NCBI GenBank assembly: GCA_003220315.1
Contig: QHSA01000150.1
Span: forward strand, 1 to 59,787
DNA: 59,787 bases
From: Candidatus Rokuibacteriota bacterium
GTDB taxonomy: Bacteria > Methylomirabilota > Methylomirabilia > Rokubacteriales > CSP1-6
Direction: 5' to 3'
Position numbers and translations under genes: made by a program. Numbering within the stretch: position 1 is the first letter of the stretch; every line of letters starts with the position of its first letter. This document shows positions 1-59,787 of this stretch, piece after piece. The notes below the pieces were generated by a model that saw only the letters and a program-made list of their open reading frames with translations, made no database searches and had not been told where the DNA came from.

Positions 1-540
1 ATGATCTGCACCAAATGGGTGTACGCACTACTGGCTGCCATCGCTCTGGTGCTGGTATCTGGTTGGACCGCCGCGGAAGCCCAGCTTGCCAAGAGCGGAA
101 CCTATACCGTGTACTACGCGTGGCACGGGAAAGGCGAGCGCATCACGGCAGAAAAGGGGCAGTTCGTGTTAGGGGGCACGTCAGCACACGGTGTGCTCAT
201 CAACAAAACCGGTGAAGGGTTCCTGCACCAGGCACCGACCGATTGTGCTGCTGGGTTCAAGAGTGTCCGCGGGGTGGCCGAAGTTACGGGCTACTGTGGG
301 AGCGTCGATAAGGACGGCGACCGAATCTTCTTGAAATGGGTGTGCTCAAACAATGCGGAGGGCTGGTGCGTCGGTGAGTTCGACTGGATCGATGGCACCG
401 GCAAATATCAGGGTATCTCGGGTAAGAACACACTACGCTACAAGACTTTTGGCTCCAGGGCCGGTCCCGATACTACCCATGGAACGCCATTTGAGAATGA
501 AGGCTACGGTATCTGGGAGGGCACCTGGCGCCTACCGTGA
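1..540 (+). CDS. Secreted hypothetical protein
   Basis: The 179-residue product begins with a clear export signal: Lys5 followed by a hydrophobic stretch (about residues 7-22) and an AEA-type cleavage region near residue 27. The mature part is rich in Gly, Thr and aromatic residues and has four cysteines (about residues 82, 99, 115 and 123) that could form disulfides, which fits a small periplasmic or secreted beta-rich protein. I do not recognise a family. The ATG is the first base of the window, so upstream signals are not visible; the signal peptide argues that this is the true start. Codon use is less GC-biased than in neighbouring genes (GTGTTA, AACAAAACC), hinting at a different history. 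Confidence 0.65.
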   Translation: MICTKWVYALLAAIALVLVSGWTAAEAQLAKSGTYTVYYAWHGKGERITAEKGQFVLGGTSAHGVLINKTGEGFLHQAPTDCAAGFKSVRGVAEVTGYCGSVDKDGDRIFLKWVCSNNAEGWCVGEFDWIDGTGKYQGISGKNTLRYKTFGSRAGPDTTHGTPFENEGYGIWEGTWRLP

Positions 541-793
541 CATCGGTCCTTCTTGAAGCGGGCGCTGGCGCGCTGGACGTACTCCGCGGACGTTCCTTGC
601 GCAACCCAACGCGCTTAAGAAAATGTCGCAATGCGCGTGTGGACACTGCGCTGAAGGAGGCACCGGCTACCTTGTCCTAGCCGCGTCCAGCCCCGCTTTC
701 GCCGTTCCCAAGCTGGCGGATCCCTTCCCCGGCTCCGCATCCCCCCCAGCCGGCTGGTGCACCGGCCTGGGGCGTCCTGGTGCCCCCCAGCAG

Positions 794-1638
794 CTAAGTG
801 TCAGCTTGGTGCTGGCGGTGTTCGATCAGGAGCTGGCGGTGCTCCAACGCACGCTCGGCGGTGATCAGCAGCTCGTCCATGTTGATCGGCTTCACGAGGA
901 AGGCGTACGCGCCGAGCTTCAGGCTTTCGATTCCGATTTTCGGGTCGACGCTGGCGCTGGTGACGATGACGGCTGCGTCCGGATCTTCCTCGCGGATCTC
1001 CCGTAGCAGCTTGATCCCAGCATGGCCCATCACCATCGTCCTGAGGTCGATGAAGACCAGCGGCGGCCGGGACTCGCGGAACGCCTTGAGCCCTCTCCCC
1101 CAATAGCCCGTCAGCAAGCACTTGTAGCCCGCCGAGTCAAAGATCTCGCGCACGACGTCGCGGACTGCTGGCCGGTCCTCCTCGACGGCCACGATTAGGA
1201 CGGTACGTTGCGCTGGGTCAGCCTGGGGCTGCCCGTAGGCCTGCTGGCGATGGCGGCGCTCGATGAGGAGTTGGCGGCGCTCCAGCGCGCGCTCGGCGGT
1301 GATCAGCAGCTCGTACGCGTTGACCGGCTTCATGAGGAAGGCGTACGCGCCGAGCTTCAGGCTCTCGATTCTGTACGTGAAAGGTGTGTTGCCGCTCATG
1401 ACGATGACGGCCGCGTCCGGATCTTCCTGGCGCACCTGACGGAGAAGCTCGATCCCGGTTATGCCCGGGTGGAGGACGTCGGTCACGACGAGCGGCGGTC
1501 GCCAGACTTGGAAGACTTCCAGACCTCGTCGCCGTCGCCGGCGAGCCGGCAGGTATAGCCCGCCGCCTCGAAGATTTGACGCAGGATGAGGCTTACTCGA
1601 CGATCGTCATCGACGATCAGGACGTCGCGATGCGCCAC
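794..1638 (-). pseudogene. Double receiver (REC-REC) response regulator, frameshifted
   Basis: Read on the minus strand from GTG at 1638, the first receiver starts normally (RDVLIVDDDRR, acidic pocket intact) and runs about 48 codons to a TGA. The receiver then continues in another frame from about 1525 (VWRPPLVVTDVLHPG, carrying the phospho-acceptor Asp) through KP and into a second receiver ending at 794. A one-base-type shift between about 1510 and 1530 is therefore the simplest reading. The second receiver keeps the acceptor Asp (VFIDLR) and Lys (LVKP) but has a weakened acidic pocket (IVAVEED). There is no output domain. Either the gene is decayed or the base is a sequencing error. It is divergent from livJ, and a second REC-REC protein lies at 26567-27382. 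Confidence 0.7.
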
Positions 1639-1847
1639 GCTCAGCCCACCTCTCCCGCGCCTCGCCGTTCTACCATTTCCTAGCTCCGTGGGGAAGGAGT
1701 GGCGTTTGTCCTCCGCGAGGGACGACGCGCCAAACCGCGCCCGACCCGGAGAAATGCTGCGTAAGTTCCTGGTTTGTCGAGATGTGCAGAGTTAGGCTAC
1801 CCTACTGGGCGTCGTTCCGGGAGGGTCGTCAGAGGAGGACGAAGGGC

Positions 1848-2807
1848 ATGTCGCGCTCCGACCATCGCGTCGATCTCACCCGTCGTGGGCTCCTCGAGGG
1901 CGCGGCCGCGCTCGGCCTCGGCGTCGTCCTCGGGCCGTCGATCGCCCGCGCCCAGAAGTCGGCGGTCAAGCTCGCCTTCATCGGCCCCCTGACGGGCGGC
2001 ACCGCCTCGAACGGCCTGGGCGGCCGGAACTCCTTCCTCCTCGCGGTTCAGGAGCGGAACGCCGATCCGCGGACGAAGTACCACTACGAGACCGAGTTCG
2101 CGGTCAAGACCCTGGGCTTCAAGACCTTCGCGCTCGTCCACGACACGACCGACTACGGCCGCGCGCACGCGAAGTGGTTCGGCGAATTCCTGGAGAAGGC
2201 GGGTGGCAAGGTCCTGTCGACGCAGGGGACCGCGAAGGACCAGAAGGACTACACGGCCGAGCTGACGCGCGCGAAGGCGGACCGGCCCGAGGTCGTCTGG
2301 TACGGTGGCCTCACGCCCGACGGCGTGCGCGTGCGGGTGCAGATGGACAAGCTCGGCGTCCGCGCGCAGTTCCAGGGCACGAGCGGCATCAAGTCCGACA
2401 CCTTCAACGAGACGGCCGGTTCGTCGGCGGAAGGCACGCTCGCGTTCGTCGAGGGCGCCCCGACGGAGAAGCTGCCGGGCGGCAGGCGGTTCCTCGAGGC
2501 GTACGCGAAGGCGGCGTTCAGGGAGCCGTCGGAGGCCTACGGGCCCTTCGCCTACGTCGCCGCGAACCTCGTCATCGACGCGATCGAGGCGGTCGGCCCC
2601 GACCGCGCGAAGGTCGCGGCGCGGCTCAAGCGGACGCGGAATGCGACCACGATCATCGGCCCCGTCGAGTTCGACGAGTACGGGCAGAACACCGTCCCGC
2701 TCATCTCCAAGTACGTGAGCCAGGACGGCAAGTGGGTGCTCTGGGAGGACTCGGAGTACGCCTCCGGCAAGCGCGCGCTGCCCGGCCACAAGTTCAAGAA
2801 GATGTAG
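1848..2807 (+). CDS. livJ: Branched-chain amino-acid/urea-type ABC transporter substrate-binding protein, internally shortened
   Basis: Periplasmic binding protein of the Liv (HAAT) family that would deliver a small amino acid or amide to the LivHMGF machinery encoded next. The start ATG at 1848 follows AGGAGG at about 1832 and opens a twin-arginine-like signal (TRRGLLEG, then a hydrophobic run and ARAQ cleavage site near residue 36). Conserved LivJ segments are visible: KLAFIGPLTGG, HDTTDYGRAHAK, YGGLTPDGVRVR, GTSGIKSD and GPFAYVAANLVIDAI. From memory of the family, roughly 90-100 residues normally separate the NADP-KYHYE segment from LGFKTFALVHDT; here they are joined by a few residues, so much of lobe 1 is missing. 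The frame is open, but the 319-residue product is shorter than usual and may not bind ligand. Confidence 0.85.
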   Translation: MSRSDHRVDLTRRGLLEGAAALGLGVVLGPSIARAQKSAVKLAFIGPLTGGTASNGLGGRNSFLLAVQERNADPRTKYHYETEFAVKTLGFKTFALVHDTTDYGRAHAKWFGEFLEKAGGKVLSTQGTAKDQKDYTAELTRAKADRPEVVWYGGLTPDGVRVRVQMDKLGVRAQFQGTSGIKSDTFNETAGSSAEGTLAFVEGAPTEKLPGGRRFLEAYAKAAFREPSEAYGPFAYVAANLVIDAIEAVGPDRAKVAARLKRTRNATTIIGPVEFDEYGQNTVPLISKYVSQDGKWVLWEDSEYASGKRALPGHKFKKM

Positions 2808-2819
2808 CCGGCGCGCCGG

Positions 2820-3743
2820 GTGCCGCCCCTCGAGCTCCTCCTCCAGCAGGCGTGGAACGGCGTGATGCTGGGGGTGATGTACGCCCTCGTCGCCGTCGGG
2901 TTCACGCTCTTCTTCGGCGTGCTCGACGTGATCCACTTCTCCCACGGCGACATCTTCATGCTCGGCGCCTTCACGGGGCTCACGGTGCTCGCGGGGCTCA
3001 GGGCCGCGGGCGTCGGCGGCGCGCTCCTGGCGCTGCCGCTCACGTTCGCCGCGTCGATCCTGGTCACCGGCGCGGTCGGCGTGCTCGCCGAGCGCGTGTG
3101 CGTGAAGCCGCTGGCCCGCGCGTCGCCGCTCATGACGCTGCTTGCGACCCTCTCGCTCGGGCTCGTGATCCGCGAGGCCGTGCTGATCTTCTATCCGCGC
3201 GGCGCCGACCCGAAGCCCTTTCCCCGGCTCCTGCCCCAGGGCGGGGTCGAGCTCGGCGGGGTCGCGATCCGCTACGAGAACCTCGCGATCCTCGGGATCG
3301 GGCTCGCCGCGATGGTCGCGGTGGACCTCGTCATCCGCCGCACGAGGATGGGTGCGGCGATCCGCGCGGTGGCGCAGGAGCCGGAGGCGGCGCAGATGAT
3401 GGGGGTGAACCTCGACCGCACGGTGGACGCGACCTTCTTCCTGGGCTCCGGCCTCGCCGCCGTGGCCGGGATCCTCAGCGGGCTCTACTACAGCGAGATC
3501 CACTTCATCATGGGCGTCACCGGCGGCGTCATCGGCTTCTCCGCCGCGGCGATCGGCGGGCTCGGCAACGTCTACGGCGCGATCATCGGCGGCCTGCTCT
3601 TCGGCGTCCTCCAGACGACGGCGGCGGCCCTCATCCCCCGCGGCTCCGAGTTCCGGGACGTCGTCGCGTTCGCCGTCGTCATGGTGTTCCTCGTGTTCAA
3701 GCCGAGCGGTCTCCTCGGCGAGAAGAGCGTCGAGCGCGTGTGA
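2820..3743 (+). CDS. livH: Branched-chain amino-acid ABC transporter permease LivH
   Basis: Inner-membrane permease of the Liv uptake system, 307 residues starting at a GTG 12 nt after livJ. Characteristic LivH segments are visible: ALVAVGFTLFFGVLDVIHFSHGD near the N terminus, AVAQEPEAAQMMGVN in the cytoplasmic coupling region, and IGGLGNVYGAIIGGLLFG near the C terminus. About eight hydrophobic spans can be traced. The stop overlaps the livM start by 4 nt (GTGTGA at 3738-3743), so the two permeases are probably translationally coupled, as expected for a heterodimeric channel. Confidence 0.93.
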   Translation: MPPLELLLQQAWNGVMLGVMYALVAVGFTLFFGVLDVIHFSHGDIFMLGAFTGLTVLAGLRAAGVGGALLALPLTFAASILVTGAVGVLAERVCVKPLARASPLMTLLATLSLGLVIREAVLIFYPRGADPKPFPRLLPQGGVELGGVAIRYENLAILGIGLAAMVAVDLVIRRTRMGAAIRAVAQEPEAAQMMGVNLDRTVDATFFLGSGLAAVAGILSGLYYSEIHFIMGVTGGVIGFSAAAIGGLGNVYGAIIGGLLFGVLQTTAAALIPRGSEFRDVVAFAVVMVFLVFKPSGLLGEKSVERV

Positions 3744-4873
3744 GCCGCGACCTCGCGGGTGTCTGGCTGACGGAGGCGGCCGTCTTCACGCTCGTGGTCG
3801 CCGGCATCCTCGCCGAGCGCCCGTGGGCGCTCGGCGCCACCGGCGGGGCGCTCGTCGCGGCCGGCGGCCTGGTGCGGTTCGTGCCGCGGCTCGGCGCGGC
3901 GCTCGCCGGGGCGTTCGCGCGACGCCGGGCGGCCGCGCTCGCGGGTGGCGCCGTCCTGGCGCTGGCCCTTCCGCTGGCGCTCCGGTCGAGCCCGTACTGG
4001 ACCTTCGTCGCGACCCTCGCCCTCCTCTACGTCACGACCGGCCAGGGGCTGAATTTCCAGATCGGGACCGCCGGCGTCATCAACCTCGCCGGCGCCGCGT
4101 TCGCCGGCCTCGGCGGCTACGCGGTCGGCCTCCTGACCGTCGCGGGGGGCTGGCCGGCGTGGCTCGCCGTGCTGGTCGGGCCATGGGCGGCCGTCCTCGT
4201 GGGCACGATTCTCTTCGTGCCGATCCTCAAGACGCGCGGGCACTATCTGGCGCTCGTCACGATCGCGTTCGTCTTCATCTTCAACATCCTCGTGAACAAC
4301 CTCGAGTTCACGGGCGGCCCGCAGGGGATCAAGAACATCCCGACCCTCTCCCTCGCCGGCTACGCCTTCACGACCCGGCCGGCGCTCGCGGGCGTCGAGC
4401 TTCCGGCACACGCGAATTTCTACTACGCCGCGCTCGTCATGGCCGGGCTCACCACGTGGGTCCTCCGGCGCCTGCACGATTCGTGGCTCGGGCTCGCGCT
4501 CAACACGCTGCGCGACGACGAGATCGCGGCCCGGTGCTGCGGCGTGTCGGTCACGCGGGGGAAGCTCCTCGCGTTCTCGATCGGTAACTTCTTCATCGGG
4601 CTCGGCGGGGCCTTCTACGCCGTCGTGGTGGGCTTCGTCTCGCCGCCCGACTTCGACTTCGGCTATTCGCTCGTCATGCTCTCCGTGATCATCATCGGCG
4701 GCGTGGACTCGATCCCGGGCGTCGTGCTGGGCGCCTGCCTGCTCGTGCCCCTGCCCGAGCGCTTCCGATTCCTCCACGAGTACCGCCTGCTCCTCTACGG
4801 CGTCGTGATCGTCGTCATGCTCCTCTACCGTCCCCGCGGCCTCTGGCCCGCGCGGATCCGGCGATACCGGTGA
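3740..4873 (+). CDS. livM: Branched-chain amino-acid ABC transporter permease LivM
   Basis: Second transmembrane subunit of the Liv transporter, 377 residues. I chose GTG 3740, which overlaps the livH stop by 4 nt; the same frame is open far upstream but only as a shadow of livJ/livH. The family core is clear: GLNFQIGTAGVINLAGAAFAG, the conserved KTRGHYLALVTIAF and FTGGPQGIKNIP blocks, NTLRDDEIAARCCGV (coupling loop) and IIIGGVDSIPGVVLGACLL. The N terminus carries extra hydrophobic spans before the conserved core, a common arrangement. The gene is followed by an 88-nt gap that contains a dispersed repeat before livG. Confidence 0.93.
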   Translation: MSRDLAGVWLTEAAVFTLVVAGILAERPWALGATGGALVAAGGLVRFVPRLGAALAGAFARRRAAALAGGAVLALALPLALRSSPYWTFVATLALLYVTTGQGLNFQIGTAGVINLAGAAFAGLGGYAVGLLTVAGGWPAWLAVLVGPWAAVLVGTILFVPILKTRGHYLALVTIAFVFIFNILVNNLEFTGGPQGIKNIPTLSLAGYAFTTRPALAGVELPAHANFYYAALVMAGLTTWVLRRLHDSWLGLALNTLRDDEIAARCCGVSVTRGKLLAFSIGNFFIGLGGAFYAVVVGFVSPPDFDFGYSLVMLSVIIIGGVDSIPGVVLGACLLVPLPERFRFLHEYRLLLYGVVIVVMLLYRPRGLWPARIRRYR

Positions 4874-4890
4874 CGTCACGGCTGTTAGCT

Positions 4891-4960
4891 GGACGGAGCC
4901 ACGCCGTACCCACGGCACGCCACCCACGGCGTTTACCGACCTCGCGGCCCCCGCTACAAC
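4891..4960 (+). repeat. Dispersed intergenic repeat, family 1, copy upstream of livG
   Basis: The first 39 nt (4891-4929) match 29124-29162 with one mismatch and the reverse complement of 45623-45661 with two. The tail (4935-4960) matches 13618-13643 at 22 of 26 positions, including the terminal TACAAC/TACAAT. The core holds an inverted repeat (GCCGT and ACGGC). The right end stops one base before the livG GTG. It looks like a REP-type element whose end could act as a -10 box. Confidence 0.75.
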
Positions 4961-4961
4961 A

Positions 4962-5744
4962 GTGAGCTTGCTGGAGGTAACGGGGCTCACGGTGCGCTTC
5001 GGGGGGCTCGTGGCCCTCGACGGCGTGGACGTCGTGGTCGCGGAGGGGGAGACGGTCGGCGTGATCGGGCCGAACGGCTCGGGGAAGACCACGCTCTTCA
5101 ACGCGCTCACCGGCCTCTTGGCGCCCGCCGCGGGCGACGTGGTCTTCCTCGGCCGACGACTGACGGGTCTCGAGGCCCACGCGATCGCGCGGCTCGGGAT
5201 CGCCCGGACCTTCCAGGCGAGCCGCCTGTGCCTCGACCTCTCGGCCTTCGACAACATCCTGATCGGCATGCACGCGCGCCGGCGGACGGGACTCCTCGAC
5301 TCCGTGGTCCGCCGCGGGCGGCTCGTCGGCGAGATGCGCGCGGCCATCGAGCGCGCGTCCCACCTGCTCGCCCTCTTCAACCGCGACCTGCCGCGGCGCG
5401 GCTTCGAGCGGGTGGGCCAGCTCCCGCAGATCGACCGGCGGCGCGTCGAGATCTGCCGCGCGCTCGCCGCCGGGCCCCGGCTGCTCCTGCTCGACGAGCC
5501 GTCGGCCGGGATGAACCCGGAGGAGACGGCGGAGCTGATGCGTGACCTCCGCATCGTCCGCGACGAGATGCCCGGGCTCTCGGTGGTCATCATCGAGCAC
5601 GACATGTTCGTCATCGAGGGCGTGAGCCAGCGCGTCGTCGCGTTCAACTACGGCCGGAAGATCGCCGAGGGGAGCTTCGCCGAGGTCGCGCGACACACGG
5701 AGGTGCGCGCGGCGTACCTCGGGACCGAGACGGCGCATGCTTGA
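4962..5744 (+). CDS. livG: Branched-chain amino-acid ABC transporter ATP-binding protein LivG
   Basis: Cytoplasmic ATPase of the Liv system, 260 residues from GTG 4962. Walker A GPNGSGKTT is at residues 36-44, Walker B LLLLDEP at about 174-180 and the switch His in IIEHD near 213. The ABC signature is unusual: where LSYGQ/LSGGQ is expected the protein reads QLPQIDRRR (about 153-161). The rest of that helix (EICRALAAGP) is normal, so this is a family variant or a catalytically altered subunit rather than a frameshift. The gene overlaps livF by 8 nt. A dispersed repeat ends directly at its start codon. Confidence 0.93.
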   Translation: MSLLEVTGLTVRFGGLVALDGVDVVVAEGETVGVIGPNGSGKTTLFNALTGLLAPAAGDVVFLGRRLTGLEAHAIARLGIARTFQASRLCLDLSAFDNILIGMHARRRTGLLDSVVRRGRLVGEMRAAIERASHLLALFNRDLPRRGFERVGQLPQIDRRRVEICRALAAGPRLLLLDEPSAGMNPEETAELMRDLRIVRDEMPGLSVVIIEHDMFVIEGVSQRVVAFNYGRKIAEGSFAEVARHTEVRAAYLGTETAHA

Positions 5745-6441
5745 GCTCGACGGCGTCTCGACCCGCTACGGCCCGATCACGATGCTCCGCGACGTGTCGC
5801 TCGCCCTCGAGGCGGGGCGGATCGCCTGTCTCCTCGGGCCGAACGGAAGCGGCAAGACCACGCTGATCCGGACCATCCTCGGCATCGTCCGGCCGGTCAG
5901 GGGTGTCGTGCGGCTCGGGGGCGCGCGCATCGACGGGCTCCGCACCCACGAGATCGTGAAGCTCGGCATCGGGGTCGTGCCCGAGGGGCGCCGCGTCTTC
6001 CCGAAGATGACCGTCGAGGAGAACCTCCGGATGGGCGCCTTCGTCGAGTGGACGGCCGCCGACGTCGCCGCGCGTCGCGAGTACGTGTACGGGCTCTTCC
6101 CGCGGCTCGCCGAGCGCCGGCGGCAGAAGGCGGCCACGATGTCGGGCGGCGAGCAGGCGATGCTCGCGATGGGCCGGGCGCTGATGGGCCGGCCGAAGCT
6201 CCTGCTGCTCGACGAGCCGTCCCTCGGGTTGGCACCCCTCCTGGTCGAGCAGCTCTTCGGGATCATCCGGGCGATCAACGAGGGCGGGACGACCGTCTTC
6301 CTGATCGAGCAGAACGCGCGGAAGACCCTCGAGATCGCCCACCACGGCTTCGTGCTCCAAAAGGGCGAGATCGTCGGGCACGGCAGCGCGCGGGAGCTCG
6401 CCGCGTCCGAGGTCGTCCGCCACGCGTACCTCCGGGCCTGA
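5737..6441 (+). CDS. livF: Branched-chain amino-acid ABC transporter ATP-binding protein LivF
   Basis: Second ATPase of the Liv transporter, 234 residues, starting at an ATG inside the end of livG (8-nt overlap). Walker A GPNGSGKTT (residues 34-42), a canonical signature MSGGEQ (about 135-140), Walker B LLLLDEPSLGL (about 155) and the family-typical LIEQNA near the C terminus are all present. Because LivF keeps a normal signature while LivG does not, the pair could form one standard and one degenerate ATP site. It closes the livJHMGF operon; the next gene has its own -10 box. Confidence 0.95.
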   Translation: MLELDGVSTRYGPITMLRDVSLALEAGRIACLLGPNGSGKTTLIRTILGIVRPVRGVVRLGGARIDGLRTHEIVKLGIGVVPEGRRVFPKMTVEENLRMGAFVEWTAADVAARREYVYGLFPRLAERRRQKAATMSGGEQAMLAMGRALMGRPKLLLLDEPSLGLAPLLVEQLFGIIRAINEGGTTVFLIEQNARKTLEIAHHGFVLQKGEIVGHGSARELAASEVVRHAYLRA

Positions 6442-6449
6442 GCCCGCGC

Positions 6450-6455
6450 TAGAAT
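6450..6455 (+). promoter_or_regulatory. -10 box (TAGAAT) close to the transketolase start
   Basis: TAGAAT lies 9 nt before the ATG at 6465 and no Shine-Dalgarno sequence separates them. With usual -10 to start-site spacing, the mRNA would begin within a few bases of the ATG. No convincing -35 box was seen. Confidence 0.45.
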
Positions 6456-6464
6456 CAGCCTGCC

Positions 6465-8747
6465 ATGGCGGCCGAGCTCGCGATCCTCGAGAGGATCCAG
6501 CGGAAAGTGCTGTGGCTCGCCACGTGGATGGTCCACTGGGCGAACACCCGCCCGAACGCCGACGGGACGAAGGTCGGCGGCCACCAGGCCTCCTCGGCGT
6601 CGGTCGTCAGTCTCCTGACGGCGCTGTACTTCAAGGCCCTCCGGTCGGACGACCTCGTCGCCGTCAAGGCGCACGCCGCGCCCGCGTTCTACGCGATCCA
6701 GTACCTGCGCGGGAGACTGCCCGCGGCCGCGCTGGCGGAGCTCAGGTCGTTCGGCGGGCTCCAGGCGTACCCGAGCCGGCGAAAGAACCCGGAGGTCGTG
6801 GACATCTCCACGGGCTCGATGGGGCTCGGCGCCGTCCAGGCGACGTTCGGCGCGCTGGCGTCGCGCTACGTCGCCGACCACGGAGGCGCGGCGGCTCCGG
6901 GGCGCGTCATCGTCATGGTCGGCGACGCCGAGCTCGACGAGGGTAACGTCTGGGAGGCGCTCGCCGAGGAAGCGGTGCAGGGGCTCGGGCGCGTCCTCTG
7001 GATCGTCGACGTGAACCGCCAGGCGCTCGACCGCGTCGTTCCCGACGCGCGCACCCGCCAGCTCGGCGCGATGTTCTCGGCGTGCGGCTGGCGGGTCATC
7101 GAGCTTCGCTGGGGCCGGCGACTCCGTGCCCTCTCGAAGAGGCCCGGGGGCGCGCGCCTCGAGCGACGGCTCGAGGCCATGTCGAACGCCGAGTATCAGC
7201 GCCTGCTGCGCTTGGCCCCCGCGGCCGTGAGGAAGGCGCTCGTCACCGGTCCCGGCGGCAAGGCCGACGCGACGCTCGACCGCCTCCTCGCTCGGACGGG
7301 CGATGACGAGGTGGCGGCGCTCGTCGGCGACCTGGGCGGCCACGACCTTGCGGCGATCCTCGCGGCGCTCGACGAGGCGGAGACGGAGCGCGCGCGACCG
7401 AGCGTCATCCTCGCCCACACGCTCAAGGGCTGGGGGCTGCCCCTTGCCGGCGATCCGCTGAATCACACGATGCTCCTCACCCCCGCCCAGATCGCCGAGC
7501 TGCGCGACTCGCTCGGGATCGCGCCGGGCGCGGAGTGGGAGGGGTTCCTGCCGGGCAGCGACGAGGCCGAGTGGGTGCGGCGGCTCCCGCCGCTCTTCAC
7601 GCCGCCCCCGGCCCGCGCCGTCCCCCCCATCCCCTTCGAGATCGACGAGGCGTATCCGGCCGAGAGCTCGACCCAGGAGGCGTTCGGGCGGACGCTCGGT
7701 GCGCTCGCCCGACTACCGGGCGCCGCGGCCATCGTGACCGTGTCGGCCGACGTCGCGGTGACGACGCACCTCGCGGGATGGATCAACCGGAAGGGCGTCT
7801 ACTTCCCGACGCCGAAGCCCCACGCGTTCGCCGATCTGCCGCTCGCGGTCCAGTGGAAGGAGTCGCCGGCAGGCCAGCACATCGAGCTCGGGATCGCGGA
7901 GCACAACCTCTTTCTCCTGCTCGGCGCTCTCGGGCTGACGCGCGAGATGTCAGGTGTGACGTTGCTCCCCATCGGGACGCTCTACGATCCCTTCGTCCCG
8001 CGCGGCCTGGACGCCCTCTACCATGCCCTCTACTCGGGCGCGAGCTTCCTCGTGGTCGCCACGCCCTCGGGCGTGAGCCTGGCGCCGGAAGGCGGCGCCC
8101 ACCAGTCGGTGATCACGCCCGGCATCGGGGTCGCGCTACCGGCGATCGCCTACTTCGAGCCGGCCTTCGCGCGGGAGGTCGAGTGGATCCTCCTCGACGC
8201 GCTCCGCGGCCTCGCCGACCGGACGGGCGCGAGCGTGTATCTGAGATTGTCGACGAAGCCGGTGGACCAGTCCCTCGCGCCGCCGCCGAGCCCCGAGTAC
8301 CGCGCGTGCGTCCTCCGCGGGGGCTACCGCTTGATCGACGCCCGCGGCGAACCCGGCTGGGATCCGGAGGACAACGCGGTCCACCTCTTCGCCGCCGGCG
8401 CGATGGTCCCGGAGGCCGTCGACGCGAGCCGCCGTCTCCGCGAGCACGGCGTCCTCGCGAGCGTCTTCGTCGTCACGAGCCCCGACCACCTCTATCGGGA
8501 TCTGCGCGGCCCGGCGCCCTACCTCGAGACCCTCGTGGGCGCCGACGAGGAGGGGGTGCCGGTGGTGTCGGTGCTCGACGGCCACTCCCACGCCCTCGCG
8601 TTCATCGGCGCGGCGCTCGGCGTGCCGCAGCTCGCGCTGGGCGTGGACGACTTCGGCCAGTCGGGAGCGCGCGCCGCCCTCTATCGCCACTACGGCATCG
8701 ACGCCGCCGCGATCGTCCAGGCGGCGACGGTCCTCCTGGGCGGCTGA
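6465..8747 (+). CDS. AceE-like transketolase (ThDP-dependent pyruvate dehydrogenase E1 homologue)
   Basis: Thiamine-diphosphate enzyme of 760 residues related to homodimeric pyruvate dehydrogenase E1. Visible blocks are GGHQASSASVVSLLTALYF near the N terminus, VKAHAAPAFYAIQYL, DISTGSMGLG, the ThDP/Mg motif GDAELDEGNVWEAL with VDVNRQ, AHTLKGWGLPLAGDPLNH, and the C-terminal pyrimidine-binding part with QHIELGIAEHNLFL and GVDDFGQSG. It is shorter than classical AceE (nearly 900 residues). No lipoyl E2 or E3 gene lies nearby, so it may act alone on a 2-oxo acid or sugar phosphate; the substrate cannot be told from sequence. It lies between the liv operon and glcD. Confidence 0.85.
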   Translation: MAAELAILERIQRKVLWLATWMVHWANTRPNADGTKVGGHQASSASVVSLLTALYFKALRSDDLVAVKAHAAPAFYAIQYLRGRLPAAALAELRSFGGLQAYPSRRKNPEVVDISTGSMGLGAVQATFGALASRYVADHGGAAAPGRVIVMVGDAELDEGNVWEALAEEAVQGLGRVLWIVDVNRQALDRVVPDARTRQLGAMFSACGWRVIELRWGRRLRALSKRPGGARLERRLEAMSNAEYQRLLRLAPAAVRKALVTGPGGKADATLDRLLARTGDDEVAALVGDLGGHDLAAILAALDEAETERARPSVILAHTLKGWGLPLAGDPLNHTMLLTPAQIAELRDSLGIAPGAEWEGFLPGSDEAEWVRRLPPLFTPPPARAVPPIPFEIDEAYPAESSTQEAFGRTLGALARLPGAAAIVTVSADVAVTTHLAGWINRKGVYFPTPKPHAFADLPLAVQWKESPAGQHIELGIAEHNLFLLLGALGLTREMSGVTLLPIGTLYDPFVPRGLDALYHALYSGASFLVVATPSGVSLAPEGGAHQSVITPGIGVALPAIAYFEPAFAREVEWILLDALRGLADRTGASVYLRLSTKPVDQSLAPPPSPEYRACVLRGGYRLIDARGEPGWDPEDNAVHLFAAGAMVPEAVDASRRLREHGVLASVFVVTSPDHLYRDLRGPAPYLETLVGADEEGVPVVSVLDGHSHALAFIGAALGVPQLALGVDDFGQSGARAALYRHYGIDAAAIVQAATVLLGG

Positions 8748-8793
8748 CGCGCGAGCGGCTCCGACGCGCTGTCCCCGGCCTGCGCCGGCACGG

Positions 8794-8799
8794 TATAAT
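8794..8799 (+). promoter_or_regulatory. Perfect -10 box (TATAAT) before glcD
   Basis: A consensus TATAAT ends 10 nt before the glcD ATG at 8810. The expected transcription start would leave a leader of only about 4 nt. There is no Shine-Dalgarno sequence and no clear -35 element. Confidence 0.6.
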
Positions 8800-8809
8800 C
8801 CGAGCCACC

Positions 8810-10285
8810 ATGGCCACCCTGACCGAGTCCAGGAAGCGCGAGCTGCGGCGGGATCTCGAGGCGATCGTCGGCCGCGGCGCGGTGCTCTCCGACCCCGAGG
8901 AGCTGCTCGTCTATGAGTCCGACGGCCTCACGCTCTTCCGGGCGCTGGCGGACTTCGTCGTCTTCCCCACCTCCGCGGAGCACGTGGCCGCGGTCGTCCG
9001 GCTCGCGAACCGCGCGGAGCTGCCTTTCGTGGCGCGCGGCGCCGGGACGGGGCTCTCGGGCGGATGCCTGCCGGCGGAGGGGGGCATCGTGCTCTCGATG
9101 ATGCGGATGAACCGCGTCCTCGAGGTGGACTACGACAACCAGCTCGCGGTCGTCGAGCCGGGCCTCGTGAACCTCCACCTCTCCTCCCGGGTCGGGCCGA
9201 AGGGCTACTACTACGCGCCCGATCCGTCGAGCCAGCAGGCGTGCACGATCGGCGGGAACATCGCCAACAACTCGGGCGGCCCGCACACGCTGAAGTACGG
9301 CGTCACGACGAACCATGTGCTGGGGCTCGAGGTCGTGATGCCGGACGGCGAGATCGTCTGGCTCGGCGGGAAGACCCGCGAGGCGCCCGGCTACGACCTC
9401 GCCGGCGTGTTCGTCGGCTCCGAGGGCACGTTCGGCATCGCCACGAAGGTGGTCGTGCGCATACTCAAGAAGCCGCAGGCGGTCAAGACGGTGCTGGCCG
9501 TCTTCGAGCACGTGGATGGGGCGTCCGAGGCGGTCTCGGCCATCATCGCGCGCGGGCTCGTGCCCGCCGCCGTGGAGATGATCGACCAGCTGACGATCCA
9601 GGCCGTCGAGGACGCATTCGGCTGCGGCTACCCACGCGACGCCGCCGCCGCGCTCCTCGTCGAGCTCGACGGCCTCGCCGTCGGCATGGCGGCCCAGACC
9701 GAGCGGATCGTCGCGGCGTGTCGCGACGCGGGCGCCCGCGAGATCCGTACCGCGCGCGACGAAGCCGAGCGCGCGCTCCTGTGGAAGGGGCGCAAGTCGG
9801 CGTTCGGCGCGTACGGGCGGGTGTCGCCCGCGTACATGGTGATGGACGGCGTGATCCCGCGCACGAAGCTCCCGTACGTGCTCCGCCGCGTGAACGAGAT
9901 CGTCGCCGCTCACGGGCTCAGGGTCGGGAACGTCTTCCACGCGGGCGACGGCAACCTCCACCCGAACATCCTCTACGATCCGCGCCGGCCGGGCGAGGAG
10001 GCGCGCGTGGTGGCGGCGGGGGCGGAGATCATGAAGGTCTGCGCGGAGGTCGGTGGCTCGATCTCCGGCGAGCACGGCATCGGCCTCGAAAAATCGGATT
10101 TCATGCCGCTCATCTTTTCGGCGGCCGACCTCGCCCTCATGCGCCGGCTCAAGAATGCGTTCAATCCCACGGGGCTCTGCAACCCGGGCAAGGTGTTCCC
10201 CACGAAGAAATCCTGCGTCGAGGTCGGGCCGGTCGCCTACCGGCCGCACGCGATCGAGGAAAAGGGTCTGGCCCAGCGCTTCTAG
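8810..10285 (+). CDS. glcD: Glycolate/D-lactate oxidase FAD subunit GlcD-like
   Basis: FAD-linked 2-hydroxy-acid dehydrogenase of 491 residues, the expected length for GlcD. The PCMH-type FAD-binding domain shows VARGAGTGLSGG, the conserved PDPSSQQACTIGGNIANNSGGPH, and APGYDLAGVFVGSEGTFGI. The C-terminal FAD-oxidase domain ends with NVFHAGDGNLHPNIL, GSISGEHGIG and FNPTGLCNPGKVFP. The start follows the TATAAT box closely, making this the first gene of a glcD-glcE-glcF operon (18 nt to glcE). The complex would oxidise glycolate or a related hydroxy acid at the membrane and pass electrons to the quinone pool. Confidence 0.93.
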   Translation: MATLTESRKRELRRDLEAIVGRGAVLSDPEELLVYESDGLTLFRALADFVVFPTSAEHVAAVVRLANRAELPFVARGAGTGLSGGCLPAEGGIVLSMMRMNRVLEVDYDNQLAVVEPGLVNLHLSSRVGPKGYYYAPDPSSQQACTIGGNIANNSGGPHTLKYGVTTNHVLGLEVVMPDGEIVWLGGKTREAPGYDLAGVFVGSEGTFGIATKVVVRILKKPQAVKTVLAVFEHVDGASEAVSAIIARGLVPAAVEMIDQLTIQAVEDAFGCGYPRDAAAALLVELDGLAVGMAAQTERIVAACRDAGAREIRTARDEAERALLWKGRKSAFGAYGRVSPAYMVMDGVIPRTKLPYVLRRVNEIVAAHGLRVGNVFHAGDGNLHPNILYDPRRPGEEARVVAAGAEIMKVCAEVGGSISGEHGIGLEKSDFMPLIFSAADLALMRRLKNAFNPTGLCNPGKVFPTKKSCVEVGPVAYRPHAIEEKGLAQRF

Positions 10286-10303
10286 CGCTGGCGGCGGCGG
10301 CTC

Positions 10304-12187
10304 GTGCAGGACGGCCTGCTCGAGAGACTGCGCACCATCGTCGGCGCGCCGAACGTCCTGACGGGCGTCGAGCTCTCCCCGTACGTCGTCGAGGGCCGCA
10401 CGCCCGACGCCGCCGTCTTCCCCGGCTCGGTCGAAGAGGTCTCGGCCGTAATCGCGCTCGTTGGAGAGTTTGGGCTGCCGGTGATCCCGTGGGGCGGCGG
10501 CACGGCGGCGTCCGTCGGCCTGCCCTCGGCGCGCGCGGGGCTGGTGCTCGGGCTCCGTCGCCTGAACCGCCTCGTGGAGCACGAGCCGGGCGACCTGACG
10601 GTCACGGTCGAGGCCGGCACGACGATGGGAGAGCTCCAGGCGGCGCTCCGCGGCCGCGGCCAGTGGCTCTCGCTCGACCCCGCCGATGCCGAGCGGGCGA
10701 CGATCGGCGGCGTGCTCGCGACGAACGCCTCGGGGCCGCGGCGGCACCTCTACGGGACGGCGCGCGATCTGCTCATCGGTGTCACGGTCGTGACCGCCGA
10801 GGGCGCGATCGTGAAGGGCGGCGGCAAGGTGGTGAAGAACGTCGCGGGCTACGACCTGCCGAAGCTCTTCGTCGGCTCTTACGGTACGCTCGGGGTCATC
10901 GTGGAGGCCACCTTCAAGCTCCGGCCACGTCCGGACGACGAGCGCCTGATGTGCGTCGGCTTCGATCGATTGAAAGACGCGGGCGCAGCGGTGCGCGCCC
11001 TGATGGCGTCCGATCTGATCCCCAGTGCCGTCGAGCTCCTCGACGGGACCGCGGCATTCGGCGGAGGGGGAACCGGAGGGGCGCTTGGGCTCGGACCGAC
11101 ACTCGCCGGCGCTGCCCCGGCCCCCCCGACGCCGGGCGCGGTGCTCGTCGTTGGGTTCGACGGACTCGGCGAGCAGGTGGAGTGGCAGTGCGCCGAGCTC
11201 ACGCGCCTGACGGCGCAGCTCGGTGGGCACCACCCACGCGCGCTCGCCTCGGAGGTGTGGCCGAGGCTGGCGCTGGGGGCGCGCGCGGCGTTCCCTGTCG
11301 TGACCGCCGTGGGCGCGATCGTGAAGGGCGGCGGCAAGGTGGTGAAGAACGTCGCGGGCTACGACCTGCCGAAGCTCTTCGTCGGCTCTTACGGTACGCT
11401 CGGGGTCATCGTGGAGGCCACCTTCAAGCTCCGGCCACGTCCGGACGACGAGCGCCTGATGTGCGTCGGCTTCGATCGATTGAAAGACGCGGGCGCAGCG
11501 GTGCGCGCCCTGATGGCGTCCGATCTGATCCCCAGTGCCGTCGAGCTCCTCGACGGGACCGCGGCATTCGGCGGAGGGGGAACCGGAGGGGCGCTTGGGC
11601 TCGGACCGACACTCGCCGGCGCTGCCCCGGCCCCCCCGACGCCGGGCGCGGTGCTCGTCGTTGGGTTCGACGGACTCGGCGAGCAGGTGGAGTGGCAGTG
11701 CGCCGAGCTCACGCGCCTGACGGCGCAGCTCGGTGGGCACCACCCACGCGCGCTCGCCTCGGAGGTGTGGCCGAGGCTGGCGCTGGGGGCGCGCGCGGCG
11801 TTCCCTGTCGTGACCGCCGTGATGGCGTTCGGTGTGCTGCCGACCCAGGTCGCCGAGCTGATGGAGCAGGGTGCGAGCGCCGCCCGGGCGCGTGGGCTCG
11901 GGACGGCGTGGGCGGCACACGCCGGCGTCGGCGCGGTGAGCGCGGCGCTCGCCACGAGTCACGAGCCGTCCGAACCGGCGCCGATCGCGGCGATCCTCGC
12001 CGAGTGGCGCGAGATCGCGCGTGCGGGTGGTGGGCGCGCGACGCTCGAGTGGGCGCCGCTCGCCGTGAAGTCACAGGTGCCGGTCTGGGACGATCCGGGC
12101 GCGGCGGGCCGAATCATGCAGCGGATCAAGGCCGAGCTCGACCCGAAGAACGTGCTGAACCCCGGCCGCTTCGTCGCCGGAATCTAA
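10304..12187 (+). CDS. glcE: Glycolate oxidase FAD-binding subunit GlcE-like with an internal 170-residue tandem duplication
   Basis: Starts at GTG 10304. The FAD-binding subunit is recognisable from VIPWGGGTAASVGLPS, TIGGVLATNASGPRRHLYGTARDLLIGV, KNVAGYDLPKLFVGSYGTLGVI and the terminal FDPKNVLNPGRF-like ending. Residues about 166-335 are repeated exactly as about 336-505, giving 627 residues instead of about 457. The duplicated block contains the end of the FAD-binding domain and part of the substrate/cap region, so the product as written would probably misfold. Removing one copy restores a normal GlcE. The gene lies between glcD and glcF in one operon. Confidence 0.88.
   Translation: MQDGLLERLRTIVGAPNVLTGVELSPYVVEGRTPDAAVFPGSVEEVSAVIALVGEFGLPVIPWGGGTAASVGLPSARAGLVLGLRRLNRLVEHEPGDLTVTVEAGTTMGELQAALRGRGQWLSLDPADAERATIGGVLATNASGPRRHLYGTARDLLIGVTVVTAEGAIVKGGGKVVKNVAGYDLPKLFVGSYGTLGVIVEATFKLRPRPDDERLMCVGFDRLKDAGAAVRALMASDLIPSAVELLDGTAAFGGGGTGGALGLGPTLAGAAPAPPTPGAVLVVGFDGLGEQVEWQCAELTRLTAQLGGHHPRALASEVWPRLALGARAAFPVVTAVGAIVKGGGKVVKNVAGYDLPKLFVGSYGTLGVIVEATFKLRPRPDDERLMCVGFDRLKDAGAAVRALMASDLIPSAVELLDGTAAFGGGGTGGALGLGPTLAGAAPAPPTPGAVLVVGFDGLGEQVEWQCAELTRLTAQLGGHHPRALASEVWPRLALGARAAFPVVTAVMAFGVLPTQVAELMEQGASAARARGLGTAWAAHAGVGAVSAALATSHEPSEPAPIAAILAEWREIARAGGGRATLEWAPLAVKSQVPVWDDPGAAGRIMQRIKAELDPKNVLNPGRFVAGI
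10801..11820 (+). repeat. Perfect 510-bp tandem duplication inside glcE
   Basis: 10801-11310 and 11311-11820 are identical as far as I can read, and 510 is a multiple of three, so the frame is kept. A 13-nt sequence (GTCGTGACCGCCG) lies just before the first copy, at the junction and at the end of the second copy. This is what slippage or recombination between two short repeats 510 bp apart would leave. The near-perfect identity means it is very recent or an assembly artefact. Confidence 0.9.
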
Positions 12188-12214
12188 CGGGGAAGCATCG
12201 GGGAAAGGGGACGG

Positions 12215-13543
12215 ATGGCGCACACAGTCCAGGAGTCGCCCGCGAAGATCCCGGGGCCGCTCACGCTCCACGGGCTCTCCGTCGAGGGCGTCAACCAGTG
12301 CGTCCACTGCGGGCTCTGCCTCGCGTCCTGCCCGACGTTTTCCGAGCTCGGCACGGAGATGGATTCGCCGCGCGGCCGCATCTTTCTCATCAAGTCGCTC
12401 GCGGAGGGACGGATCGCCCTCACGGATAGCGTGGCGGACCATCTCTCGCTCTGCCTCGACTGCCGCGCGTGTGAGACCGTGTGCCCGGCCGGCGTGCCCT
12501 ACGGTGGGCTCATCGAGGCCGCGAAGGCCGAGATGGAGCACCGACGGCCGGGTTCGCCCGCCCGCCGCCTCTTTCGCTGGCTGAACTTCGGGCTGCTCCT
12601 GGGCCATCCGCGGCTCCTCGGGCTGGCCGCCGCCGGGCTCCGCCTCTATCAGACCTGCGGTCTCCAGTTCCTCGTCCGCTCGAGCGGGATCGTGCGGGTC
12701 CTCCCGAGGACCCTGCGGGCGTGGGAGTCGCTGCTCCCGCCGCTGCCCTCGCGAGCGGAGCGCGCACCGCTGCCGCGGCTCGTCACCGCCGAGGGTCCGC
12801 GGCGCGCCCGCGTGGCATTGCTCACCGGATGCGTCCAGGCGGTCGTCTTCGGCGCCCATAACCGTGCGACCGCGCGCGTGCTCGCGAAGAACGGCTGCGA
12901 CGTCGTCGTGCCCGAGGGCCAGGGATGCTGCGGCGCGCTCAACGCCCACGGCGGAGATCACGCGCGCGCCCTCGCCCTGGCCCGCCGGACGATCGACGCC
13001 TTCGAGGCCGCTCGGGCGGAGGCCGTGATCGTCAACACCTCGGGCTGCGGGGCGCACATGAAGGCGTACGGCCGCCTGCTCGGCGCCGACCCGGCGTACG
13101 CGGAGCGCGCGAGGCGCTTCGCCGCGTCGGTCGTCGATCTGGCGGAGTTCCTCGCGCGGGCGCCGCTACGTGGGCCGCTCTCCCCGGTGCCCCTGACGGT
13201 GACCTATCACGACCCGTGTCACGTCGTGCACGGCCAGAAGCTCAGGGGGGAGCCGCGTCGGCTCCTGGCGCAAATCCCCGGGCTCCGGATCGTCGAGCTC
13301 ACCGAGTCCGATTGGTGCTGCGGGTCGGCGGGCATCTACAACCTCACGCAGCCCGAGATGGCGACGCGCCTCTTGCAGCGGAAGGTGAGTCACGTCCTCG
13401 CGACCGGCGCCGACGCGGTCGTCACCGCCAACCCCGGCTGCATCCTCCAGATCCAGGCCGGGCTCGCCGCCCAGCGGTCGGCTATGCGGGTGCTCCACCT
13501 CGTCGAGCTGCTCGACCGCGCGTACGGCGCGCCGCCGCGCTGA
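12215..13543 (+). CDS. glcF: Glycolate oxidase iron-sulfur subunit GlcF-like
   Basis: Electron-transfer subunit of the hydroxy-acid oxidase, 442 residues. Two 4Fe-4S ferredoxin-type motifs are seen at the N terminus (CVHCGLCLASCP and CLDCRACETVCP). Two CCG domains follow, with GCCGALNAHGGD and WCCGSAGIYN, as in heterodisulfide-reductase-like proteins. It starts 27 nt after glcE, with a purine-rich GGGGAAAGGGG before the ATG. It completes glcDEF. Confidence 0.94.
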   Translation: MAHTVQESPAKIPGPLTLHGLSVEGVNQCVHCGLCLASCPTFSELGTEMDSPRGRIFLIKSLAEGRIALTDSVADHLSLCLDCRACETVCPAGVPYGGLIEAAKAEMEHRRPGSPARRLFRWLNFGLLLGHPRLLGLAAAGLRLYQTCGLQFLVRSSGIVRVLPRTLRAWESLLPPLPSRAERAPLPRLVTAEGPRRARVALLTGCVQAVVFGAHNRATARVLAKNGCDVVVPEGQGCCGALNAHGGDHARALALARRTIDAFEAARAEAVIVNTSGCGAHMKAYGRLLGADPAYAERARRFAASVVDLAEFLARAPLRGPLSPVPLTVTYHDPCHVVHGQKLRGEPRRLLAQIPGLRIVELTESDWCCGSAGIYNLTQPEMATRLLQRKVSHVLATGADAVVTANPGCILQIQAGLAAQRSAMRVLHLVELLDRAYGAPPR

Positions 13544-13601
13544 ACCGACGGCTGGAATGAAGCGCGACATGCGGATCGGAGCCGGCTCGTTCCTTGCTCA
13601 G

Positions 13602-13643
13602 GCCACCCACCGACCGCACCGACCTCGGGGCCACCGTTACAAT
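13602..13643 (+). repeat. Dispersed intergenic repeat, family 1, partial diverged copy upstream of moaB
   Basis: The tail 13618-13643 aligns with 4935-4960 (upstream of livG) at 22 of 26 positions with identical spacing, and GCCACCCAC at 13602 matches the core of the other copies. The 5' half is diverged or missing. As with livG and trmI, the element ends at the start codon. Confidence 0.55.
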
Positions 13644-14160
13644 GACCAATCCTGACGCCACCCCACGGGAGCACAAGGCCCACGCGCCGAGGAGCGTCGC
13701 CTGCTGGGTGCTCACCGTCTCCGACACGAAGACGCCCGAGACGGACACGAGCGGCGCGCTGATCCGCGAGCTCCTGCACGGCGCCGGCCACCGGGTGATC
13801 GGCGCGACGATCGTGAGGGACGAGCCTGCCGACGTGCAGCGTGTCGTGCGCGAGGCGTGCGGGGACGACCGGGTCCAGGCGGTGATCGTGACGGGCGGCA
13901 CAGGGATCACGTCGCGCGACGCCACGTTCGAGGCGATCGAGGCGCTGCTCGATAAGCGGCTCCCGGGCTTCGGCGAGCTCTTTCGCATGCTCTCCTACGC
14001 GGAGATCGGCGCCGCGGCGATGCTCTCGCGCGCCCAGCTCGGCGTGCGTGCCCGGCGGATCGTCGTCTCGCTTCCCGGATCGCCGAACGCCTGCCGCCTG
14101 GCGCTCGAGAAGCTCCTCATTCCGGAGCTCCCGCACCTCGTTCGTGAAGTGTCGCGTTAG
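13642..14160 (+). CDS. moaB: Molybdenum cofactor biosynthesis protein MoaB/MogA family
   Basis: 172-residue single-domain protein of the MogA/MoaB (molybdopterin-binding) family, which adenylylates molybdopterin before metal insertion. Family marks are VLTVSDTKTPETDTSG, VIVTGGTGITSRDATFEAI (TGGTG phosphate/MPT-binding loop), FGELFRMLSYAEIG and SLPGSPNACRLAL. The start chosen is ATG 13642. A TACAAT box overlaps that ATG (13638-13643), as part of a dispersed repeat tail, so either the box is fortuitous or the true start lies slightly downstream. The rhodanese-MoeB fusion further on could belong to the same cofactor pathway. Confidence 0.88.
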   Translation: MTNPDATPREHKAHAPRSVACWVLTVSDTKTPETDTSGALIRELLHGAGHRVIGATIVRDEPADVQRVVREACGDDRVQAVIVTGGTGITSRDATFEAIEALLDKRLPGFGELFRMLSYAEIGAAAMLSRAQLGVRARRIVVSLPGSPNACRLALEKLLIPELPHLVREVSR

Positions 14161-14165
14161 CGCCG

Positions 14166-14171
14166 TATACT
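14166..14171 (+). promoter_or_regulatory. -10 box (TATACT) before the HtrA-like gene
   Basis: TATACT sits between moaB and the protease gene. Unlike most promoters here, Shine-Dalgarno sequences follow it: GGAGGA at about 14173-14178 and GGAGG at about 14190-14194. The second is well placed for the ATG at 14202. Confidence 0.45.
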
Positions 14172-14201
14172 CGGAGGAGCGCCGTGGAGAGGAGGGTCCA
14201 G

Positions 14202-15338
14202 ATGGCGAGGTTCCGACCGATCGGTGTGGGCGCCCTGCTGCTCGTCGTCGTGCTCTCGCTCGGCTGCGGCGGCCCGACCGGCGCCGGGGGTCGGGGTGCG
14301 CTCGCGAGCTCGGATGCCGGCACGCCGCCGGAGCTCCAGCGCATCAACACGCTGCTCGCGGACCTGGCCGCGCGGCTCAAGCCCGGGCTCGTGCACGTGG
14401 CCGTCCGCCGCACGGCGGGAGGCGAGACGAGGCGGGAGGAGGAGGACGAGCCACGGCGCGCGACCGGCTCGGGCTTCGTCATCGACGGGAGCGGGCTCAT
14501 CGTGACGAACGCCCACGTGGTCGAGAGCGCCGAGAAGGTCCAGGTGAGGCTCTCCGACGGACGGCGCTACACCGGGAGCCTCGTGGGCCGCGACAACCGC
14601 GTGGACCTCGCCCTGATCCGGATCGACGGCGCCACGAACCTCACCGTGCTGCCGCTCGGCGACTCGAACCGTCTGCGGGTCGGCGAGTTCGTCCTGGCGC
14701 TCGGCCACCCGTTCGGCCTGGAGCAGAGCGTGTCGTTCGGCATCGTCAGCCGCAAGGGCGCGCCCCTCACGATCGCGGCGCCCGGCTTCGACTTCATCCA
14801 GACCGACGCCGCGATCAACCCTGGGAACTCCGGCGGCCCGCTCGTGAACATGGCGGGCGAGGTGGTCGGCGTCAACAGCATGGCGGCGCGCACCATCTCG
14901 ATCGGCTTCGCGATCCCGTCGAACCTGGTCAAGCAGCTCGTGCCGCAGCTCGCCGCGAAGGGGCGGGTCGAGTGGGGCTGGCTCGGCGTGTCCATCGCCG
15001 AGATCACCGAGGACGACGTCGAACGGCTCAAGCTGCGCGAGGCGCGCGGCGTGCTGGTCCGCGACGTCATGCCGGGCGAACCCGCCGAGCGCGGCGGGAT
15101 GCGCGCGAACGACGTCATCGTGGAGTTCGACGGCACGGCGCTCGAGGGGCCACGCGATCTGCAGCGGGTCGTTTCCACGACGCCGGTCGGCAAGAAGGTG
15201 CGCGTGACGCTCCTGCGCGACGGGCGGGAGACCGAGGTCGAGGTGACGGTCGGGCTCTACGAGGAGCGCGAGGCCCGGCGGCTCGAGCGGCCTCGACAGC
15301 CGCCGCGACCCGACGCGCCGACGCCGCCCAAGGAGTAG
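14202..15338 (+). CDS. HtrA/DegP-like serine protease lipoprotein with PDZ domain
   Basis: Envelope serine protease. From ATG 14202 the product has a lipoprotein signal with lipobox SLGC about 20 residues in; GTG 14184 would add six residues, but GGAGG spacing favours the ATG. The catalytic triad is complete: His in VTNAHVVES, Asp in NRVDLALIRID and Ser in NPGNSGGPLVN. One PDZ domain follows (WGWLGVSIAEI, GVLVRDVMPGEPAERGGM, NDVIVEFDG), with a Pro/Arg-rich C-terminal tail. It probably degrades or senses misfolded envelope proteins from an outer- or inner-membrane anchor. A terminator hairpin follows. A catalytically degenerate relative lies at 21613-22647. Confidence 0.92.
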   Translation: MARFRPIGVGALLLVVVLSLGCGGPTGAGGRGALASSDAGTPPELQRINTLLADLAARLKPGLVHVAVRRTAGGETRREEEDEPRRATGSGFVIDGSGLIVTNAHVVESAEKVQVRLSDGRRYTGSLVGRDNRVDLALIRIDGATNLTVLPLGDSNRLRVGEFVLALGHPFGLEQSVSFGIVSRKGAPLTIAAPGFDFIQTDAAINPGNSGGPLVNMAGEVVGVNSMAARTISIGFAIPSNLVKQLVPQLAAKGRVEWGWLGVSIAEITEDDVERLKLREARGVLVRDVMPGEPAERGGMRANDVIVEFDGTALEGPRDLQRVVSTTPVGKKVRVTLLRDGRETEVEVTVGLYEEREARRLERPRQPPRPDAPTPPKE

Positions 15339-15403
15339 GAGCCTGTCGGAGTGTCGAGGAGCGCCACGGCTTTGCCGGGGTGCTCCGAGCGTTTGGGGGG
15401 GGT

Positions 15404-15431
15404 GGGGGGCCATGTCGGGGCCCCCCATTTT
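15404..15431 (+). terminator. Rho-independent terminator after the HtrA-like gene
   Basis: An 8-bp perfect GC stem (15404-15411 pairing with 15419-15426) with a 7-nt loop is followed by ATTTT. It lies between two convergent genes. A related sequence in inverted orientation occurs at about 48665-48690. Confidence 0.7.
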
Positions 15432-15435
15432 CTAG

Positions 15436-15936
15436 TCAGGCCCGCGCGCGGGGCCGGGCGAGCGCCGCGAGCGTGGCGCGCGCCCATGGCGCGTCGAGCG
15501 CGGGCGTCGGCGCGTACCGGAGCGCGCCCGTGATCCGCATGGCGCCCTCCCAGTCCGCGGGCGAGTCTTCGAGCACCTCCTCCACCTCGAGCAGGAAGTA
15601 GCCCAGCCCGTACTCGCCGCCGCCGTCGACGGGGAGGGGCCCGTCCACGGCGCGGAGCTTCACGTAGACGGTCGCGTCCGGCTCGATCACGAGGAGCGTG
15701 CCTGCACGACGCTCGGCGAGGTTCTGCGCGCTGCGGCTCCGGGCACCGATCACGAGGCCGACCGTGCGCGTGTCGTACGCGCGCAGCTCCAGGTACGAGA
15801 GCAGCATCGGATGCGGGCGGCCGTGACCGTCGACCGTCACAAATGGGAGGGCCACGCCCAGGCGCGCTCCGGGGTCGCGCTGCGCGAGGCGCTCGACGAG
15901 CGGGGGCGGGAGCGACGGGCCGAGGGAGCGAGTCAT
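15436..15936 (-). CDS. Pyridoxamine 5'-phosphate oxidase-like FMN-binding split-barrel protein
   Basis: 166-residue protein with the split-barrel layout of the PNPOx-like flavin family: FVTVDGHGRPHPMLLSYLEL (strand pair), VGLVIGARSRSAQNLAERR (helix with the FMN-phosphate-contacting basic residues), TLLVIEPDATVYVKLRAV and a late GYFLLEVEEVLEDSP segment. It is too divergent to name a substrate; heme-degrading, F420- or FMN-dependent reductases share this fold. It is convergent with the HtrA-like gene and ends 5 nt after its terminator. The minus-strand start is ATG 15936; nothing clearly regulatory was seen in the divergent gap beyond it. Confidence 0.75.
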   Translation of the reverse strand: MTRSLGPSLPPPLVERLAQRDPGARLGVALPFVTVDGHGRPHPMLLSYLELRAYDTRTVGLVIGARSRSAQNLAERRAGTLLVIEPDATVYVKLRAVDGPLPVDGGGEYGLGYFLLEVEEVLEDSPADWEGAMRITGALRYAPTPALDAPWARATLAALARPRARA

Positions 15937-16236
15937 CGCGCGCTCACGCGACCTTTTTCGGCGATCGCTCCGTGTCTGTCAAGCCGCCGACCCGGGGGTG
16001 CCAAAGTGGACGCCCCGCTTGCGGGGGTGCCAAAGTGGACGCTCGCCGTACGCCGCAAGTCGCGGATTCTCTTGTTCTCCCTAGATATGGAGTTCGCCTT
16101 GCACGAGCGATCAACGGAGAGCGGAAACCCGTGCACAGCCTGCTGAGCGGAGGGCTCACGATCGAGGGCGACCGGATGGTCAGCCAGCTGCGCGGCTCGA
16201 GCGCACGCATCGTCTTGACACGGCTCCGCTGAGCCC
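15937..16236. other. Gap without a recognisable gene
   Basis: This 300-nt stretch separates divergent transcription units. It holds the pair of 21-nt repeats and a short open frame ending at 16232 whose last 30 residues or so (starting near GGLTIEGDRMV) look protein-like but match nothing I know. A TTGACA hexamer at 16215-16220 has no matching -10 box downstream. Confidence 0.4.
15993..16042 (+). repeat. Pair of 21-nt direct repeats 29 nt apart
   Basis: CGGGGGTGCCAAAGTGGACG(C) occurs at 15993-16013 and again at 16022-16042. Repeated GTGCCAAAGTGGAC-like units resemble the multiple terminal repeats of IS21-family elements, but no transposase gene is present, so this could be an end remnant only. 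Confidence 0.5.
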
Positions 16237-16470
16237 ATGGCCAAGAGCCGGGCGCGACTGCGCGTCCAGCTGATCTCAGCGCGTGGCGTCTTCGACGCCG
16301 CGCAACGGCTCACCCGCCCCGACGCGGCGCAGCCGCCCGACGCCGAGCTCGATGACGAGCCAGCCCCGCCCGAGGGGGAAGCCAGCGACGTGGAGAAGGA
16401 GCGCCTGGTCGCGCCGCCCGAGACGCGTCGCCGCGCGTCCGGCGATCGTCGTTCGGATCGTCCCGCGTAG
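16237..16470 (+). CDS. Small hypothetical protein, uncertain
   Basis: A 77-codon frame from ATG 16237. Third codon positions are strongly GC-rich, like real genes in this DNA. The predicted protein has a basic N terminus (AKSRARLRVQ), an acidic Pro/Glu-rich centre and a basic tail, with no hydrophobic core, so it would be largely disordered. No Shine-Dalgarno sequence and no family are visible. It is convergent with the MoeB-like gene. It could be spurious. Confidence 0.3.
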   Translation: MAKSRARLRVQLISARGVFDAAQRLTRPDAAQPPDAELDDEPAPPEGEASDVEKERLVAPPETRRRASGDRRSDRPA

Positions 16471-16511
16471 GGACGGCGCTGCGGCTCGGCCGAGGACGGA
16501 GCGCGTCGCGG

Positions 16512-17741
16512 TCAGCCGCCCGGTTTGGGCGCGGCTCCCACCGTCGCGGCCACGCCCTCCCGGTGGCGCTCGGTCGCGATCTCGCAGGCGCCGCCGCCGT
16601 TCATGTGGATCGAGAGATCCTTGATCGTCGGCGACGTGCCGCAGAGCGGGCACGTCGGGTCGCGGCGCAGCTTGACCTCGCGGAAGCGCATGCCGAGCGC
16701 ATCGTAGGTGAGGAGGCGCCCGACCAGCGGCTCGCCGATCCCGAGCAGGAGCTTCACCACCTCGGTCGCCTGCACCAGCCCGATCACTCCTGGGAGCACG
16801 CCCAGGACGCCGGCCTCGCTTCAGGAGGGCACGAGGCCAGGCGGCGGCGGCGTGGGGTAGAGACAGCGATAGCAGGGCCCCGCGTTCGGCGCGAACACCG
16901 TCGCCATGCCCTCGAACTGGAAGATCGAGCCGTGGACGTTGGTCTTGCCCGCGAGGAAGCACGCGTCGTTGACGAGGTAGCGCGTCTCGAAGTTGTCGGA
17001 GCCGTCGACGATCAGGTCGTAGTCACGGATGACGTCCATCACGTTGTCGGCGGTGATGCGCATCGGCAACGGGATCACGTTCACGTCGGGATTCAGCGCC
17101 TTGAGCATGCGCGCGCCGGACTCGACCTTGGGCTTGCCGATGTCCGCGGTCGTGTGGAGCACCTGCCGCTGGAGGTTCGTGAGATCCACGACGTCGCCAT
17201 CCATCAGCCCGAGGGTGCCGACGCCCGCCGCGGCCAGGTAGAGCGCGATCGGCGAGCCGAGCCCGCCCGCGCCGATCAGCAGCACCTTCGAGCGGAGGAG
17301 CTTCTTCTGCCCACGATCGCCCACCTGCGGGAGCAGGAAGTGGCGACTGTACCGCTGGATCTGGTCGGCCGTCATCGGGACCTCGCGGACGACCGGGAGT
17401 CCCGACTGCACCCACTTCTGGTAGCCGCCCTGGAGGTTGATGACGGTCGCGTAGCCGAGCTCCTTGAGCGCCTTCGCGGCGAGAACCGAGCGGAGCCCCG
17501 TCTGGCAATAGAGGACGATGGGGGTCGATGGATCGGTGACCGCGGTGCCCACCCTGAACTCCAGGAAGCCGCGACTGATGTTCGTCGCGGCCTCGAGATG
17601 GCCGTCGCGGTACTCGTCGGGATCGCGGACGTCGATGACGACCACCGGTTCACCCGCTGCGAGACGGCGCTGGACCTGCTGGGGCCCCTCCTCGGGAACG
17701 ACCTGGCGAGCCTCAGCGAGCATTTCTTTCAGGGTCTTCAT
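16512..17741 (-). CDS. moeB: Rhodanese-MoeB/ThiF (E1-like) fusion, predicted selenoprotein with in-frame TGA
   Basis: Sulfur-carrier activating enzyme of the MoeB/MOCS3 type, 409 residues if the TGA at 16823-16821 (codon 307) is read. Residues 1-120 form a rhodanese domain with active-site Cys79 (YCQTGLRS). Residues 125-400 form the E1-like adenylating domain: nucleotide loop [21 protein letters not shown] (about 155-175), [23 protein letters not shown] and zinc cysteines CYRC (290, 293) with CPLC (364, 367) beyond the TGA. At the conserved SCAEAG motif the sequence reads S-TGA-S-E-A-G, so the TGA replaces the cysteine equivalent to the transfer Cys of MOCS3. Homology continues in the same frame for 102 codons and a SECIS-like hairpin follows, so selenocysteine is likelier than a broken gene. 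Promoter TTGAAC-N16-TAATAT ends 7 nt before the ATG. Confidence 0.8.
16788..16807 (-). promoter_or_regulatory. Candidate bacterial SECIS element in the MoeB-like mRNA
   Basis: After the UGA (16823-16821) the minus-strand RNA forms a 7-bp stem, UCCUGGG (16807-16801) with CCCAGGA (16794-16788), around the 6-nt loop CGUGCU. The loop begins 21 nt after the UGA and has G as its second base. Both features fit the published bacterial SECIS rule: short stem, small loop 16-37 nt downstream, G in the first two loop bases. Confidence 0.6.
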
Positions 17742-17748
17742 GGTCCCG

Positions 17749-17776
17749 ATATTACCCCTATTTCCGGTCGGTTCAA
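17749..17776 (-). promoter_or_regulatory. Sigma-70-type promoter of the MoeB-like gene
   Basis: On the minus strand, TTGAAC (17776-17771) and TAATAT (17754-17749) are separated by 16 nt. The -10 box ends 7 nt before the ATG at 17741, so the transcript should be leaderless. It lies back to back with the rfbA -10 box. Confidence 0.65.
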
Positions 17777-17822
17777 GGGAGATTGCCCCTCGAGCTCCCT
17801 CGCCCGTGCCGGGGACGACTGC

Positions 17823-17828
17823 TATACT
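17823..17828 (+). promoter_or_regulatory. -10 box (TATACT) of rfbA
   Basis: TATACT ends 11 nt before the ATG at 17840. No Shine-Dalgarno sequence intervenes and no clear -35 box is visible. Confidence 0.55.
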
Positions 17829-17839
17829 CTCAAAAATTC

Positions 17840-18724
17840 ATGACAGATTCCATGCAGGGGATCATCCTCGCCGGGGGCTCGGGCACCCGCCTCTTCCCGC
17901 TCACACTCGCGATGAGCAAGCAACTCGTTCCGATCTACAACAAGCCCATGATCTACTACCCGCTCTCGACCCTCATGCTCGCCGGGATCCGCCACATCCT
18001 GGTCATCACCAGCCCGCAAGACAAGGGCGCGTTCCAGCGTCTCCTCGGCGACGGCAGCCACCTCGGCCTCCGCATCGAGTACGAGGTCCAGCCACGTCCC
18101 GAGGGCCTGGCGCAGGCTTTCATCATCGGCCGGAGCTTCATCGGCAGCGGTCGCGTCGCACTCGCGCTCGGCGACAACATCTTCTACGGTCACGGCTTTC
18201 CCGACTACCTCAAGCGCGCGTCGAGCCGGACCACGGGCGCGACGGTCTTCGCATACTGGGTCCGCGATCCCGAGCGCTACGGCGTCGTCGAGTTCGACGC
18301 TACGGGTCGCGCCGTCGGGCTCGCGGAGAAGCCCGCCCGGCCGCGCTCGCCGTACGCGGTGACGGGCCTCTACTTTTACGACCACCAGGTCGTCGAGATC
18401 GCGGCGGGTCTCACGCCCTCGGCGCGCGGTGAGCTCGAGATCACGGACGTCAACGCGGAGTATCTCCGGCGCGGACAGCTCCAGGTCGAGAAGCTCGGCC
18501 GCGGGATCGCGTGGCTCGACACGGGGACGCACGAAGCGCTGTTGCAAGCGTCCACGTTCATCCAGACGATCGAGGACCGCCAGGGGCTCATGGTCGCCTG
18601 CATCGAGGAGATCGCGTACCGCATGGGGTACATCACGGCGGACGACGTCGTGTCGATCGCGAAGCCGATGAAGGACAACTCCTACGGGCAGTACCTGTTG
18701 CGCCTGGTCGAGGCGGAGCCGTAA
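17840..18724 (+). CDS. rfbA: Glucose-1-phosphate thymidylyltransferase
   Basis: First enzyme of dTDP-sugar synthesis (dTTP plus glucose-1-phosphate to dTDP-glucose), 294 residues from ATG 17840; a second ATG at 17852 is possible. Nucleotidyltransferase signature [16 protein letters not shown] is at the N terminus, followed by [25 protein letters not shown], the metal/nucleotide site [25 protein letters not shown] and [14 protein letters not shown]. These match RmlA/RfbA closely. It forms a cluster with the rfbC-like epimerase (16 nt downstream) and rfbB; rfbD is absent from the window. The nucleotide sugar probably feeds surface polysaccharide synthesis. Confidence 0.95.
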
Positions 18725-18740
18725 GATCGAGATCGGGCCG

Positions 18741-19277
18741 ATGGAATTCACGCCCCACGCCAAGCGCGCCTTTCACCTCCAGTCCTACGGGCCCGCGCCG
18801 TCCATCGACGGCGTCGAGCTCGTCGAGCTCAAGCGATTCGCCGACGACGGCGGCACGCTGACCGAGCTGGCGCGTCTCAGTGACGGACGGACCGCGGCGG
18901 TCGCGGGCTTCACGCTGCGGCAGATCAACTACAGCGAGCTCGCCGCTGGCGCGATCAAGGCGTTCCATCTCCACACCCGCCAGACCGACGTCTGGTACGT
19001 GCCTCCGGGGGACCGCCTGCTCGTCGTCCTCGTCGACGTCCGCCAGGGCTCGAAGACGGAAGGCGTGCGCGTGCGGCTCGTGCTGGGCCACGGCGCGTCG
19101 CGCCTCTTGCGCATCCCGCCCGGTGTGGCCCACGGTGTGCGGAATCTCGCCGAGGCGACCGGGCGGATCATCTACTTCACCGATCTCCATTTCTCGGCGG
19201 AGCCCGCGACGTGCGACGAGGGGCGACTGCCGTGGGACTACGCGGGCGCCGACGTGTGGGACGTGACGCGGGGCTAG
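18741..19277 (+). CDS. rfbC: dTDP-4-dehydrorhamnose 3,5-epimerase family protein
   Basis: 178-residue cupin-fold epimerase-like protein. The region around AIKAFHLHTRQTDVWYVPPG holds the His expected at the epimerase active site. LLRIPPGVAHGVRNLAE is the second conserved block, and YFTDLHFSAEPATCDEGRLPWD the C-terminal one. It is more divergent than classical RmlC, so the exact substrate (a 4-keto-dTDP sugar) is inferred from its position between rfbA and rfbB. The last eight codons, including the stop, are repeated 199 nt downstream at the far side of a short insertion-like element. Confidence 0.85.
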   Translation: MEFTPHAKRAFHLQSYGPAPSIDGVELVELKRFADDGGTLTELARLSDGRTAAVAGFTLRQINYSELAAGAIKAFHLHTRQTDVWYVPPGDRLLVVLVDVRQGSKTEGVRVRLVLGHGASRLLRIPPGVAHGVRNLAEATGRIIYFTDLHFSAEPATCDEGRLPWDYAGADVWDVTRG

Positions 19278-19476
19278 GGCGATGCCAGCTGACGTCGCCT
19301 CGCTTCGTTCTCAGTCGTCGCCGGATCGGTCCTCAACATGCCCAAGGCATGTTGACCGTGGGCGAGATCACGCGCCAGCCCTCGTACGCTCCGGTCGGCT
19401 CCTCCCTCGGGCCTCGCGATGCTCGTCATCTTGCATCGCCCCTGGCGTGTCGGTGTGGGACGTGACGCGGGGCTAG
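19278..19476 (+). mobile_element. MITE-like 175-bp insertion flanked by 24-nt direct repeats
   Basis: The 24 nt at 19254-19277 (end of rfbC with its stop) recur exactly at 19453-19476. The intervening 19278-19452 segment begins and ends with inverted repeats (GGGCGATGC at 19277-19285, GCATCGCCC at 19433-19441). It contains a strong hairpin with a 9-bp stem, CAACATGCC-CAA-GGCATGTTG. It carries no convincing gene. It separates rfbC from rfbB. A short nonautonomous element or a local duplication are the two readings. Confidence 0.55.
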
Positions 19477-19480
19477 GCGG

Positions 19481-21613
19481 GTGAAGCTGCTCGTCACGGG
19501 CGGGAGCGGCTTCATCGGCTCGAACTTCGTTCGACACGTCCTCGCGACGCGCCCCGACGACACCGTCGTCAACCTCGACAAGCTCACCTACGCGGGCAAC
19601 CCGGCGAACCTGAAGGACGTCGAGCGCGATCCGCGCTACGCCTTCGTCCACGGCGACATCTGCGACGGCAAGCTGGTCCGCGACGTCGCCCGCGGCGTCG
19701 ACGCGGTGATCAATTTCGCCGCCGAGAGCGTCGTCGCCGAAACGTTCATTCCGATCCACTGGGGCCATGGGATCAAGCTGGCCACCGTTGAGGAGGCGTT
19801 CGAGACGTATGGCCGAAAGCGAGGGATTCTCATAGGTGCCGATGGTGTTCAGGTGGTGCAGCCCGACCTCCCCTTGTTTGCCATGGCGTTCCGCAACGGA
19901 ATGGGACAGTGGCGCCGGATCACACAATTCACCCGCCATTGGTATAGCGGGAGGGTGGTAACGCTGCAGCAAAAGTGGGGACAAATCACCGTTACCCCGA
20001 ACCACTGTGTCTACGATGCGAACAGTCAGCTCGTGGCCGCCGAGAGCAACCCCGAGCTCTTGGCGGTGCGGAAGATGAACGTCGACCGTAGCCGCCACCG
20101 GGACTACATCGAGATCGCCCTGCCGGAGATAAAGGCGACCGATGGGCGCCTCTATGCGCCGACCGCCAAGGGTGGGGGACGGCCACGCGAGGTGTACGTC
20201 CAACAGTGCCTGAAGGGTGAGCCGCTGCTGGCGCTGATGCGCGTTCTCGGTGCATATGTGGCGGAGGGCAACGCGAACCTTAATCGAGCCAACGGTGGTT
20301 ATCAGGTTTGTATCGCCAACGACGACCCGGCATACCTCTACGAGATCCAGAACGACGCGGAGCTGTTCACGAACGCCGCCAGCTCCATCACGTGGCGCAA
20401 GAAGCCTGGTTCGCATCAGCTCACGTTCTCGTCGAAGATCATCTACCTACTGGTGACGACGCTCTGCGGTGCGCACTCCTATGAGAAGCGCGTCCCCGAC
20501 GCGTTGTTCACGCTTGTGGATGAGTACAAGCACGCTTTCCTCGACAACTACCTCCGGGGTGACGGCAACACCCAGAGGTACAAGACCGTTGAGACGCGAC
20601 GGCTGGCGACCAATTCGCCCAGACTCGCCGCGGGGCTTGGTCTGCTTCTCAGCATGCTCGATCTCGACTACTCGCTGAACTATCCGCAACAGCGCCCGAA
20701 GCGCTGGCGTCCGCAGTACGCGATGAACATCGTCTCGACCTACGACGCTCGCGGACAGCGGAAGTACTCCGAGGCGGAATATCACGGTTACGTGTACGAC
20801 CTCACGGTCGAGGACGCGCACAACTTCGCCGCGGGCGTCGGGAACGTCGTGGTGCACAACACTCACGTGGACCGATCCCTCCGCGCGCCGGACGAGTTCT
20901 TGCGGACCGACGTCTTCGGCGTCCACACGCTGCTGGAGGCGGTCAAGGACCTCAAGATCCCGCGCCTCGTCCACATCTCGACGGACGAGGTGTACGGCTC
21001 CGTCGAGCGCGGCGCGTCGCGGGAGGGCGACCCCCTGCGCCCCTCGAATCCGTACTCGGCCTCGAAAGCGGGCGGCGACCTGCTGGCGCTCGCGTACTGG
21101 CACACCCACCGGCTCCCCGTGCTCATCACGCGCTCGTCCAACAATTTCGGCCCCTGGCAGTACCCCGAGAAGGTGATCCCGCTCTTCGTCACCAACGCCC
21201 TCGAGGACCGGTCGCTGCCGCTCTACGGCGACGGACGGAACGTCCGCGACTGGCTCTACGTGCTGGACAACTGTGCGGCGATCGACCTCGTGCTCCGGAA
21301 GGGCCAGGAGGGCGAGGTCTACAACATCGGTGGCGGGCACGAGGTGGAGAACATCGTCCTGACACGTCAGATCCTCCACCTCCTGGGCAAGCCCGAAACG
21401 CTGATCCAGCCCGTCAAGGATCGGCCTGGCCACGACCGGCGCTACGCGCTCGACTCGAAGAAGGTCCACCAGCTCGGCTGGACGCCCCGCCACCGGTTCG
21501 GTGACGCGCTCGCGGCGACGGTCGCCTGGTACCGTGAGCACGAAGCCTGGTGGCGGCCGCTCAAGTCCGGCGAGTTCCGCGCGTACTACGCGAAGCAGTA
21601 CGGGCAGCGGTGA
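19481..21613 (+). CDS. rfbB: dTDP-glucose 4,6-dehydratase precursor containing an intein
   Basis: NAD-dependent dehydratase converting dTDP-glucose to dTDP-4-keto-6-deoxyglucose. The 710-residue precursor splits into N-extein residues 1-82, intein 83-460 and C-extein 461-710; the spliced enzyme would be 332 residues, normal for RfbB. The N-extein has the Rossmann loop GGSGFIGS (7-14). The C-extein has the catalytic TDEVYG (501-506), YSASK (525-529), RSSNNFGPWQYPEKVIPLF and GDGRNVRDWLYV. The junction reads AAE|S...HN|THVDRS, so splicing regenerates AAETHVDRS, a conserved active-site-proximal segment. The start is GTG 19481. Without splicing the enzyme should be inactive, so sugar-nucleotide synthesis depends on it. 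The intein is less GC-rich than the exteins. Confidence 0.95.
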   Translation: MKLLVTGGSGFIGSNFVRHVLATRPDDTVVNLDKLTYAGNPANLKDVERDPRYAFVHGDICDGKLVRDVARGVDAVINFAAESVVAETFIPIHWGHGIKLATVEEAFETYGRKRGILIGADGVQVVQPDLPLFAMAFRNGMGQWRRITQFTRHWYSGRVVTLQQKWGQITVTPNHCVYDANSQLVAAESNPELLAVRKMNVDRSRHRDYIEIALPEIKATDGRLYAPTAKGGGRPREVYVQQCLKGEPLLALMRVLGAYVAEGNANLNRANGGYQVCIANDDPAYLYEIQNDAELFTNAASSITWRKKPGSHQLTFSSKIIYLLVTTLCGAHSYEKRVPDALFTLVDEYKHAFLDNYLRGDGNTQRYKTVETRRLATNSPRLAAGLGLLLSMLDLDYSLNYPQQRPKRWRPQYAMNIVSTYDARGQRKYSEAEYHGYVYDLTVEDAHNFAAGVGNVVVHNTHVDRSLRAPDEFLRTDVFGVHTLLEAVKDLKIPRLVHISTDEVYGSVERGASREGDPLRPSNPYSASKAGGDLLALAYWHTHRLPVLITRSSNNFGPWQYPEKVIPLFVTNALEDRSLPLYGDGRNVRDWLYVLDNCAAIDLVLRKGQEGEVYNIGGGHEVENIVLTRQILHLLGKPETLIQPVKDRPGHDRRYALDSKKVHQLGWTPRHRFGDALAATVAWYREHEAWWRPLKSGEFRAYYAKQYGQR
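19727..20860 (+). mobile_element. Intein with LAGLIDADG homing endonuclease inside RfbB
   Basis: 378 residues beginning Ser1 (SVVAETFIPI, block A) and ending His377-Asn378 before Thr+1. The splicing block B is TVTPNHCVYD with the T-x-x-H motif (90-93). Two LAGLIDADG-type motifs, LGAYVAEGN (about 174-182) and FLDNYLRGDGN (about 271-281), mark a homing endonuclease. Block F is VYDLTVEDAHNFAAG (356-370) and block G NVVVHN. All residues needed for class-1 splicing with Ser and Thr nucleophiles are present, so it looks active. The acidic residues of both endonuclease motifs are also kept. Confidence 0.93.
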
Positions 21614-22647
21614 TGCGCAGGCACGGGCCGGCCGGGCCAGGGGTGCTGCTGGCACTGGTGCTGACGCTCGCGCTCCCGGCGCCGGCGCCCGCCGCGCCCG
21701 CGGCGACCGACCGCCGCGTCCACCCCGCGGACGTCTCGGGGCTGCCGTCCTACGTGCAGCGCGTCGCGCCCTCGATCGTGGCGCTCAAGGTCCGGAACGC
21801 CGAGGGGGCCGCCTCCTCGCTTCGGCTCGGGAGCCGGCGGTCCGGGAGCGGCGTCATCTTCGACGCACGGGGCTACGTCCTCACCGTGAGCTATCTGCTC
21901 CTGGACGCGGTCGCGATCGAGGCGCAGGGGTATCGGGGCCGCACGGTGGGCGCGCGACTGGTCGGGCTCGACCTCGACACGGGGCTGGGTGTGATCAAGC
22001 TCGAGGACCCCGGCCCGTGGCCCGTGGCGACGCTCGGGCGATCGGAGGAGGCCGTGGCCGGGATGCGCACGGGCACGGTCGGCATCGACGACGACGGTGA
22101 CCTCGTGCACGTCGTCGGCCAGCTCCAGGCGATCCAGCGCTTCTCTGCGTACTGGGAGTACATGCTCGACCGCGCCTTCGTGATCTCGCCGGCGAGCCCG
22201 GGCTGGGGCGGGAGCGCGGTGGTCAACGAACGGGGCGAGGTCGTCGGTGTCGTCTCGCTCCGGCTCGGTGAGCCGCCGTACACGAACCTCGCCATCCCCA
22301 TCGAGAAGTTCGTGCCCGGAAAGGACGAGCTGATCGGCGCGGGCCGGATCGTGAGCCGGCCGCCACGCCCCTGGCTCGGGCTCTACGCGGTGGAAGCCCA
22401 CGGCGGGCTCTTCGTCAGCGAGGTCTCGCCCCTCGGGCCCGCCGCCCGCGCGGGCGTGCTCAAGGGCGACCGGATCGTCCGCGTCAACGGCGTGGCCGTC
22501 CAGTCGCGCGAGGACTTCTACCTCGAGCTCTGGTCCCGGCGCGCGGGCGACCTGATCGAGATGGCGGTGCAGCGCGCCGACCGCGTGCGCGTCATCACGG
22601 TGCCCTCGATCGACCGGCACACGCTCTATCGGCCGCGCGAGCCGTGA
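21613..22647 (+). CDS. Catalytically degenerate HtrA-like protein with PDZ domain
   Basis: Starts at ATG 21613, overlapping the rfbB stop by one base (TGATG). A signal peptide (RRHG, hydrophobic run, APAPAAPA) leads to a trypsin-like domain aligned with HtrA: VAPSIVALKV, GSGVIFDARGYVLT, DTGLGVIKLE, SPGWGGSAVVNERGEVVGVV. The catalytic residues are all lost: His is replaced in VLTVSYLL, Asp in DTGLGVIK, and GNSGG reads GWGGS. A PDZ domain remains (PWLGLYAVE, GLFVSEVSPLGPAARAGVLKGDRIVRVNG). It is likely a periplasmic binding or scaffold pseudoprotease rather than an enzyme. The lack of frame damage argues for a maintained function. Confidence 0.8.
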   Translation: MRRHGPAGPGVLLALVLTLALPAPAPAAPAATDRRVHPADVSGLPSYVQRVAPSIVALKVRNAEGAASSLRLGSRRSGSGVIFDARGYVLTVSYLLLDAVAIEAQGYRGRTVGARLVGLDLDTGLGVIKLEDPGPWPVATLGRSEEAVAGMRTGTVGIDDDGDLVHVVGQLQAIQRFSAYWEYMLDRAFVISPASPGWGGSAVVNERGEVVGVVSLRLGEPPYTNLAIPIEKFVPGKDELIGAGRIVSRPPRPWLGLYAVEAHGGLFVSEVSPLGPAARAGVLKGDRIVRVNGVAVQSREDFYLELWSRRAGDLIEMAVQRADRVRVITVPSIDRHTLYRPREP

Positions 22648-22651
22648 CGCC

Positions 22652-24058
22652 GTGAAGGGCGCCGCCGACACGTACCAGGGGCGCGGCCTCATCGCCGACC
22701 CCATCCACCAGTACATCCTGTACACGCGCCCCGGCGCGATCCGGGGCGAGGCGACCGAGCAGGACCTCATCGACACCTCGTGGGTGCAGCGGTTGCGACG
22801 CGTGCCCCAGCTCCAGTCGGCCCGCTGGGTGTTCCCCGCCGCCGAGCACAGCCGGTTCCAGCACTCGCTTGGCGCGATGCACCTCGCGGGTCGCATGGCG
22901 CAGCAGCTCTACCCGTCGCTCCGCGCGATCTTCCCCGAGGTTCCCTCGGCGGCGCTGATCGAGGAGCTCCTGCGCGTGGCCGGGCTCCTGCACGACGTCG
23001 GCCACGGGCCGTTCGGACATTTCTTCGACGACAACTTCCTCGTCGACTTCGACCTGACCCACGAGCTCGTCGGTCAACGGATCATCCGTGAGGAGCTGGC
23101 CGACGTCCTCCGCGACCTTCGCCGGAGCCCGAGCGGGCGCTTCAACGCTGGCGAGGCCATCGACCCCGAGTGGATCTGCTACCTGATGGGCAAGACGTAC
23201 ACGCACCCGCTCGCGTCGCACCCGAAGTGGCTCCCGTTCCTGAAGCCCCTCCTCTCGGGCGTCTTCACCGCCGACAACATGGACTACGTCCTGCGCGACG
23301 CCTACATGTGCGGCGTCGCGGTCGGCCCGATCGACATCGAGCGGATCATCTACTACTCGTTCTTCTCCGAGAAGGGGCTGACGCTCGACCGCGGGGGGCT
23401 CCAGGCGTTCACGATGTTTTTGAACGCCCGCTTCTACATGTACACGAACGTGTACTACCACCGCACGACACGCGGCATCGACCTGCACCTCAAGGAGATC
23501 TTCCGGGACACGATGCGGATCGCGTTCCCCTACGATCTCCGCAAGGAGCTCCACCCGTACCTGCACCTGACGGAGTGGACGCTGCTCGAGGAGGTCGGGC
23601 GCTGGCACGACGCCGAGGAGGTGGAGAAGAAGCGCCTCGGCGCGGAGTGGCGGCACATCCTCGACCGCAAGCTCAAGTGGCGGATGTCGGGCGAGGAGGT
23701 CCTCGACCAGTTCGAGGCCCAGAAGGGGCAACGCTTCCTCGACGCGGAGACCGTGAAGAGGCGCGTGCGGAGCTTCCTGCCCGCCGCGCTGCGGGAGCTG
23801 CCGTTCGAGATCGACATGGCGCTGCAGGACCCGCGGCCACTCAATCCGCTCAAGATGGGCGACCGGCAGATCTACGTCTACGACGCGGCGACCGACACCG
23901 TGTCGGAGGAGCCCCTGACCGAGATCCTCAAATACCTGCCGGGCAAGGTCGCCCAGTGCCGGATCTTCGCCATGAGCCACGCGCACGATGCGGAGCTCGC
24001 CACGGCGCTCAAGCGCGCGCTCAACGAGGATCCGCCCTCGATCCCGACGAACGTTTGA
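22652..24058 (+). CDS. HD-domain phosphohydrolase (dGTPase/SAMHD1-like)
   Basis: 468-residue metal-dependent HD hydrolase starting at GTG 22652, five nt after the preceding gene. The motif order fits the dNTPase/YdhJ group: DPIHQYI near the N terminus, WVQRLRRVPQLQ, EHSRFQHSLGAMHLAGRM (first His ligand), LLRVAGLLHDVGHGPFGHFFDD (HD pair and following His), then FTADNMDYVLRDAYMCGV (late Asp). The C-terminal half is a helical region without a second recognised domain. Hydrolysis of a nucleoside phosphate is likely; the substrate is not evident from the sequence. Confidence 0.85.
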   Translation: MKGAADTYQGRGLIADPIHQYILYTRPGAIRGEATEQDLIDTSWVQRLRRVPQLQSARWVFPAAEHSRFQHSLGAMHLAGRMAQQLYPSLRAIFPEVPSAALIEELLRVAGLLHDVGHGPFGHFFDDNFLVDFDLTHELVGQRIIREELADVLRDLRRSPSGRFNAGEAIDPEWICYLMGKTYTHPLASHPKWLPFLKPLLSGVFTADNMDYVLRDAYMCGVAVGPIDIERIIYYSFFSEKGLTLDRGGLQAFTMFLNARFYMYTNVYYHRTTRGIDLHLKEIFRDTMRIAFPYDLRKELHPYLHLTEWTLLEEVGRWHDAEEVEKKRLGAEWRHILDRKLKWRMSGEEVLDQFEAQKGQRFLDAETVKRRVRSFLPAALRELPFEIDMALQDPRPLNPLKMGDRQIYVYDAATDTVSEEPLTEILKYLPGKVAQCRIFAMSHAHDAELATALKRALNEDPPSIPTNV

Positions 24059-24199
24059 CGTCGTCCGCGACCGATGGCGCGGGCCACGCCGCGCGCGAAC
24101 GGCGGGGATTCCCACGCTGACCGGCGGCGCTGGCCATACCGAAAGGTGAGCGCGTCGCACGACCGCCCTCGGAGTCCCCGGCCCGGTGGCGCTCCATAG

Positions 24200-24205
24200 T
24201 ATGAT
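24200..24205 (+). promoter_or_regulatory. -10 box (TATGAT) of the queuosine-precursor transporter gene
   Basis: TATGAT ends 9 nt before ATG 24215 (an overlapping TAGTAT lies 3 nt upstream). No Shine-Dalgarno sequence is seen; this repeats the near-leaderless arrangement of other genes here. Confidence 0.45.
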
Positions 24206-24214
24206 CGAACGGCC

Positions 24215-24874
24215 ATGAGCTGGCGGTTCATCACCTGTGCCGCGCTGTTCGTGACGTGCCTCCTGACCGCGAACACGATCGCGACGAAGCTCATCACGGT
24301 CGGTGGCGTGGTCCTCACGGCCGGCATCGTGATCTTCCCGCTCTCCTACGTCCTGGGCGACGTCCTGACGGAGGTCTGGGGCTACGCCGCGGCCCGCCGC
24401 GTGATCTGGCTCGGCTTCGCGTGCAACGCGCTGATGGTCGTCGCGATCTGGGTCGGCGCCGAGGTCCCGCCGGCGCCATTCTGGAAGGGGCAGGGCGCCT
24501 ACGAGGAGATCCTGGGGCAGACGCCGCGGATCCTCGCGGCCTCCTTCGCCGGCTACCTGGCCGGGGAGTTCGCCAACTCGTTCGTGCTGGCCAAGCTGAA
24601 GATCCTGACGCGCGGGCGCTGGCTCTGGACGCGGACGATCGGCTCCACGCTCGTCGGCCAGGCGTTCGACACCGTGATCTTCGTGACGCTCGCCTTCGCC
24701 GGCACGGTGCCCGCGGGCGCCCTGGCGGCGCTCGTCATCGCGCAGTGGGCCGTGAAGGTGGCGTACGAGGCGGCGGCGACGCCGCTCACGTACGCCGCCG
24801 TGGCCTATCTCAAGACGAGCGAGCAGGTGGATACCTACGACGACGCGACCGACTTCAACCCGATGCGGCTCTAG
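24215..24874 (+). CDS. yhhQ: Queuosine precursor transporter YhhQ/QPT family
   Basis: 219-residue inner-membrane protein with about six hydrophobic spans. Family marks are TANTIATKLI early, FPLSYVLGDVLTEVWGYAAARRVIWLGF in the second and third segments, AGYLAGEFANSFVLAKLKI and the late TRTIGSTLVGQAFDTVIF. These match the YhhQ family, which imports preQ0/preQ1 for queuosine tRNA modification. It stands under its own -10 box and is followed 2 nt later by an unrelated small membrane protein gene. Confidence 0.92.
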   Translation: MSWRFITCAALFVTCLLTANTIATKLITVGGVVLTAGIVIFPLSYVLGDVLTEVWGYAAARRVIWLGFACNALMVVAIWVGAEVPPAPFWKGQGAYEEILGQTPRILAASFAGYLAGEFANSFVLAKLKILTRGRWLWTRTIGSTLVGQAFDTVIFVTLAFAGTVPAGALAALVIAQWAVKVAYEAAATPLTYAAVAYLKTSEQVDTYDDATDFNPMRL

Positions 24875-24875
24875 C

Positions 24876-25394
24876 GTGGCCTCCGCCCTCGCCGCCCGCC
24901 TCTACTGGCCCGGCTGGGTCGCGGCGACCGCCCTCACGGGGATCGTCGCCGGCTTCATGCTCGGTCACGCGCTGATCCTCGCGCGGTTCGTCGACTGGCT
25001 CCTCATGACGGGGACCCCGGCGCCGGGCCTCGAGTATGCGGCGTTCAGGGCGACCGCCGGCCGCGGCGGTCTCACGGCGTTCTACGCGGTGTGCGGGCTC
25101 CAGGTGATCGCGGTCGTCGTCTTCCTCGGGCTCGCGCTCGCCTCGGGGCGCGCGCGGGGCGCGGCTGCCCTCGCGGCGGCGGCGGGGGCGCTCTGGGTGG
25201 TGGCGCACTACGCGTCGGGGTTCGGCGCCCTCGAGGCGACGGTGGTCAGGGCGACGAGCGCGGTGCCCCCGGACATCGCCGCGAGCTTCCTCCGGCTGAA
25301 CGTGCCGATCCACTTCTTTCACTCGGCGACGCTGGTGACGGCGCTCGGGGCGCTCCTGACGGTGCCCCGCTCTGCGTCGCGTCGGAAGGACTAG
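24876..25394 (+). CDS. Small hypothetical integral membrane protein
   Basis: 172 residues from GTG 24876, directly after yhhQ. Four hydrophobic segments are visible (about residues 13-38, 66-86, 93-112 and 147-163), with short loops and a basic C-terminal tail (RSASRRKD). The loop between segments three and four carries a conserved-looking AHYASGFGALEATVVRA. I do not recognise a family. Tight spacing to yhhQ upstream and the acyl-CoA dehydrogenase downstream (4 nt) suggests cotranscription. Confidence 0.7.
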   Translation: MASALAARLYWPGWVAATALTGIVAGFMLGHALILARFVDWLLMTGTPAPGLEYAAFRATAGRGGLTAFYAVCGLQVIAVVVFLGLALASGRARGAAALAAAAGALWVVAHYASGFGALEATVVRATSAVPPDIAASFLRLNVPIHFFHSATLVTALGALLTVPRSASRRKD

Positions 25395-25397
25395 GCC

Positions 25398-26570
25398 ATG
25401 GAGAAATTCCGGGGCGTCGATTACTACGGCATCGAAGACCTCCTCTCGGAGGAGGAGCGGATGGTCCGCGATGCGGTCCGCGACTGGGTGGAGACGGAGT
25501 TCCTCCCCGTGGTCACCGAGCACCACCGCGCGGGGACCTTCCCCCTCGAGCTGATCCCGAAGCTCGGCGAGCTCGGCGTCTTCGGCGCCACGCTCAAGGG
25601 CTACGGGTGCGCCGGGCTCAATCACGTCGCGTACGGGCTCATCATGCAGGAGCTCGAGCGCGGCGACTCCGGCCTGCGCTCGGCGGCGTCGGTCCAGTCG
25701 GGCCTCGTCATGTACCCGATCTACGCGTACGGCTCCGAGGCGCAGAAGGAGGCCTGGCTCCCGCTCCTCGCGACGGGTGCCCGGGTCGGCTGCTTCGGCC
25801 TCACCGAGCCTGACCACGGCTCGGACCCGGGCGGGATGAAGACGCGCGCCCGGCGCGAGGGCGGCGCGTACGTCCTGAGCGGCACCAAGCTCTGGATCAC
25901 CAACGGCTCCGTCGCCGACGTCGCCGTCGTCTGGGCCAAGGAGGACGACGGTGAGATCGGGGGCTTCCTCGTCGAGCGCGGTACCCCCGGGTTCTCCACG
26001 CTCGACATCTACGGCAAGTTCTCGATGCGCGCCTCGATCACCTCGGAGCTCTCGTTTCAGGATTGTCGGATCCCCCTCGAGAACAAGCTCCCGAACGTGA
26101 AGGGGCTCCGCGGCCCGCTCGGCTGTCTCTCCCAGGCGCGCTACGGCATCGCGTGGGGCGCCGTGGGCGCGGCGATGGCGTGCTACGACTGGGCGCTCCA
26201 GTACGCGCAGCAACGGGTCCAGTTCGGCAAGCCGATCGCCGCGTTCCAGCTCGTCCAGCAGAAGCTCGTGTGGATGCTCACCGAGATCACGAAGGCGCAG
26301 CTCCTGGTCCTCCAGGTCGGTCGGCTCAAGGATCAGGGCAAGGCGCGGGCCCAGCAGATCTCGATGGCCAAGATGAACAACGTGCAGATCGCGCTCGACA
26401 CCGCGCGCATGGCGCGCGACATCATGGGCGCCGCGGGCATCGTGGACGAGCACCCCGTGATCCGCCACATGCTGAACCTCGAGACCGTGAACACCTACGA
26501 GGGCACCCACGACATCCACACGCTGATCATCGGCCGGGACATCACCGGCCTCGACGCGTTCGGCCAATGA
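25398..26570 (+). CDS. Acyl-CoA dehydrogenase, glutaryl-CoA dehydrogenase-like
   Basis: FAD-dependent flavoenzyme of 390 residues with the standard acyl-CoA dehydrogenase order: helical N domain (LLSEEERMVRDAVRDW), GCFGLTEPDHGSDPGGMKTRA, KLWITNGSVADVAVVWAK, YAQQRVQFGKPIAAFQLVQQKL and NTYEGTHDIHTLIIGRDITG. The Glu in TYEGTHD is the catalytic-base position used by glutaryl-CoA dehydrogenases, and the segments closely resemble GcdH. It likely desaturates (and perhaps decarboxylates) a dicarboxylic acyl-CoA, passing electrons to ETF. The stop overlaps the following regulator start (ATGA). Confidence 0.9.
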   Translation: MEKFRGVDYYGIEDLLSEEERMVRDAVRDWVETEFLPVVTEHHRAGTFPLELIPKLGELGVFGATLKGYGCAGLNHVAYGLIMQELERGDSGLRSAASVQSGLVMYPIYAYGSEAQKEAWLPLLATGARVGCFGLTEPDHGSDPGGMKTRARREGGAYVLSGTKLWITNGSVADVAVVWAKEDDGEIGGFLVERGTPGFSTLDIYGKFSMRASITSELSFQDCRIPLENKLPNVKGLRGPLGCLSQARYGIAWGAVGAAMACYDWALQYAQQRVQFGKPIAAFQLVQQKLVWMLTEITKAQLLVLQVGRLKDQGKARAQQISMAKMNNVQIALDTARMARDIMGAAGIVDEHPVIRHMLNLETVNTYEGTHDIHTLIIGRDITGLDAFGQ

Positions 26571-27382
26571 GCCCCGGACCGACAATCTTGGTGGTGGACG
26601 ACGATCGCGACGTGCGCGAGACGATCGTCGAGCTCCTGCGCGGCGAGGGGTTCGACGTTGTGGAGGCGGCGAACGGGCTGGAGGCGCTGCTCCAGGTCAA
26701 GCGGTCGCGGCCGGCTGGCGTCGTGCTGGACCTCCTGATGCCTCGCCTCGGCGGCCTCGACGCGCTCAAGCGGATCCGCACGTTCGACCCGGCCATCAGG
26801 ATCGTGGTGATCACGGGCTCGCCCGACCCCGAGCTCGTGCGGCAGGCCAAAGCGCTCGGTGCGGTGGCCGTGCTCACGAAGCCGATCTCGCCTTCGGATC
26901 TGCTAGGGCCGCTCCGCGCCGCGGCGGTGCCAGCTCCGGCGGCCAGCGCGCTGCCCACACGAACGCCCTCGGCGCGCAGCGCCGCGGCAGGCGCGACCGC
27001 GACGGCAGAGATTCTCGTCGTGGCGGGGGAGCCGGAGCTGCGCGCGCGGCTCGAGGGGCTTCTCACCGCGGCGGGTCATCGGGTCCGTCTCACGGGCGAC
27101 GCCGCCAGCGGCGTCCGTGCGGTCGTTGAGCGGGCGCCCCACATCGTGCTGCTCGACGTCGAGATGGCCGGGCTCAGCGGGGTCGGCGTGCTCCCCACCA
27201 TCGTCGCCCTGGCCCCGGACGTCAAGGTGGTCATGGTGCACGAGCGCACGAACGCCGAGCTGGCCAAGCGGAGCCTCGCGTTCGGCGCGTTCGACTGCGT
27301 CACGAAGCCCGTCGACCCCCCCCACCTCCTGCAGGCGATCGAGGCGGCGCTGGCGCTGCGGCGGGTCGATCTGGGCGAGTGA
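26567..27382 (+). CDS. Tandem receiver (REC-REC) response regulator without output domain
   Basis: 271 residues; ATG 26567 overlaps the dehydrogenase stop by 4 nt. Receiver 1 (residues 1-120) is complete: VVDDDRD acidic pocket, VVLDLLMPRLGG acceptor Asp, TGSP and TKPIS Lys. An Ala/Pro/Ser-rich linker of about 25 residues follows. Receiver 2 (about 145-265) keeps the acceptor Asp (VLLDVEMAGLSG) and Lys (TKPVD), but its acidic pocket is AGE instead of DD, so its phosphorylation is doubtful. No kinase is next to it. The architecture equals that of the broken gene at 794-1638. Confidence 0.85.
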   Translation: MSPGPTILVVDDDRDVRETIVELLRGEGFDVVEAANGLEALLQVKRSRPAGVVLDLLMPRLGGLDALKRIRTFDPAIRIVVITGSPDPELVRQAKALGAVAVLTKPISPSDLLGPLRAAAVPAPAASALPTRTPSARSAAAGATATAEILVVAGEPELRARLEGLLTAAGHRVRLTGDAASGVRAVVERAPHIVLLDVEMAGLSGVGVLPTIVALAPDVKVVMVHERTNAELAKRSLAFGAFDCVTKPVDPPHLLQAIEAALALRRVDLGE

Positions 27383-27416
27383 CGGACTCTGGCCCGGATC
27401 CCGTCCCGGACCCGAC

Positions 27417-27818
27417 TCAGATTCCAGGATCGACGTAGAGCTCGATCTCGTGGCCGTCGGGATCGCGCACGGAGAACGAGCTCGGCGTCTCGCCGAACGG
27501 CGTGAGCCCGTGCTCCTCGACCCAGCGCCGGGCGGCCGCGAGCGCGGCGAGCGAGCTCCCGACGTCGAAGGCGATGTGATAGAGGCCCGGTACACCCTTC
27601 GGCTGCGGCCCGGGGCCCTCGGCGCGCGCCAGCTCGCACGAGACGTCGTGATGGTGGACGCCGGCCGAGAAGAAGACGATGCGCCCGTCCTTGCCCGCGC
27701 CGGTCTCGGTGAGCCCGAGGAGGTCGCGATAGAAGCGTCGCGTCGCCGCGAGATCGCGCACGAAGAGGGAAACGTGACCGAGCTCGCGGACCTTCAGGCC
27801 GGCGGAGGATGCACCCAC
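27417..27818 (-). CDS. VOC-family (glyoxalase/bleomycin-resistance) protein
   Basis: 133-residue vicinal-oxygen-chelate protein with two beta-alpha-beta-beta-beta modules: LGHVSLFVRDLAATRRFYRDLLGL then GVPGLYHIAFDVGS, ending SVRDPDGHEIELYVDP. The metal-ligand positions His (LGHVSLF), His (YHIAF) and Glu (HEIELY) are kept, so it should bind a divalent metal and act as a dioxygenase, isomerase or lyase. The layout resembles catechol-2,3-dioxygenase-like members. It is divergent from the MFS gene and convergent with the REC-REC gene. Confidence 0.85.
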   Translation of the reverse strand: MGASSAGLKVRELGHVSLFVRDLAATRRFYRDLLGLTETGAGKDGRIVFFSAGVHHHDVSCELARAEGPGPQPKGVPGLYHIAFDVGSSLAALAAARRWVEEHGLTPFGETPSSFSVRDPDGHEIELYVDPGI

Positions 27819-27847
27819 GGCGACGAGTAGTGTACCATTGGCGGGTC

Positions 27848-29068
27848 ATGGCTGAGTCGAAGCCGGCGGCCCTTCACGAGGCCGGCGCCACCACGTTCGT
27901 CGTCGCCGCCGAGGGCGTCAAGCCTCACGTCACGCTGATCGCGCTCCTGGCGCTCGGTCATCTCGTCATCGACCTGAACCAGGGCTCGATCCCCGCCGTG
28001 TTGCCGTTCCTCAGAAACGCGCACGGCCTGTCGTACGCGGAGGCGGCGACGATCGTCCTCGTCGGCAACCTCACCTCGTCCTTGATCCAGCCGCTCTTCG
28101 GCTACCTCTCCGACCAGATCGCGCGGCGCTGGATCCTGCCGACGTCGGTGTTCCTCTCTGGCGTCGGCCTCGCGCTGATGGGCGTCGCGCCGGGGTACCT
28201 CACGGTGCTCGGGCTCGTGCTCGTGATGGGGATGGGCGTCGCCGCGTGGCACCCGGAGGGCTACAAGACCGCGACGGGCGTGGCCGGCGCCCGGAAGGCG
28301 ACGGCGCTGTCGTGGTTTTCGCTCGGCGGCAACGTCGGCCTGGCACTCGGGCCTCCGGTGATCACGAGCCTCGTCGCCGCGCTGTCGATCGCCGGCACGC
28401 TCGGCATGCTCGTGCCGACCGTGATCGTGGGCGGCCTCCTCGTCGCCGTCCTGCCGCACATCGACCGCGCGGCCGTGCCCCGCGCCGCGGCGCCGGCGTC
28501 CGCCCGGGGCGTCAACATGCCGCGGGCGATGGCCCTCCTGATCTTCCTCGTCGCGATCCGCTCGTGGGCGCAGCTCGGGTTCACGACGTTCGTGCCGTTC
28601 TACTACGTGGATTACCTGAAGGCCGACCCGCGGCTGGTCGGCCCGTTGCTCTTCGTGTTCCTCGGCGCCGGTGCGCTCGGCACCGTGATCGCCGGCCCCC
28701 TCGCCGACCGCTGGGGCCCGCGCCCCTTCATGCGCTGGGTCTTCCTCGCGGCGATCCCCTTCGGGCTCTTGTTCCTCGGGGCTCGCGGCGTCCTCGCGTT
28801 CGTGATGCTCGCGCTCTACGGCGCGGTGCTGACGTCGAGCTTCTCGGTGTCGGTCGTGCTGGGCCAGGCCTACCTGCCCCGCAACGCGGGGATGGCCTCG
28901 GGGCTCATCGTCGGCTTCGCCATCGGCGCCGGCGGCCTCGGCGTCGCGGCGCTCGGCTCGGTCGCCGACCACTGGGGCTTGCCGGCCGCGCTCGCGGTCA
29001 GCGCGCTCATGCCGCTCGCAGGGTTCGTCACCGCCCGCTTCCTGCCCGCTCCGCGCGACGCCACGTGA
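27848..29068 (+). CDS. MFS transporter, fosmidomycin-resistance (Fsr)-like
   Basis: 406-residue major-facilitator protein with about 12 hydrophobic spans. The N-terminal LALGHLVIDLNQGSIPAVLPFL and the following LVGNLTSSLIQPLFGYLSDQ (MFS loop 2-3 motif) are typical of the Fsr/YnfM-like group, as are GMGVAAWHPEGYKTATG and WFSLGGNVGLALGP. I chose ATG 27848: the TACCAT -10 box at 27833-27838 lies upstream of it, excluding a longer form. Export of a small hydrophilic compound is likely; the substrate is unknown. Confidence 0.9.
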   Translation: MAESKPAALHEAGATTFVVAAEGVKPHVTLIALLALGHLVIDLNQGSIPAVLPFLRNAHGLSYAEAATIVLVGNLTSSLIQPLFGYLSDQIARRWILPTSVFLSGVGLALMGVAPGYLTVLGLVLVMGMGVAAWHPEGYKTATGVAGARKATALSWFSLGGNVGLALGPPVITSLVAALSIAGTLGMLVPTVIVGGLLVAVLPHIDRAAVPRAAAPASARGVNMPRAMALLIFLVAIRSWAQLGFTTFVPFYYVDYLKADPRLVGPLLFVFLGAGALGTVIAGPLADRWGPRPFMRWVFLAAIPFGLLFLGARGVLAFVMLALYGAVLTSSFSVSVVLGQAYLPRNAGMASGLIVGFAIGAGGLGVAALGSVADHWGLPAALAVSALMPLAGFVTARFLPAPRDAT

Positions 29069-29123
29069 AGCCGGAATGAGCAGCGACAGGCGGAACGGAG
29101 TGATTACGCGACGGGTGTTGGCC

Positions 29124-29190
29124 GGACGGAGCCACGCCGTGCCCACGGCACGCCACCCACGGGGCGCTCCGGCCTCACGGCACGCGCTCC
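29124..29190 (+). repeat. Dispersed intergenic repeat, family 1, copy upstream of trmI
   Basis: 29124-29162 differs by one base from the copy before livG. The tail (CGCTCCGGCCTCACGGCACG onward) matches the reverse complement of the unit at 45562-45622. It ends one base before the GTG start codon of trmI. Confidence 0.75.
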
Positions 29191-29191
29191 C

Positions 29192-30031
29192 GTGAACGAG
29201 GGCAGCCCGTTTCAGGATGGTGAGCAGGTCCTGCTCATCGATGCGCGGGGCAAGCGCCACCTGATCTTCCTCCGCAAGTCGGAGGCGTTTCACTCCGACC
29301 GCGGTTGGATCGCGCACGACGCGATCATCGGCCAGCCCGAGGGGACGTGGGTGCGCTCCTCGATGGGCCTCCGGTACGTGGCCCTCCGGCCGACGCTCGC
29401 GGAGTACGTGCTCGACATGCCGCGCGGCGCGCAGGTGATCTACCCGAAGGACCTCGCGATGATCCTCTTCTGGGCCGACATCTATCCCGGCTGCCGCGTC
29501 GTCGAGGCGGGCACGGGCTCGGGTGCGCTCACGCTCGCGCTGCTGCGCGCGGTCGGCCCCGACGGGCGCGTCATCACCTTCGAGCAGCGGGAGGAGTTCG
29601 CCCGACGAGCCCTGGCGAACATCCACATGCGGCTCGGGGAGGTGACGAACCTCATCGTGCGCCTGCGCCCGATTGAGGACGGGCTCGCCGAGGAGCCCGT
29701 GGTGGACCGCGTGCTGCTCGACCTGCCGGAGCCGTGGAAGCTCACGACGCTCGTCGCCGACCGGCTTCGACCGGGGGGAATCTTCCTCTGCTACGTGCCG
29801 ACGATCATCCAGTCCCACCAGTTCGTGGAGGCGCTCCTGCGCGAGCGGCACTGGGCCCTGATCGAAACCTTCGAAACGCTCTACCGGCCGTGGAACATCG
29901 AGGGTCAGTCGGTCCGGCCGTTCCACCGGATGGTCGCGCACACCGGCTTCATCACGGTCGCGCGCCGGGTGGTGCCGGAGGACGAGGGCGGCGCCCGGCC
30001 CCGCGTGGAACGGCCCGACCCCGAGGAGTAG
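29192..30031 (+). CDS. trmI: tRNA (adenine-N1)-methyltransferase TrmI
   Basis: SAM-dependent enzyme that forms m1A58 in the T-loop of tRNAs, 279 residues from GTG 29192. The N-terminal beta domain is followed by YPKDLAMILFWADIYPGCRVVEAGTGSGALT (SAM-binding motif I at residues 105-111), ITFEQREEFARRA (motif II) and VDRVLLDLPEPWK (catalytic DLPEPW). The C-terminal WNIEGQSVRPFHRMVAHTGFI matches TrmI. It is followed 6 nt later by ppiD. A dispersed repeat directly precedes the start codon. Confidence 0.93.
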   Translation: MNEGSPFQDGEQVLLIDARGKRHLIFLRKSEAFHSDRGWIAHDAIIGQPEGTWVRSSMGLRYVALRPTLAEYVLDMPRGAQVIYPKDLAMILFWADIYPGCRVVEAGTGSGALTLALLRAVGPDGRVITFEQREEFARRALANIHMRLGEVTNLIVRLRPIEDGLAEEPVVDRVLLDLPEPWKLTTLVADRLRPGGIFLCYVPTIIQSHQFVEALLRERHWALIETFETLYRPWNIEGQSVRPFHRMVAHTGFITVARRVVPEDEGGARPRVERPDPEE

Positions 30032-30037
30032 CGCGCG

Positions 30038-31933
30038 GTGATCACGTTCATGCGGCGGTACCGGCGCGGCCTGCAGGTGGGCCTTCTGGTGGTGATCGCG
30101 GCGTTCATCGCCTCGCTCTTCGTCTTCGGCCAGCGCGGGTTCGGCGACGGCGCGGGGCGTGACGCCGTCGCGACGGTCAACGGCGAGTCGATCCCGCTGG
30201 CGCGCTACCAGCAGCGCTACCAGGCGTTCATGGAGGCGTACGCGCGGATCTACCGCGACCGCTTCTCGCCGGAGCTCGCCGAGCGGCTCGGGCTCCCCCA
30301 GCAGGTCGTGAACGAGCTCATCCAGGAGGCGCTGATCGTCCAGCGCGCCGGGGCCGAGGGGCTCCTGGTCACCGACGAAGAGCTCAACGCGCAGATCCAG
30401 GCGGTGCCCGCCTTCCAGGAGAACGGCCGCTTCGCGCTCAAGCGGTATCAGGAGTACGTGCGTCGGCGCGGGCTGGCCGCCGCCGCGTTCGAGAACGAGA
30501 TGCGCCGCGAGCTCACGCGCATGAAGGTGGAGCAGGCGGTGCGCGGCGGCGTGAAGGTCACCCCGGCGGAAGTCGAGCACGCGTTCGTCCTGCGGCGCGA
30601 GGAAGCCCGCGCGGCCTGGGCGCTGGTCGAGTTCGGGCCGCTCATCGCCGCGGCGTCGGCGAGCGACGACGAGCTCGGGAAGTACCTGGGCGCGCATCAA
30701 GACGAGTTCCGGCAGCCCGAGCGACGCAGGATCCTCTCCGTGACGCTCACCCCCAAGGACTTCCTCAAGCCCGTGGCGGACGCCGCGGTGGAGCAGTACT
30801 ACCGCGAGCACCCGAAGGAGTTCGAGGAGCCGCGCCGCGTCCACGCCGCGCACGTGCTGGCGCGCGTGCCCGAGACCGGCGGCAGTGAGGCGGAGGACCG
30901 CGCGCGGGCCAAGGTCGCCGATGTCATCCGGCGCGCCAAGGCCGGCGAGGACTTCGCCAAGCTCGCCAAGGAGGCCTCCGAGGATCCCGGCTCCGCGTCG
31001 AAGGGCGGCGACCTCGGCTGGGTCGGCGCGGGGGAATTGGTTCCGCAGTTCGAGCAGGCGCTCTTCGCGCTGAAGAAGGGCGAGATGTCGCCCGAGCCCG
31101 TGCGCTCTCCCTTCGGCTTCCACGCGATCCGGGTCCTGGACGTCCGCGCGGGCGGCAAGAAGCCGTTGAAGGACGTCGCCGGGCAGATTCACGGCCGGCT
31201 CCAGACCGAGGCGACCGAGAAGGCGATGCAGGCCCGCGCCGAGGCGATCCGGCGAGAGCTCCTGGCCGCGCAGGACTTCACGGCCGAGGCGAAGAGGCTG
31301 GGCCTCGCGGCCGTCGAGTCCACCGTCTCCCGCACGGACCGCTTCGCCGGCGTCAGCGCGCCCGACCCGCTCGAGGAGGCGGCGTTCAACCTGGCCCAGG
31401 GGGGCGTGTCGCCGCCGGTGAAGACTCCCGCCGGGCTCGTGCTGCTCAAGGCGGTCGCGACGATCCCCGCGGGCGTCCCGGCGCTCGCCGAGATCAAAGA
31501 CCGGGTGGCGCTCGCGGTGAGGCGCGAGAAGGCGGAGGCCCAGGCGCGCGAGCGCGCCACGCAGCTCGCCGAGGCGGCGAAGGGCGGCGACTTCCTCGCG
31601 GCGGCGAAGAGGGCGGGCGCCGTGACGGGCGAGACGTCACGGTTCTCGCGGGCGAAGCCCGCGGAGAAGCTGCCCGGCGACGCGATGCTCGCGGCGCTCC
31701 GGGCGCCGCTCGACGCCGTCACCGAGCCGGTGAAGGCCCCGCAGGGGTACTACGTGCTCCGGGTGCTCGAGCGCGTGGCGCCGGACCCGGGCGCCCTGGC
31801 GGGCGAGCGCGCCACGGTCACGAAAGAGGTGCTCGCGCAGAAGCAAAGCCAGGCGTGGGAGTCCTGGCTCAACGCGGCGCGCGTGAACGCGAAGGTCGAG
31901 GTCCACTTCAATCCCACGTCGCGACGGGGCTGA
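30038..31933 (+). CDS. ppiD: PpiD/SurA-like periplasmic peptidyl-prolyl isomerase
   Basis: 631-residue membrane-anchored chaperone. A single N-terminal transmembrane anchor (about residues 14-33) is followed by a SurA-N-like helical region (VATVNGESIPLARYQQRY, VVNELIQEALIVQRA). A parvulin domain lies at about residues 265-370 (VHAAHVLARV, AGEDFAKLAKEASEDPGSASKGGDLGW, GELVPQFEQALFALKKGEMS, PFGFHAIRVLD). A second, degenerate parvulin-like segment follows (FNLAQGGVSPPVKTPAGLVLLK). It helps outer-membrane or periplasmic proteins fold, and fits a two-membrane envelope. Confidence 0.92.
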   Translation: MITFMRRYRRGLQVGLLVVIAAFIASLFVFGQRGFGDGAGRDAVATVNGESIPLARYQQRYQAFMEAYARIYRDRFSPELAERLGLPQQVVNELIQEALIVQRAGAEGLLVTDEELNAQIQAVPAFQENGRFALKRYQEYVRRRGLAAAAFENEMRRELTRMKVEQAVRGGVKVTPAEVEHAFVLRREEARAAWALVEFGPLIAAASASDDELGKYLGAHQDEFRQPERRRILSVTLTPKDFLKPVADAAVEQYYREHPKEFEEPRRVHAAHVLARVPETGGSEAEDRARAKVADVIRRAKAGEDFAKLAKEASEDPGSASKGGDLGWVGAGELVPQFEQALFALKKGEMSPEPVRSPFGFHAIRVLDVRAGGKKPLKDVAGQIHGRLQTEATEKAMQARAEAIRRELLAAQDFTAEAKRLGLAAVESTVSRTDRFAGVSAPDPLEEAAFNLAQGGVSPPVKTPAGLVLLKAVATIPAGVPALAEIKDRVALAVRREKAEAQARERATQLAEAAKGGDFLAAAKRAGAVTGETSRFSRAKPAEKLPGDAMLAALRAPLDAVTEPVKAPQGYYVLRVLERVAPDPGALAGERATVTKEVLAQKQSQAWESWLNAARVNAKVEVHFNPTSRRG

Positions 31934-31957
31934 GACGGCGCGTGGTAAGGTAATTCG

Positions 31958-32437
31958 ATGGCGGTCCAGCGGACGCCGATGACCCGAGGCGGGTACGAGA
32001 AGCTGAAGGAGGAGCTCGAGCGCTTGAAGCGCGTCGAACGCCACGCCATCACCAAAGCGATCGCCGAGGCGCGCGCCCACGGCGACCTCTCGGAGAACGC
32101 GGAGTACCACGCCGCGCGCGAGCGGCAGAGCTTCGTCGAGGGGCGGATCGCCGAGCTCGAGACGAAGGTCGGAGGGGCCGAGGTCATCGACCCGCCGACG
32201 TCGGGCGAGCGCGTCACGTTCGGCTCGACGGTGCTCCTCGAGGACGAGCGCGGCAAGGAATACCGCTACCAGATCGTCGGCTCCGACGAGGCGGAGCCGG
32301 CCCGTGGGAGGATCTCGATCCTCGCGCCGCTCGCGCGGACGCTGATCGGCAAGAAGGTCGGCGACACGGTGACGGCGCAGCTGCCCGTCGGGAAGAAGAC
32401 CTTCGCGATCCTCGAGGCCAACTTCCCCTTGGAGTGA
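31958..32437 (+). CDS. greA: Transcription elongation factor GreA
   Basis: 159-residue GreA. The N-terminal coiled coil includes [20 protein letters not shown] and the tip [15 protein letters not shown], whose acidic residues reach into the RNA polymerase channel. The C-terminal FKBP-like domain shows [28 protein letters not shown] and SPIG-like [13 protein letters not shown]. It rescues backtracked polymerase by stimulating RNA cleavage. A TAAGGT sequence at 31946-31951 ends 6 nt before the ATG and could serve as a -10 box, giving a leaderless message. No Shine-Dalgarno sequence is seen. Confidence 0.96.
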
Positions 32438-32451
32438 GGGAGGCGCCCCCC

Positions 32452-33339
32452 ATGCCGACCGCGCGCGTCGACTCCGTCAACCTGTTTTTCGAGGAAGCTG
32501 GCGCGGGCCTGCCGCTCGTCTTCGTCCACGAGTTCGCCGGCGACTACCGGAGCTGGCGCCTCCAGATGGGCTTCTTCTCACGTCGCTATCGCACGCTCGC
32601 CTTCAACGCCCGCGGCTACCCGCCGTCGGACGTGCCGACGGAGCCGAAGGCATACTCGCAGGACGAGGCCGCGGACGACATTCGCGGCCTGCTCGACGCC
32701 CTCGGGCTCACGAAGGCCCACGTGTGCGGGCTCTCGATGGGCGGCTACGCGACGCTCCACTTCGGCCTGCGCTACCCGGAGCGCGCGCTCTCGCTGGTCG
32801 TGGCCGGCGCCGGCTACGGCAGCGTGCCCGGCGATCGTGCGAAGTTCCACGCGGACGCCGAGCTGACGGCGCGGCGCTTCGAGGCGGACGGCATGCCGAA
32901 GACCGCCGACCTCTACGCCAAGGGCCCGACGCGCGTGCAGTTCATGGACAAGGACCCGCTGGGCTGGCGCGAGTTCCAGCGGCAGCTCGCGGAGGGGTCG
33001 GCCCTGGGTCACGCGCTCACCCTGCGCGGCGTGCAGCAGACGCGCCCCTCGATCTTCGACCTCGGCGCGGCCCTCGAGAAGCTCGACGTGCCGACGCTGA
33101 TCATGACGGGCGACGAGGACGACCCGTGCCTCGAGCCCGCGATCTTCATGAAGCGCAAGATCCCGACGGCGGGGCTCGTCGTGATCCCGAAGTCGGGCCA
33201 CACGATCAACCTCGAGGAGCCCGAGGCGTTCAACCGCGCCGTGCTCGACTTCCTCACCGCGGTGGACGCGGGGAAGTGGACGCGGCGGAACCCCGCCTCG
33301 CAGACGGGCTCCGCCATTCTTCCCGCGGGGACACGCTGA
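32452..33339 (+). CDS. Alpha/beta-fold hydrolase
   Basis: 295-residue hydrolase. The canonical order is present: LPLVFVHEFAGDYRSWRLQ (oxyanion region, HEF in place of HGx), FNARGYPPSD, nucleophile elbow GLSMGGYATLH, acid in TGDEDDPC and base in PKSGHTINLEEP. GGGAGG lies about 8 nt before ATG 32452, which favours this start over an earlier frame opening at 32434. The gene ends in TGATG, overlapping the CoA-transferase start, so the two are probably coupled and could act on the same ester or thioester. The substrate is unknown. Confidence 0.9.
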   Translation: MPTARVDSVNLFFEEAGAGLPLVFVHEFAGDYRSWRLQMGFFSRRYRTLAFNARGYPPSDVPTEPKAYSQDEAADDIRGLLDALGLTKAHVCGLSMGGYATLHFGLRYPERALSLVVAGAGYGSVPGDRAKFHADAELTARRFEADGMPKTADLYAKGPTRVQFMDKDPLGWREFQRQLAEGSALGHALTLRGVQQTRPSIFDLGAALEKLDVPTLIMTGDEDDPCLEPAIFMKRKIPTAGLVVIPKSGHTINLEEPEAFNRAVLDFLTAVDAGKWTRRNPASQTGSAILPAGTR

Positions 33340-34505
33340 TGCCGCTACCACTCGAGCACATCACGGTCGTCGACCTCACGCGCGCGCGCTCGGGCCCGAC
33401 CGCCGTGCGCCAGCTCGCCGACATGGGGGCCAACGTCATCAAGGTGGAGGCGCGTGAGGAGATCGAGGGCGACTCCACGGCGCTCGGCTTCGACTTCCTG
33501 AACCTCCAGCGCAACAAGCGCGCGATGACGCTCGATCTCAAGCACCCGCGCGGGGTCGAGGTCCTCAAGCGCCTCGTGGCGCGCGCCGACGTGCTCGTGG
33601 AGAATTTCCGACCCGACGTCAAGACGCGGCTCGGGATCGACTACGACACGCTCTCGCGGCTCAACCCGCGCCTGGTCTACGGGTCGATCTCCGGATTCGG
33701 CCAGACGGGGCCCTATGGCGACCGGCCCGGCTACGACCAGATCGCCCAGGGCATGGGCGGGCTCATGTCCATCACGGGCCTGCCGGGCCAGGGGCCCGTG
33801 CGCGTCGGCATTCCCGTCGCCGACCTCACGGCGGGGCTCTACCTGGCCCAGGGCATCCTGGTCGCGCTGCTCGAGCGCGAGCGGTCGGGCCGGGGCCAGT
33901 GGGTGCACACCTCGCTCCTGCAGGCGATGGTGACGATGCTCGACTTCCAGGCGGCGCGCTGGCTGATCGACGGCGAGATTCCGCCGCAGGCGGGCAACGA
34001 TCATCCCACCGGCATCCCGACCGGCGTCTTCACCACCGCCGACGGCCACATCAACATCGCCGCCTCGGGCCAGACGATGTACCGGCGTCTCTGCGAGGCC
34101 ATCGGCGCGCGACCCCTGCTCGACGACCGGAGGTTCAAGACGCTCTCCGACCGCTCGAAGAATCGCAAGGCGCTGAACGCGGAGCTCGACCGGGTGCTCG
34201 TGAAGAAGACGAGCGCGGAGTGGATCGAGGCCCTCAACAAGGCCGGCGTGCCGTCGGGGCCGATCTACAACGTCAAGCAGGTCTTCGAGGATCCGCAGGT
34301 GCAGCACCTGGGGCTGGCCCAGCCCGTGCGCCATCCCGAGCGCGGCGAGATTCGGGTCCAGGGACTCCCGGCCGCCCTCTCCCGCACGCCCGGTGCGATC
34401 CGCCGCCCCGCGCCGGCGCACGGCCAGCACACGGACGAGATCCTGCGCGAGCTGGACTACACGCCCGACGAGATCGCGGGGCTCCGGAAGGACGACGTCG
34501 TCTAG
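33339..34505 (+). CDS. CaiB/BaiF (family III) CoA-transferase
   Basis: 388-residue formyl-CoA-transferase-type enzyme that moves CoA between organic acids. Hallmarks are VVDLTRARSGPTAVRQLADMGANVIKVE, LNLQRNKRAMTLDLKHPRG, LVENFRPDVKTRLGIDYD, GSISGFGQTGPY, RPGYDQIAQGMGGLMS and the catalytic Asp in GIPVADLTAGLY. The C-terminal KAGVPSGPIYNVKQVFEDPQVQ is also typical. It starts within the stop of the hydrolase gene. The natural acid pair cannot be named, but acyl-CoA dehydrogenase, MaoC and CitE-like genes in the window suggest a role in organic-acid breakdown. Confidence 0.92.
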   Translation: MPLPLEHITVVDLTRARSGPTAVRQLADMGANVIKVEAREEIEGDSTALGFDFLNLQRNKRAMTLDLKHPRGVEVLKRLVARADVLVENFRPDVKTRLGIDYDTLSRLNPRLVYGSISGFGQTGPYGDRPGYDQIAQGMGGLMSITGLPGQGPVRVGIPVADLTAGLYLAQGILVALLERERSGRGQWVHTSLLQAMVTMLDFQAARWLIDGEIPPQAGNDHPTGIPTGVFTTADGHINIAASGQTMYRRLCEAIGARPLLDDRRFKTLSDRSKNRKALNAELDRVLVKKTSAEWIEALNKAGVPSGPIYNVKQVFEDPQVQHLGLAQPVRHPERGEIRVQGLPAALSRTPGAIRRPAPAHGQHTDEILRELDYTPDEIAGLRKDDVV

Positions 34506-34513
34506 TGAACGTC

Positions 34514-34537
34514 GGGGGGAGCGGCGCCGCTCCCCCC
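34514..34537. terminator. Perfect 24-nt palindrome between convergent genes (family 3)
   Basis: Two 12-nt arms (34514-34525 and 34526-34537) are exactly complementary, starting GGGGGGAGCGGC. Almost the same sequence is found at 54003-54030, again between convergent genes. It most likely ends transcription of the CoA-transferase gene. No T-run follows. The rest of the gap up to 34627 carries a fragment of the family-2 repeat (GGCAAAGCCGGCGCTCGAGC). Confidence 0.6.
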
Positions 34538-34627
34538 AACCCCCCCCACCGGTGACCCGCGGCGCCCTCGCCCGCAAACCGATTGCGCCGGCAAAGCCGG
34601 CGCTCGAGCGGCGGTTCCGCGGACGCG

Positions 34628-35578
34628 CTACTCGACGCCCACGCCGTCGGGGATGATGCCCTCCCACGCGGAGGTGCGGCGGGCGAACGGCGGGTCGACC
34701 GTCGGGCCGTCGCCGGCGATGGTCGTGCGCCGCATGACACGTCGGTGGCGCGCGGCATCCCACGGCCGGCCGCGATGCAGCACCGAGCGGTTGTCCCACA
34801 TCACGAGGTCCCACGGCCGCCACCGGTGCGTATACACGGACGCGGGGCGCGTCGCGTGGGCGAGGAGCTCGTCGAGGAGCCGGCGCGACTCCTGATCGGG
34901 CATGCCCTCGACGTACCAGGCGTGCGAGCCGACGTAGACCGCCTTCCGCCCGTTCACCGGGTTGGTCCGCACGAGAGCCTGGCGGACCGGCGGCAGCCCC
35001 TTCTCGTGCTCGGGATCGAAGAGCCCTTTAGCAATGGTGGATCGGGAGTAGAGGATGCTGTGCACGACCACCTTGCCCTCGAGCCCCTGCCGGGTCGCCT
35101 CCGGGAGCGTCCGATACGCGTGGCGCATGCTCGCGAACTCGGTCTCGCCGCCGACGGGCGGAACCTCGCGGCCGGAGAGCAGCGACGCCATCGCCGGCAC
35201 CGGCTTGAACGAGCTGTCGGTGTGCCAGAGCTGGTTGCCGGACTGGTAGAGCATGCGCCGGTCCGTCCAGTCCATGAGGCCGCCGTCGCGCTCGGGATCC
35301 GTGTTCGAGAGGTCGACGAGGTTCGGGTGGAGGCGATTCTCGCGCCCGGTCGCGTTGATGGTCGTCTCGAGCGGACCGAAGCGCCGGCTGAACGCCATCT
35401 GCGTCTCGTCGGTGAGCCGCTGTCCGTGGAAGACGAGCACGGAATACTCCTGGAAGGCGTCGAAGATCTGCTGGAACGTCGCCGTGTCGAGCGGCTCTCC
35501 GAGATCGACGCCCTCGACGCGGGCGCCGAAGCAGGGATGGATCGGAGCGATCGTCATCCGACTCGCCGTCTGCGCCAT
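34628..35578 (-). CDS. TauD/TfdA-family 2-oxoglutarate-dependent dioxygenase
   Basis: 316-residue non-heme iron enzyme, starting at ATG 35578. The 2-His-1-Asp facial triad is in LWHTDSSF (His, Asp) and NRSVLHRG (distal His), with the 2-oxoglutarate-binding Arg in RVMRRTTI. The early GARVEGVDLGEPLDTATF and VLVFHGQRLTDETQMAFSRRFGPLE are typical of the family. Members hydroxylate taurine, aryloxyacetates or similar acids. The nearby cyclase and taurine/nitrate-type ABC transporter may act on a related compound. It is divergent from the cyclase gene across a 164-nt gap. Confidence 0.92.
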   Translation of the reverse strand: MAQTASRMTIAPIHPCFGARVEGVDLGEPLDTATFQQIFDAFQEYSVLVFHGQRLTDETQMAFSRRFGPLETTINATGRENRLHPNLVDLSNTDPERDGGLMDWTDRRMLYQSGNQLWHTDSSFKPVPAMASLLSGREVPPVGGETEFASMRHAYRTLPEATRQGLEGKVVVHSILYSRSTIAKGLFDPEHEKGLPPVRQALVRTNPVNGRKAVYVGSHAWYVEGMPDQESRRLLDELLAHATRPASVYTHRWRPWDLVMWDNRSVLHRGRPWDAARHRRVMRRTTIAGDGPTVDPPFARRTSAWEGIIPDGVGVE

Positions 35579-35709
35579 GGCCGCGCCTCCCTGGGGTGCA
35601 GCATAGGCGAGGCGCCGCGCGCCAGGCAAGGGGGCTCGGAGCATGGGCGGTCGTGGGCGGTTGCGTCCGGTACCGGCTTCGGGTATCTGTGGGACGCCCA
35701 CCGGGAGCC

Positions 35710-35723
35710 GGGTTCGCGAACCC
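35710..35723. promoter_or_regulatory. 14-nt perfect palindrome in the TauD-cyclase divergent gap
   Basis: GGGTTCGCGAACCC is self-complementary and lies about 20 nt before the cyclase ATG, just upstream of its Shine-Dalgarno sequence (AGGGAGGA). Its place between two divergent genes makes an operator or an mRNA hairpin possible; neither can be decided here. Confidence 0.35.
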
Positions 35724-35742
35724 CGAGGCCAGGGAGGAACGT

Positions 35743-36684
35743 ATGGGAACCGTATCGCGTCGAGAGTGGCTGACGGCCGCGGCGAGCGTCGCCGGCACGG
35801 TCGCCATGGCGGGGCCGGCGGCGGCGCAGACACGGCCGTCGCCGGACGAGTTCGTGCGCGCGGTCAAGGGCGCGCGCCTGTTCGATCTGTCGTTCACCTG
35901 GAACGAGCAGTCGCCGATCCTCGGCCTGAACCCCCCGTACGCGTTCGCGCTCAACCGGACGCACCGGATGACCCACGAGATCTTCGGGCAGGCGCCCGGG
36001 AGCCGCGTGTCGTGGGCCTCGGAGATCATGTACTTCAGCGGCCAGCACGGCGCGCCGACGATCGACGCCATCGGCCACATCGGCCGGGATCTGAAGCTCT
36101 TCGGCGGCGTGGACGCCGTCACCGCGACGTCCACGCCGGGCGGCATCGGCGCGAATCTCGGGATCGAGGCCTTTCCAGCCGACCTCATGGTCAACCGCGC
36201 GGTGCTCCTCGATGTGGCGCGTCACGTGGCGTCGGGCCGGCCGGACCCGCTGCCGCCCGGATTCGAGATCACCGCGCGCCACCTGGACGAGACGATGAAG
36301 GCGCAAGGGGTGGACGTCCAGCGAGGCGATTCGCTCCTGATCCGCACCGGATGGGGTCCGTACTTCGGTACCGACAACGCGAAGTATCTCGGCGAACAGT
36401 CTCCCGGTCCGGGCCAGGACGCCGCCCGATGGATCATCGCGCGCGGGGTCCGGCTCGCGGGTGACGACACCGCGACGTTCGAGAAGCGGCCCGCCGCGTA
36501 CGGCAAGGAGCTGTTCAGCGTCCACATGATGCTGCTGGCCGACAACGGGATCTACATCGTGGAGAACGCGAACCTCGAGCCTCTGTCGGCGGCGCGCGCC
36601 CACGTCGTGTGCCTGATCGTCGCGCCGCTCCGGATCCAGGGCGCGAGCGGCTCGCCACTCCGGGTGATCGCGCTGGCGCCGTAG
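35743..36684 (+). CDS. Secreted cyclase/kynurenine-formamidase-like hydrolase
   Basis: 313-residue protein of the 'cyclase' (PF04199-like) family. ATG 35743 follows AGGGAGGA and opens a twin-arginine-type signal (SRREWLTAAASVAGT... AAAQ). The mature part shows LFDLSFTWNEQSPILGLNPP, the metal-binding region SGQHGAPTIDAIGHIG (His, Asp, His), GVDVQRGDSLLIRTGWG and YIVENANLEPL. Such enzymes hydrolyse amide or lactone bonds using a metal pair. A Tat signal implies export of a folded metalloenzyme to the periplasm. Divergent from TauD and near a transporter, so a shared substrate class is plausible. Confidence 0.88.
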   Translation: MGTVSRREWLTAAASVAGTVAMAGPAAAQTRPSPDEFVRAVKGARLFDLSFTWNEQSPILGLNPPYAFALNRTHRMTHEIFGQAPGSRVSWASEIMYFSGQHGAPTIDAIGHIGRDLKLFGGVDAVTATSTPGGIGANLGIEAFPADLMVNRAVLLDVARHVASGRPDPLPPGFEITARHLDETMKAQGVDVQRGDSLLIRTGWGPYFGTDNAKYLGEQSPGPGQDAARWIIARGVRLAGDDTATFEKRPAAYGKELFSVHMMLLADNGIYIVENANLEPLSAARAHVVCLIVAPLRIQGASGSPLRVIALAP

Positions 36685-36728
36685 CGGCGCACGCGGGCAG
36701 CCGGGCGCCCGGTCCCGTCGCGCCGGGT

Positions 36729-37532
36729 CTACTCCGCCGCGGCGCGGAGGCGCTCCTCCCGGATCAGCGCGAGCACCTCGCGCTTGAGCTCGTTGAAGAG
36801 GGGCGAGGTCGTCAGGTCGAGCGCGCGGGGGCGCGGCAGCTCGACGGTGATGCGCTTCTTGATGCGGCCGGGGCGGGCGGTCATCACCGACACGCTGTCG
36901 GCCAGGAGCAGGGCCTCCTCGACGTCGTGGGTGACGAAGAGCACGGTCTGGTGACGGCGCTCCCACACGTCGAGCAGCAGCTCCTGCATCACCAGACGCG
37001 TCTGGGCGTCGAGCGAGCCGAAGGGCTCGTCCATCAGCAGCACCTCCGGCTCCATCACGAGCACGCGCGCGATGCCCACGCGCTGCTTCATTCCGCCGGA
37101 GAGCTCCGCCGGGTAGTGGGACGCGAAGCCTTCGAGCCCCACCTGCGCGAGCAGCGCGTCGACCCGGGGCCGGTACACCTCGGGCGGCACGCGCCGCGTC
37201 TTCGGGCCGAACGTGATGTTGTCGAGCACGGTGTACCAGGGGAAGAGGGCGGGCTCCTGGAAGACGACGGCGCGGCTCGGGTCCGGGCCCTCGACGGGCG
37301 CGCCGTTCGCCCACACCTGGCCGCGCGTGGGCCGGTCGAAGCCGGCCACCATGTTGAGGAGCGTGGACTTGCCGCAGCCCGAGGGGCCGAGGATCGCGGC
37401 GAACTCGTTGGGCGCCACCGCGAAGTCGATCGCCCGCACCGCCTCGACCCGGCGTCCGCCCTTGACGAACTCCTTCCAGACGTCGCGGAGCTCGGCGGCC
37501 AGACGCGGCGCGGCGCGCGGGCGCTCAGCCAT
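36729..37532 (-). CDS. Nitrate/sulfonate/taurine-type ABC transporter ATP-binding protein
   Basis: 267-residue ATPase of the SsuB/TauB/NrtD group. Walker A GPSGCGKST, Q-loop VFQEPALFPW, signature LSGGMKQR, Walker B VLLMDEPFGSLD and switch His VTHDVEEAL are all present. It overlaps the permease gene by 8 nt and closes a minus-strand operon ordered binding protein, permease, ATPase. The substrate class is inferred from family only. Confidence 0.93.
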   Translation of the reverse strand: MAERPRAAPRLAAELRDVWKEFVKGGRRVEAVRAIDFAVAPNEFAAILGPSGCGKSTLLNMVAGFDRPTRGQVWANGAPVEGPDPSRAVVFQEPALFPWYTVLDNITFGPKTRRVPPEVYRPRVDALLAQVGLEGFASHYPAELSGGMKQRVGIARVLVMEPEVLLMDEPFGSLDAQTRLVMQELLLDVWERRHQTVLFVTHDVEEALLLADSVSVMTARPGRIKKRITVELPRPRALDLTTSPLFNELKREVLALIREERLRAAAE

Positions 37533-38316
37533 GCGCCTCGAGCACGCGCCACCTGAGGAAGAGGTGCCCGGCGCCCAGGATGATCCGGTCGGACACGAAG
37601 CCCAGGAGGCCCACCGAGAACATCGTCGCCACGCAGATGTCCATCCGCCCCACGTAGTACGCGTCCCAGAGGACGTAGCCGAGCCCCGACTTCACCGCGA
37701 TCATCTCGGCCACGATGACCGCCGTCCACGCCACGCCCACGCCGAGGCGCAGCCCCGTGAAGATCGACGGGAGCGCCGAGGGGAAGACGACCTTGCGGAG
37801 AATCGTCGTCTCGCCGGCGCCCAGCATCCGCGCGGCGCGCAGCAGGAGGAGATTCGTATCGCGCACGCCGTGCGTCGTGTTCACGACGATCGGATAGAAG
37901 GCACCCAGGCCGATGAGGAAGAGCGCGCCGGCGTCGTAGATCCCGAAGACGGCGATGGAGAAGGGGAGCCACGCCGTGATGGGCACGGGGCGGAGGAGCT
38001 GGATCGAGGGGTCGACCAGGGTCGACGCGAGCCGGTTCCAGCCGATCATGAGGCCAAGGGGGATCCCGACGCCGGCGGCGATGAGGAAGCCCTCGCACAC
38101 GCGGCGGGACGAGTGGAGCACGTTGGCGAGCCAGGTCCCCGAGTAGGGCGAGAGGCTCTTGCCCGGCGGGCCGACGATCCACGTGGACCAGGACGCGGCG
38201 ACCTGCGCGGGCGCGGGGATGATCCCGGGCGCCACCCACTGCCGGGTGACGGCGGCGTGCCACAAGAGGAGCAGCGCCAGGGGCAGCAGGGCGAACCAGG
38301 GACCGCGGCGCGGCAC
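37525..38316 (-). CDS. Nitrate/sulfonate/taurine-type ABC transporter permease
   Basis: 263-residue inner-membrane permease with about six spans. The BPD-type coupling region EAA-like loop reads LLRAARMLGAGETTILRKVVFPSALPSIFTGLRLGVGVAWTA, as in SsuC/TauC. The segment RPVPITAWLPFSIAVFGI is also typical. The gene starts 9 nt after the binding-protein gene and overlaps the ATPase gene by 8 nt. Confidence 0.92.
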   Translation of the reverse strand: MPRRGPWFALLPLALLLLWHAAVTRQWVAPGIIPAPAQVAASWSTWIVGPPGKSLSPYSGTWLANVLHSSRRVCEGFLIAAGVGIPLGLMIGWNRLASTLVDPSIQLLRPVPITAWLPFSIAVFGIYDAGALFLIGLGAFYPIVVNTTHGVRDTNLLLLRAARMLGAGETTILRKVVFPSALPSIFTGLRLGVGVAWTAVIVAEMIAVKSGLGYVLWDAYYVGRMDICVATMFSVGLLGFVSDRIILGAGHLFLRWRVLEAHG

Positions 38317-38325
38317 GGCCGTCGC

Positions 38326-39330
38326 TTACTGGTTCTGACCCAGCTCCACGGGCGACTTCCCGGTGGCCTTCGACAGGAACTCGTAGGTGTAATGCCGGGC
38401 GATCTCGCCCGACACGTCGCGCGTGATGACGCCGTTGTCGGACAGGAACTTCGAGATGCGCGCGATGGAGGCGAGTGGCAGCGTCGCGTCGAGCCGGGTG
38501 ATGCGGATGGACTCGGCGGCGACCGGCTCGGGCAGCCCCGCCTTTTCGGCGTAGATCATCGACCACCGCTGCGGATTCGCCTGGGCGAACTTGAGCACGT
38601 CCAGGTACGCGACCACGAGCCGCTGGACGGCGTCGGGGTGCTTCTCCATGAAGTCGCGGTTCACCGCAAGCACGGCGATGAGGCCCCCCACGGCCTTCGA
38701 GCGGTTGTGATCGAGCGTCGGGTACTGGGCGTAGCCATCCACGAGGCCCTGCGCGCAGAACGGCTGCCAGACGACCGCGAGGTCGATCTCCTTCCCCTGC
38801 AGCGCCTTCAGGTAGTTGGCGCCGCCGCCGACGATGTTGGTGATCCGGAGCTTGCCATAGTCGACGCCGTGCTCCTGGACCGAGGCGGCGAACTTCAGCC
38901 ACGAGATCGACCCCGCGCCGATCCCGATCTTCCTGGTCCCGAGTTCCTTCCAGTCGCGGATGTCCTCGCCTCGGCGCACGAGCAGGCAGTCGTTGCCCGA
39001 CCCCACGCCCGCCACCCCGACGAGCGATCGGGCGCCCTGGGCCACGGCCAGCGTGATGTCCTGGGGGCCGAAGGCCGTGATGTCCAGATCACCCGAGGCG
39101 AGCGCCGTGCGCCCGTCGGCGAAGCGCTGGAACATCACGGTCTCGATCTGGATGTTGTACGCGGCCGCGTACTCGGGCAGGAGCCAGAGCGGCGAGAGGG
39201 CGGGCACGTTGAGCATGCCGAGCTTGGCCGTGACCCGCGCGGGAAGGGGCGTGCGGGGGGCGCCCCCCTGCGCGAGCGCGACGGTCGCGGCGCAGCCCAG
39301 CACCAGGACGGCCAGGACCAGGCGCTTCAT
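38326..39330 (-). CDS. ABC transporter substrate-binding protein (SsuA/TauA/NMT1-like)
   Basis: 334 residues from ATG 39330 with a clear signal peptide (KRLVLAVLVLGCAATVALAQ). The mature fold follows the NMT1/SsuA pattern: VFQRFADGRTALASGDLDITAFGPQDITLA, the ligand-lobe segment LGTRKIGIGAGSISWLKFAASVQEHGV, KALQGKEIDLAVVWQPFC and VLAVNRDFMEKHPDAVQRLV. It should capture a small organic anion or aromatic precursor in the periplasm. It is the first gene of the transporter operon; an earlier start at 39420 would lack the signal sequence at its terminus. Confidence 0.9.
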   Translation of the reverse strand: MKRLVLAVLVLGCAATVALAQGGAPRTPLPARVTAKLGMLNVPALSPLWLLPEYAAAYNIQIETVMFQRFADGRTALASGDLDITAFGPQDITLAVAQGARSLVGVAGVGSGNDCLLVRRGEDIRDWKELGTRKIGIGAGSISWLKFAASVQEHGVDYGKLRITNIVGGGANYLKALQGKEIDLAVVWQPFCAQGLVDGYAQYPTLDHNRSKAVGGLIAVLAVNRDFMEKHPDAVQRLVVAYLDVLKFAQANPQRWSMIYAEKAGLPEPVAAESIRITRLDATLPLASIARISKFLSDNGVITRDVSGEIARHYTYEFLSKATGKSPVELGQNQ

Positions 39331-39341
39331 GGGAGGATGGC

Positions 39342-40475
39342 CTAGCGGAGCGCTTCGCGCAGCTCGCGCGTGAGGATCTCGACCGTGCCGCGCGTGCCGC
39401 CGGCGAGCTTCAGCTTCCATTCGCCCTCGGTCTCGAACCGACGGTCGCGGAGCCGCTCGGCCCAGGGCTTGATCGCCTCGCGGATCGCGTTGAGGTCGAA
39501 CGGGTCACGCCGGAGCTCGCGCGTGCGGGCCATGACGTCGGGCGCCGCGCGGATGAACGCCCGGAGCGCCGCGCCCGTCTTGATCGAGTACTTTCGGCCG
39601 GCCCACGCGGCCGGGAACGTCGTCGAGAGCGCCTTGACGTAGTTCAGGAAAAAGCGCTTCGCCCCCTGGCGGATCTCCTGGATCTTGCCGCCGCTGCCGA
39701 GCTTCTCGACCGTCTCGAGGAAGTCCACGATCTCCTCCGCGAGCGGCGCCTGGCTCACGCGCCCGCGCCCGGTGCCGAGCATCTTGATCTCGCCGTGGAG
39801 CGGCGAGGTCTCGTCCTCGTTGAGCGAGCGGATCACGTCGTGCGCGAGCGCCTGGTTCGGATCCGGGTAGAGCTTGCGGCCCGCGAGGCTGATGATGTGC
39901 GACGGGTTCAGGCGCGTGTGCTTGGCGTTGATCGTCACGAAGAGCTCGACGATCTGCCGGGCGTCGAGCGAGTCGAAGAGGACGGCGGGCACCTCGATGG
40001 AGATGGTTTCGCCCCCTTGGCTCAGCGCGTGGAGGGCGAGCAGGCGGTGCTGGCCGTCGAGCACGCGGAGCACGCCGTGCTCTTCGGGGATCTGCAGCAG
40101 CCCGAGGTCGTGGTGCCCCGCGACCGGGGTGAAGGTGAAGCGCTTCTCGGAGGTGATGATGACCGCGCCGGGGATCGCGGGCAGCGTACCGGCGTCCTTG
40201 CACTCCTTGTAGTAGGTGACCAGCTCGTCGATCTTGCGGCGGATGACCGGCCGCTGGTAGGCGGTCTCGCTCTCGGCGATCCGCTTCTCGAGCATGTCCC
40301 AGTTCACCCGCGACCGCACGCCCGAGCGGTTCTTCTTCGGCGTCTCGTCCCTCGGGCCGCCCGAGTAGCCCAACACCTCGAACTTCACGAGCCGATCGAT
40401 GTCCTTCGCCGAGAGGCCCGCCTGGTAGAACTCGACCCCGAACTGCTTTACGCGGCGCGCCGGGACAGTAATCAT
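39342..40475 (-). CDS. DGQHR-domain protein (DndB-like), function unknown
   Basis: 377-residue protein with the DGQHR signature: GVLRVLDGQHRLLALHAL (residues 136-150) followed by VLFDSLDARQIVELFVTINAKHTRLNPSHI. This domain occurs in DndB, which regulates DNA phosphorothioation, and in many uncharacterised ParB-like proteins. No dnd, restriction or modification genes flank it, so a defence role is unproven. The start is set by a promoter, TTGACA-N17-TACAGT, whose -10 box ends 9 nt before ATG 40475; a frame start at 40502 would lie upstream of the expected transcript. The gene runs away from the EamA exporter gene. Confidence 0.82.
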   Translation of the reverse strand: MITVPARRVKQFGVEFYQAGLSAKDIDRLVKFEVLGYSGGPRDETPKKNRSGVRSRVNWDMLEKRIAESETAYQRPVIRRKIDELVTYYKECKDAGTLPAIPGAVIITSEKRFTFTPVAGHHDLGLLQIPEEHGVLRVLDGQHRLLALHALSQGGETISIEVPAVLFDSLDARQIVELFVTINAKHTRLNPSHIISLAGRKLYPDPNQALAHDVIRSLNEDETSPLHGEIKMLGTGRGRVSQAPLAEEIVDFLETVEKLGSGGKIQEIRQGAKRFFLNYVKALSTTFPAAWAGRKYSIKTGAALRAFIRAAPDVMARTRELRRDPFDLNAIREAIKPWAERLRDRRFETEGEWKLKLAGGTRGTVEILTRELREALR

Positions 40476-40484
40476 AGGGCGGCT

Positions 40485-40513
40485 ACTGTACTTGGAAGGC
40501 AAACCCCTGTCAA
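40485..40513 (-). promoter_or_regulatory. Strong sigma-70-type promoter of the DGQHR gene
   Basis: On the minus strand a consensus TTGACA (40513-40508) and TACAGT (40490-40485) are spaced by exactly 17 nt. Transcription should begin about 2-3 nt before the ATG at 40475, so the mRNA is predicted to be leaderless. This is the best promoter in the window. Confidence 0.8.
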
Positions 40514-40563
40514 TAGAGGGATTTTCGGCCTTTAACCACCGAGAGTTCCGTTAAGATGCATCC

Positions 40564-41424
40564 GTGACGGGCCGGGCGCTCGCCCTGGTCATCCTGGCGG
40601 CGATGCTCCACGCCGTCTGGAACGCGCTCGCCAAGCGTGCGCGGGACCAGCTCGTTTTCCTCTGGTCCTCCGTGTCTCTCGCGAGCGTGGTCTTGGTGCC
40701 AGTCGGCCTCCTCGGCCTCCCCGAGGGGGGAGTCCCGGCGGCCGCCGTGCCCTATGTCATCGCGACCATCGTGATCCACGCGGGCTACTTTGTGACGCTC
40801 GGCCGTGCCTACCGGCACGGCGACTTCTCACGCGTCTACCCGATCGCGCGCGGCCTCGGCGTGGCGCTGGTGCCAGTGGCCGCGCTGGTGGTCTTCGGCG
40901 AGCGACTCTCGCCGCTCGGAACCGTGGGCGTGGCTCTGGTCGTCGCCGGTGTCGCGGGCCTCCACCTCGCGGTCGGCTCGCGGGGCGGTGGGCGCCCTCG
41001 GCCGCGCGGCGCCGGGACGGCGTGGGCTCTCCTGACGGGGCTCCTCATCGCGACGTACTCGATCGTCGACAAGGCCGGCGTCACCCGCCTCCACCCGCTC
41101 CCGTACATCGCCCTCATGGGGCTCGGCATGAGCGCGCTCCTCACGCCGGCGGTGGTGCGCGACCGGCTGGCCCTCGCCCGCGAGTGGCGGGAGAACTGGC
41201 GCACGATCGCCGTCGCCTCGTCGATGAACCTCACGAGCTACCTGCTCGTGCTCTTCGCCTTCCGTCTCTCGAAGGTCGGCTACGTCGTGGCGGGGCGCGA
41301 GCTCTCCATCCTCTTCTCGACCTTGATCGGGAGCCTCTGGCTCGGCGAGGGACGGCTCCTGCCCCGGCTCGCGGGCGCCTCGATCGTGCTGGCGGGTGTC
41401 GTCTGCGTCGCGCTCGCGCGCTGA
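40564..41424 (+). CDS. EamA/DMT-family transporter
   Basis: 286-residue membrane protein with about ten hydrophobic helices arranged as two EamA repeats: LALVILAAMLHAVWNALAKRA opens the first, and LLTGLLIATYSIVDKAGVTR the second. The closing GERLSPLGTVGVALVVAGVAGL and GEGRLLPRLAGASIVLAGVVCVAL ends of each repeat are typical of drug/metabolite exporters. The start is GTG 40564; a TAAGAT sequence ends 6 nt upstream. It is divergent from the DGQHR gene and followed by a terminator-type hairpin. The exported compound is unknown. Confidence 0.88.
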   Translation: MTGRALALVILAAMLHAVWNALAKRARDQLVFLWSSVSLASVVLVPVGLLGLPEGGVPAAAVPYVIATIVIHAGYFVTLGRAYRHGDFSRVYPIARGLGVALVPVAALVVFGERLSPLGTVGVALVVAGVAGLHLAVGSRGGGRPRPRGAGTAWALLTGLLIATYSIVDKAGVTRLHPLPYIALMGLGMSALLTPAVVRDRLALAREWRENWRTIAVASSMNLTSYLLVLFAFRLSKVGYVVAGRELSILFSTLIGSLWLGEGRLLPRLAGASIVLAGVVCVALAR

Positions 41425-41426
41425 TC

Positions 41427-41511
41427 CAATCGGAGGGGGCCTCGGCGGCCCCCTCCGAGGCCTCCCCCAGGAAAGGTTGCGCGGGCAAAAGCCCGCGCTC
41501 GAACGGCGGTC
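41427..41511 (+). repeat. Family-2 intergenic repeat with terminator hairpin after the EamA gene
   Basis: A perfect 11-bp stem (41431-41441 with 41447-41457, loop TCGGC) is followed by a second hairpin, GCGGGC-AAAA-GCCCGC (41481-41496). Nearly the same order of hairpins and linker sequence recurs at 49690-49775. The first hairpin could stop transcription between the convergent EamA and LhgO genes. Confidence 0.7.
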
Positions 41512-41525
41512 GGTCCGACGCGGGG

Positions 41526-42728
41526 CTACCGAAGGCCGAACGCCTCGGTCGCCAGCTCGGCGACGTGGCGGCCGATCGCGAGCGAGGCGGTGGCCGCCGG
41601 AGAGGGCGCGTTGAGGACGTGGATCGCGTCGGGTCCGGCGACGATGCGGAAATCGTCGACGAGCGAGCCGTCGGGGCTCACGGCCTGGGCGCGGACGCCC
41701 GCACCGCCCCGGACCAGGTCGGCGGTGGTGAGCTCGGGGACGAGCCGTCCGAGCGCCCGCGCGAACGCCGCTCGGCTGAGCGAGCGGTACATCTCGTAGG
41801 TCCCGGTGCGCCAGTAGCGGCGCGCCATCTGCCAGAATCCCCGATAGGCGAGCGTCGCGGCGAGCTCCCGCGGGCTCACGCGAGCGAACCGGTAGCCCTC
41901 GCGGGCGAACGCGAGGACGGCGTTCGGGCCCGCCTCGACGTCGCCGTGGACGGTCCGCGTGAGGTGGACGCCGAGGAACGGGAACTCGGGGTCGGGGACC
42001 GGATAGATGAGGCCGCGCACGAGCGCGCGTCGCTCGGGCCGGAGCAAGTAGTACTCGCCCCGGAACGGGATGATCCGGACGTCGGGGCGCGTCCCCGCCA
42101 GGCGCGCGACGACGTCGGAGTAGAGTCCCGCGCAGTTGACGAGCCGCCGCGCCCGCACGGCGACGCGAGGGGTGGCGAGCTCCAGGCCGTCACCCGTCCG
42201 CGCGATCGCCGTGACGCGGGCGCCCGTCTCGATGAGGACGCCCGCGGCCTGGAGCTCGCGCGCCATGGCGGCCGCGACCTCGCCGTAGTCCACGATCCCC
42301 GTGGACGGCGAGCGGATCGCGCGGAGCGCCCTGGCGTGCGGCTCGAAGTCGGACAGGCGCGCGGGCTCGAGCAACTCGACGGGCACGCCGTTGGCGATCC
42401 CGCGCGCGTGGAGCGTCATGAGGCGCGGGACCTCCGCCTCCGTCGTGGCCACGATCACCTTGCCGCAGCGCTCCACCCGGATCTCGTGCTTCGCGCAGAA
42501 CTCGTGCATCAGTGTCTTGCCCTCGACGCAGAGCCTCGCCTTGTACGAGCCGGGCTTGTAGTAGATCCCCGAGTGGATGACGCCCGAGTTGTGGCCGGTC
42601 TGGTGCGCGGCGAGAGCCCGCTCCTTCTCGAGGATCACGAGGCGCGCCCCCGGGAGGCGCGCGCGGAGGGCCCGCGCCGTGGCGAGGCCGACGATGCCCC
42701 CGCCGACGATCGCGATGTCGTGGATCAT
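41526..42728 (-). CDS. lhgO: L-2-hydroxyglutarate oxidase-like FAD protein
   Basis: 400-residue flavoenzyme of the DAO family, starting at ATG 42728. The dinucleotide-binding loop IVGGGIVGLATARAL is at the N terminus. HQTGHNSGVIHSGIYYKPGSYKARLC, VERCGKVIVAT, STGIVDYGEVAAAMARELQ and FRGEYYLL are the blocks of LhgO, which oxidises L-2-hydroxyglutarate to 2-oxoglutarate and feeds quinones. The C-terminal GGAGVRAQAVSPDGSLVDDF and NAPSPAATASLAIG also match. The NIPSNAP gene lies 13 nt upstream in the same direction. With glcDEF this is the second hydroxy-acid oxidase of the window. Confidence 0.93.
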   Translation of the reverse strand: MIHDIAIVGGGIVGLATARALRARLPGARLVILEKERALAAHQTGHNSGVIHSGIYYKPGSYKARLCVEGKTLMHEFCAKHEIRVERCGKVIVATTEAEVPRLMTLHARGIANGVPVELLEPARLSDFEPHARALRAIRSPSTGIVDYGEVAAAMARELQAAGVLIETGARVTAIARTGDGLELATPRVAVRARRLVNCAGLYSDVVARLAGTRPDVRIIPFRGEYYLLRPERRALVRGLIYPVPDPEFPFLGVHLTRTVHGDVEAGPNAVLAFAREGYRFARVSPRELAATLAYRGFWQMARRYWRTGTYEMYRSLSRAAFARALGRLVPELTTADLVRGGAGVRAQAVSPDGSLVDDFRIVAGPDAIHVLNAPSPAATASLAIGRHVAELATEAFGLR

Positions 42729-42741
42729 GGCGCCGCGGCGT

Positions 42742-43065
42742 CTACTGGAGCGGCGAGAAGGCGGTCGGCCTCCAGATCTTGTTGACGACCCGCTCGACGA
42801 GGGGCCCGTTCGCTTCCGTCGCCTTCCGGGCCGCCTGCCACTCCGGGTCCGCCATGAACGCCGACCACACCCGCTGGCGGTGGGCGAGGTCGTCGTAGGC
42901 GCAGATATAGACGAGCTCGTTCGATTCACCGATGACGGTCTCCCAGAAGCCGACGACCCGGATCCCGTGCTTCTTGAAGAGGTTCAGCGTGATCTCGGCG
43001 AAGCGCCGCTGGAGGTCGGGCATACGTCCGGGCATCACGTAGTACGCGCGGTACTCGTAGATCAT
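42742..43065 (-). CDS. NIPSNAP-family protein
   Basis: 107-residue single-domain protein of the NIPSNAP family (dimeric alpha/beta barrel): [47 protein letters not shown] and [21 protein letters not shown]. The family is common in bacteria that degrade organic acids and aromatics, but has no settled enzymatic role. It lies 13 nt upstream of lhgO on the minus strand and is divergent from maoC. Confidence 0.88.
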
Positions 43066-43135
43066 CGCGTTCCTCCTGGGTGGCTGGATTCCATCGTCGT
43101 GGCGGATGTTATACCATCGCGCCGGGAGGTCCGCT

Positions 43136-43153
43136 ATGCGGCGCGTCGCCTGA
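43136..43153 (+). other. Possible 5-codon upstream ORF before maoC
   Basis: ATG 43136 follows GGGAGG (43123-43128) at a good distance and encodes only M-R-R-V-A before TGA at 43151-43153. The maoC ATG lies one base further, in another frame, and lacks its own Shine-Dalgarno sequence. A TATACC -10 box sits at 43110-43115. The short frame could load ribosomes for coupled reinitiation at maoC. Confidence 0.4.
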
Positions 43154-43154
43154 G

Positions 43155-43607
43155 ATGGCGGGGAAATTCTTCGAGGAGCTCGAGGTCGGGCAGACGTTCC
43201 GCCATCAGCCGGGACGGACGGTCACCGAGGCCGACAACGTCTTCTTCACCTGCCTCACGATGAACCCGCAGCCGCTCCACCTCGATTTCCACGCCGCGTC
43301 GAAGGCCGAGTTCGGCAAGCCGCTCGTCAACAGCCTGCTGACGCTCGGGATCACTGTCGGCCTTTCGGTTGGTGAGACGACTCTGGGCACAACGGTCGGG
43401 AACCTGGGCTTCGACAAAATCGAGTTCCCGAGGCCCGTCTTCCACGGCGATACCCTCTATGCGGAGACCGAGGTCGTGGACAAGCGTGAGTCACGCTCGC
43501 GTCCACAGTGGGGCATCGTCACCTTCGAGCACCGGGCGAAGAACCAGCACGGCGACGTCGTGATGGTGGCGCGCCGCAACGCGATGATGCGCAAGCGGGG
43601 TCCCTGA
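43155..43607 (+). CDS. MaoC-family (R)-hydratase/dehydratase
   Basis: 150-residue hot-dog-fold enoyl-CoA hydratase, start ATG 43155. [43 protein letters not shown] contains the family's active-site Asp-and-His arrangement (N-x-Q-P-L-H-x-D). [43 protein letters not shown] continues the fold as in mesaconyl-CoA hydratases. It is followed directly by a CitE-like lyase (TGATG overlap), the same pairing seen in mesaconyl/methylmalyl-CoA pathways. That suggests hydration of a C4-C5 unsaturated acyl-CoA and cleavage of the product. Confidence 0.9.
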
Positions 43608-44491
43608 TGGGCCGGCGCCGGCGCTCGCTCCACTTCGTGCCGGGCGGCAACGAGAAGATGCTCGCGAAGGCGCTCACGCTCCCCGCCGACGGGCTGATCC
43701 TCGACCTCGAGGACGCGGTGCCGCCCGACCGGAAGGTCGCGACGCGGCCCGTGGTCAGGGACTGGCTCAGCACTCGAGAGTTCGGCGCCAGAGAACGCTG
43801 GGTCAGGATGAACCCGATCTGGGGCCCGCTCGGGGCCGCGGACCTCGCGGAGACGATCGTCGCCCGCCCCGACGGCTACGTGGTACCGAAGCCGCGCCAC
43901 GCCGCCGACGTGCGCGAGATCGCCCAGGCGCTCGAGCGGCTCGAGCAGCGCCACGGGATCCCGCACGGCTCGACCCGCCTCACGCTCATCGCGACCGAGA
44001 CGGCCGAGGGGCTCCTGAACATCCGCGAGGTCGCGTCCGCGTCGCCGCGCGTCGTCGCGATCTCGTGGGGCGTCGAAGACCTGGGGGCGGCGATGGGCCT
44101 GGAGCGCGTGCGCGACACCGAGGGGCGCTATCTCGATATCCCGCGCTACGCGCGCGTCGTGTGCGCGGTCGCGGCGGCCGCCGCCGGCGTGGACGCGCTC
44201 GACACCGTCTACACGGACATCGCCGACCTCGCGGGCCTCCGCCGCGAGTGCGAGGACGCGGTCGCCATGGGCTTCACCGGGAAGATCTCGATCCACCCGA
44301 ACCAGGTCCCGGTCATCAACGACGTCTTCACGCCGGCGAAGGAGGCGCTCGAGGAGGCGCGCGAGCTGGTCGCCGCCTTCGAGGAGCACGCCCGGCGCGG
44401 CGTGTACGCGTTCACCTTCAGGGGCCGGATGGTGGACGCGCCGCACCTCGCGCGCGCGCGGAAGTTGCTGGCCCGCGCGGGCTCGGAATGA
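43607..44491 (+). CDS. CitE-like (HpcH/HpaI) CoA-ester lyase
   Basis: 294-residue TIM-barrel lyase of the citrate-lyase beta/malyl-CoA lyase family. RRSLHFVPGGNEKMLAKAL opens the barrel. LPADGLILDLEDAVPPDRK carries a metal-binding Asp/Glu pair. LTLIATETAEGLLNIREVA, SWGVEDLGAAMG and GFTGKISIHPNQVPVIN are the remaining conserved blocks. The start is inside the maoC stop. It probably cleaves malyl-CoA or a methylmalyl-CoA-type ester to acetyl/propionyl-CoA plus glyoxylate. Glyoxylate and glycolate metabolism would link it to glcDEF; this link is inference. Confidence 0.9.
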   Translation: MGRRRRSLHFVPGGNEKMLAKALTLPADGLILDLEDAVPPDRKVATRPVVRDWLSTREFGARERWVRMNPIWGPLGAADLAETIVARPDGYVVPKPRHAADVREIAQALERLEQRHGIPHGSTRLTLIATETAEGLLNIREVASASPRVVAISWGVEDLGAAMGLERVRDTEGRYLDIPRYARVVCAVAAAAAGVDALDTVYTDIADLAGLRRECEDAVAMGFTGKISIHPNQVPVINDVFTPAKEALEEARELVAAFEEHARRGVYAFTFRGRMVDAPHLARARKLLARAGSE

Positions 44492-44534
44492 GCGCGCTGG
44501 GAGGGTGGGGAGCCCACATCGGAGCGCCCCCGGT

Positions 44535-45551
44535 GTGAGGGTGCTCGCGCTCACCGCCCAGGCCCCGATCGAGCACGAGCCCCTCCGCCTCGAGCGGCGC
44601 CCGGTCCCCGAGCCGGGCCCGGACGAAATCCTCGTCCGGGTCGGCGCGTGCGGCGTCTGTCGCACCGACCTCCACCTCGTCGAGGGCGACCTGCCGCTCG
44701 TCCGGTCGCCGATCGTTCCCGGCCACCAGGTCGTCGGCAGGATCGAGCGCGCGGGCGCCGGGTCGACGCGCTTCGAGGCGGGCGCGCGCGTGGGCCTCGC
44801 GTGGCTGCGCCGCACGTGCGGCGCCTGCGCGTACTGCGCGTCGGGCCGCGAGAACCTCTGCGAGCGCGCCGAGTTCACTGGCTACCACGCCGACGGCGGC
44901 TTCGCGGACTACGCGGTCGCGCCCGCGGCGTTCGCCTATCGGATCCCGGCGGCCTTCAGCGATGCCGACGCCGCGCCGCTCCTCTGCGCGGGCATCATCG
45001 GGTACCGGGCGCTCAAGCGGAGCGAGACGCCGCCCGGCGGCCGGCTCGGCATCTACGGCTTCGGCTCGTCCGCCCACGTCACGCTCCAGGTGGCGCGCGC
45101 GCGAGGGTGCGAGGTGTTCGTGTGCACGCGCGAGGCGTCCCACCGTGAGCTCGCCCGTCGGCTCGGGGCGGCGTGGGCCGGCGACCTTCGCGACTCGATG
45201 CCGGTGAAGACGGACGGGACCATCATCTTCGCTCCGGTCGGCGACCTCGTGCCGCAGGCGCTCCGGAACCTCGCGCGGGGCGGGACGCTGGCGCTCGCGG
45301 GGATCCACATGACTCCCGTGCCCGCCCTCGAGTACGAGCGCGACCTCTTCTACGAGCGCTCGATCCGGAGCGTCACCGCCAACACGCGCGCCGACGGCGA
45401 GGAGCTGCTCGCCGAGGCGGCGCGGATCCCGATCCGCCCCACGACGACGACCTTCCCGCTGGAGGGGGCGAACCGGGCGCTCCAGCTCCTCAAGCGCGGC
45501 GCGTTTGCGGGCTCTGGAGTGCTCTTGACCGAGGCGGATTCTCGAGTATGA
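44535..45551 (+). CDS. Zinc-dependent alcohol dehydrogenase
   Basis: 338-residue medium-chain dehydrogenase from GTG 44535 (GGGAGG upstream). The catalytic zinc region reads VGACGVCRTDLHLVEGD and VPGHQVVGRIE. The structural zinc cysteines are CGACAYCASGRENLC. The NAD(P)-binding part is LGIYGFGSSAHVTLQVARARGCEVFV. The shape GCEVFVCTRE and late GTLALAGIHMTPVPALEYE match the AdhP/'zinc-binding alcohol dehydrogenase family' members. It may handle a C2-C4 alcohol or aldehyde. It follows the CitE-like gene in the same direction. Confidence 0.9.
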   Translation: MRVLALTAQAPIEHEPLRLERRPVPEPGPDEILVRVGACGVCRTDLHLVEGDLPLVRSPIVPGHQVVGRIERAGAGSTRFEAGARVGLAWLRRTCGACAYCASGRENLCERAEFTGYHADGGFADYAVAPAAFAYRIPAAFSDADAAPLLCAGIIGYRALKRSETPPGGRLGIYGFGSSAHVTLQVARARGCEVFVCTREASHRELARRLGAAWAGDLRDSMPVKTDGTIIFAPVGDLVPQALRNLARGGTLALAGIHMTPVPALEYERDLFYERSIRSVTANTRADGEELLAEAARIPIRPTTTTFPLEGANRALQLLKRGAFAGSGVLLTEADSRV

Positions 45552-45561
45552 TCGCCGCACC

Positions 45562-45661
45562 GTTGGAGCGGGCGCCGCGAGGCCGGTCGATGTTGGAGCG
45601 GGCGCCGCGAGGCCGGAGCGCTCCGTGGGTGGCGTGCCGTGGGTGCGGCGCGGCTCCGTCC
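45562..45661 (-). repeat. Dispersed intergenic repeat, family 1, inverted copy with duplicated tail
   Basis: Reverse complement of 45623-45661 matches the 39-nt core before livG with two mismatches. Its tail is present twice, as 25-nt direct repeats at 45562-45586 and 45592-45616. Unlike the other copies it faces away from the downstream gene. Two tail copies are too few and too close for a CRISPR array. Confidence 0.75.
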
Positions 45662-45713
45662 CGCCAAGACCCGTCGCGCAGTCGGCAGCTGGTCTGAGAG
45701 AGGTGCGTTCATC

Positions 45714-47000
45714 ATGACCGATCAAGACGACCTCTTGCGACGCGCCGCACACGCGCTCCCGGGTGGCCTGCTCGGCAATCACCGGAGCGGCGCCGGCCTC
45801 GAGTTCGTCGTGAAGGAAGGCCGCGGCGCCTACCTCTGGGACATGAACGGCCGACGCTACCTCGACTACCTCCTCGGCTCCGGCCCGATGCTCCTCGGCC
45901 ACGCCCATCCCGCCGTCGTCGAGGCGGTCGAGCGCCAGGTACGGCGCGGCACGTCGTACATGCTGCTCAACGAGCCCGCGATCGAGCTGGCGGAGGAGGT
46001 GGTGCGGGCGGTCCCGTGCGCCGAGCAGGTGCGGTACACGTCGAGCGGGACGGAGGCGACGTTCTTCGCGCTCCGCGTGGCGCGCGCCTTCCGCGGGCGC
46101 GACAAGATCATGAAGTTCGAGGGCGGCTTCCACGGCACCCACGACTACGGGATGATGAGCGTCTCGCCGCGGTCGCCGAAGGCCTTCCCAGCGCCGACGC
46201 CCGACTCGGCCGGCATCCCGCCCGCCCTCGAGGGCGACGTGTTGGTCGCGCCGTACAACGACCTGGCGACGGCGGAGGCGCTGATCGCCACACACCACGA
46301 CGCGCTCGCCGCGGTCATCATCGAGCCCTACCAGCGCACGATCGTGCCCGCGCCCGGCTTCCTGCCGGGCCTGCGCGCCGCGACGCGACGCTATGACGTT
46401 CCGCTGATCTTCGACGAGATCGTCACCGGCTTCCGCTTTGCGTACGGCGGCGCGCAGGAGTACTACGGCGTGGTTCCCGACCTCGCGGCGTACGGCAAAG
46501 TCATGGCCGGCGGCTTCCCGCTCGCGTGCGTCGCGGGGCCACGAGGGGTCATGCGCCACTTCGACGCGGCGCTCGAGGGGACGCCGGAGTACGTCTGGCA
46601 GGCCGGGACGTTCAACGGCAACGCGATCGCGTGCGCCGCGGGACTCGCCACGCTGGCGGAGCTCCGGACGCCGGGCACGTACGCGCGACTCCACCGGACG
46701 GGCGCGCGCCTGCGCGACGGGCTCGCCGCCGCGGTGCTCAAGCACGGCGTCGCCGCACGCGTGAGCGGAGAACCACCCGTCTTCGACATCGTCTTCACCG
46801 ATCGGCCCGTCGTCGATTACCGTGCGACGCTGACGGCAGACCGCGAGCGGATCAAGCGGTTCAACGCGGAGCTCCTGCGGCGCGGCGTGGTGAAGGCGGT
46901 CAACAAGATCTACGTCTCGCTCGCCCACACCGACACGGACGTGGACGAGACGATCGACGTGTTCGACCGGGCCCTGGCGGTGATCGCCGAGAGCACCTGA
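45714..47000 (+). CDS. Class-III aminotransferase, glutamate-1-semialdehyde aminomutase-like
   Basis: 428-residue PLP enzyme from ATG 45714 (GAGAGG upstream). It shows ALPGGLLGNHRSG, GAYLWDMNGRRYLDYLLGSGPMLLGHAHPAV, YTSSGTEATFFALRVARAFRGRDKIMKFEGGFHG, the Asp of the PLP pyridine contact in LIFDEIVTGFRFAYGG and the Lys in AAYGKVMAGGFPLACVAG. The set matches the GSA/'aspartate aminotransferase family' proteins often placed beside peptide transporters. Because no heme genes are near, catabolic amino-transfer is likelier than tetrapyrrole synthesis. It is followed 37 nt later by the peptide-binding protein gene. Confidence 0.9.
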   Translation: MTDQDDLLRRAAHALPGGLLGNHRSGAGLEFVVKEGRGAYLWDMNGRRYLDYLLGSGPMLLGHAHPAVVEAVERQVRRGTSYMLLNEPAIELAEEVVRAVPCAEQVRYTSSGTEATFFALRVARAFRGRDKIMKFEGGFHGTHDYGMMSVSPRSPKAFPAPTPDSAGIPPALEGDVLVAPYNDLATAEALIATHHDALAAVIIEPYQRTIVPAPGFLPGLRAATRRYDVPLIFDEIVTGFRFAYGGAQEYYGVVPDLAAYGKVMAGGFPLACVAGPRGVMRHFDAALEGTPEYVWQAGTFNGNAIACAAGLATLAELRTPGTYARLHRTGARLRDGLAAAVLKHGVAARVSGEPPVFDIVFTDRPVVDYRATLTADRERIKRFNAELLRRGVVKAVNKIYVSLAHTDTDVDETIDVFDRALAVIAEST

Positions 47001-47037
47001 CGCGCACGCCGAACACCGAACCAAGGGAGAGGTCTCC

Positions 47038-48663
47038 ATGGATCTCAGCCGTCGCCACGTCCTGAGGCTCGGCGGCGTCGCGCTCGCCGGGACGGCCGTC
47101 CGACCGTCGCATGCGCGCGGCCAGACCCCGAAGCGTGGCGGGACGCTCGCGCTCCGCACCTGGGACCCGCCGCACTTCGATCCTCTCCAGACCATCTCCT
47201 ACAAGACCCACATCGCATTGAGCTTCACCCACAGCCGCCTGCTCAAGCACAAGGCGGGGCCGAGCGTGATCCCCGGCACGTTTCCGATCGAGGGCGACCT
47301 GGCCGAGTCGTGGCGCCAGCCCAACGAGACGACGTATGTCTTCAAGCTCCGGAAGGGAGTGCGCTGGCACCCGAAGCCGCCGGTGAACGGGCGCGAGCTG
47401 ACGGCCGACGACGTCGTGTACAGCGTCAACCACTTCCTCACCGTGAAAGGCAACGCCAACGCCTACATGCTCAGGTCGCTGGAGAAGGCGGAGGCGGTCG
47501 ACAGGCACACGGTGAAGTTCACGCTCAAGGAGCCCTTCGTGTGGTTCCTCGACATGCTGGCGAACCCCATGGCGGTCGCGGTCATCGCCAGGGAAGTCGT
47601 CGAGAAGTACGGCGATCTCAAGAAGGCGGAGTCGGTCGTGGGCACCGGCCCCTGGATGCTCGACGCCTACCGGCCCAACGTGGGACTGACCTTCGTCAGC
47701 AACCCCGGCTACTTCATCGCGGGCTTGCCGTACATCGCCCGGGTCGAGATGACGGTGGACGAGGACAACGCCTCCCGCATCGCCGCGTTCCTCGCCGGCA
47801 AGTACGACCTCGGCTGGGAGTTCCCGGGCACCATCAACCGCACCGACTGGGTTCAGATCACGGACACGCTCAAGCAGAAGCGCCCGAACCTCAAGACGGT
47901 CGAGTTCCCCTCCGCCGTGATGAGCCACATCTCGATGCGCACCGACACGAAGCCGTTCAGCGACGTCCGGGTGCGCCAGGCGATGTCGCTGGCCATCGAC
48001 CGCCAGGCGATCATCGACGCCGTGTTCGAGGGCGTGGGGGTCATCAACCCGCCGGTGCCGGCCGCGCTCAGGGAGTGGTCGGTGCCGATGGACAAGCTCG
48101 GCGAGGGAGCCAAGTACTACACGTACGATCCGGCCGAGGCCAAGCGGCTGCTGGCCGCCGCGGGATACCCCAACGGCTTTCCGGCCAGCATGTGCTTCAC
48201 GACCTATGGTTCCACGATCTTGGTCGACGCCATGCAGCTCGTCCAGAAGTACCTCAAGGACGTCGGGATCGACGTCAAGCTCGACACGAAAGAGTACGGC
48301 GCCTACATCTCGACGTGCTTCTACGGCAAGTTCGACTCGATGACGTACGGGCCGCAGACGGGGTTCCTCGAGCCCGATAACTTCCTCTTCGGCCAATATT
48401 ACCGGGAAGAGCTCAAGAACCAGAGCCACATCGACGATCCCGTGGTGTCCGACCTGCTCGTCCGCCAGCGACGGACGGTCGACTTCGCCAAGCGGCGCGA
48501 GGTCATCTTCGACATCCAGCGCCATCTGGCCAAGCAGCAGTACTACGTGCAGATGCCGTCCGGCGTGTACATCGGCGTCTGGGAGGGCGCGCTGAAGAAC
48601 TACGCGCCGAGCTTCGGCTATGACTACGGGGGTCGGCTGATGGCGGCCTGGCTGGACCGTTAG
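47038..48663 (+). CDS. Peptide/dipeptide-type ABC transporter substrate-binding protein
   Basis: 541-residue periplasmic binding protein of SBP family 5 (DppA/OppA). ATG 47038 follows GGGAGAGG and opens a twin-arginine-like signal (LSRRHVLRLGG, hydrophobic, HARG). The mature part shows TLALRTWDPPHFDPLQT, DLAESWRQPNETTYVFKLRKGVRWH, LTADDVVYSV, VVGTGPWML and DVRVRQAMSLAIDRQAIIDAVF, all standard. It would feed the two permeases encoded next; no ATPase gene is in the window. An 11-bp inverted repeat follows and could reduce expression of the permeases relative to this protein. Confidence 0.93.
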   Translation: MDLSRRHVLRLGGVALAGTAVRPSHARGQTPKRGGTLALRTWDPPHFDPLQTISYKTHIALSFTHSRLLKHKAGPSVIPGTFPIEGDLAESWRQPNETTYVFKLRKGVRWHPKPPVNGRELTADDVVYSVNHFLTVKGNANAYMLRSLEKAEAVDRHTVKFTLKEPFVWFLDMLANPMAVAVIAREVVEKYGDLKKAESVVGTGPWMLDAYRPNVGLTFVSNPGYFIAGLPYIARVEMTVDEDNASRIAAFLAGKYDLGWEFPGTINRTDWVQITDTLKQKRPNLKTVEFPSAVMSHISMRTDTKPFSDVRVRQAMSLAIDRQAIIDAVFEGVGVINPPVPAALREWSVPMDKLGEGAKYYTYDPAEAKRLLAAAGYPNGFPASMCFTTYGSTILVDAMQLVQKYLKDVGIDVKLDTKEYGAYISTCFYGKFDSMTYGPQTGFLEPDNFLFGQYYREELKNQSHIDDPVVSDLLVRQRRTVDFAKRREVIFDIQRHLAKQQYYVQMPSGVYIGVWEGALKNYAPSFGYDYGGRLMAAWLDR

Positions 48664-48710
48664 GCTGGGCGGGCCCCGAAATGGCCCCCCAGACCCCCCC
48701 ACTCACCCCT

Positions 48711-48733
48711 CGATCGAGCCCGGGGCTCGATCG
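48711..48733 (+). terminator. Inverted repeat between the binding-protein and permease genes
   Basis: CGATCGAGCCC (48711-48721) and GGGCTCGATCG (48723-48733) are exact complements with one base between them. Upstream, GGGCC...GGCCC (about 48670-48688) can also pair. Such hairpins often trim or partly stop transport operon transcripts so the binding protein is made in excess. Confidence 0.5.
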
Positions 48734-48748
48734 TTACGCCCGCCGGTA

Positions 48749-49690
48749 TTGAAGCGGTATCTCGCGAAACGCCTGCTGATCGCGGTCCCGTCGCTCCTGA
48801 TCGCGTCGCTGATCGTCTTCACGCTGCCGCGCCTGCTCCCGGGCGACGCGGTCCAGCTCATGCTCGCGGAGAAGGCGTACGCGAAGGACGTCGACGAGCT
48901 CCGGGCGAAGCTCGGACTCGACCGGCCGCTCGTAGTGCAGTACGTCGAGTGGCTCGGGCGCGTGACGCGCGGGGACCTCGGGGAGTCGCTCTGGACGCGT
49001 CGACCGGTGCTCCAGGAGCTCGGCCAGCGCCTGCCCGTGACCCTGGAGCTCGCGTTCTTCGCGCTCGCGTTCGCCCTGGCGATCGCGGTGCCCGTCGGCG
49101 TGATCTCCGCGGCGCGCGCGGACACGCTCCAGGACTACGTGGCGCGGAGCGCGGCGATCCTGGGTCTCTCGGTGCCCGGCTTCTGGCTCGCGACCCTCCT
49201 GATCGTGCTCCCGGCGATCTGGTGGGGGTGGCGGCCGGTCGCCGAGTTCACCGAGTTCGGGACGAACCCGCTCGCGCACGTCGCGCAGTTCCTGCTGCCG
49301 GCGCTCATCCTCGGCGTCGCGGCGGGGGCGGCCTTGATGCGGCTCACGCGCGGCATGCTCCTGGAGGTGTTGCGGCAGGACTACGTGCGGACGGCCTGGG
49401 CGAAGGGACTCGGCGAGCGCGTGATCGTCCTGAAGCACGGGCTCCGCAACGCGATCATCCCGGTCGTGACCCTGCTCGGCACGCAGCTCCCCCAGATCTT
49501 CGGCGGCACGGTGGTCATCGAGACGGTCTTCGGCTTGCCCGGCATGAGCCGCTTCCTCTTCGACGCGATCAGCCAGCGCGATTACCCCGTGATCCAAGGC
49601 GTGAACCTGGTCGTCGTCTCGACGGTCGTCCTGATCAACCTGGCCGTCGACGCGCTCTATGCCGTCCTCGATCCCCGGATCCGATACTGA
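48749..49690 (+). CDS. Dipeptide/oligopeptide ABC transporter permease (DppB-like)
   Basis: 313-residue inner-membrane permease beginning at TTG 48749. KRYLAKRLLIAVPSLLIASLIVFTLPRLLPGD is the usual DppB start. LGLDRPLVVQYVEWLGRVTRGDLGESLWTRRPV, the coupling region LLEVLRQDYVRTAWAKGLGERVIVLKHGLRNAIIPVVT and the closing AVDALYAVLDPRIRY are classic. About six spans. It pairs with the DppC-like gene that overlaps its end by 32 nt if the far ATG is used. Confidence 0.92.
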   Translation: MKRYLAKRLLIAVPSLLIASLIVFTLPRLLPGDAVQLMLAEKAYAKDVDELRAKLGLDRPLVVQYVEWLGRVTRGDLGESLWTRRPVLQELGQRLPVTLELAFFALAFALAIAVPVGVISAARADTLQDYVARSAAILGLSVPGFWLATLLIVLPAIWWGWRPVAEFTEFGTNPLAHVAQFLLPALILGVAAGAALMRLTRGMLLEVLRQDYVRTAWAKGLGERVIVLKHGLRNAIIPVVTLLGTQLPQIFGGTVVIETVFGLPGMSRFLFDAISQRDYPVIQGVNLVVVSTVVLINLAVDALYAVLDPRIRY

Positions 49691-50636
49691 ATCGGAGGGG
49701 GCCTCGGTGGCCCCCCGTCCATCTCCCCCATTGGGGGAGGCGTGGGCAAAGCCCGCGCTCGAAAGCGGACCGGCGCACCCGCTCGCGCCGACGCTGCGCG
49801 CGGTAGGGCGGTTCGCACGGCGCAAGCCGCTCGGCGCGCTCGGCGCGCTGATCGTCGTCGCGATGCTGGTGATGGCGGCGTTCGCCGAGCGGATCGCGCC
49901 GTACGGCTACGACGACACGATCCGCGGCGCGCGCATGCAGCCGCCCAGCGCCGCCCACTGGCTCGGGACCGACAACCTCTCCCGCGACATGTGGAGCCGC
50001 ATCGTCTACGGCGCGCGCGTGTCGGTCACCGTGGGCTTCGCGACGATCGGCCTCGCGATCTTCCTGGCGTCGGTGATCGGCGTGTCGAGCGGCTACTTCG
50101 GCGGCGCCTACGACCTCGTGGTCCAGCGGATCGTCGACGCGTGGCTGTCCTTTCCGTACCTGGTGATCATCCTCTCGGTCATGGCCGTCCTCGGCCCCGG
50201 GCTCCTCAACCTCGTGGTGGCGCTCACCATCCTCAGCGCGGCGATCAACTCGCGCGTGATCCGCGGCGCGACGATCGCGGTGGCCCAGGGCACCTACGTC
50301 GAGGCGGCGCGCGCGCTCGGCTGCGGTCACGCGCGGATCATCACCCGCCATATCCTGCCCAACGTCACGGCGACGATCATCATCCTGGCCACGATCGGGC
50401 TCGGCGCCGTGACCCTGGCGGAGTCGGCGCTCTCGTTCCTGGGCTTCGGCGTGCCGCCGCCCTTCCCGTCGTGGGGCGCGATGCTCTCCGGCTCGGGCCG
50501 TACGTACATGTTCCGCGCGCCGTGGATGGCGGTGTGGCCCGGAGTGGCGATCTCGCTCGCCGTCTTCGGCTTCAACATGCTCGGCGACGCGCTGCGCGAT
50601 GTGCTCGACCCGCGACTGCGCGGAGGAGCGCGGTGA
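49659..50636 (+). CDS. Dipeptide/oligopeptide ABC transporter permease (DppC-like)
   Basis: 325 residues if started at ATG 49659; GTG 49707 and TTG 49731 are in-frame alternatives. From about residue 40 it is a normal DppC permease: RFARRKPLGALGALIVVAML, SAAHWLGTDNLSRDMWSRIVYGARVS, the coupling loop TYVEAARALGCGHARIITRHILPNV and SFLGFGVPPPFPSWGAML. The first 35-40 residues (ESEGASVAPRPSPPLGEAWA...) are encoded by the family-2 intergenic repeat at 49690-49775, so the true N terminus is partly repeat DNA. No standard start codon exists between the repeat and the conserved region. No partner ATPase gene follows. Confidence 0.88.
   Translation: MPSSIPGSDTESEGASVAPRPSPPLGEAWAKPALESGPAHPLAPTLRAVGRFARRKPLGALGALIVVAMLVMAAFAERIAPYGYDDTIRGARMQPPSAAHWLGTDNLSRDMWSRIVYGARVSVTVGFATIGLAIFLASVIGVSSGYFGGAYDLVVQRIVDAWLSFPYLVIILSVMAVLGPGLLNLVVALTILSAAINSRVIRGATIAVAQGTYVEAARALGCGHARIITRHILPNVTATIIILATIGLGAVTLAESALSFLGFGVPPPFPSWGAMLSGSGRTYMFRAPWMAVWPGVAISLAVFGFNMLGDALRDVLDPRLRGGAR
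49690..49775 (+). repeat. Family-2 repeat copy running into the DppC-like coding region
   Basis: AATCGGAGGGGGCCTCGG opens both this copy and the one at 41428. GGGGGCC-TCGGT-GGCCCCC and CTCCCCC-ATT-GGGGGAG can form hairpins, then GGGC-AAA-GCCC and CGCTCGAA follow as in the other copy. Here the element lies inside the open frame of the second permease. Confidence 0.65.
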
Positions 50637-50943
50637 AGGCGCTTCCGGGCTTGACGCCGGGCCGGGCCCGGAGTAGACAGAAGATACGGCGATGCGGGAG
50701 ACGTCCCGTACGCCGTTGTGGGCTCACTCCGATCCAGGAGGTGGTGGATGGAGACGCTACCACCGGACCCAGTAGCCGCGCCGTCCGGAGCGTAATAGCG
50801 GCACGAGCGGCGCCCGAGTCTGGAGTCCCTTGATCCCGGTTTGAACCGGGACGCGCAGCTACGCCTGCGCAACCACAACCAGGGGATGCCGTGGGCGGGA
50901 GCCTTCCCGCCCACGCCCCCGACGATCCCGCCGGTTTCCTCCC
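50637..50943. other. Gene-free gap with strong hairpins
   Basis: This 307-nt stretch separates the transporter from the C39-like gene. It contains CCCGGTT-TG-AACCGGG (about 50845-50860) and a 10-bp hairpin, GTGGGCGGGA-GCCT-TCCCGCCCAC (about 50890-50913), the latter terminator-like. The remaining sequence has no credible coding frame and no tRNA shape. A noncoding RNA or remnant of a mobile element is possible but not supported. Confidence 0.45.
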
Positions 50944-51972
50944 ATGCCGACTGATCTCTTTGTTGCAGCCTCCGGTTGGCCGTCGAGCGCCCTCGCGGAC
51001 GTGGTGCCCCCGGCGTGCCGCCGCGATGTCGAGGCCGCGCCCGCTCCGCGCCGCGACGGCGACGACGCGGTCGTCGAGCTTCCCGTGTGGCGTCCACGCC
51101 GGGCGGCGCGCCACCTCGTGCCCGCGTTCAGCGCGCTCCACCCCGCCCCCGCGAGCTTCAGGTTCGAGGTCTCGCTCGAGCGCGCGGGCCGGTGGTCGGC
51201 GTGGGTAGCGGGGGCGACGATCGGCGAGGCGCGCTTCGCGCCGCTCGGCGGGCGCACCGACGGGCTCGCCGCGGAGATCGACGAGTTCGTGGCGGAGGCG
51301 CCCGCGCACGCCGTGCGTGTGCGGCTGCGCCTCCGCGTCGACGATCGGCACGCCCCCCTGGCGGCGCCCTGGCTCGTGAGCCTCTCCGCGTGGGACGGCA
51401 GCCTCCCGACGCCGGACACGGCTCCGGGAGGCGGCGCCGTGCGTCTCGCGGTGCCCGCGCTGAGCCAGATGGACGCCGACGAGGCGATCCGGATGCGGAT
51501 CTGCTCGCCCGCCAGTGTCGCGATGGTCCTCGCGTACTGGAGCGCGCGCGTGGAGGTCGCCTCACTGGCGCGCGAGATCTTTCACCCCGGCCTCGACCGC
51601 TACGGCGTCTGGCCGGCGGCGATCCGCGCGGCGGGGCGCTACGGCGTGGCCGGCTACCTCTTGAGATTCCCCGACTGGCCGTCGGCGGCGTGGTGTCTCA
51701 CGCAGGGCCTGCCCGTGATCGCCTCCGTCAGGTACGGCGCCGGGGAACTCGCCGGCGCCGCGGTCCCGGAGACGACCGGGCACCTCCTGGTGCTGACCGG
51801 CTACGAGGGCGACGCGGTCCTCGTGAACGATCCCGCCGCGGCGACCGCGGCGAGCGTCGCGCGTCGCTACCGGCTCGACCAGCTCTGCCGCGTCTGGCTC
51901 GAGCGCGCCGGCGTGGGCTACGTGCTCGTCAGGCCGCCCACGTCCCCCGGCGGCCCCTCTCCACGGCCATGA
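50944..51972 (+). CDS. C39-like peptidase-family protein
   Basis: 342 residues. The N-terminal half (to about 165) is a beta-rich region of unknown role, with VELPVWRPRRAARHLVPAFS and SFRFEVSLERAGRWSAWVAGA. The C-terminal half is a papain-like C39-type domain: catalytic Cys187 in RICSPASVAMVLAYW, His280 in TGHLLVLTGYEG and Asp296 in LVNDPAA. No export signal is evident, so it could be cytoplasmic or use an atypical route. C39-like proteins cut leader or peptidoglycan-linked peptides, but no bacteriocin precursor or ABC partner is next to it. Confidence 0.82.
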   Translation: MPTDLFVAASGWPSSALADVVPPACRRDVEAAPAPRRDGDDAVVELPVWRPRRAARHLVPAFSALHPAPASFRFEVSLERAGRWSAWVAGATIGEARFAPLGGRTDGLAAEIDEFVAEAPAHAVRVRLRLRVDDRHAPLAAPWLVSLSAWDGSLPTPDTAPGGGAVRLAVPALSQMDADEAIRMRICSPASVAMVLAYWSARVEVASLAREIFHPGLDRYGVWPAAIRAAGRYGVAGYLLRFPDWPSAAWCLTQGLPVIASVRYGAGELAGAAVPETTGHLLVLTGYEGDAVLVNDPAAATAASVARRYRLDQLCRVWLERAGVGYVLVRPPTSPGGPSPRP

Positions 51973-52022
51973 GGACCTCGTGGCCGGGGTGTCCCCCGGG
52001 CCGGGTCGTACCCAAGTCGCGG

Positions 52023-52028
52023 TACAAT
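52023..52028 (+). promoter_or_regulatory. -10 box (TACAAT) of the small lipoprotein gene
   Basis: TACAAT ends 9 nt before ATG 52038 and no Shine-Dalgarno sequence lies between. No clear -35 box. Confidence 0.5.
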
Positions 52029-52037
52029 GCGGCGGGA

Positions 52038-52310
52038 ATGCGCAGCGAGGCGATCCTGATCGCTCTGGGACTGGCGGCAGTGCTCGGGGGCTGCTCGAGC
52101 GGCGATGACCGCGAGTGGATGAAGATCAGCGAGAAGTACACGACGGAAGAGTTCCGTCGCGACTACGCCGAGTGCTCTAGGGGCGGCAAGCTCGACGAGG
52201 AATGCATGAAGCGCCGCGGCTGGGTCGCGGTGACGGCGCCGAAGCAGGAGGACAAGCCGTTCAGCGATCCTACCGGGGGGCGGGACGCCCGGCCCCGCAC
52301 CAGGTACTGA
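52038..52310 (+). CDS. Small lipoprotein of unknown function
   Basis: 90 residues from ATG 52038. RSEAILIALGLAAVLGGCSSG is a lipoprotein signal with lipobox LGGC near residue 18, so the mature protein is anchored to a membrane. The rest is charged and short: EWMKISEKYTTEEFRRDYAECSR, then CMKRRGWVAVTAPK, with two further cysteines that may form a disulfide. I know no family. It has its own -10 box and its stop overlaps the possible CTG start of the HAD gene. Confidence 0.75.
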   Translation: MRSEAILIALGLAAVLGGCSSGDDREWMKISEKYTTEEFRRDYAECSRGGKLDEECMKRRGWVAVTAPKQEDKPFSDPTGGRDARPRTRY

Positions 52311-52936
52311 TCACGGCGCCGCGCGCCGTCATCTTCGACTTCGGCGGCGTGATCTGGAACATGGGCTGGGACTCGGCTCGGGACCTCGAGGCGGCGCACG
52401 GCCTGCCCGCGGGGAGCCTCCACGCGACCCTTTACGGCGGAGACGCGTGGCGCCTCGTGGAGCGCGGGCGCGGTGACCGTGAGACGTGGCTCGCCGGCGC
52501 CCACCGCGCGCTCGAAGAGCTCGCCGGCCGCCCGCTCCCGCCGCTCCACTCCGAGTGGCGCGCGCTGCAGGCGCCGATCCGCACGAACATCGAGCTGGTG
52601 CGGGCGCTCCGCCCGCGCCATCGCACGGGAATCCTGTCGAACGCCGACGCGACGCTTCGCGAGCGGCTCACGAACGTCGTCGGCGTCGTGGACCTCTTCG
52701 ACGACATCGTGTGCTCGGCGGAGGTCGGGCTCGCCAAGCCGGAGCCGGCGATCTACGCGCTCGCGTGCGACCGGCTCGGCGTCCCGCCGGGCGCCTGCGT
52801 GTTCGTCGACGACCACGAGGCCAACGTCGACGCGGCCACGGGCGCCGGGCTCCGCGCGATCCTCTACCGCGTCGACCGGGGCGACGACCTGCGCGCCCAG
52901 CTCGCCACGGCGGGCGTGGCGGTCGCTCGGTCGTGA
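52202..52936 (+). CDS. HAD-superfamily hydrolase
   Basis: The conserved domain is a subfamily-IA HAD phosphatase: motif I VIFDFGGVIWN (nucleophile Asp), motif II GILSNADAT, Lys in LAKPEPAIYALA and motif III VFVDDHEANVDAA. Coordinates given are from the first ATG (52202), but the first 35 residues overlap the lipoprotein gene in another frame and look unlike the rest. A CTG at 52307 that overlaps the lipoprotein stop (CTGA), just before the domain, may be the real start. The gene overlaps the channel gene by 4 nt. Substrate unknown. Confidence 0.82.
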   Translation: MHEAPRLGRGDGAEAGGQAVQRSYRGAGRPAPHQVLITAPRAVIFDFGGVIWNMGWDSARDLEAAHGLPAGSLHATLYGGDAWRLVERGRGDRETWLAGAHRALEELAGRPLPPLHSEWRALQAPIRTNIELVRALRPRHRTGILSNADATLRERLTNVVGVVDLFDDIVCSAEVGLAKPEPAIYALACDRLGVPPGACVFVDDHEANVDAATGAGLRAILYRVDRGDDLRAQLATAGVAVARS

Positions 52937-53934
52937 GCTCTCGGGAACGTCTCCGGCAGATCCTGGTCCTCCTCGTCGGGGTCATCGCGCTCGGCACCAT
53001 CGGCTATCAGCTCATCGAGCGGTGGGGGTTCTTCGACTCGCTCTACATGACCGTGGTCACCGTCTCCTCGGTGAGCTTCGATTCGGTCCATCCCCTGACG
53101 CGGACCGGGCGCTGGTTTACGATCGGGCTGATCGTCGTGGGTCGCGCGATCGTCCTGTACGCGATCGGCGCGCTCACCGCGTTCTGGGTCGAGGGTGACC
53201 TTTCGCACCTATGGGAGAAGCGAAGGATGGAGCGACAGATCGCGGCGTTGCGGGACCACATCATCGTCTGCGGCGGTGGCGAGATGGGACGCCACGTGGC
53301 GCGGGAGCTGCTCAGGACGCGCCGGCCCTTCGTCTGCATCGAGATCGATCCGGGAAAGGAGGAGGCGCTCCGAAAGCTCGGGGAGGGGATCCTCTACGTC
53401 ATCGGCGACGCGACCACGAGCGACGTGCTCCAGCGCGCCCGGGCCGAGGCGGCACGCGGGCTCATCGCGTGCATGCCCGCGGACAAGGACAACCTCTTCG
53501 CGCTCATGTCGGCGCACGAGCTGAACCCGTCGATCCGCATCGTGTCACGCGCGGTCGCGTACGACGCGGGCCCGAAGCTCCTCAAGGCGGGCGCCGCCGC
53601 GGTCGTCTCCGTGCCCACCATCGGCGGCCTGCGTCTCGCCTCCGCGATGGTGCGTCCGAACGTCGTGGACCTCCTCGACGCGATGCTCCGGGCGCCGGGC
53701 GCGACGCGCGTCGAGGAAGTCACGGTCGGCCGCGCGGCGGCGGGGCAGACGCTGGGGGCGCTGAAGCTTCAGGAGCGGACCGCCGTGATCGTCTTCGCGC
53801 TCCGCGATGCGGCGACGCAGCGCCACGTCTTCAACCCACCGCCGGAGCGCGTGCTCCAGGCCGGGGACGTGCTCATGGGATGCGCCGACCCGGAGCAGGT
53901 CGCCGCGCTCCAACGCATCGTCACGGAGGGCTGA
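52933..53934 (+). CDS. Two-TM channel-like protein with TrkA-N domain and altered selectivity filter
   Basis: 333 residues from GTG 52933 (4-nt overlap with HAD). Two membrane helices (about residues 9-26 and 62-85) flank a pore region as in prokaryotic K+ channels. A cytoplasmic TrkA-N (RCK) domain follows, with NAD-binding loop HIIVCGGGEMGRHVAREL, IEIDPGKEEALRK and YVIGDATTSDVLQRA, then a TrkA-C-like segment (VEEVTVGRAAAGQTLGALKL). The pore region reads SSVSFDSVHP where T-V-G-(Y/F)-G is expected; both filter glycines are gone. Either it conducts another ion or it is a sensor. The substitutions are unambiguous in the DNA. Confidence 0.85.
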   Translation: MSSRERLRQILVLLVGVIALGTIGYQLIERWGFFDSLYMTVVTVSSVSFDSVHPLTRTGRWFTIGLIVVGRAIVLYAIGALTAFWVEGDLSHLWEKRRMERQIAALRDHIIVCGGGEMGRHVARELLRTRRPFVCIEIDPGKEEALRKLGEGILYVIGDATTSDVLQRARAEAARGLIACMPADKDNLFALMSAHELNPSIRIVSRAVAYDAGPKLLKAGAAAVVSVPTIGGLRLASAMVRPNVVDLLDAMLRAPGATRVEEVTVGRAAAGQTLGALKLQERTAVIVFALRDAATQRHVFNPPPERVLQAGDVLMGCADPEQVAALQRIVTEG

Positions 53935-54001
53935 GATTCGGGCGCCGGCTTTGGCGGCGCAGTCGGTGTAGGGGTGGACCGCGCGGTGACCGGTCGTGGG
54001 T

Positions 54002-54030
54002 GTCGGGGGGAGCGGCGCCGCTCCCCCGAC
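54002..54030. terminator. Long palindrome between convergent genes (family 3)
   Basis: Arms starting GTCGGGGG and ending CCCCCGAC enclose AGCGGC-GCCGCT, giving a 14-bp stem with one unpaired G. It closely matches 34512-34537. It lies just before the stop of the minus-strand gene that begins at 54526, so it probably ends transcription from one or both sides. Confidence 0.65.
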
Positions 54031-54031
54031 G

Positions 54032-54526
54032 TTACTCGGCCGGCTTCGCCGCGACCGTTGAGCGCTCGGCGATGGTCGCCGCGAGCGCGCGCACGCGGTC
54101 GGCGGCGCCCTTGTCGCTGTGGAGCGCCGCGAGCCCCTCGGCGACGCGGAGGCACTGCTCGACCATCGCGCCGTCGCCGAGCGCGCCGAACGCCTCCGCG
54201 GCGTCGAGCACGCCGTTGAGCGAGCCCTGCTGGCGCGCGCGGAAGAGCGCCAGCCAGTACGTCTCCCGTGCCCGCGCCTCCGATGCCTTGCCGAAGCCGG
54301 GGATCGCGCCGATCCTGAGGGAGCCCGCCGCGACCTCCACGAGCCCGCGCCACCCTGGCGTCGCGAGGGCGGCTGCGTAGGCGTTGCGCCAGGCGCGCAC
54401 GGCGGTCGTCGCGTTCCGCTCCGTGAGCGCCTGGTCCATCGCGTGGATGTGCTCGGTCCACGGACCCGCAGCCTCGATCCGCGTCGTCGTCCTGCCGTCG
54501 ACTCCGTTCTGCGTTCGACCCGTCAT
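54032..54526 (-). CDS. Hypothetical alpha-helical protein, paralogue of its neighbour
   Basis: 164 residues from ATG 54526, overlapping the preceding gene by 4 nt. It is clearly a copy of the next gene: both contain an A-V-x-x-W-R-(N/D)-A-Y-A-A-A-L run, then G-(F)-x-K-A-(S/A)-E-x-(R/K)-A-R-x-x-Y and ALFRARQ-(Q/E)-(G/A)-SL-(N/D)-GVL with EAF-x-x-LGD. The pattern of Ala-rich helices resembles TPR-type repeats. This copy has no signal peptide, so it should be cytoplasmic. Function unknown. Confidence 0.72.
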   Translation of the reverse strand: MTGRTQNGVDGRTTTRIEAAGPWTEHIHAMDQALTERNATTAVRAWRNAYAAALATPGWRGLVEVAAGSLRIGAIPGFGKASEARARETYWLALFRARQQGSLNGVLDAAEAFGALGDGAMVEQCLRVAEGLAALHSDKGAADRVRALAATIAERSTVAAKPAE

Positions 54527-55128
54527 CGGACGTTTCCCTCCCGGCCGAGCTCGTTCTGGTGCTCGACCTCGAGCCTGCGTGCTTCCCAGCGCTCCGCGAA
54601 GACGCGGAGACGCCGGTCGGCGCGCGCGTCGCGCGTCTCCGCCGCGAGCGGGCGCGCGAGCTTGAGGCACTGCTCGACGACGGGGGCGTCGCCGAGCTCG
54701 GCGAACGCTTCGGCGGCCCGGAGCACCCCGTCCAGCGAGGCCTCCTGGCGGGCGCGGAAGAGGGCCGCGAGATAGATCGTGCGCGCCTTCACCTCCGCCG
54801 CCTTCTTGAATCCGCCGAGATCCCCCAGCCGGCGATAGACGTCGCCGACCGCGACCAGGCCCTCCCAGTGACGGCTTCGCAGCGCGGCGGCGTAGGCGTC
54901 GCGCCAGCGCAGCACCGCCACTGGCACGTCGCTCTTGCCCACCGCGTCGTCGACCTTCGTGAGGTGCGTTCTCCAGTCCACCTGCGATTCGGGGGCGATC
55001 GCGTGACCCGCGAATGCGTCGGTCACGGCGACGGCCGGGACCATCAACGCGAGCAGGGACGCCAGCGCCAGGATCAGCCGCCAGGACGAGCCACAGGCCA
55101 CAATCGAATTCCGCTCCAGGGTGTGCAT
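54523..55128 (-). CDS. Exported hypothetical alpha-helical protein, paralogue of its neighbour
   Basis: 201 residues from ATG 55128. Residues about 17-38 form a hydrophobic signal or anchor (LILALASLLALMVPAVAVTDAFA), followed by a helical domain homologous to the adjacent downstream gene: WRDAYAAALRSRHWEGL, GGFKKAAEVKARTIYLAALFRARQ and LRAAEAFAELGDAPVVEQCLKLAR. The tandem pair therefore has one exported and one cytoplasmic version of the same helical module. Both are transcribed away from the sigma-54-type regulator gene, with only 77 nt between starts, so the regulator may control them. Confidence 0.75.
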   Translation of the reverse strand: MHTLERNSIVACGSSWRLILALASLLALMVPAVAVTDAFAGHAIAPESQVDWRTHLTKVDDAVGKSDVPVAVLRWRDAYAAALRSRHWEGLVAVGDVYRRLGDLGGFKKAAEVKARTIYLAALFRARQEASLDGVLRAAEAFAELGDAPVVEQCLKLARPLAAETRDARADRRLRVFAERWEARRLEVEHQNELGREGNVR

Positions 55129-55205
55129 GAGCCTCTGACGTCACGCAATGCCAATACCAACGTGGAAACTCATAGGGGATCAGTTACTTACGGCTGAGTG
55201 ATCGG

Positions 55206-58200
55206 GTGGCCAAGATGGTGAGTGGTCAAGACCTGAACACCAAGTTGACCGGTTGGAGTAACATGCTGGGAGCGATGAAGCCGATGGCCGAGCTCCTCGG
55301 CGAGAGCGCCGGGATCAAGGCTGTACGCGACAAGCTCCGGCGGCTGATCGAGCGACATCACGAGCTGCGTCGTGTGCCGCCTGTGCTGATCGAAGGGGAG
55401 ACGGGCACCGGCAAGGGGCTGCTCGCACGCATCATCCATCGTGCGGGCCCACGCCCGGACGGTCCGTTCGTGGACGTGAACTGCGCGGCGATTCCCGAGA
55501 CGCTGCTCGAGGCCGAGATGTTCGGGTTCGAGCGTGGCGCGTTCACGGACGCGCGGCGCGCCAAGCCGGGCCTCTTCCAGACGGCGCACCGCGGAACGAT
55601 CTTCCTCGACGAGGTCGGGCTCCTGCCCGAGGCGCTCCAGGCGAAGCTCCTCAAAGTGCTGGAAGAGCGCACGGTGCGGCGCCTCGGGTCCACCCGGGAC
55701 GAGGCCGTGGACGTGTGGATCGTCACCGCGACCAACGAGGACCTTCGGACGGCGGTCCGTGAGCGGCGCTTTCGAGAGGACCTCTACCACCGGCTGGCCG
55801 TCCTCCCGCTCGCGCTGCCGCCGCTGCGCGAGCGCGGCGCGGACATCGGGGCGCTGGCCGACCACTTCCTCCAAGGCGCGTGCGCGGACTACGGCGTCCC
55901 GCCCAAGACGCTCACCGCGGCCGCGCACGCCGCGCTCCTGGCGTACCCCTGGCCGGGCAATGTGCGCGAGCTCGCCAACCTCATGGAGCGGGTCACGCTC
56001 TTGTCACCCGAGCCGGAGGTGACGGCAGAGATGCTCGGGCTCTCCAAGACGATCCGCGGGAAGGAGCGCGAAAGGGAGCGCGTCGAGACGGGCTCGCTGG
56101 AGGACGCCGTCCGTGACCGAGTGGCAGAGGTGCTCCGCCAGACTCGCTGGAACATCTCTCGCTCGGCCGCGCTCCTCGGGATCTCACGCAACACGCTCCG
56201 TGCGCGCATCGAGAAGTACGGTCTCAAGAGCGGCGTGCCCGCGCCGTCCGTGCCGCGGCGCGTCCCGCGACCCGCCCCGCGCCCGCCGGTCGCGCCGCCC
56301 GGCGCGCCCGCCCCGGCGGTGCCGGCCGCGCTCCGGTGGGAGCGCCGGCGCGTGACGCTCTTGAGGGCGACGCTCTCCCTCGCCCCGGAGTCGGACGAGC
56401 CTCTCGAGGCGAGCCGTGCGCTCGGGGTCCTGGTCGAGAAGGTCACGAGCTTCGGCGGGCGCATCGAGGGCATGAGCCCGACGGGCGTCATGGCCGCGTT
56501 CGGGCTCGACGCGACGGAGGACGCGCCGAGTCGGGCCGCGCACGCCGCCATGGCAATCCAGAAGGCCGCCGCGCGGGCGCGCCCGGAGGATCCGCGGGCG
56601 CCGGCCGTGACGGTCGGGATCCATCTCGCGCAGTGCCTTGTCGGGCACGCGCCGCACGTGACGGAGCTCGCCATCGAGGCCAAGCAGAAGGCGGTCGAGG
56701 TGCTGTCGGCGCTCGTCGAGCGTGGCGAGCCCGGATCGGTCCTCGTCACCGAAGCCGCCGCCCCGTTCCTGGAGCGCCGCTTCGAGCTACTGGACTTCGC
56801 GGGCGGCGTGCTCGGCCGAGTCTTCATCCTCGCCGGGCGCGGGTCGAGCGTCCTCGGCAGGCACGTGGCGACGTTCGTCGGCCGCCACCGGGAGATCGAG
56901 CTCCTCTGGAGCCGCCTCGAGTCGGCGATGCGGGGCCAGGGCCAGATCGTCGGGATCAGCGGTGAGGCCGGGATCGGCAAGTCGCGCCTGCTCTCCGAAT
57001 TCCACCAGAGCGTCGTCGGCAAGCCCATCGGCTACGTCGAGGCGCAGTGCCTCTCGTACGGCCCGGCCACCCCGTACCTTCCGGTGCTGGAGGCCCTCAA
57101 GGCGAGCGGCGGGATCACCGACGCCGACACGCCCGACGTCGTGGTCGAGCGCGTCGGCGTCGCCCTGCGCGAGATCGGAATGGATCCCGCCCGGAGCGGC
57201 CCGTACCTCCTTCATCTGCTCGGCGTCGAGGCGGGTGTGGAGCGACTGGCGACGCTCGAGCCGGACGTGCTCAAGGCGCGCGTGTTCGAGACGCTACGGC
57301 AGATGTGGATCGGGAGGAGCCGCCACCTCCCGCTCGTCATCGTGGTCGAAGATCTCCAGTGGGCCGACACCATCTCCGAGGAGTTCTTCGCGTCGCTCGC
57401 GGAGGTCCTGGCGGGCTCGCCGATCCTCCTGGTCTCGACCTACCGCGCGGGCTACCGGCCGCCGTGGATCGACAGATCCTACGCGACCCAGGTCGCGCTC
57501 CTGCCGCTCGCCCCCGACGAGAGCCGTCACGTCCTGAAATCGACCCTCGGCGGGGGCGAGATCTCAGACGCCCTCGCCGACCTCATTGTCGCGAAGGCCG
57601 AGGGCAACCCGTTCTTCGTCGAGGAGCTCGGGCGCGCGGTGCGGGAGCAGGGCGGGGCGGCGGGGGCCCTCACGGTGCCGGACACGATCCAGGAGGTGCT
57701 CCTCGGCCGGATCGGCCGTCTCGCTCCGGAGGACAAGCGACTGCTCGAAATCGCGGCGGTGGTCGGCAAGGACGTGCCGTTCTCGATCGTCCAGGCGGTG
57801 GCCGGGGTCGGGGAGGACGTGCTCCGCGACGCCTGCGCCCGTCTCAAGGCCGCGGAATTTCTCTCCGAGACGGGCGCCTCGCCCGAGCCCGAGTACACCT
57901 TCAGGCACGCGCTCACCCACGAGGTCGCGTACACGAGCGTGCCCCCGGCGCAGCGCCAGATCCTCCACGCGCGGATCGTCGAGGCGATCGAGCGGCGCCA
58001 TCCCGACCGGCTCGCGGACCACGTCGAGCGTCTCGCCCACCACGCGGTGCTCGGAGCGGTGTGGGGCAAAGCCGTCGGCTACCTCCGTGAGGCTGCGGCG
58101 CGGGCGACCGCGCGCTCCGCGCATCGCGAGGCGGTGGCGTATCTCGAGCAGGCGCTGACGGCCCTCGCGCGTCTGCCGCAGAGTCGCGCCAAAACCGAGG

Positions 58201-59348
58201 CGGCGATCGATATTCGGCTCGACCTCCGGCTCGCGCTCCTGCCGCTCGGCGAGCTCGGGCAGATCCTTCCCTACCTCCGGGAGGCCGAGGTGCTCGCCGA
58301 GAGCCTGGGCGACGCGCACCGACTCGGGCGCCTCTTCGTCTACATGACCGGCCAGTTCTATCTGACGGGCGATCACGCCCGCGCCCTCGAGTACGGCCGC
58401 CGTGCGCAGGGGATCACCGAGGCGCTGCGCGACTTCAGTCTCGAGGTCGCGACCAACGCGTACGTCGGCCAGATCCATCTGGTCCACGGCGAGTACCGCG
58501 CCGCCGCGGCGCTGTTCCGTCGCAACGTGGACTCGATCGTCGGAGATCTCACCCGCCAGCGCTTCGATCTGCCCCAGCTCCCCGCGGTGCACTCGCGCTC
58601 CTTGCTGGTGCTGTGCCTCGCCGAGCTCGGCGAGTTCGCCGAGGGCGTCGCGGCGGGGAGGGAGAGCGTGCGGATCGCGGAGTCGATCGATCAGCCGCTC
58701 AACCTGACGGTCGCGTCCTCGGGCCTCGGCGTCTTGTTCCTCCGCAAGGGCGACCTCGACGCGGCCATTGCGGTGCTGGAGCGGGGGTTGGAGTTGAGCC
58801 GGACGTGGAACGAGTGGATCTGGTTCCCGCGTGTCGCGTCGGCCCTCGGCGCGGCGTACGCCTTGGCCGGCCGGCTGGCCGACGCGCTGCCGCTCCTCGA
58901 GGAGTCCGTGGAACGGACGGCGTCGATGCGTCTGCTGAGCGCCCATTCCCCGGCCCTCACGGCGCTCGGCGAAGCGTCCATGCTCGACGGTCGCCTTGCG
59001 CGCGCGCTCGAGCTCGCCCAGCAGGGCCGGAGCGTCGCCGAGCAGAACGGCGAGCGCGGGCACGCCGCCTGGGCGCTTCGGCTCCTCGGCGAGATCGCGC
59101 TGCGGTCCGGACGCGCGGATGCGGAGCGCGCGGGAGAGTGCTTCCGCCGCGCTCTGACCCTGGCGACCGAGCTCGACATGCGCCCGCTGACCGCCCACTG
59201 CCGCCTCGGCCTTGGCGAGACCGCTCGGCTCCTCGGCGACTCGACGGGCGCGGAGACGCACCTCGAGACGGCCGCCGGTCTGTTCCGGGCCATGGAGATG
59301 CGGTTCTGGGAGGCGCGAAGCCTGGCGGAGCTCGGCGGACTACGCTGA
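55206..59348 (+). CDS. Giant fusion: sigma-54-activator ATPase, Fis-type HTH, cyclase-like domain, AAA ATPase and TPR repeats
   Basis: 1,380 residues from GTG 55206. Residues 25-270 are a sigma-54 interaction AAA+ domain: Walker A GETGTGKG (64-71), Walker B TIFLDEVG (131-138), RRFREDLYHRL. The sigma-54-contact loop reads GAFTDA (111-116) in place of GAFTGA. A Fis-like HTH follows (about 297-343, WNISRSAALLGISRNTLRARI). A Pro-rich linker leads to a class-III cyclase-like domain (about 375-540) with poorly kept catalytic residues. A second P-loop ATPase (GEAGIGKSR, about 585; VVEDLQWAD) and a MalT-like TPR array (about 940-1380) complete it. No receiver is present. It could sense a signal through the TPR/ATPase part and activate sigma-54 promoters. 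Confidence 0.88.
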   Translation: MAKMVSGQDLNTKLTGWSNMLGAMKPMAELLGESAGIKAVRDKLRRLIERHHELRRVPPVLIEGETGTGKGLLARIIHRAGPRPDGPFVDVNCAAIPETLLEAEMFGFERGAFTDARRAKPGLFQTAHRGTIFLDEVGLLPEALQAKLLKVLEERTVRRLGSTRDEAVDVWIVTATNEDLRTAVRERRFREDLYHRLAVLPLALPPLRERGADIGALADHFLQGACADYGVPPKTLTAAAHAALLAYPWPGNVRELANLMERVTLLSPEPEVTAEMLGLSKTIRGKERERERVETGSLEDAVRDRVAEVLRQTRWNISRSAALLGISRNTLRARIEKYGLKSGVPAPSVPRRVPRPAPRPPVAPPGAPAPAVPAALRWERRRVTLLRATLSLAPESDEPLEASRALGVLVEKVTSFGGRIEGMSPTGVMAAFGLDATEDAPSRAAHAAMAIQKAAARARPEDPRAPAVTVGIHLAQCLVGHAPHVTELAIEAKQKAVEVLSALVERGEPGSVLVTEAAAPFLERRFELLDFAGGVLGRVFILAGRGSSVLGRHVATFVGRHREIELLWSRLESAMRGQGQIVGISGEAGIGKSRLLSEFHQSVVGKPIGYVEAQCLSYGPATPYLPVLEALKASGGITDADTPDVVVERVGVALREIGMDPARSGPYLLHLLGVEAGVERLATLEPDVLKARVFETLRQMWIGRSRHLPLVIVVEDLQWADTISEEFFASLAEVLAGSPILLVSTYRAGYRPPWIDRSYATQVALLPLAPDESRHVLKSTLGGGEISDALADLIVAKAEGNPFFVEELGRAVREQGGAAGALTVPDTIQEVLLGRIGRLAPEDKRLLEIAAVVGKDVPFSIVQAVAGVGEDVLRDACARLKAAEFLSETGASPEPEYTFRHALTHEVAYTSVPPAQRQILHARIVEAIERRHPDRLADHVERLAHHAVLGAVWGKAVGYLREAAARATARSAHREAVAYLEQALTALARLPQSRAKTEAAIDIRLDLRLALLPLGELGQILPYLREAEVLAESLGDAHRLGRLFVYMTGQFYLTGDHARALEYGRRAQGITEALRDFSLEVATNAYVGQIHLVHGEYRAAAALFRRNVDSIVGDLTRQRFDLPQLPAVHSRSLLVLCLAELGEFAEGVAAGRESVRIAESIDQPLNLTVASSGLGVLFLRKGDLDAAIAVLERGLELSRTWNEWIWFPRVASALGAAYALAGRLADALPLLEESVERTASMRLLSAHSPALTALGEASMLDGRLARALELAQQGRSVAEQNGERGHAAWALRLLGEIALRSGRADAERAGECFRRALTLATELDMRPLTAHCRLGLGETARLLGDSTGAETHLETAAGLFRAMEMRFWEARSLAELGGLR

Positions 59349-59513
59349 GCGTCGCGGCCGCGGCGCCGCCGACTCGAGACGGATCTCCGCGAGGTCGACG
59401 CCGAAGCGCGCCGCGACGCGCGTGAGCTCGAGCGTGAGCGCCTCGGCGGCGAGGCGATCGAGGTCGCCTTCGACCTCGAAGGTCTCGCGATCGACGTCGG
59501 GCCGCTTCACCAT
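59340..59513 (-). CDS. Short hypothetical protein
   Basis: 57 residues from ATG 59513, starting MVKRPDVDRETFEVEGDLDR and continuing as an amphipathic helix-strand segment (LAAEALTLELTRVAARFGVDLAEIRLES) with a basic tail. Third positions are GC-rich like real genes here. It follows the small basic protein gene by 26 nt in the same direction and overlaps the end of the sigma-54-type gene by 9 nt. No Shine-Dalgarno sequence was found. It is below usual length cut-offs but looks like coding DNA. Confidence 0.4.
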   Translation of the reverse strand: MVKRPDVDRETFEVEGDLDRLAAEALTLELTRVAARFGVDLAEIRLESAAPRPRRSA

Positions 59514-59539
59514 CGTCGCGCCGTCGAGCGCGGTCGGGC

Positions 59540-59692
59540 TTACTTCCGCTTCCTCCGCTTCACCTTGCCCCCGTGCTTCCGGACGATCTTCTCCATCGCG
59601 CGGACGAGCCTCTCCATCGTCTTGGGGTTTCTGGGCCGCTTGACCGAGAACGACACCCGGACCTTCTTGCCCGAGGGCTTCATGATCGGCAT
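59540..59692 (-). CDS. Small basic hypothetical protein
   Basis: 50 residues. ATG 59692 follows AAGGAGGA with good spacing, so this start is preferred over one at 59737. The product is strongly basic: PIMKPSGKKVRVSFSVKRP, then NPKTMERLVRAMEKIVRKHG and a Lys/Arg tail (GGKVKRRKRK). It could bind nucleic acid or a ribosome-like partner. No family recognised. It may form an operon with the 57-residue gene downstream. Confidence 0.55.
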   Translation of the reverse strand: MPIMKPSGKKVRVSFSVKRPRNPKTMERLVRAMEKIVRKHGGKVKRRKRK

Positions 59693-59740
59693 CCCGTGTC
59701 CTCCTTCGCCATAGGTAGACTGTTCACCGCGCCTCACGCC

Positions 59741-59787
59741 CTACGGCCGCACGTCCTCGATCCCCTCGAAAAACTCGTCGGCGTGGA
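59741..59787 (-). CDS. C-terminal end of a gene running off the window
   Basis: Minus-strand frame ending at TAG 59743-59741 and open to the window edge, reading ...HADEFFEGIEDVRP. Only 14-15 codons are visible, so neither identity nor reality can be established. Its direction matches the two small genes that follow. Confidence 0.3.
   Translation of the reverse strand, partial: HADEFFEGIEDVRP

Follow-up and report, generated by a model that had tools for sequence, protein, structure and literature searches.

Among the described systems closest to the locus analyzed here are spontaneous tandem duplications inside open reading frames (ORFs) of pneumococcal capsule genes, which, according to titles cited in PMC4022640, control phase variation (Waite et al., 2001, 2003). 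Loss of long repeated segments has been described in Deinococcus, where 438-bp direct repeats, separated by a 1,479-bp spacer and not strictly tandem, underwent deletion with a median frequency of 6.5x10^-4 (PMC4627823). Metagenome assemblies, for their part, may contain wrong repeat numbers as well as artificial concatenations of identical sequence, both described by Chen et al. (2020, PMC7111523).

In the window, that is, the whole stretch of DNA analyzed (59,787 bases), the original prediction placed a perfect 510-bp in-frame tandem duplication in glcE, with a 13-nt sequence at all three borders and 170 added residues, and these structural claims were borne out. Bases 10801-11310 and 11311-11820 are identical 510-bp units arranged head to tail and in frame, and the ORF stays open through both, encoding a product of 627 aa, compared with 457 aa when one copy is left out. 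The exact run at an offset of 510 is 511 nt long, with the extra base at 11821 (G) also matching, and the two copies agree at all 511 positions compared (0 differences; 95% upper bound 0.58%). The 13-nt sequence GTCGTGACCGCCG begins at 10787, 11297, and 11807 and occurs at no other place in the window on either strand. The features of the locus are as follows.

7535..10285, + strand: open frame with the GlcD-like subunit (Pfam/NCBIfam), upstream; domain matches from residue 428 or later
10304..12187, + strand: ORF of the GlcE-like FAD-linked subunit with the duplication, an open frame of 627 aa; Pfam FAD_binding_4 and FAD-oxidase_C; NCBIfam GlcE 220.2 bits (cut-off 284)
10787..10799, + strand: 13-nt border repeat 1, exact match, encoding VVTA; next base A
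10801..11310, + strand: copy 1 of the 510-bp unit, residues 166-335, identical to copy 2
11297..11309, + strand: 13-nt border repeat 2, exact match, the hybrid duplication junction; T as at border 3, then border-1 sequence
11311..11820, + strand: copy 2 of the 510-bp unit, residues 336-505, identical to copy 1
11807..11819, + strand: 13-nt border repeat 3, exact match; next base T
12215..13543, + strand: GlcF-like iron-sulphur subunit, downstream; Pfam Fer4-type domains and CCG; NCBIfam GlcF 318.4 bits (cut-off 333)

The duplicated gene encodes a protein matching FAD_binding_4 (129.4 bits) and FAD-oxidase_C (98.5 bits), both above the Pfam cut-offs, and it lies in the gene order glcD-glcE-glcF, with the GlcD-like subunit upstream and the GlcF-like subunit downstream. 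The name glcE thus stood as far as the FAD subunit domains and the gene order are concerned, but not at the level of the equivalog: against the NCBIfam GlcE model the 627-aa protein reaches its score in three stretches and below the cut-off, a score that the duplication itself may lower, and against the NCBIfam GlcD model it reaches 256.7 bits (cut-off 567.9). Because the scores against both models fall below their cut-offs, 'GlcE-like' is the safer name. Since all three subunits, GlcD-, GlcE-, and GlcF-like, score below the NCBIfam equivalog cut-offs, glycolate is a probable rather than a demonstrated substrate of the glcDEF-like operon. The true start of the GlcD-like subunit probably lies inside the upstream open frame. 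Upstream on the same strand, frames match portions of a branched-chain amino-acid ABC transporter and a transketolase-like protein. Another contig of the same genome (C291) carries a second GlcE-like gene, which is more distant, with 52% identity over residues 27-261; positions 13521-16319 of C291 hold a second pair of FAD-subunit matches, one of them GlcE-like.

The comparison with relatives that had been proposed as a check was performed on 94 loci (80 from a contig search and 14 from a genome search), all from other species and none from a strain of the same species. In 94/94 loci, a single match to the 510-bp unit comes after the N-terminal part, and none (0/94) carries two units; for partial-match distant relatives and eight reversed loci, the single copy rests on ORF length. 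In those eight loci the position filter could miss a second downstream unit, their ORFs being 417-447 aa long, and an extra upstream-side match at 28-41% identity is attributed to the GlcD-like gene next to it. Complete ORFs, available for 90 of the 94 relatives (four run off their contig), all measure 327-464 aa, and the 627-aa product is longer than every one of them. A separate search in 95 genomes of the phylum, the genome under study included, yielded a match in 79; in 44 of 44 genomes listing both gene ends, picked by hand from the table on that basis and with match spans used as length, the gene spans 430-460 aa.

The closest homologue, from the same genus, shows 81% identity across bases 1-1011 of the query (approximately 19% divergence). 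Two further genomes of the genus, with completeness ratings of 100% and 96%, gave no close DNA match and, at the protein level, a best match of 49% identity. Because a close homologue is present in only one of the three other same-genus genomes, and because the genome under study has the second GlcE-like gene on C291, the locus looks dispensable in the genus. The very recent origin proposed at the outset is supported by the lack of any difference between the copies, the single unit in all 94 relatives, and the divergence of the same-genus homologue. With the duplication absent from the relatives examined and zero divergence between its copies, it would be, if real, private to the lineage and very young; gene conversion between the copies could also keep them alike. 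An old domain repeat was rejected, the copies being identical and two units present in none of the relatives examined, as was an inserted foreign sequence, the unit being the gene's own segment that occurs once in relatives.

The borders of the duplication resemble those expected from slipped mispairing: a short direct repeat flanks the duplicated unit on either side, and the junction combines sequence from the two borders. The base directly 3' of the 13-mer is A at the first border (10800) and T at the second (11310) and third (11820); the border homology consists of 13 nt, one mismatch, and 1 nt. The middle junction carries the T of border 3 followed by border-1 sequence and was formed just past the mismatch. 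On this evidence, we somewhat favor the reading that a very recent, lineage-private in-frame duplication arose in cells by slippage, most likely impairs the FAD subunit, and is precisely removable. In such an event, a DNA strand would copy past the downstream 13-nt repeat, slip back, and re-pair at the upstream one. Because the junction keeps the T of border 3, we infer that the slipping strand had the gene's own sense: the nascent strand would copy through border 3 (GCCGTG) and, tolerating one internal mismatch, re-anneal at border 1 (GCCGAG). If the opposite strand had simply slipped, the junction would read A unless repaired. Recombination between the 510-bp copies would then allow precise loss of one of them; perfect tandem copies are expected to collapse to one in this way. 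The locus resembles RecA-independent slipped misalignment or single-strand annealing, as described in PMC4627823, in that a short direct repeat bounds the event and the hybrid junction lies within the homology, whereas here the end product is seen in one assembly, and the strand and the proteins are deduced from it.

A special recombination site at the borders is unlikely, the 13-mer being ordinary VVTA coding sequence that varies among 23 Rokubacteria-like relatives and being only one of many direct repeats of its size in the window. In those relatives the two borders are alike at 4-13 of 18 positions, 13 being the value for the same-genus homologue; here 14 of 18 match, as counted by eye. 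In the window, which has a G+C content of 71%, 33 pairs of exact direct repeats, each 13 nt or longer, lie 100-2000 bp apart when one copy of the unit is left out; direct repeats of such size are common there.

The two leading readings of the duplication are an inactivating mutation and an assembly error. According to the latter, which we consider a serious though less probable explanation, the population would carry one copy or some other number, and the assembler or gap-closing would have concatenated the unit or walked a loop built from rare or chimeric reads. The metagenome draft, in which the window accounts for all of contig C257, comprises 4,264,681 bases in 301 contigs and is rated 98.13% complete, and this fragmentation is in keeping with such an error. 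Exact repeats were compared in a genome sample of 140 stretches (C1-C80 and C241-C300, at most 20,000 bases each); five of these contained only N and were dropped, and the whole window took the place of another, so that the sample comprised 135 pieces and 1,705,952 bases (40% of the draft). The 511-nt repeat, far beyond chance, is the longest exact repeat in this sample and an outlier for this assembly, the next measuring 260 nt and the remainder at most 161 nt. Among 76 exact repeats of at least 60 nt, 9 of the 40 longest join two contig ends over 79-161 nt, which suggests a read length of about 150 bases; reads of that length would be too short to cross a 510-bp copy, and the number of copies was therefore probably deduced by the assembler. 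The assembler also appears to stop often at longer repeats, as suggested by the duplicated EF-Tu gene start at which it broke at 161 nt. The contig concerned, C79 (L236), has a 161-nt direct terminal repeat (1-161 and 16052-16212) covering the start of the EF-Tu gene, probably two tuf copies breaking the assembly; with the repeat covering a gene start, a circular element is not needed to account for it.

As in the drafts with faulty repeat counts and concatenation described by Chen et al. (2020, PMC7111523), hundreds of identical bases lie head to tail; here, in contrast, the joint consists of 13 nt and a hybrid base, and no other long tandem repeat is present in the sampled 40%. Other observations also speak against an assembly error. 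No N occurs anywhere in the window, and no general excess of concatenated repeats was found in the 1.7 of 4.26 Mb sampled: of the 17 exact tandem rows, all but the duplication (16) have periods no longer than 96 bp, which argues against a habit of concatenation. The reading frame is kept, an outcome expected by chance in 1 of 3 cases. De Bruijn assemblers work with k of 20 or more, and an artificial join normally needs an overlap of k-mer size. Because the 13-nt homology is shorter than such k-mers, graph collapse alone would not create the joint. The hybrid junction, in turn, fits a physical strand switch, but an overlap join with the consensus taken from the left piece would look identical.

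The same genome also holds another private in-frame tandem duplication, which likewise makes an assembly error less plausible. It is perfect, 96 bp (32 residues) in period, and lies in mlaC (L122 2202-2393, contig C25; - strand gene 2108-2830); the row was chosen after it had been seen to be in frame, and its frame is no independent evidence. The repeated motif occurs once each in 6 of nine relatives' loci, including that of a 92%-identical same-genus homologue, and was not found by pattern search in the other 3 of the nine; the comparison suggests that this duplication, too, is private. Its left breakpoint has a 7-bp inverted repeat (GATCGCA...TGCGATC), and no exact border homology was found at the mlaC duplication. 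In our judgement, which is not a calculation, a real duplication in cells rather than in the assembly only is fairly probable when the slippage reading is taken together with the two further variants considered below, a functional protein and a switch.

Structure prediction bears on the consequences for the protein. AlphaFold gave 91.5 pLDDT and 0.90 pTM for a one-copy relative, and 83.6 pLDDT and 0.73 pTM for the duplicated protein, in which residues 325-378, holding most of the spare FAD-domain segment, fall below 50 and are predicted to be disordered. The alignment used consisted of single-copy relatives and had little depth on the extra segment, which alone may lower confidence there; because of this bias, the models only suggest that the duplication may impair the GlcE-like FAD subunit of the glcDEF-like operon. 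It is very unlikely that the longer protein is instead a functional variant, in which copy 1 or copy 2 would form the core and the spare 170 residues would be tolerated at the hairpin turn after residue 165. In favor of such a protein are the kept frame, a breakpoint that the models place in the hairpin turn between strands 157-163 and 169-173, and the high confidence predicted for most of the FAD domain (1-210), but the spare segment comprises core motifs of that domain without a partner and is predicted to be disordered, and an insertion of this kind was seen in no relative examined. A Gly/Ala/Pro-rich stretch at 11058-11140, with its copy at 11568-11650, is approximately 20 residues longer than that of the same-genus homologue and forms a low-confidence loop in both AlphaFold models.

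The original prediction had also raised a phase-variation-like switch, and this suggestion found no support other than the ability of a perfect tandem repeat to collapse; the duplication is found in none of the relatives examined, and such border repeats are ordinary. As an evolved contingency locus, a reversible on/off switch of glycolate oxidation, the duplication would belong with long perfect direct repeats that recombine often, such as the 438-bp repeats in Deinococcus (PMC4627823), and with the capsule-gene duplications of pneumococci (titles cited in PMC4022640). However, two units were seen in none of the 94 relatives, the border repeats are neither conserved nor rare, and the gene is metabolic and lacks a close homologue in two of the three other same-genus genomes; we regard such a switch as highly improbable. 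Scarcely any more credence can be given to a duplication present in part of the population only, toggling glycolate oxidation whenever slippage or precise collapse recurs at ordinary coding microhomology. The locus shares with the pneumococcal capsule genes a perfect tandem duplication within an ORF and one-copy alleles elsewhere; it differs from them, as they are described in PMC4022640, in affecting a metabolic gene of an uncultured lineage, in being in frame, and in offering no evidence of reversion, alternating phenotypes, or recurrence. By analogy, the GlcE-like case would at most work like the capsule duplications.

The duplication is ordinary in kind, and, real or artefact, it changes little in understanding. 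If real, it would add a further natural example, from an uncultured lineage, of a tandem duplication caught soon after arising within a gene, which is a known type of mutation; taken with the mlaC case, it would hint that in this lineage such events last long enough to be sampled. If an artefact, it would mean that protein lengths from metagenome drafts need read checks. Within the titles and abstract openings of the literature searched, none matched a duplication in a glcE-like gene, a statement that concerns those records rather than print as a whole. Elsewhere in the sample, short tandem repeats, their periods being 65, 68, and 44 bp, are scattered over several contigs (L161, L181, L185, L150, L165, L216, L120, and L234) and possibly represent dispersed repeat families. 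An imperfect 675-bp direct repeat containing a 260-nt exact stretch lies at L166 2533-3883 (contig C269).
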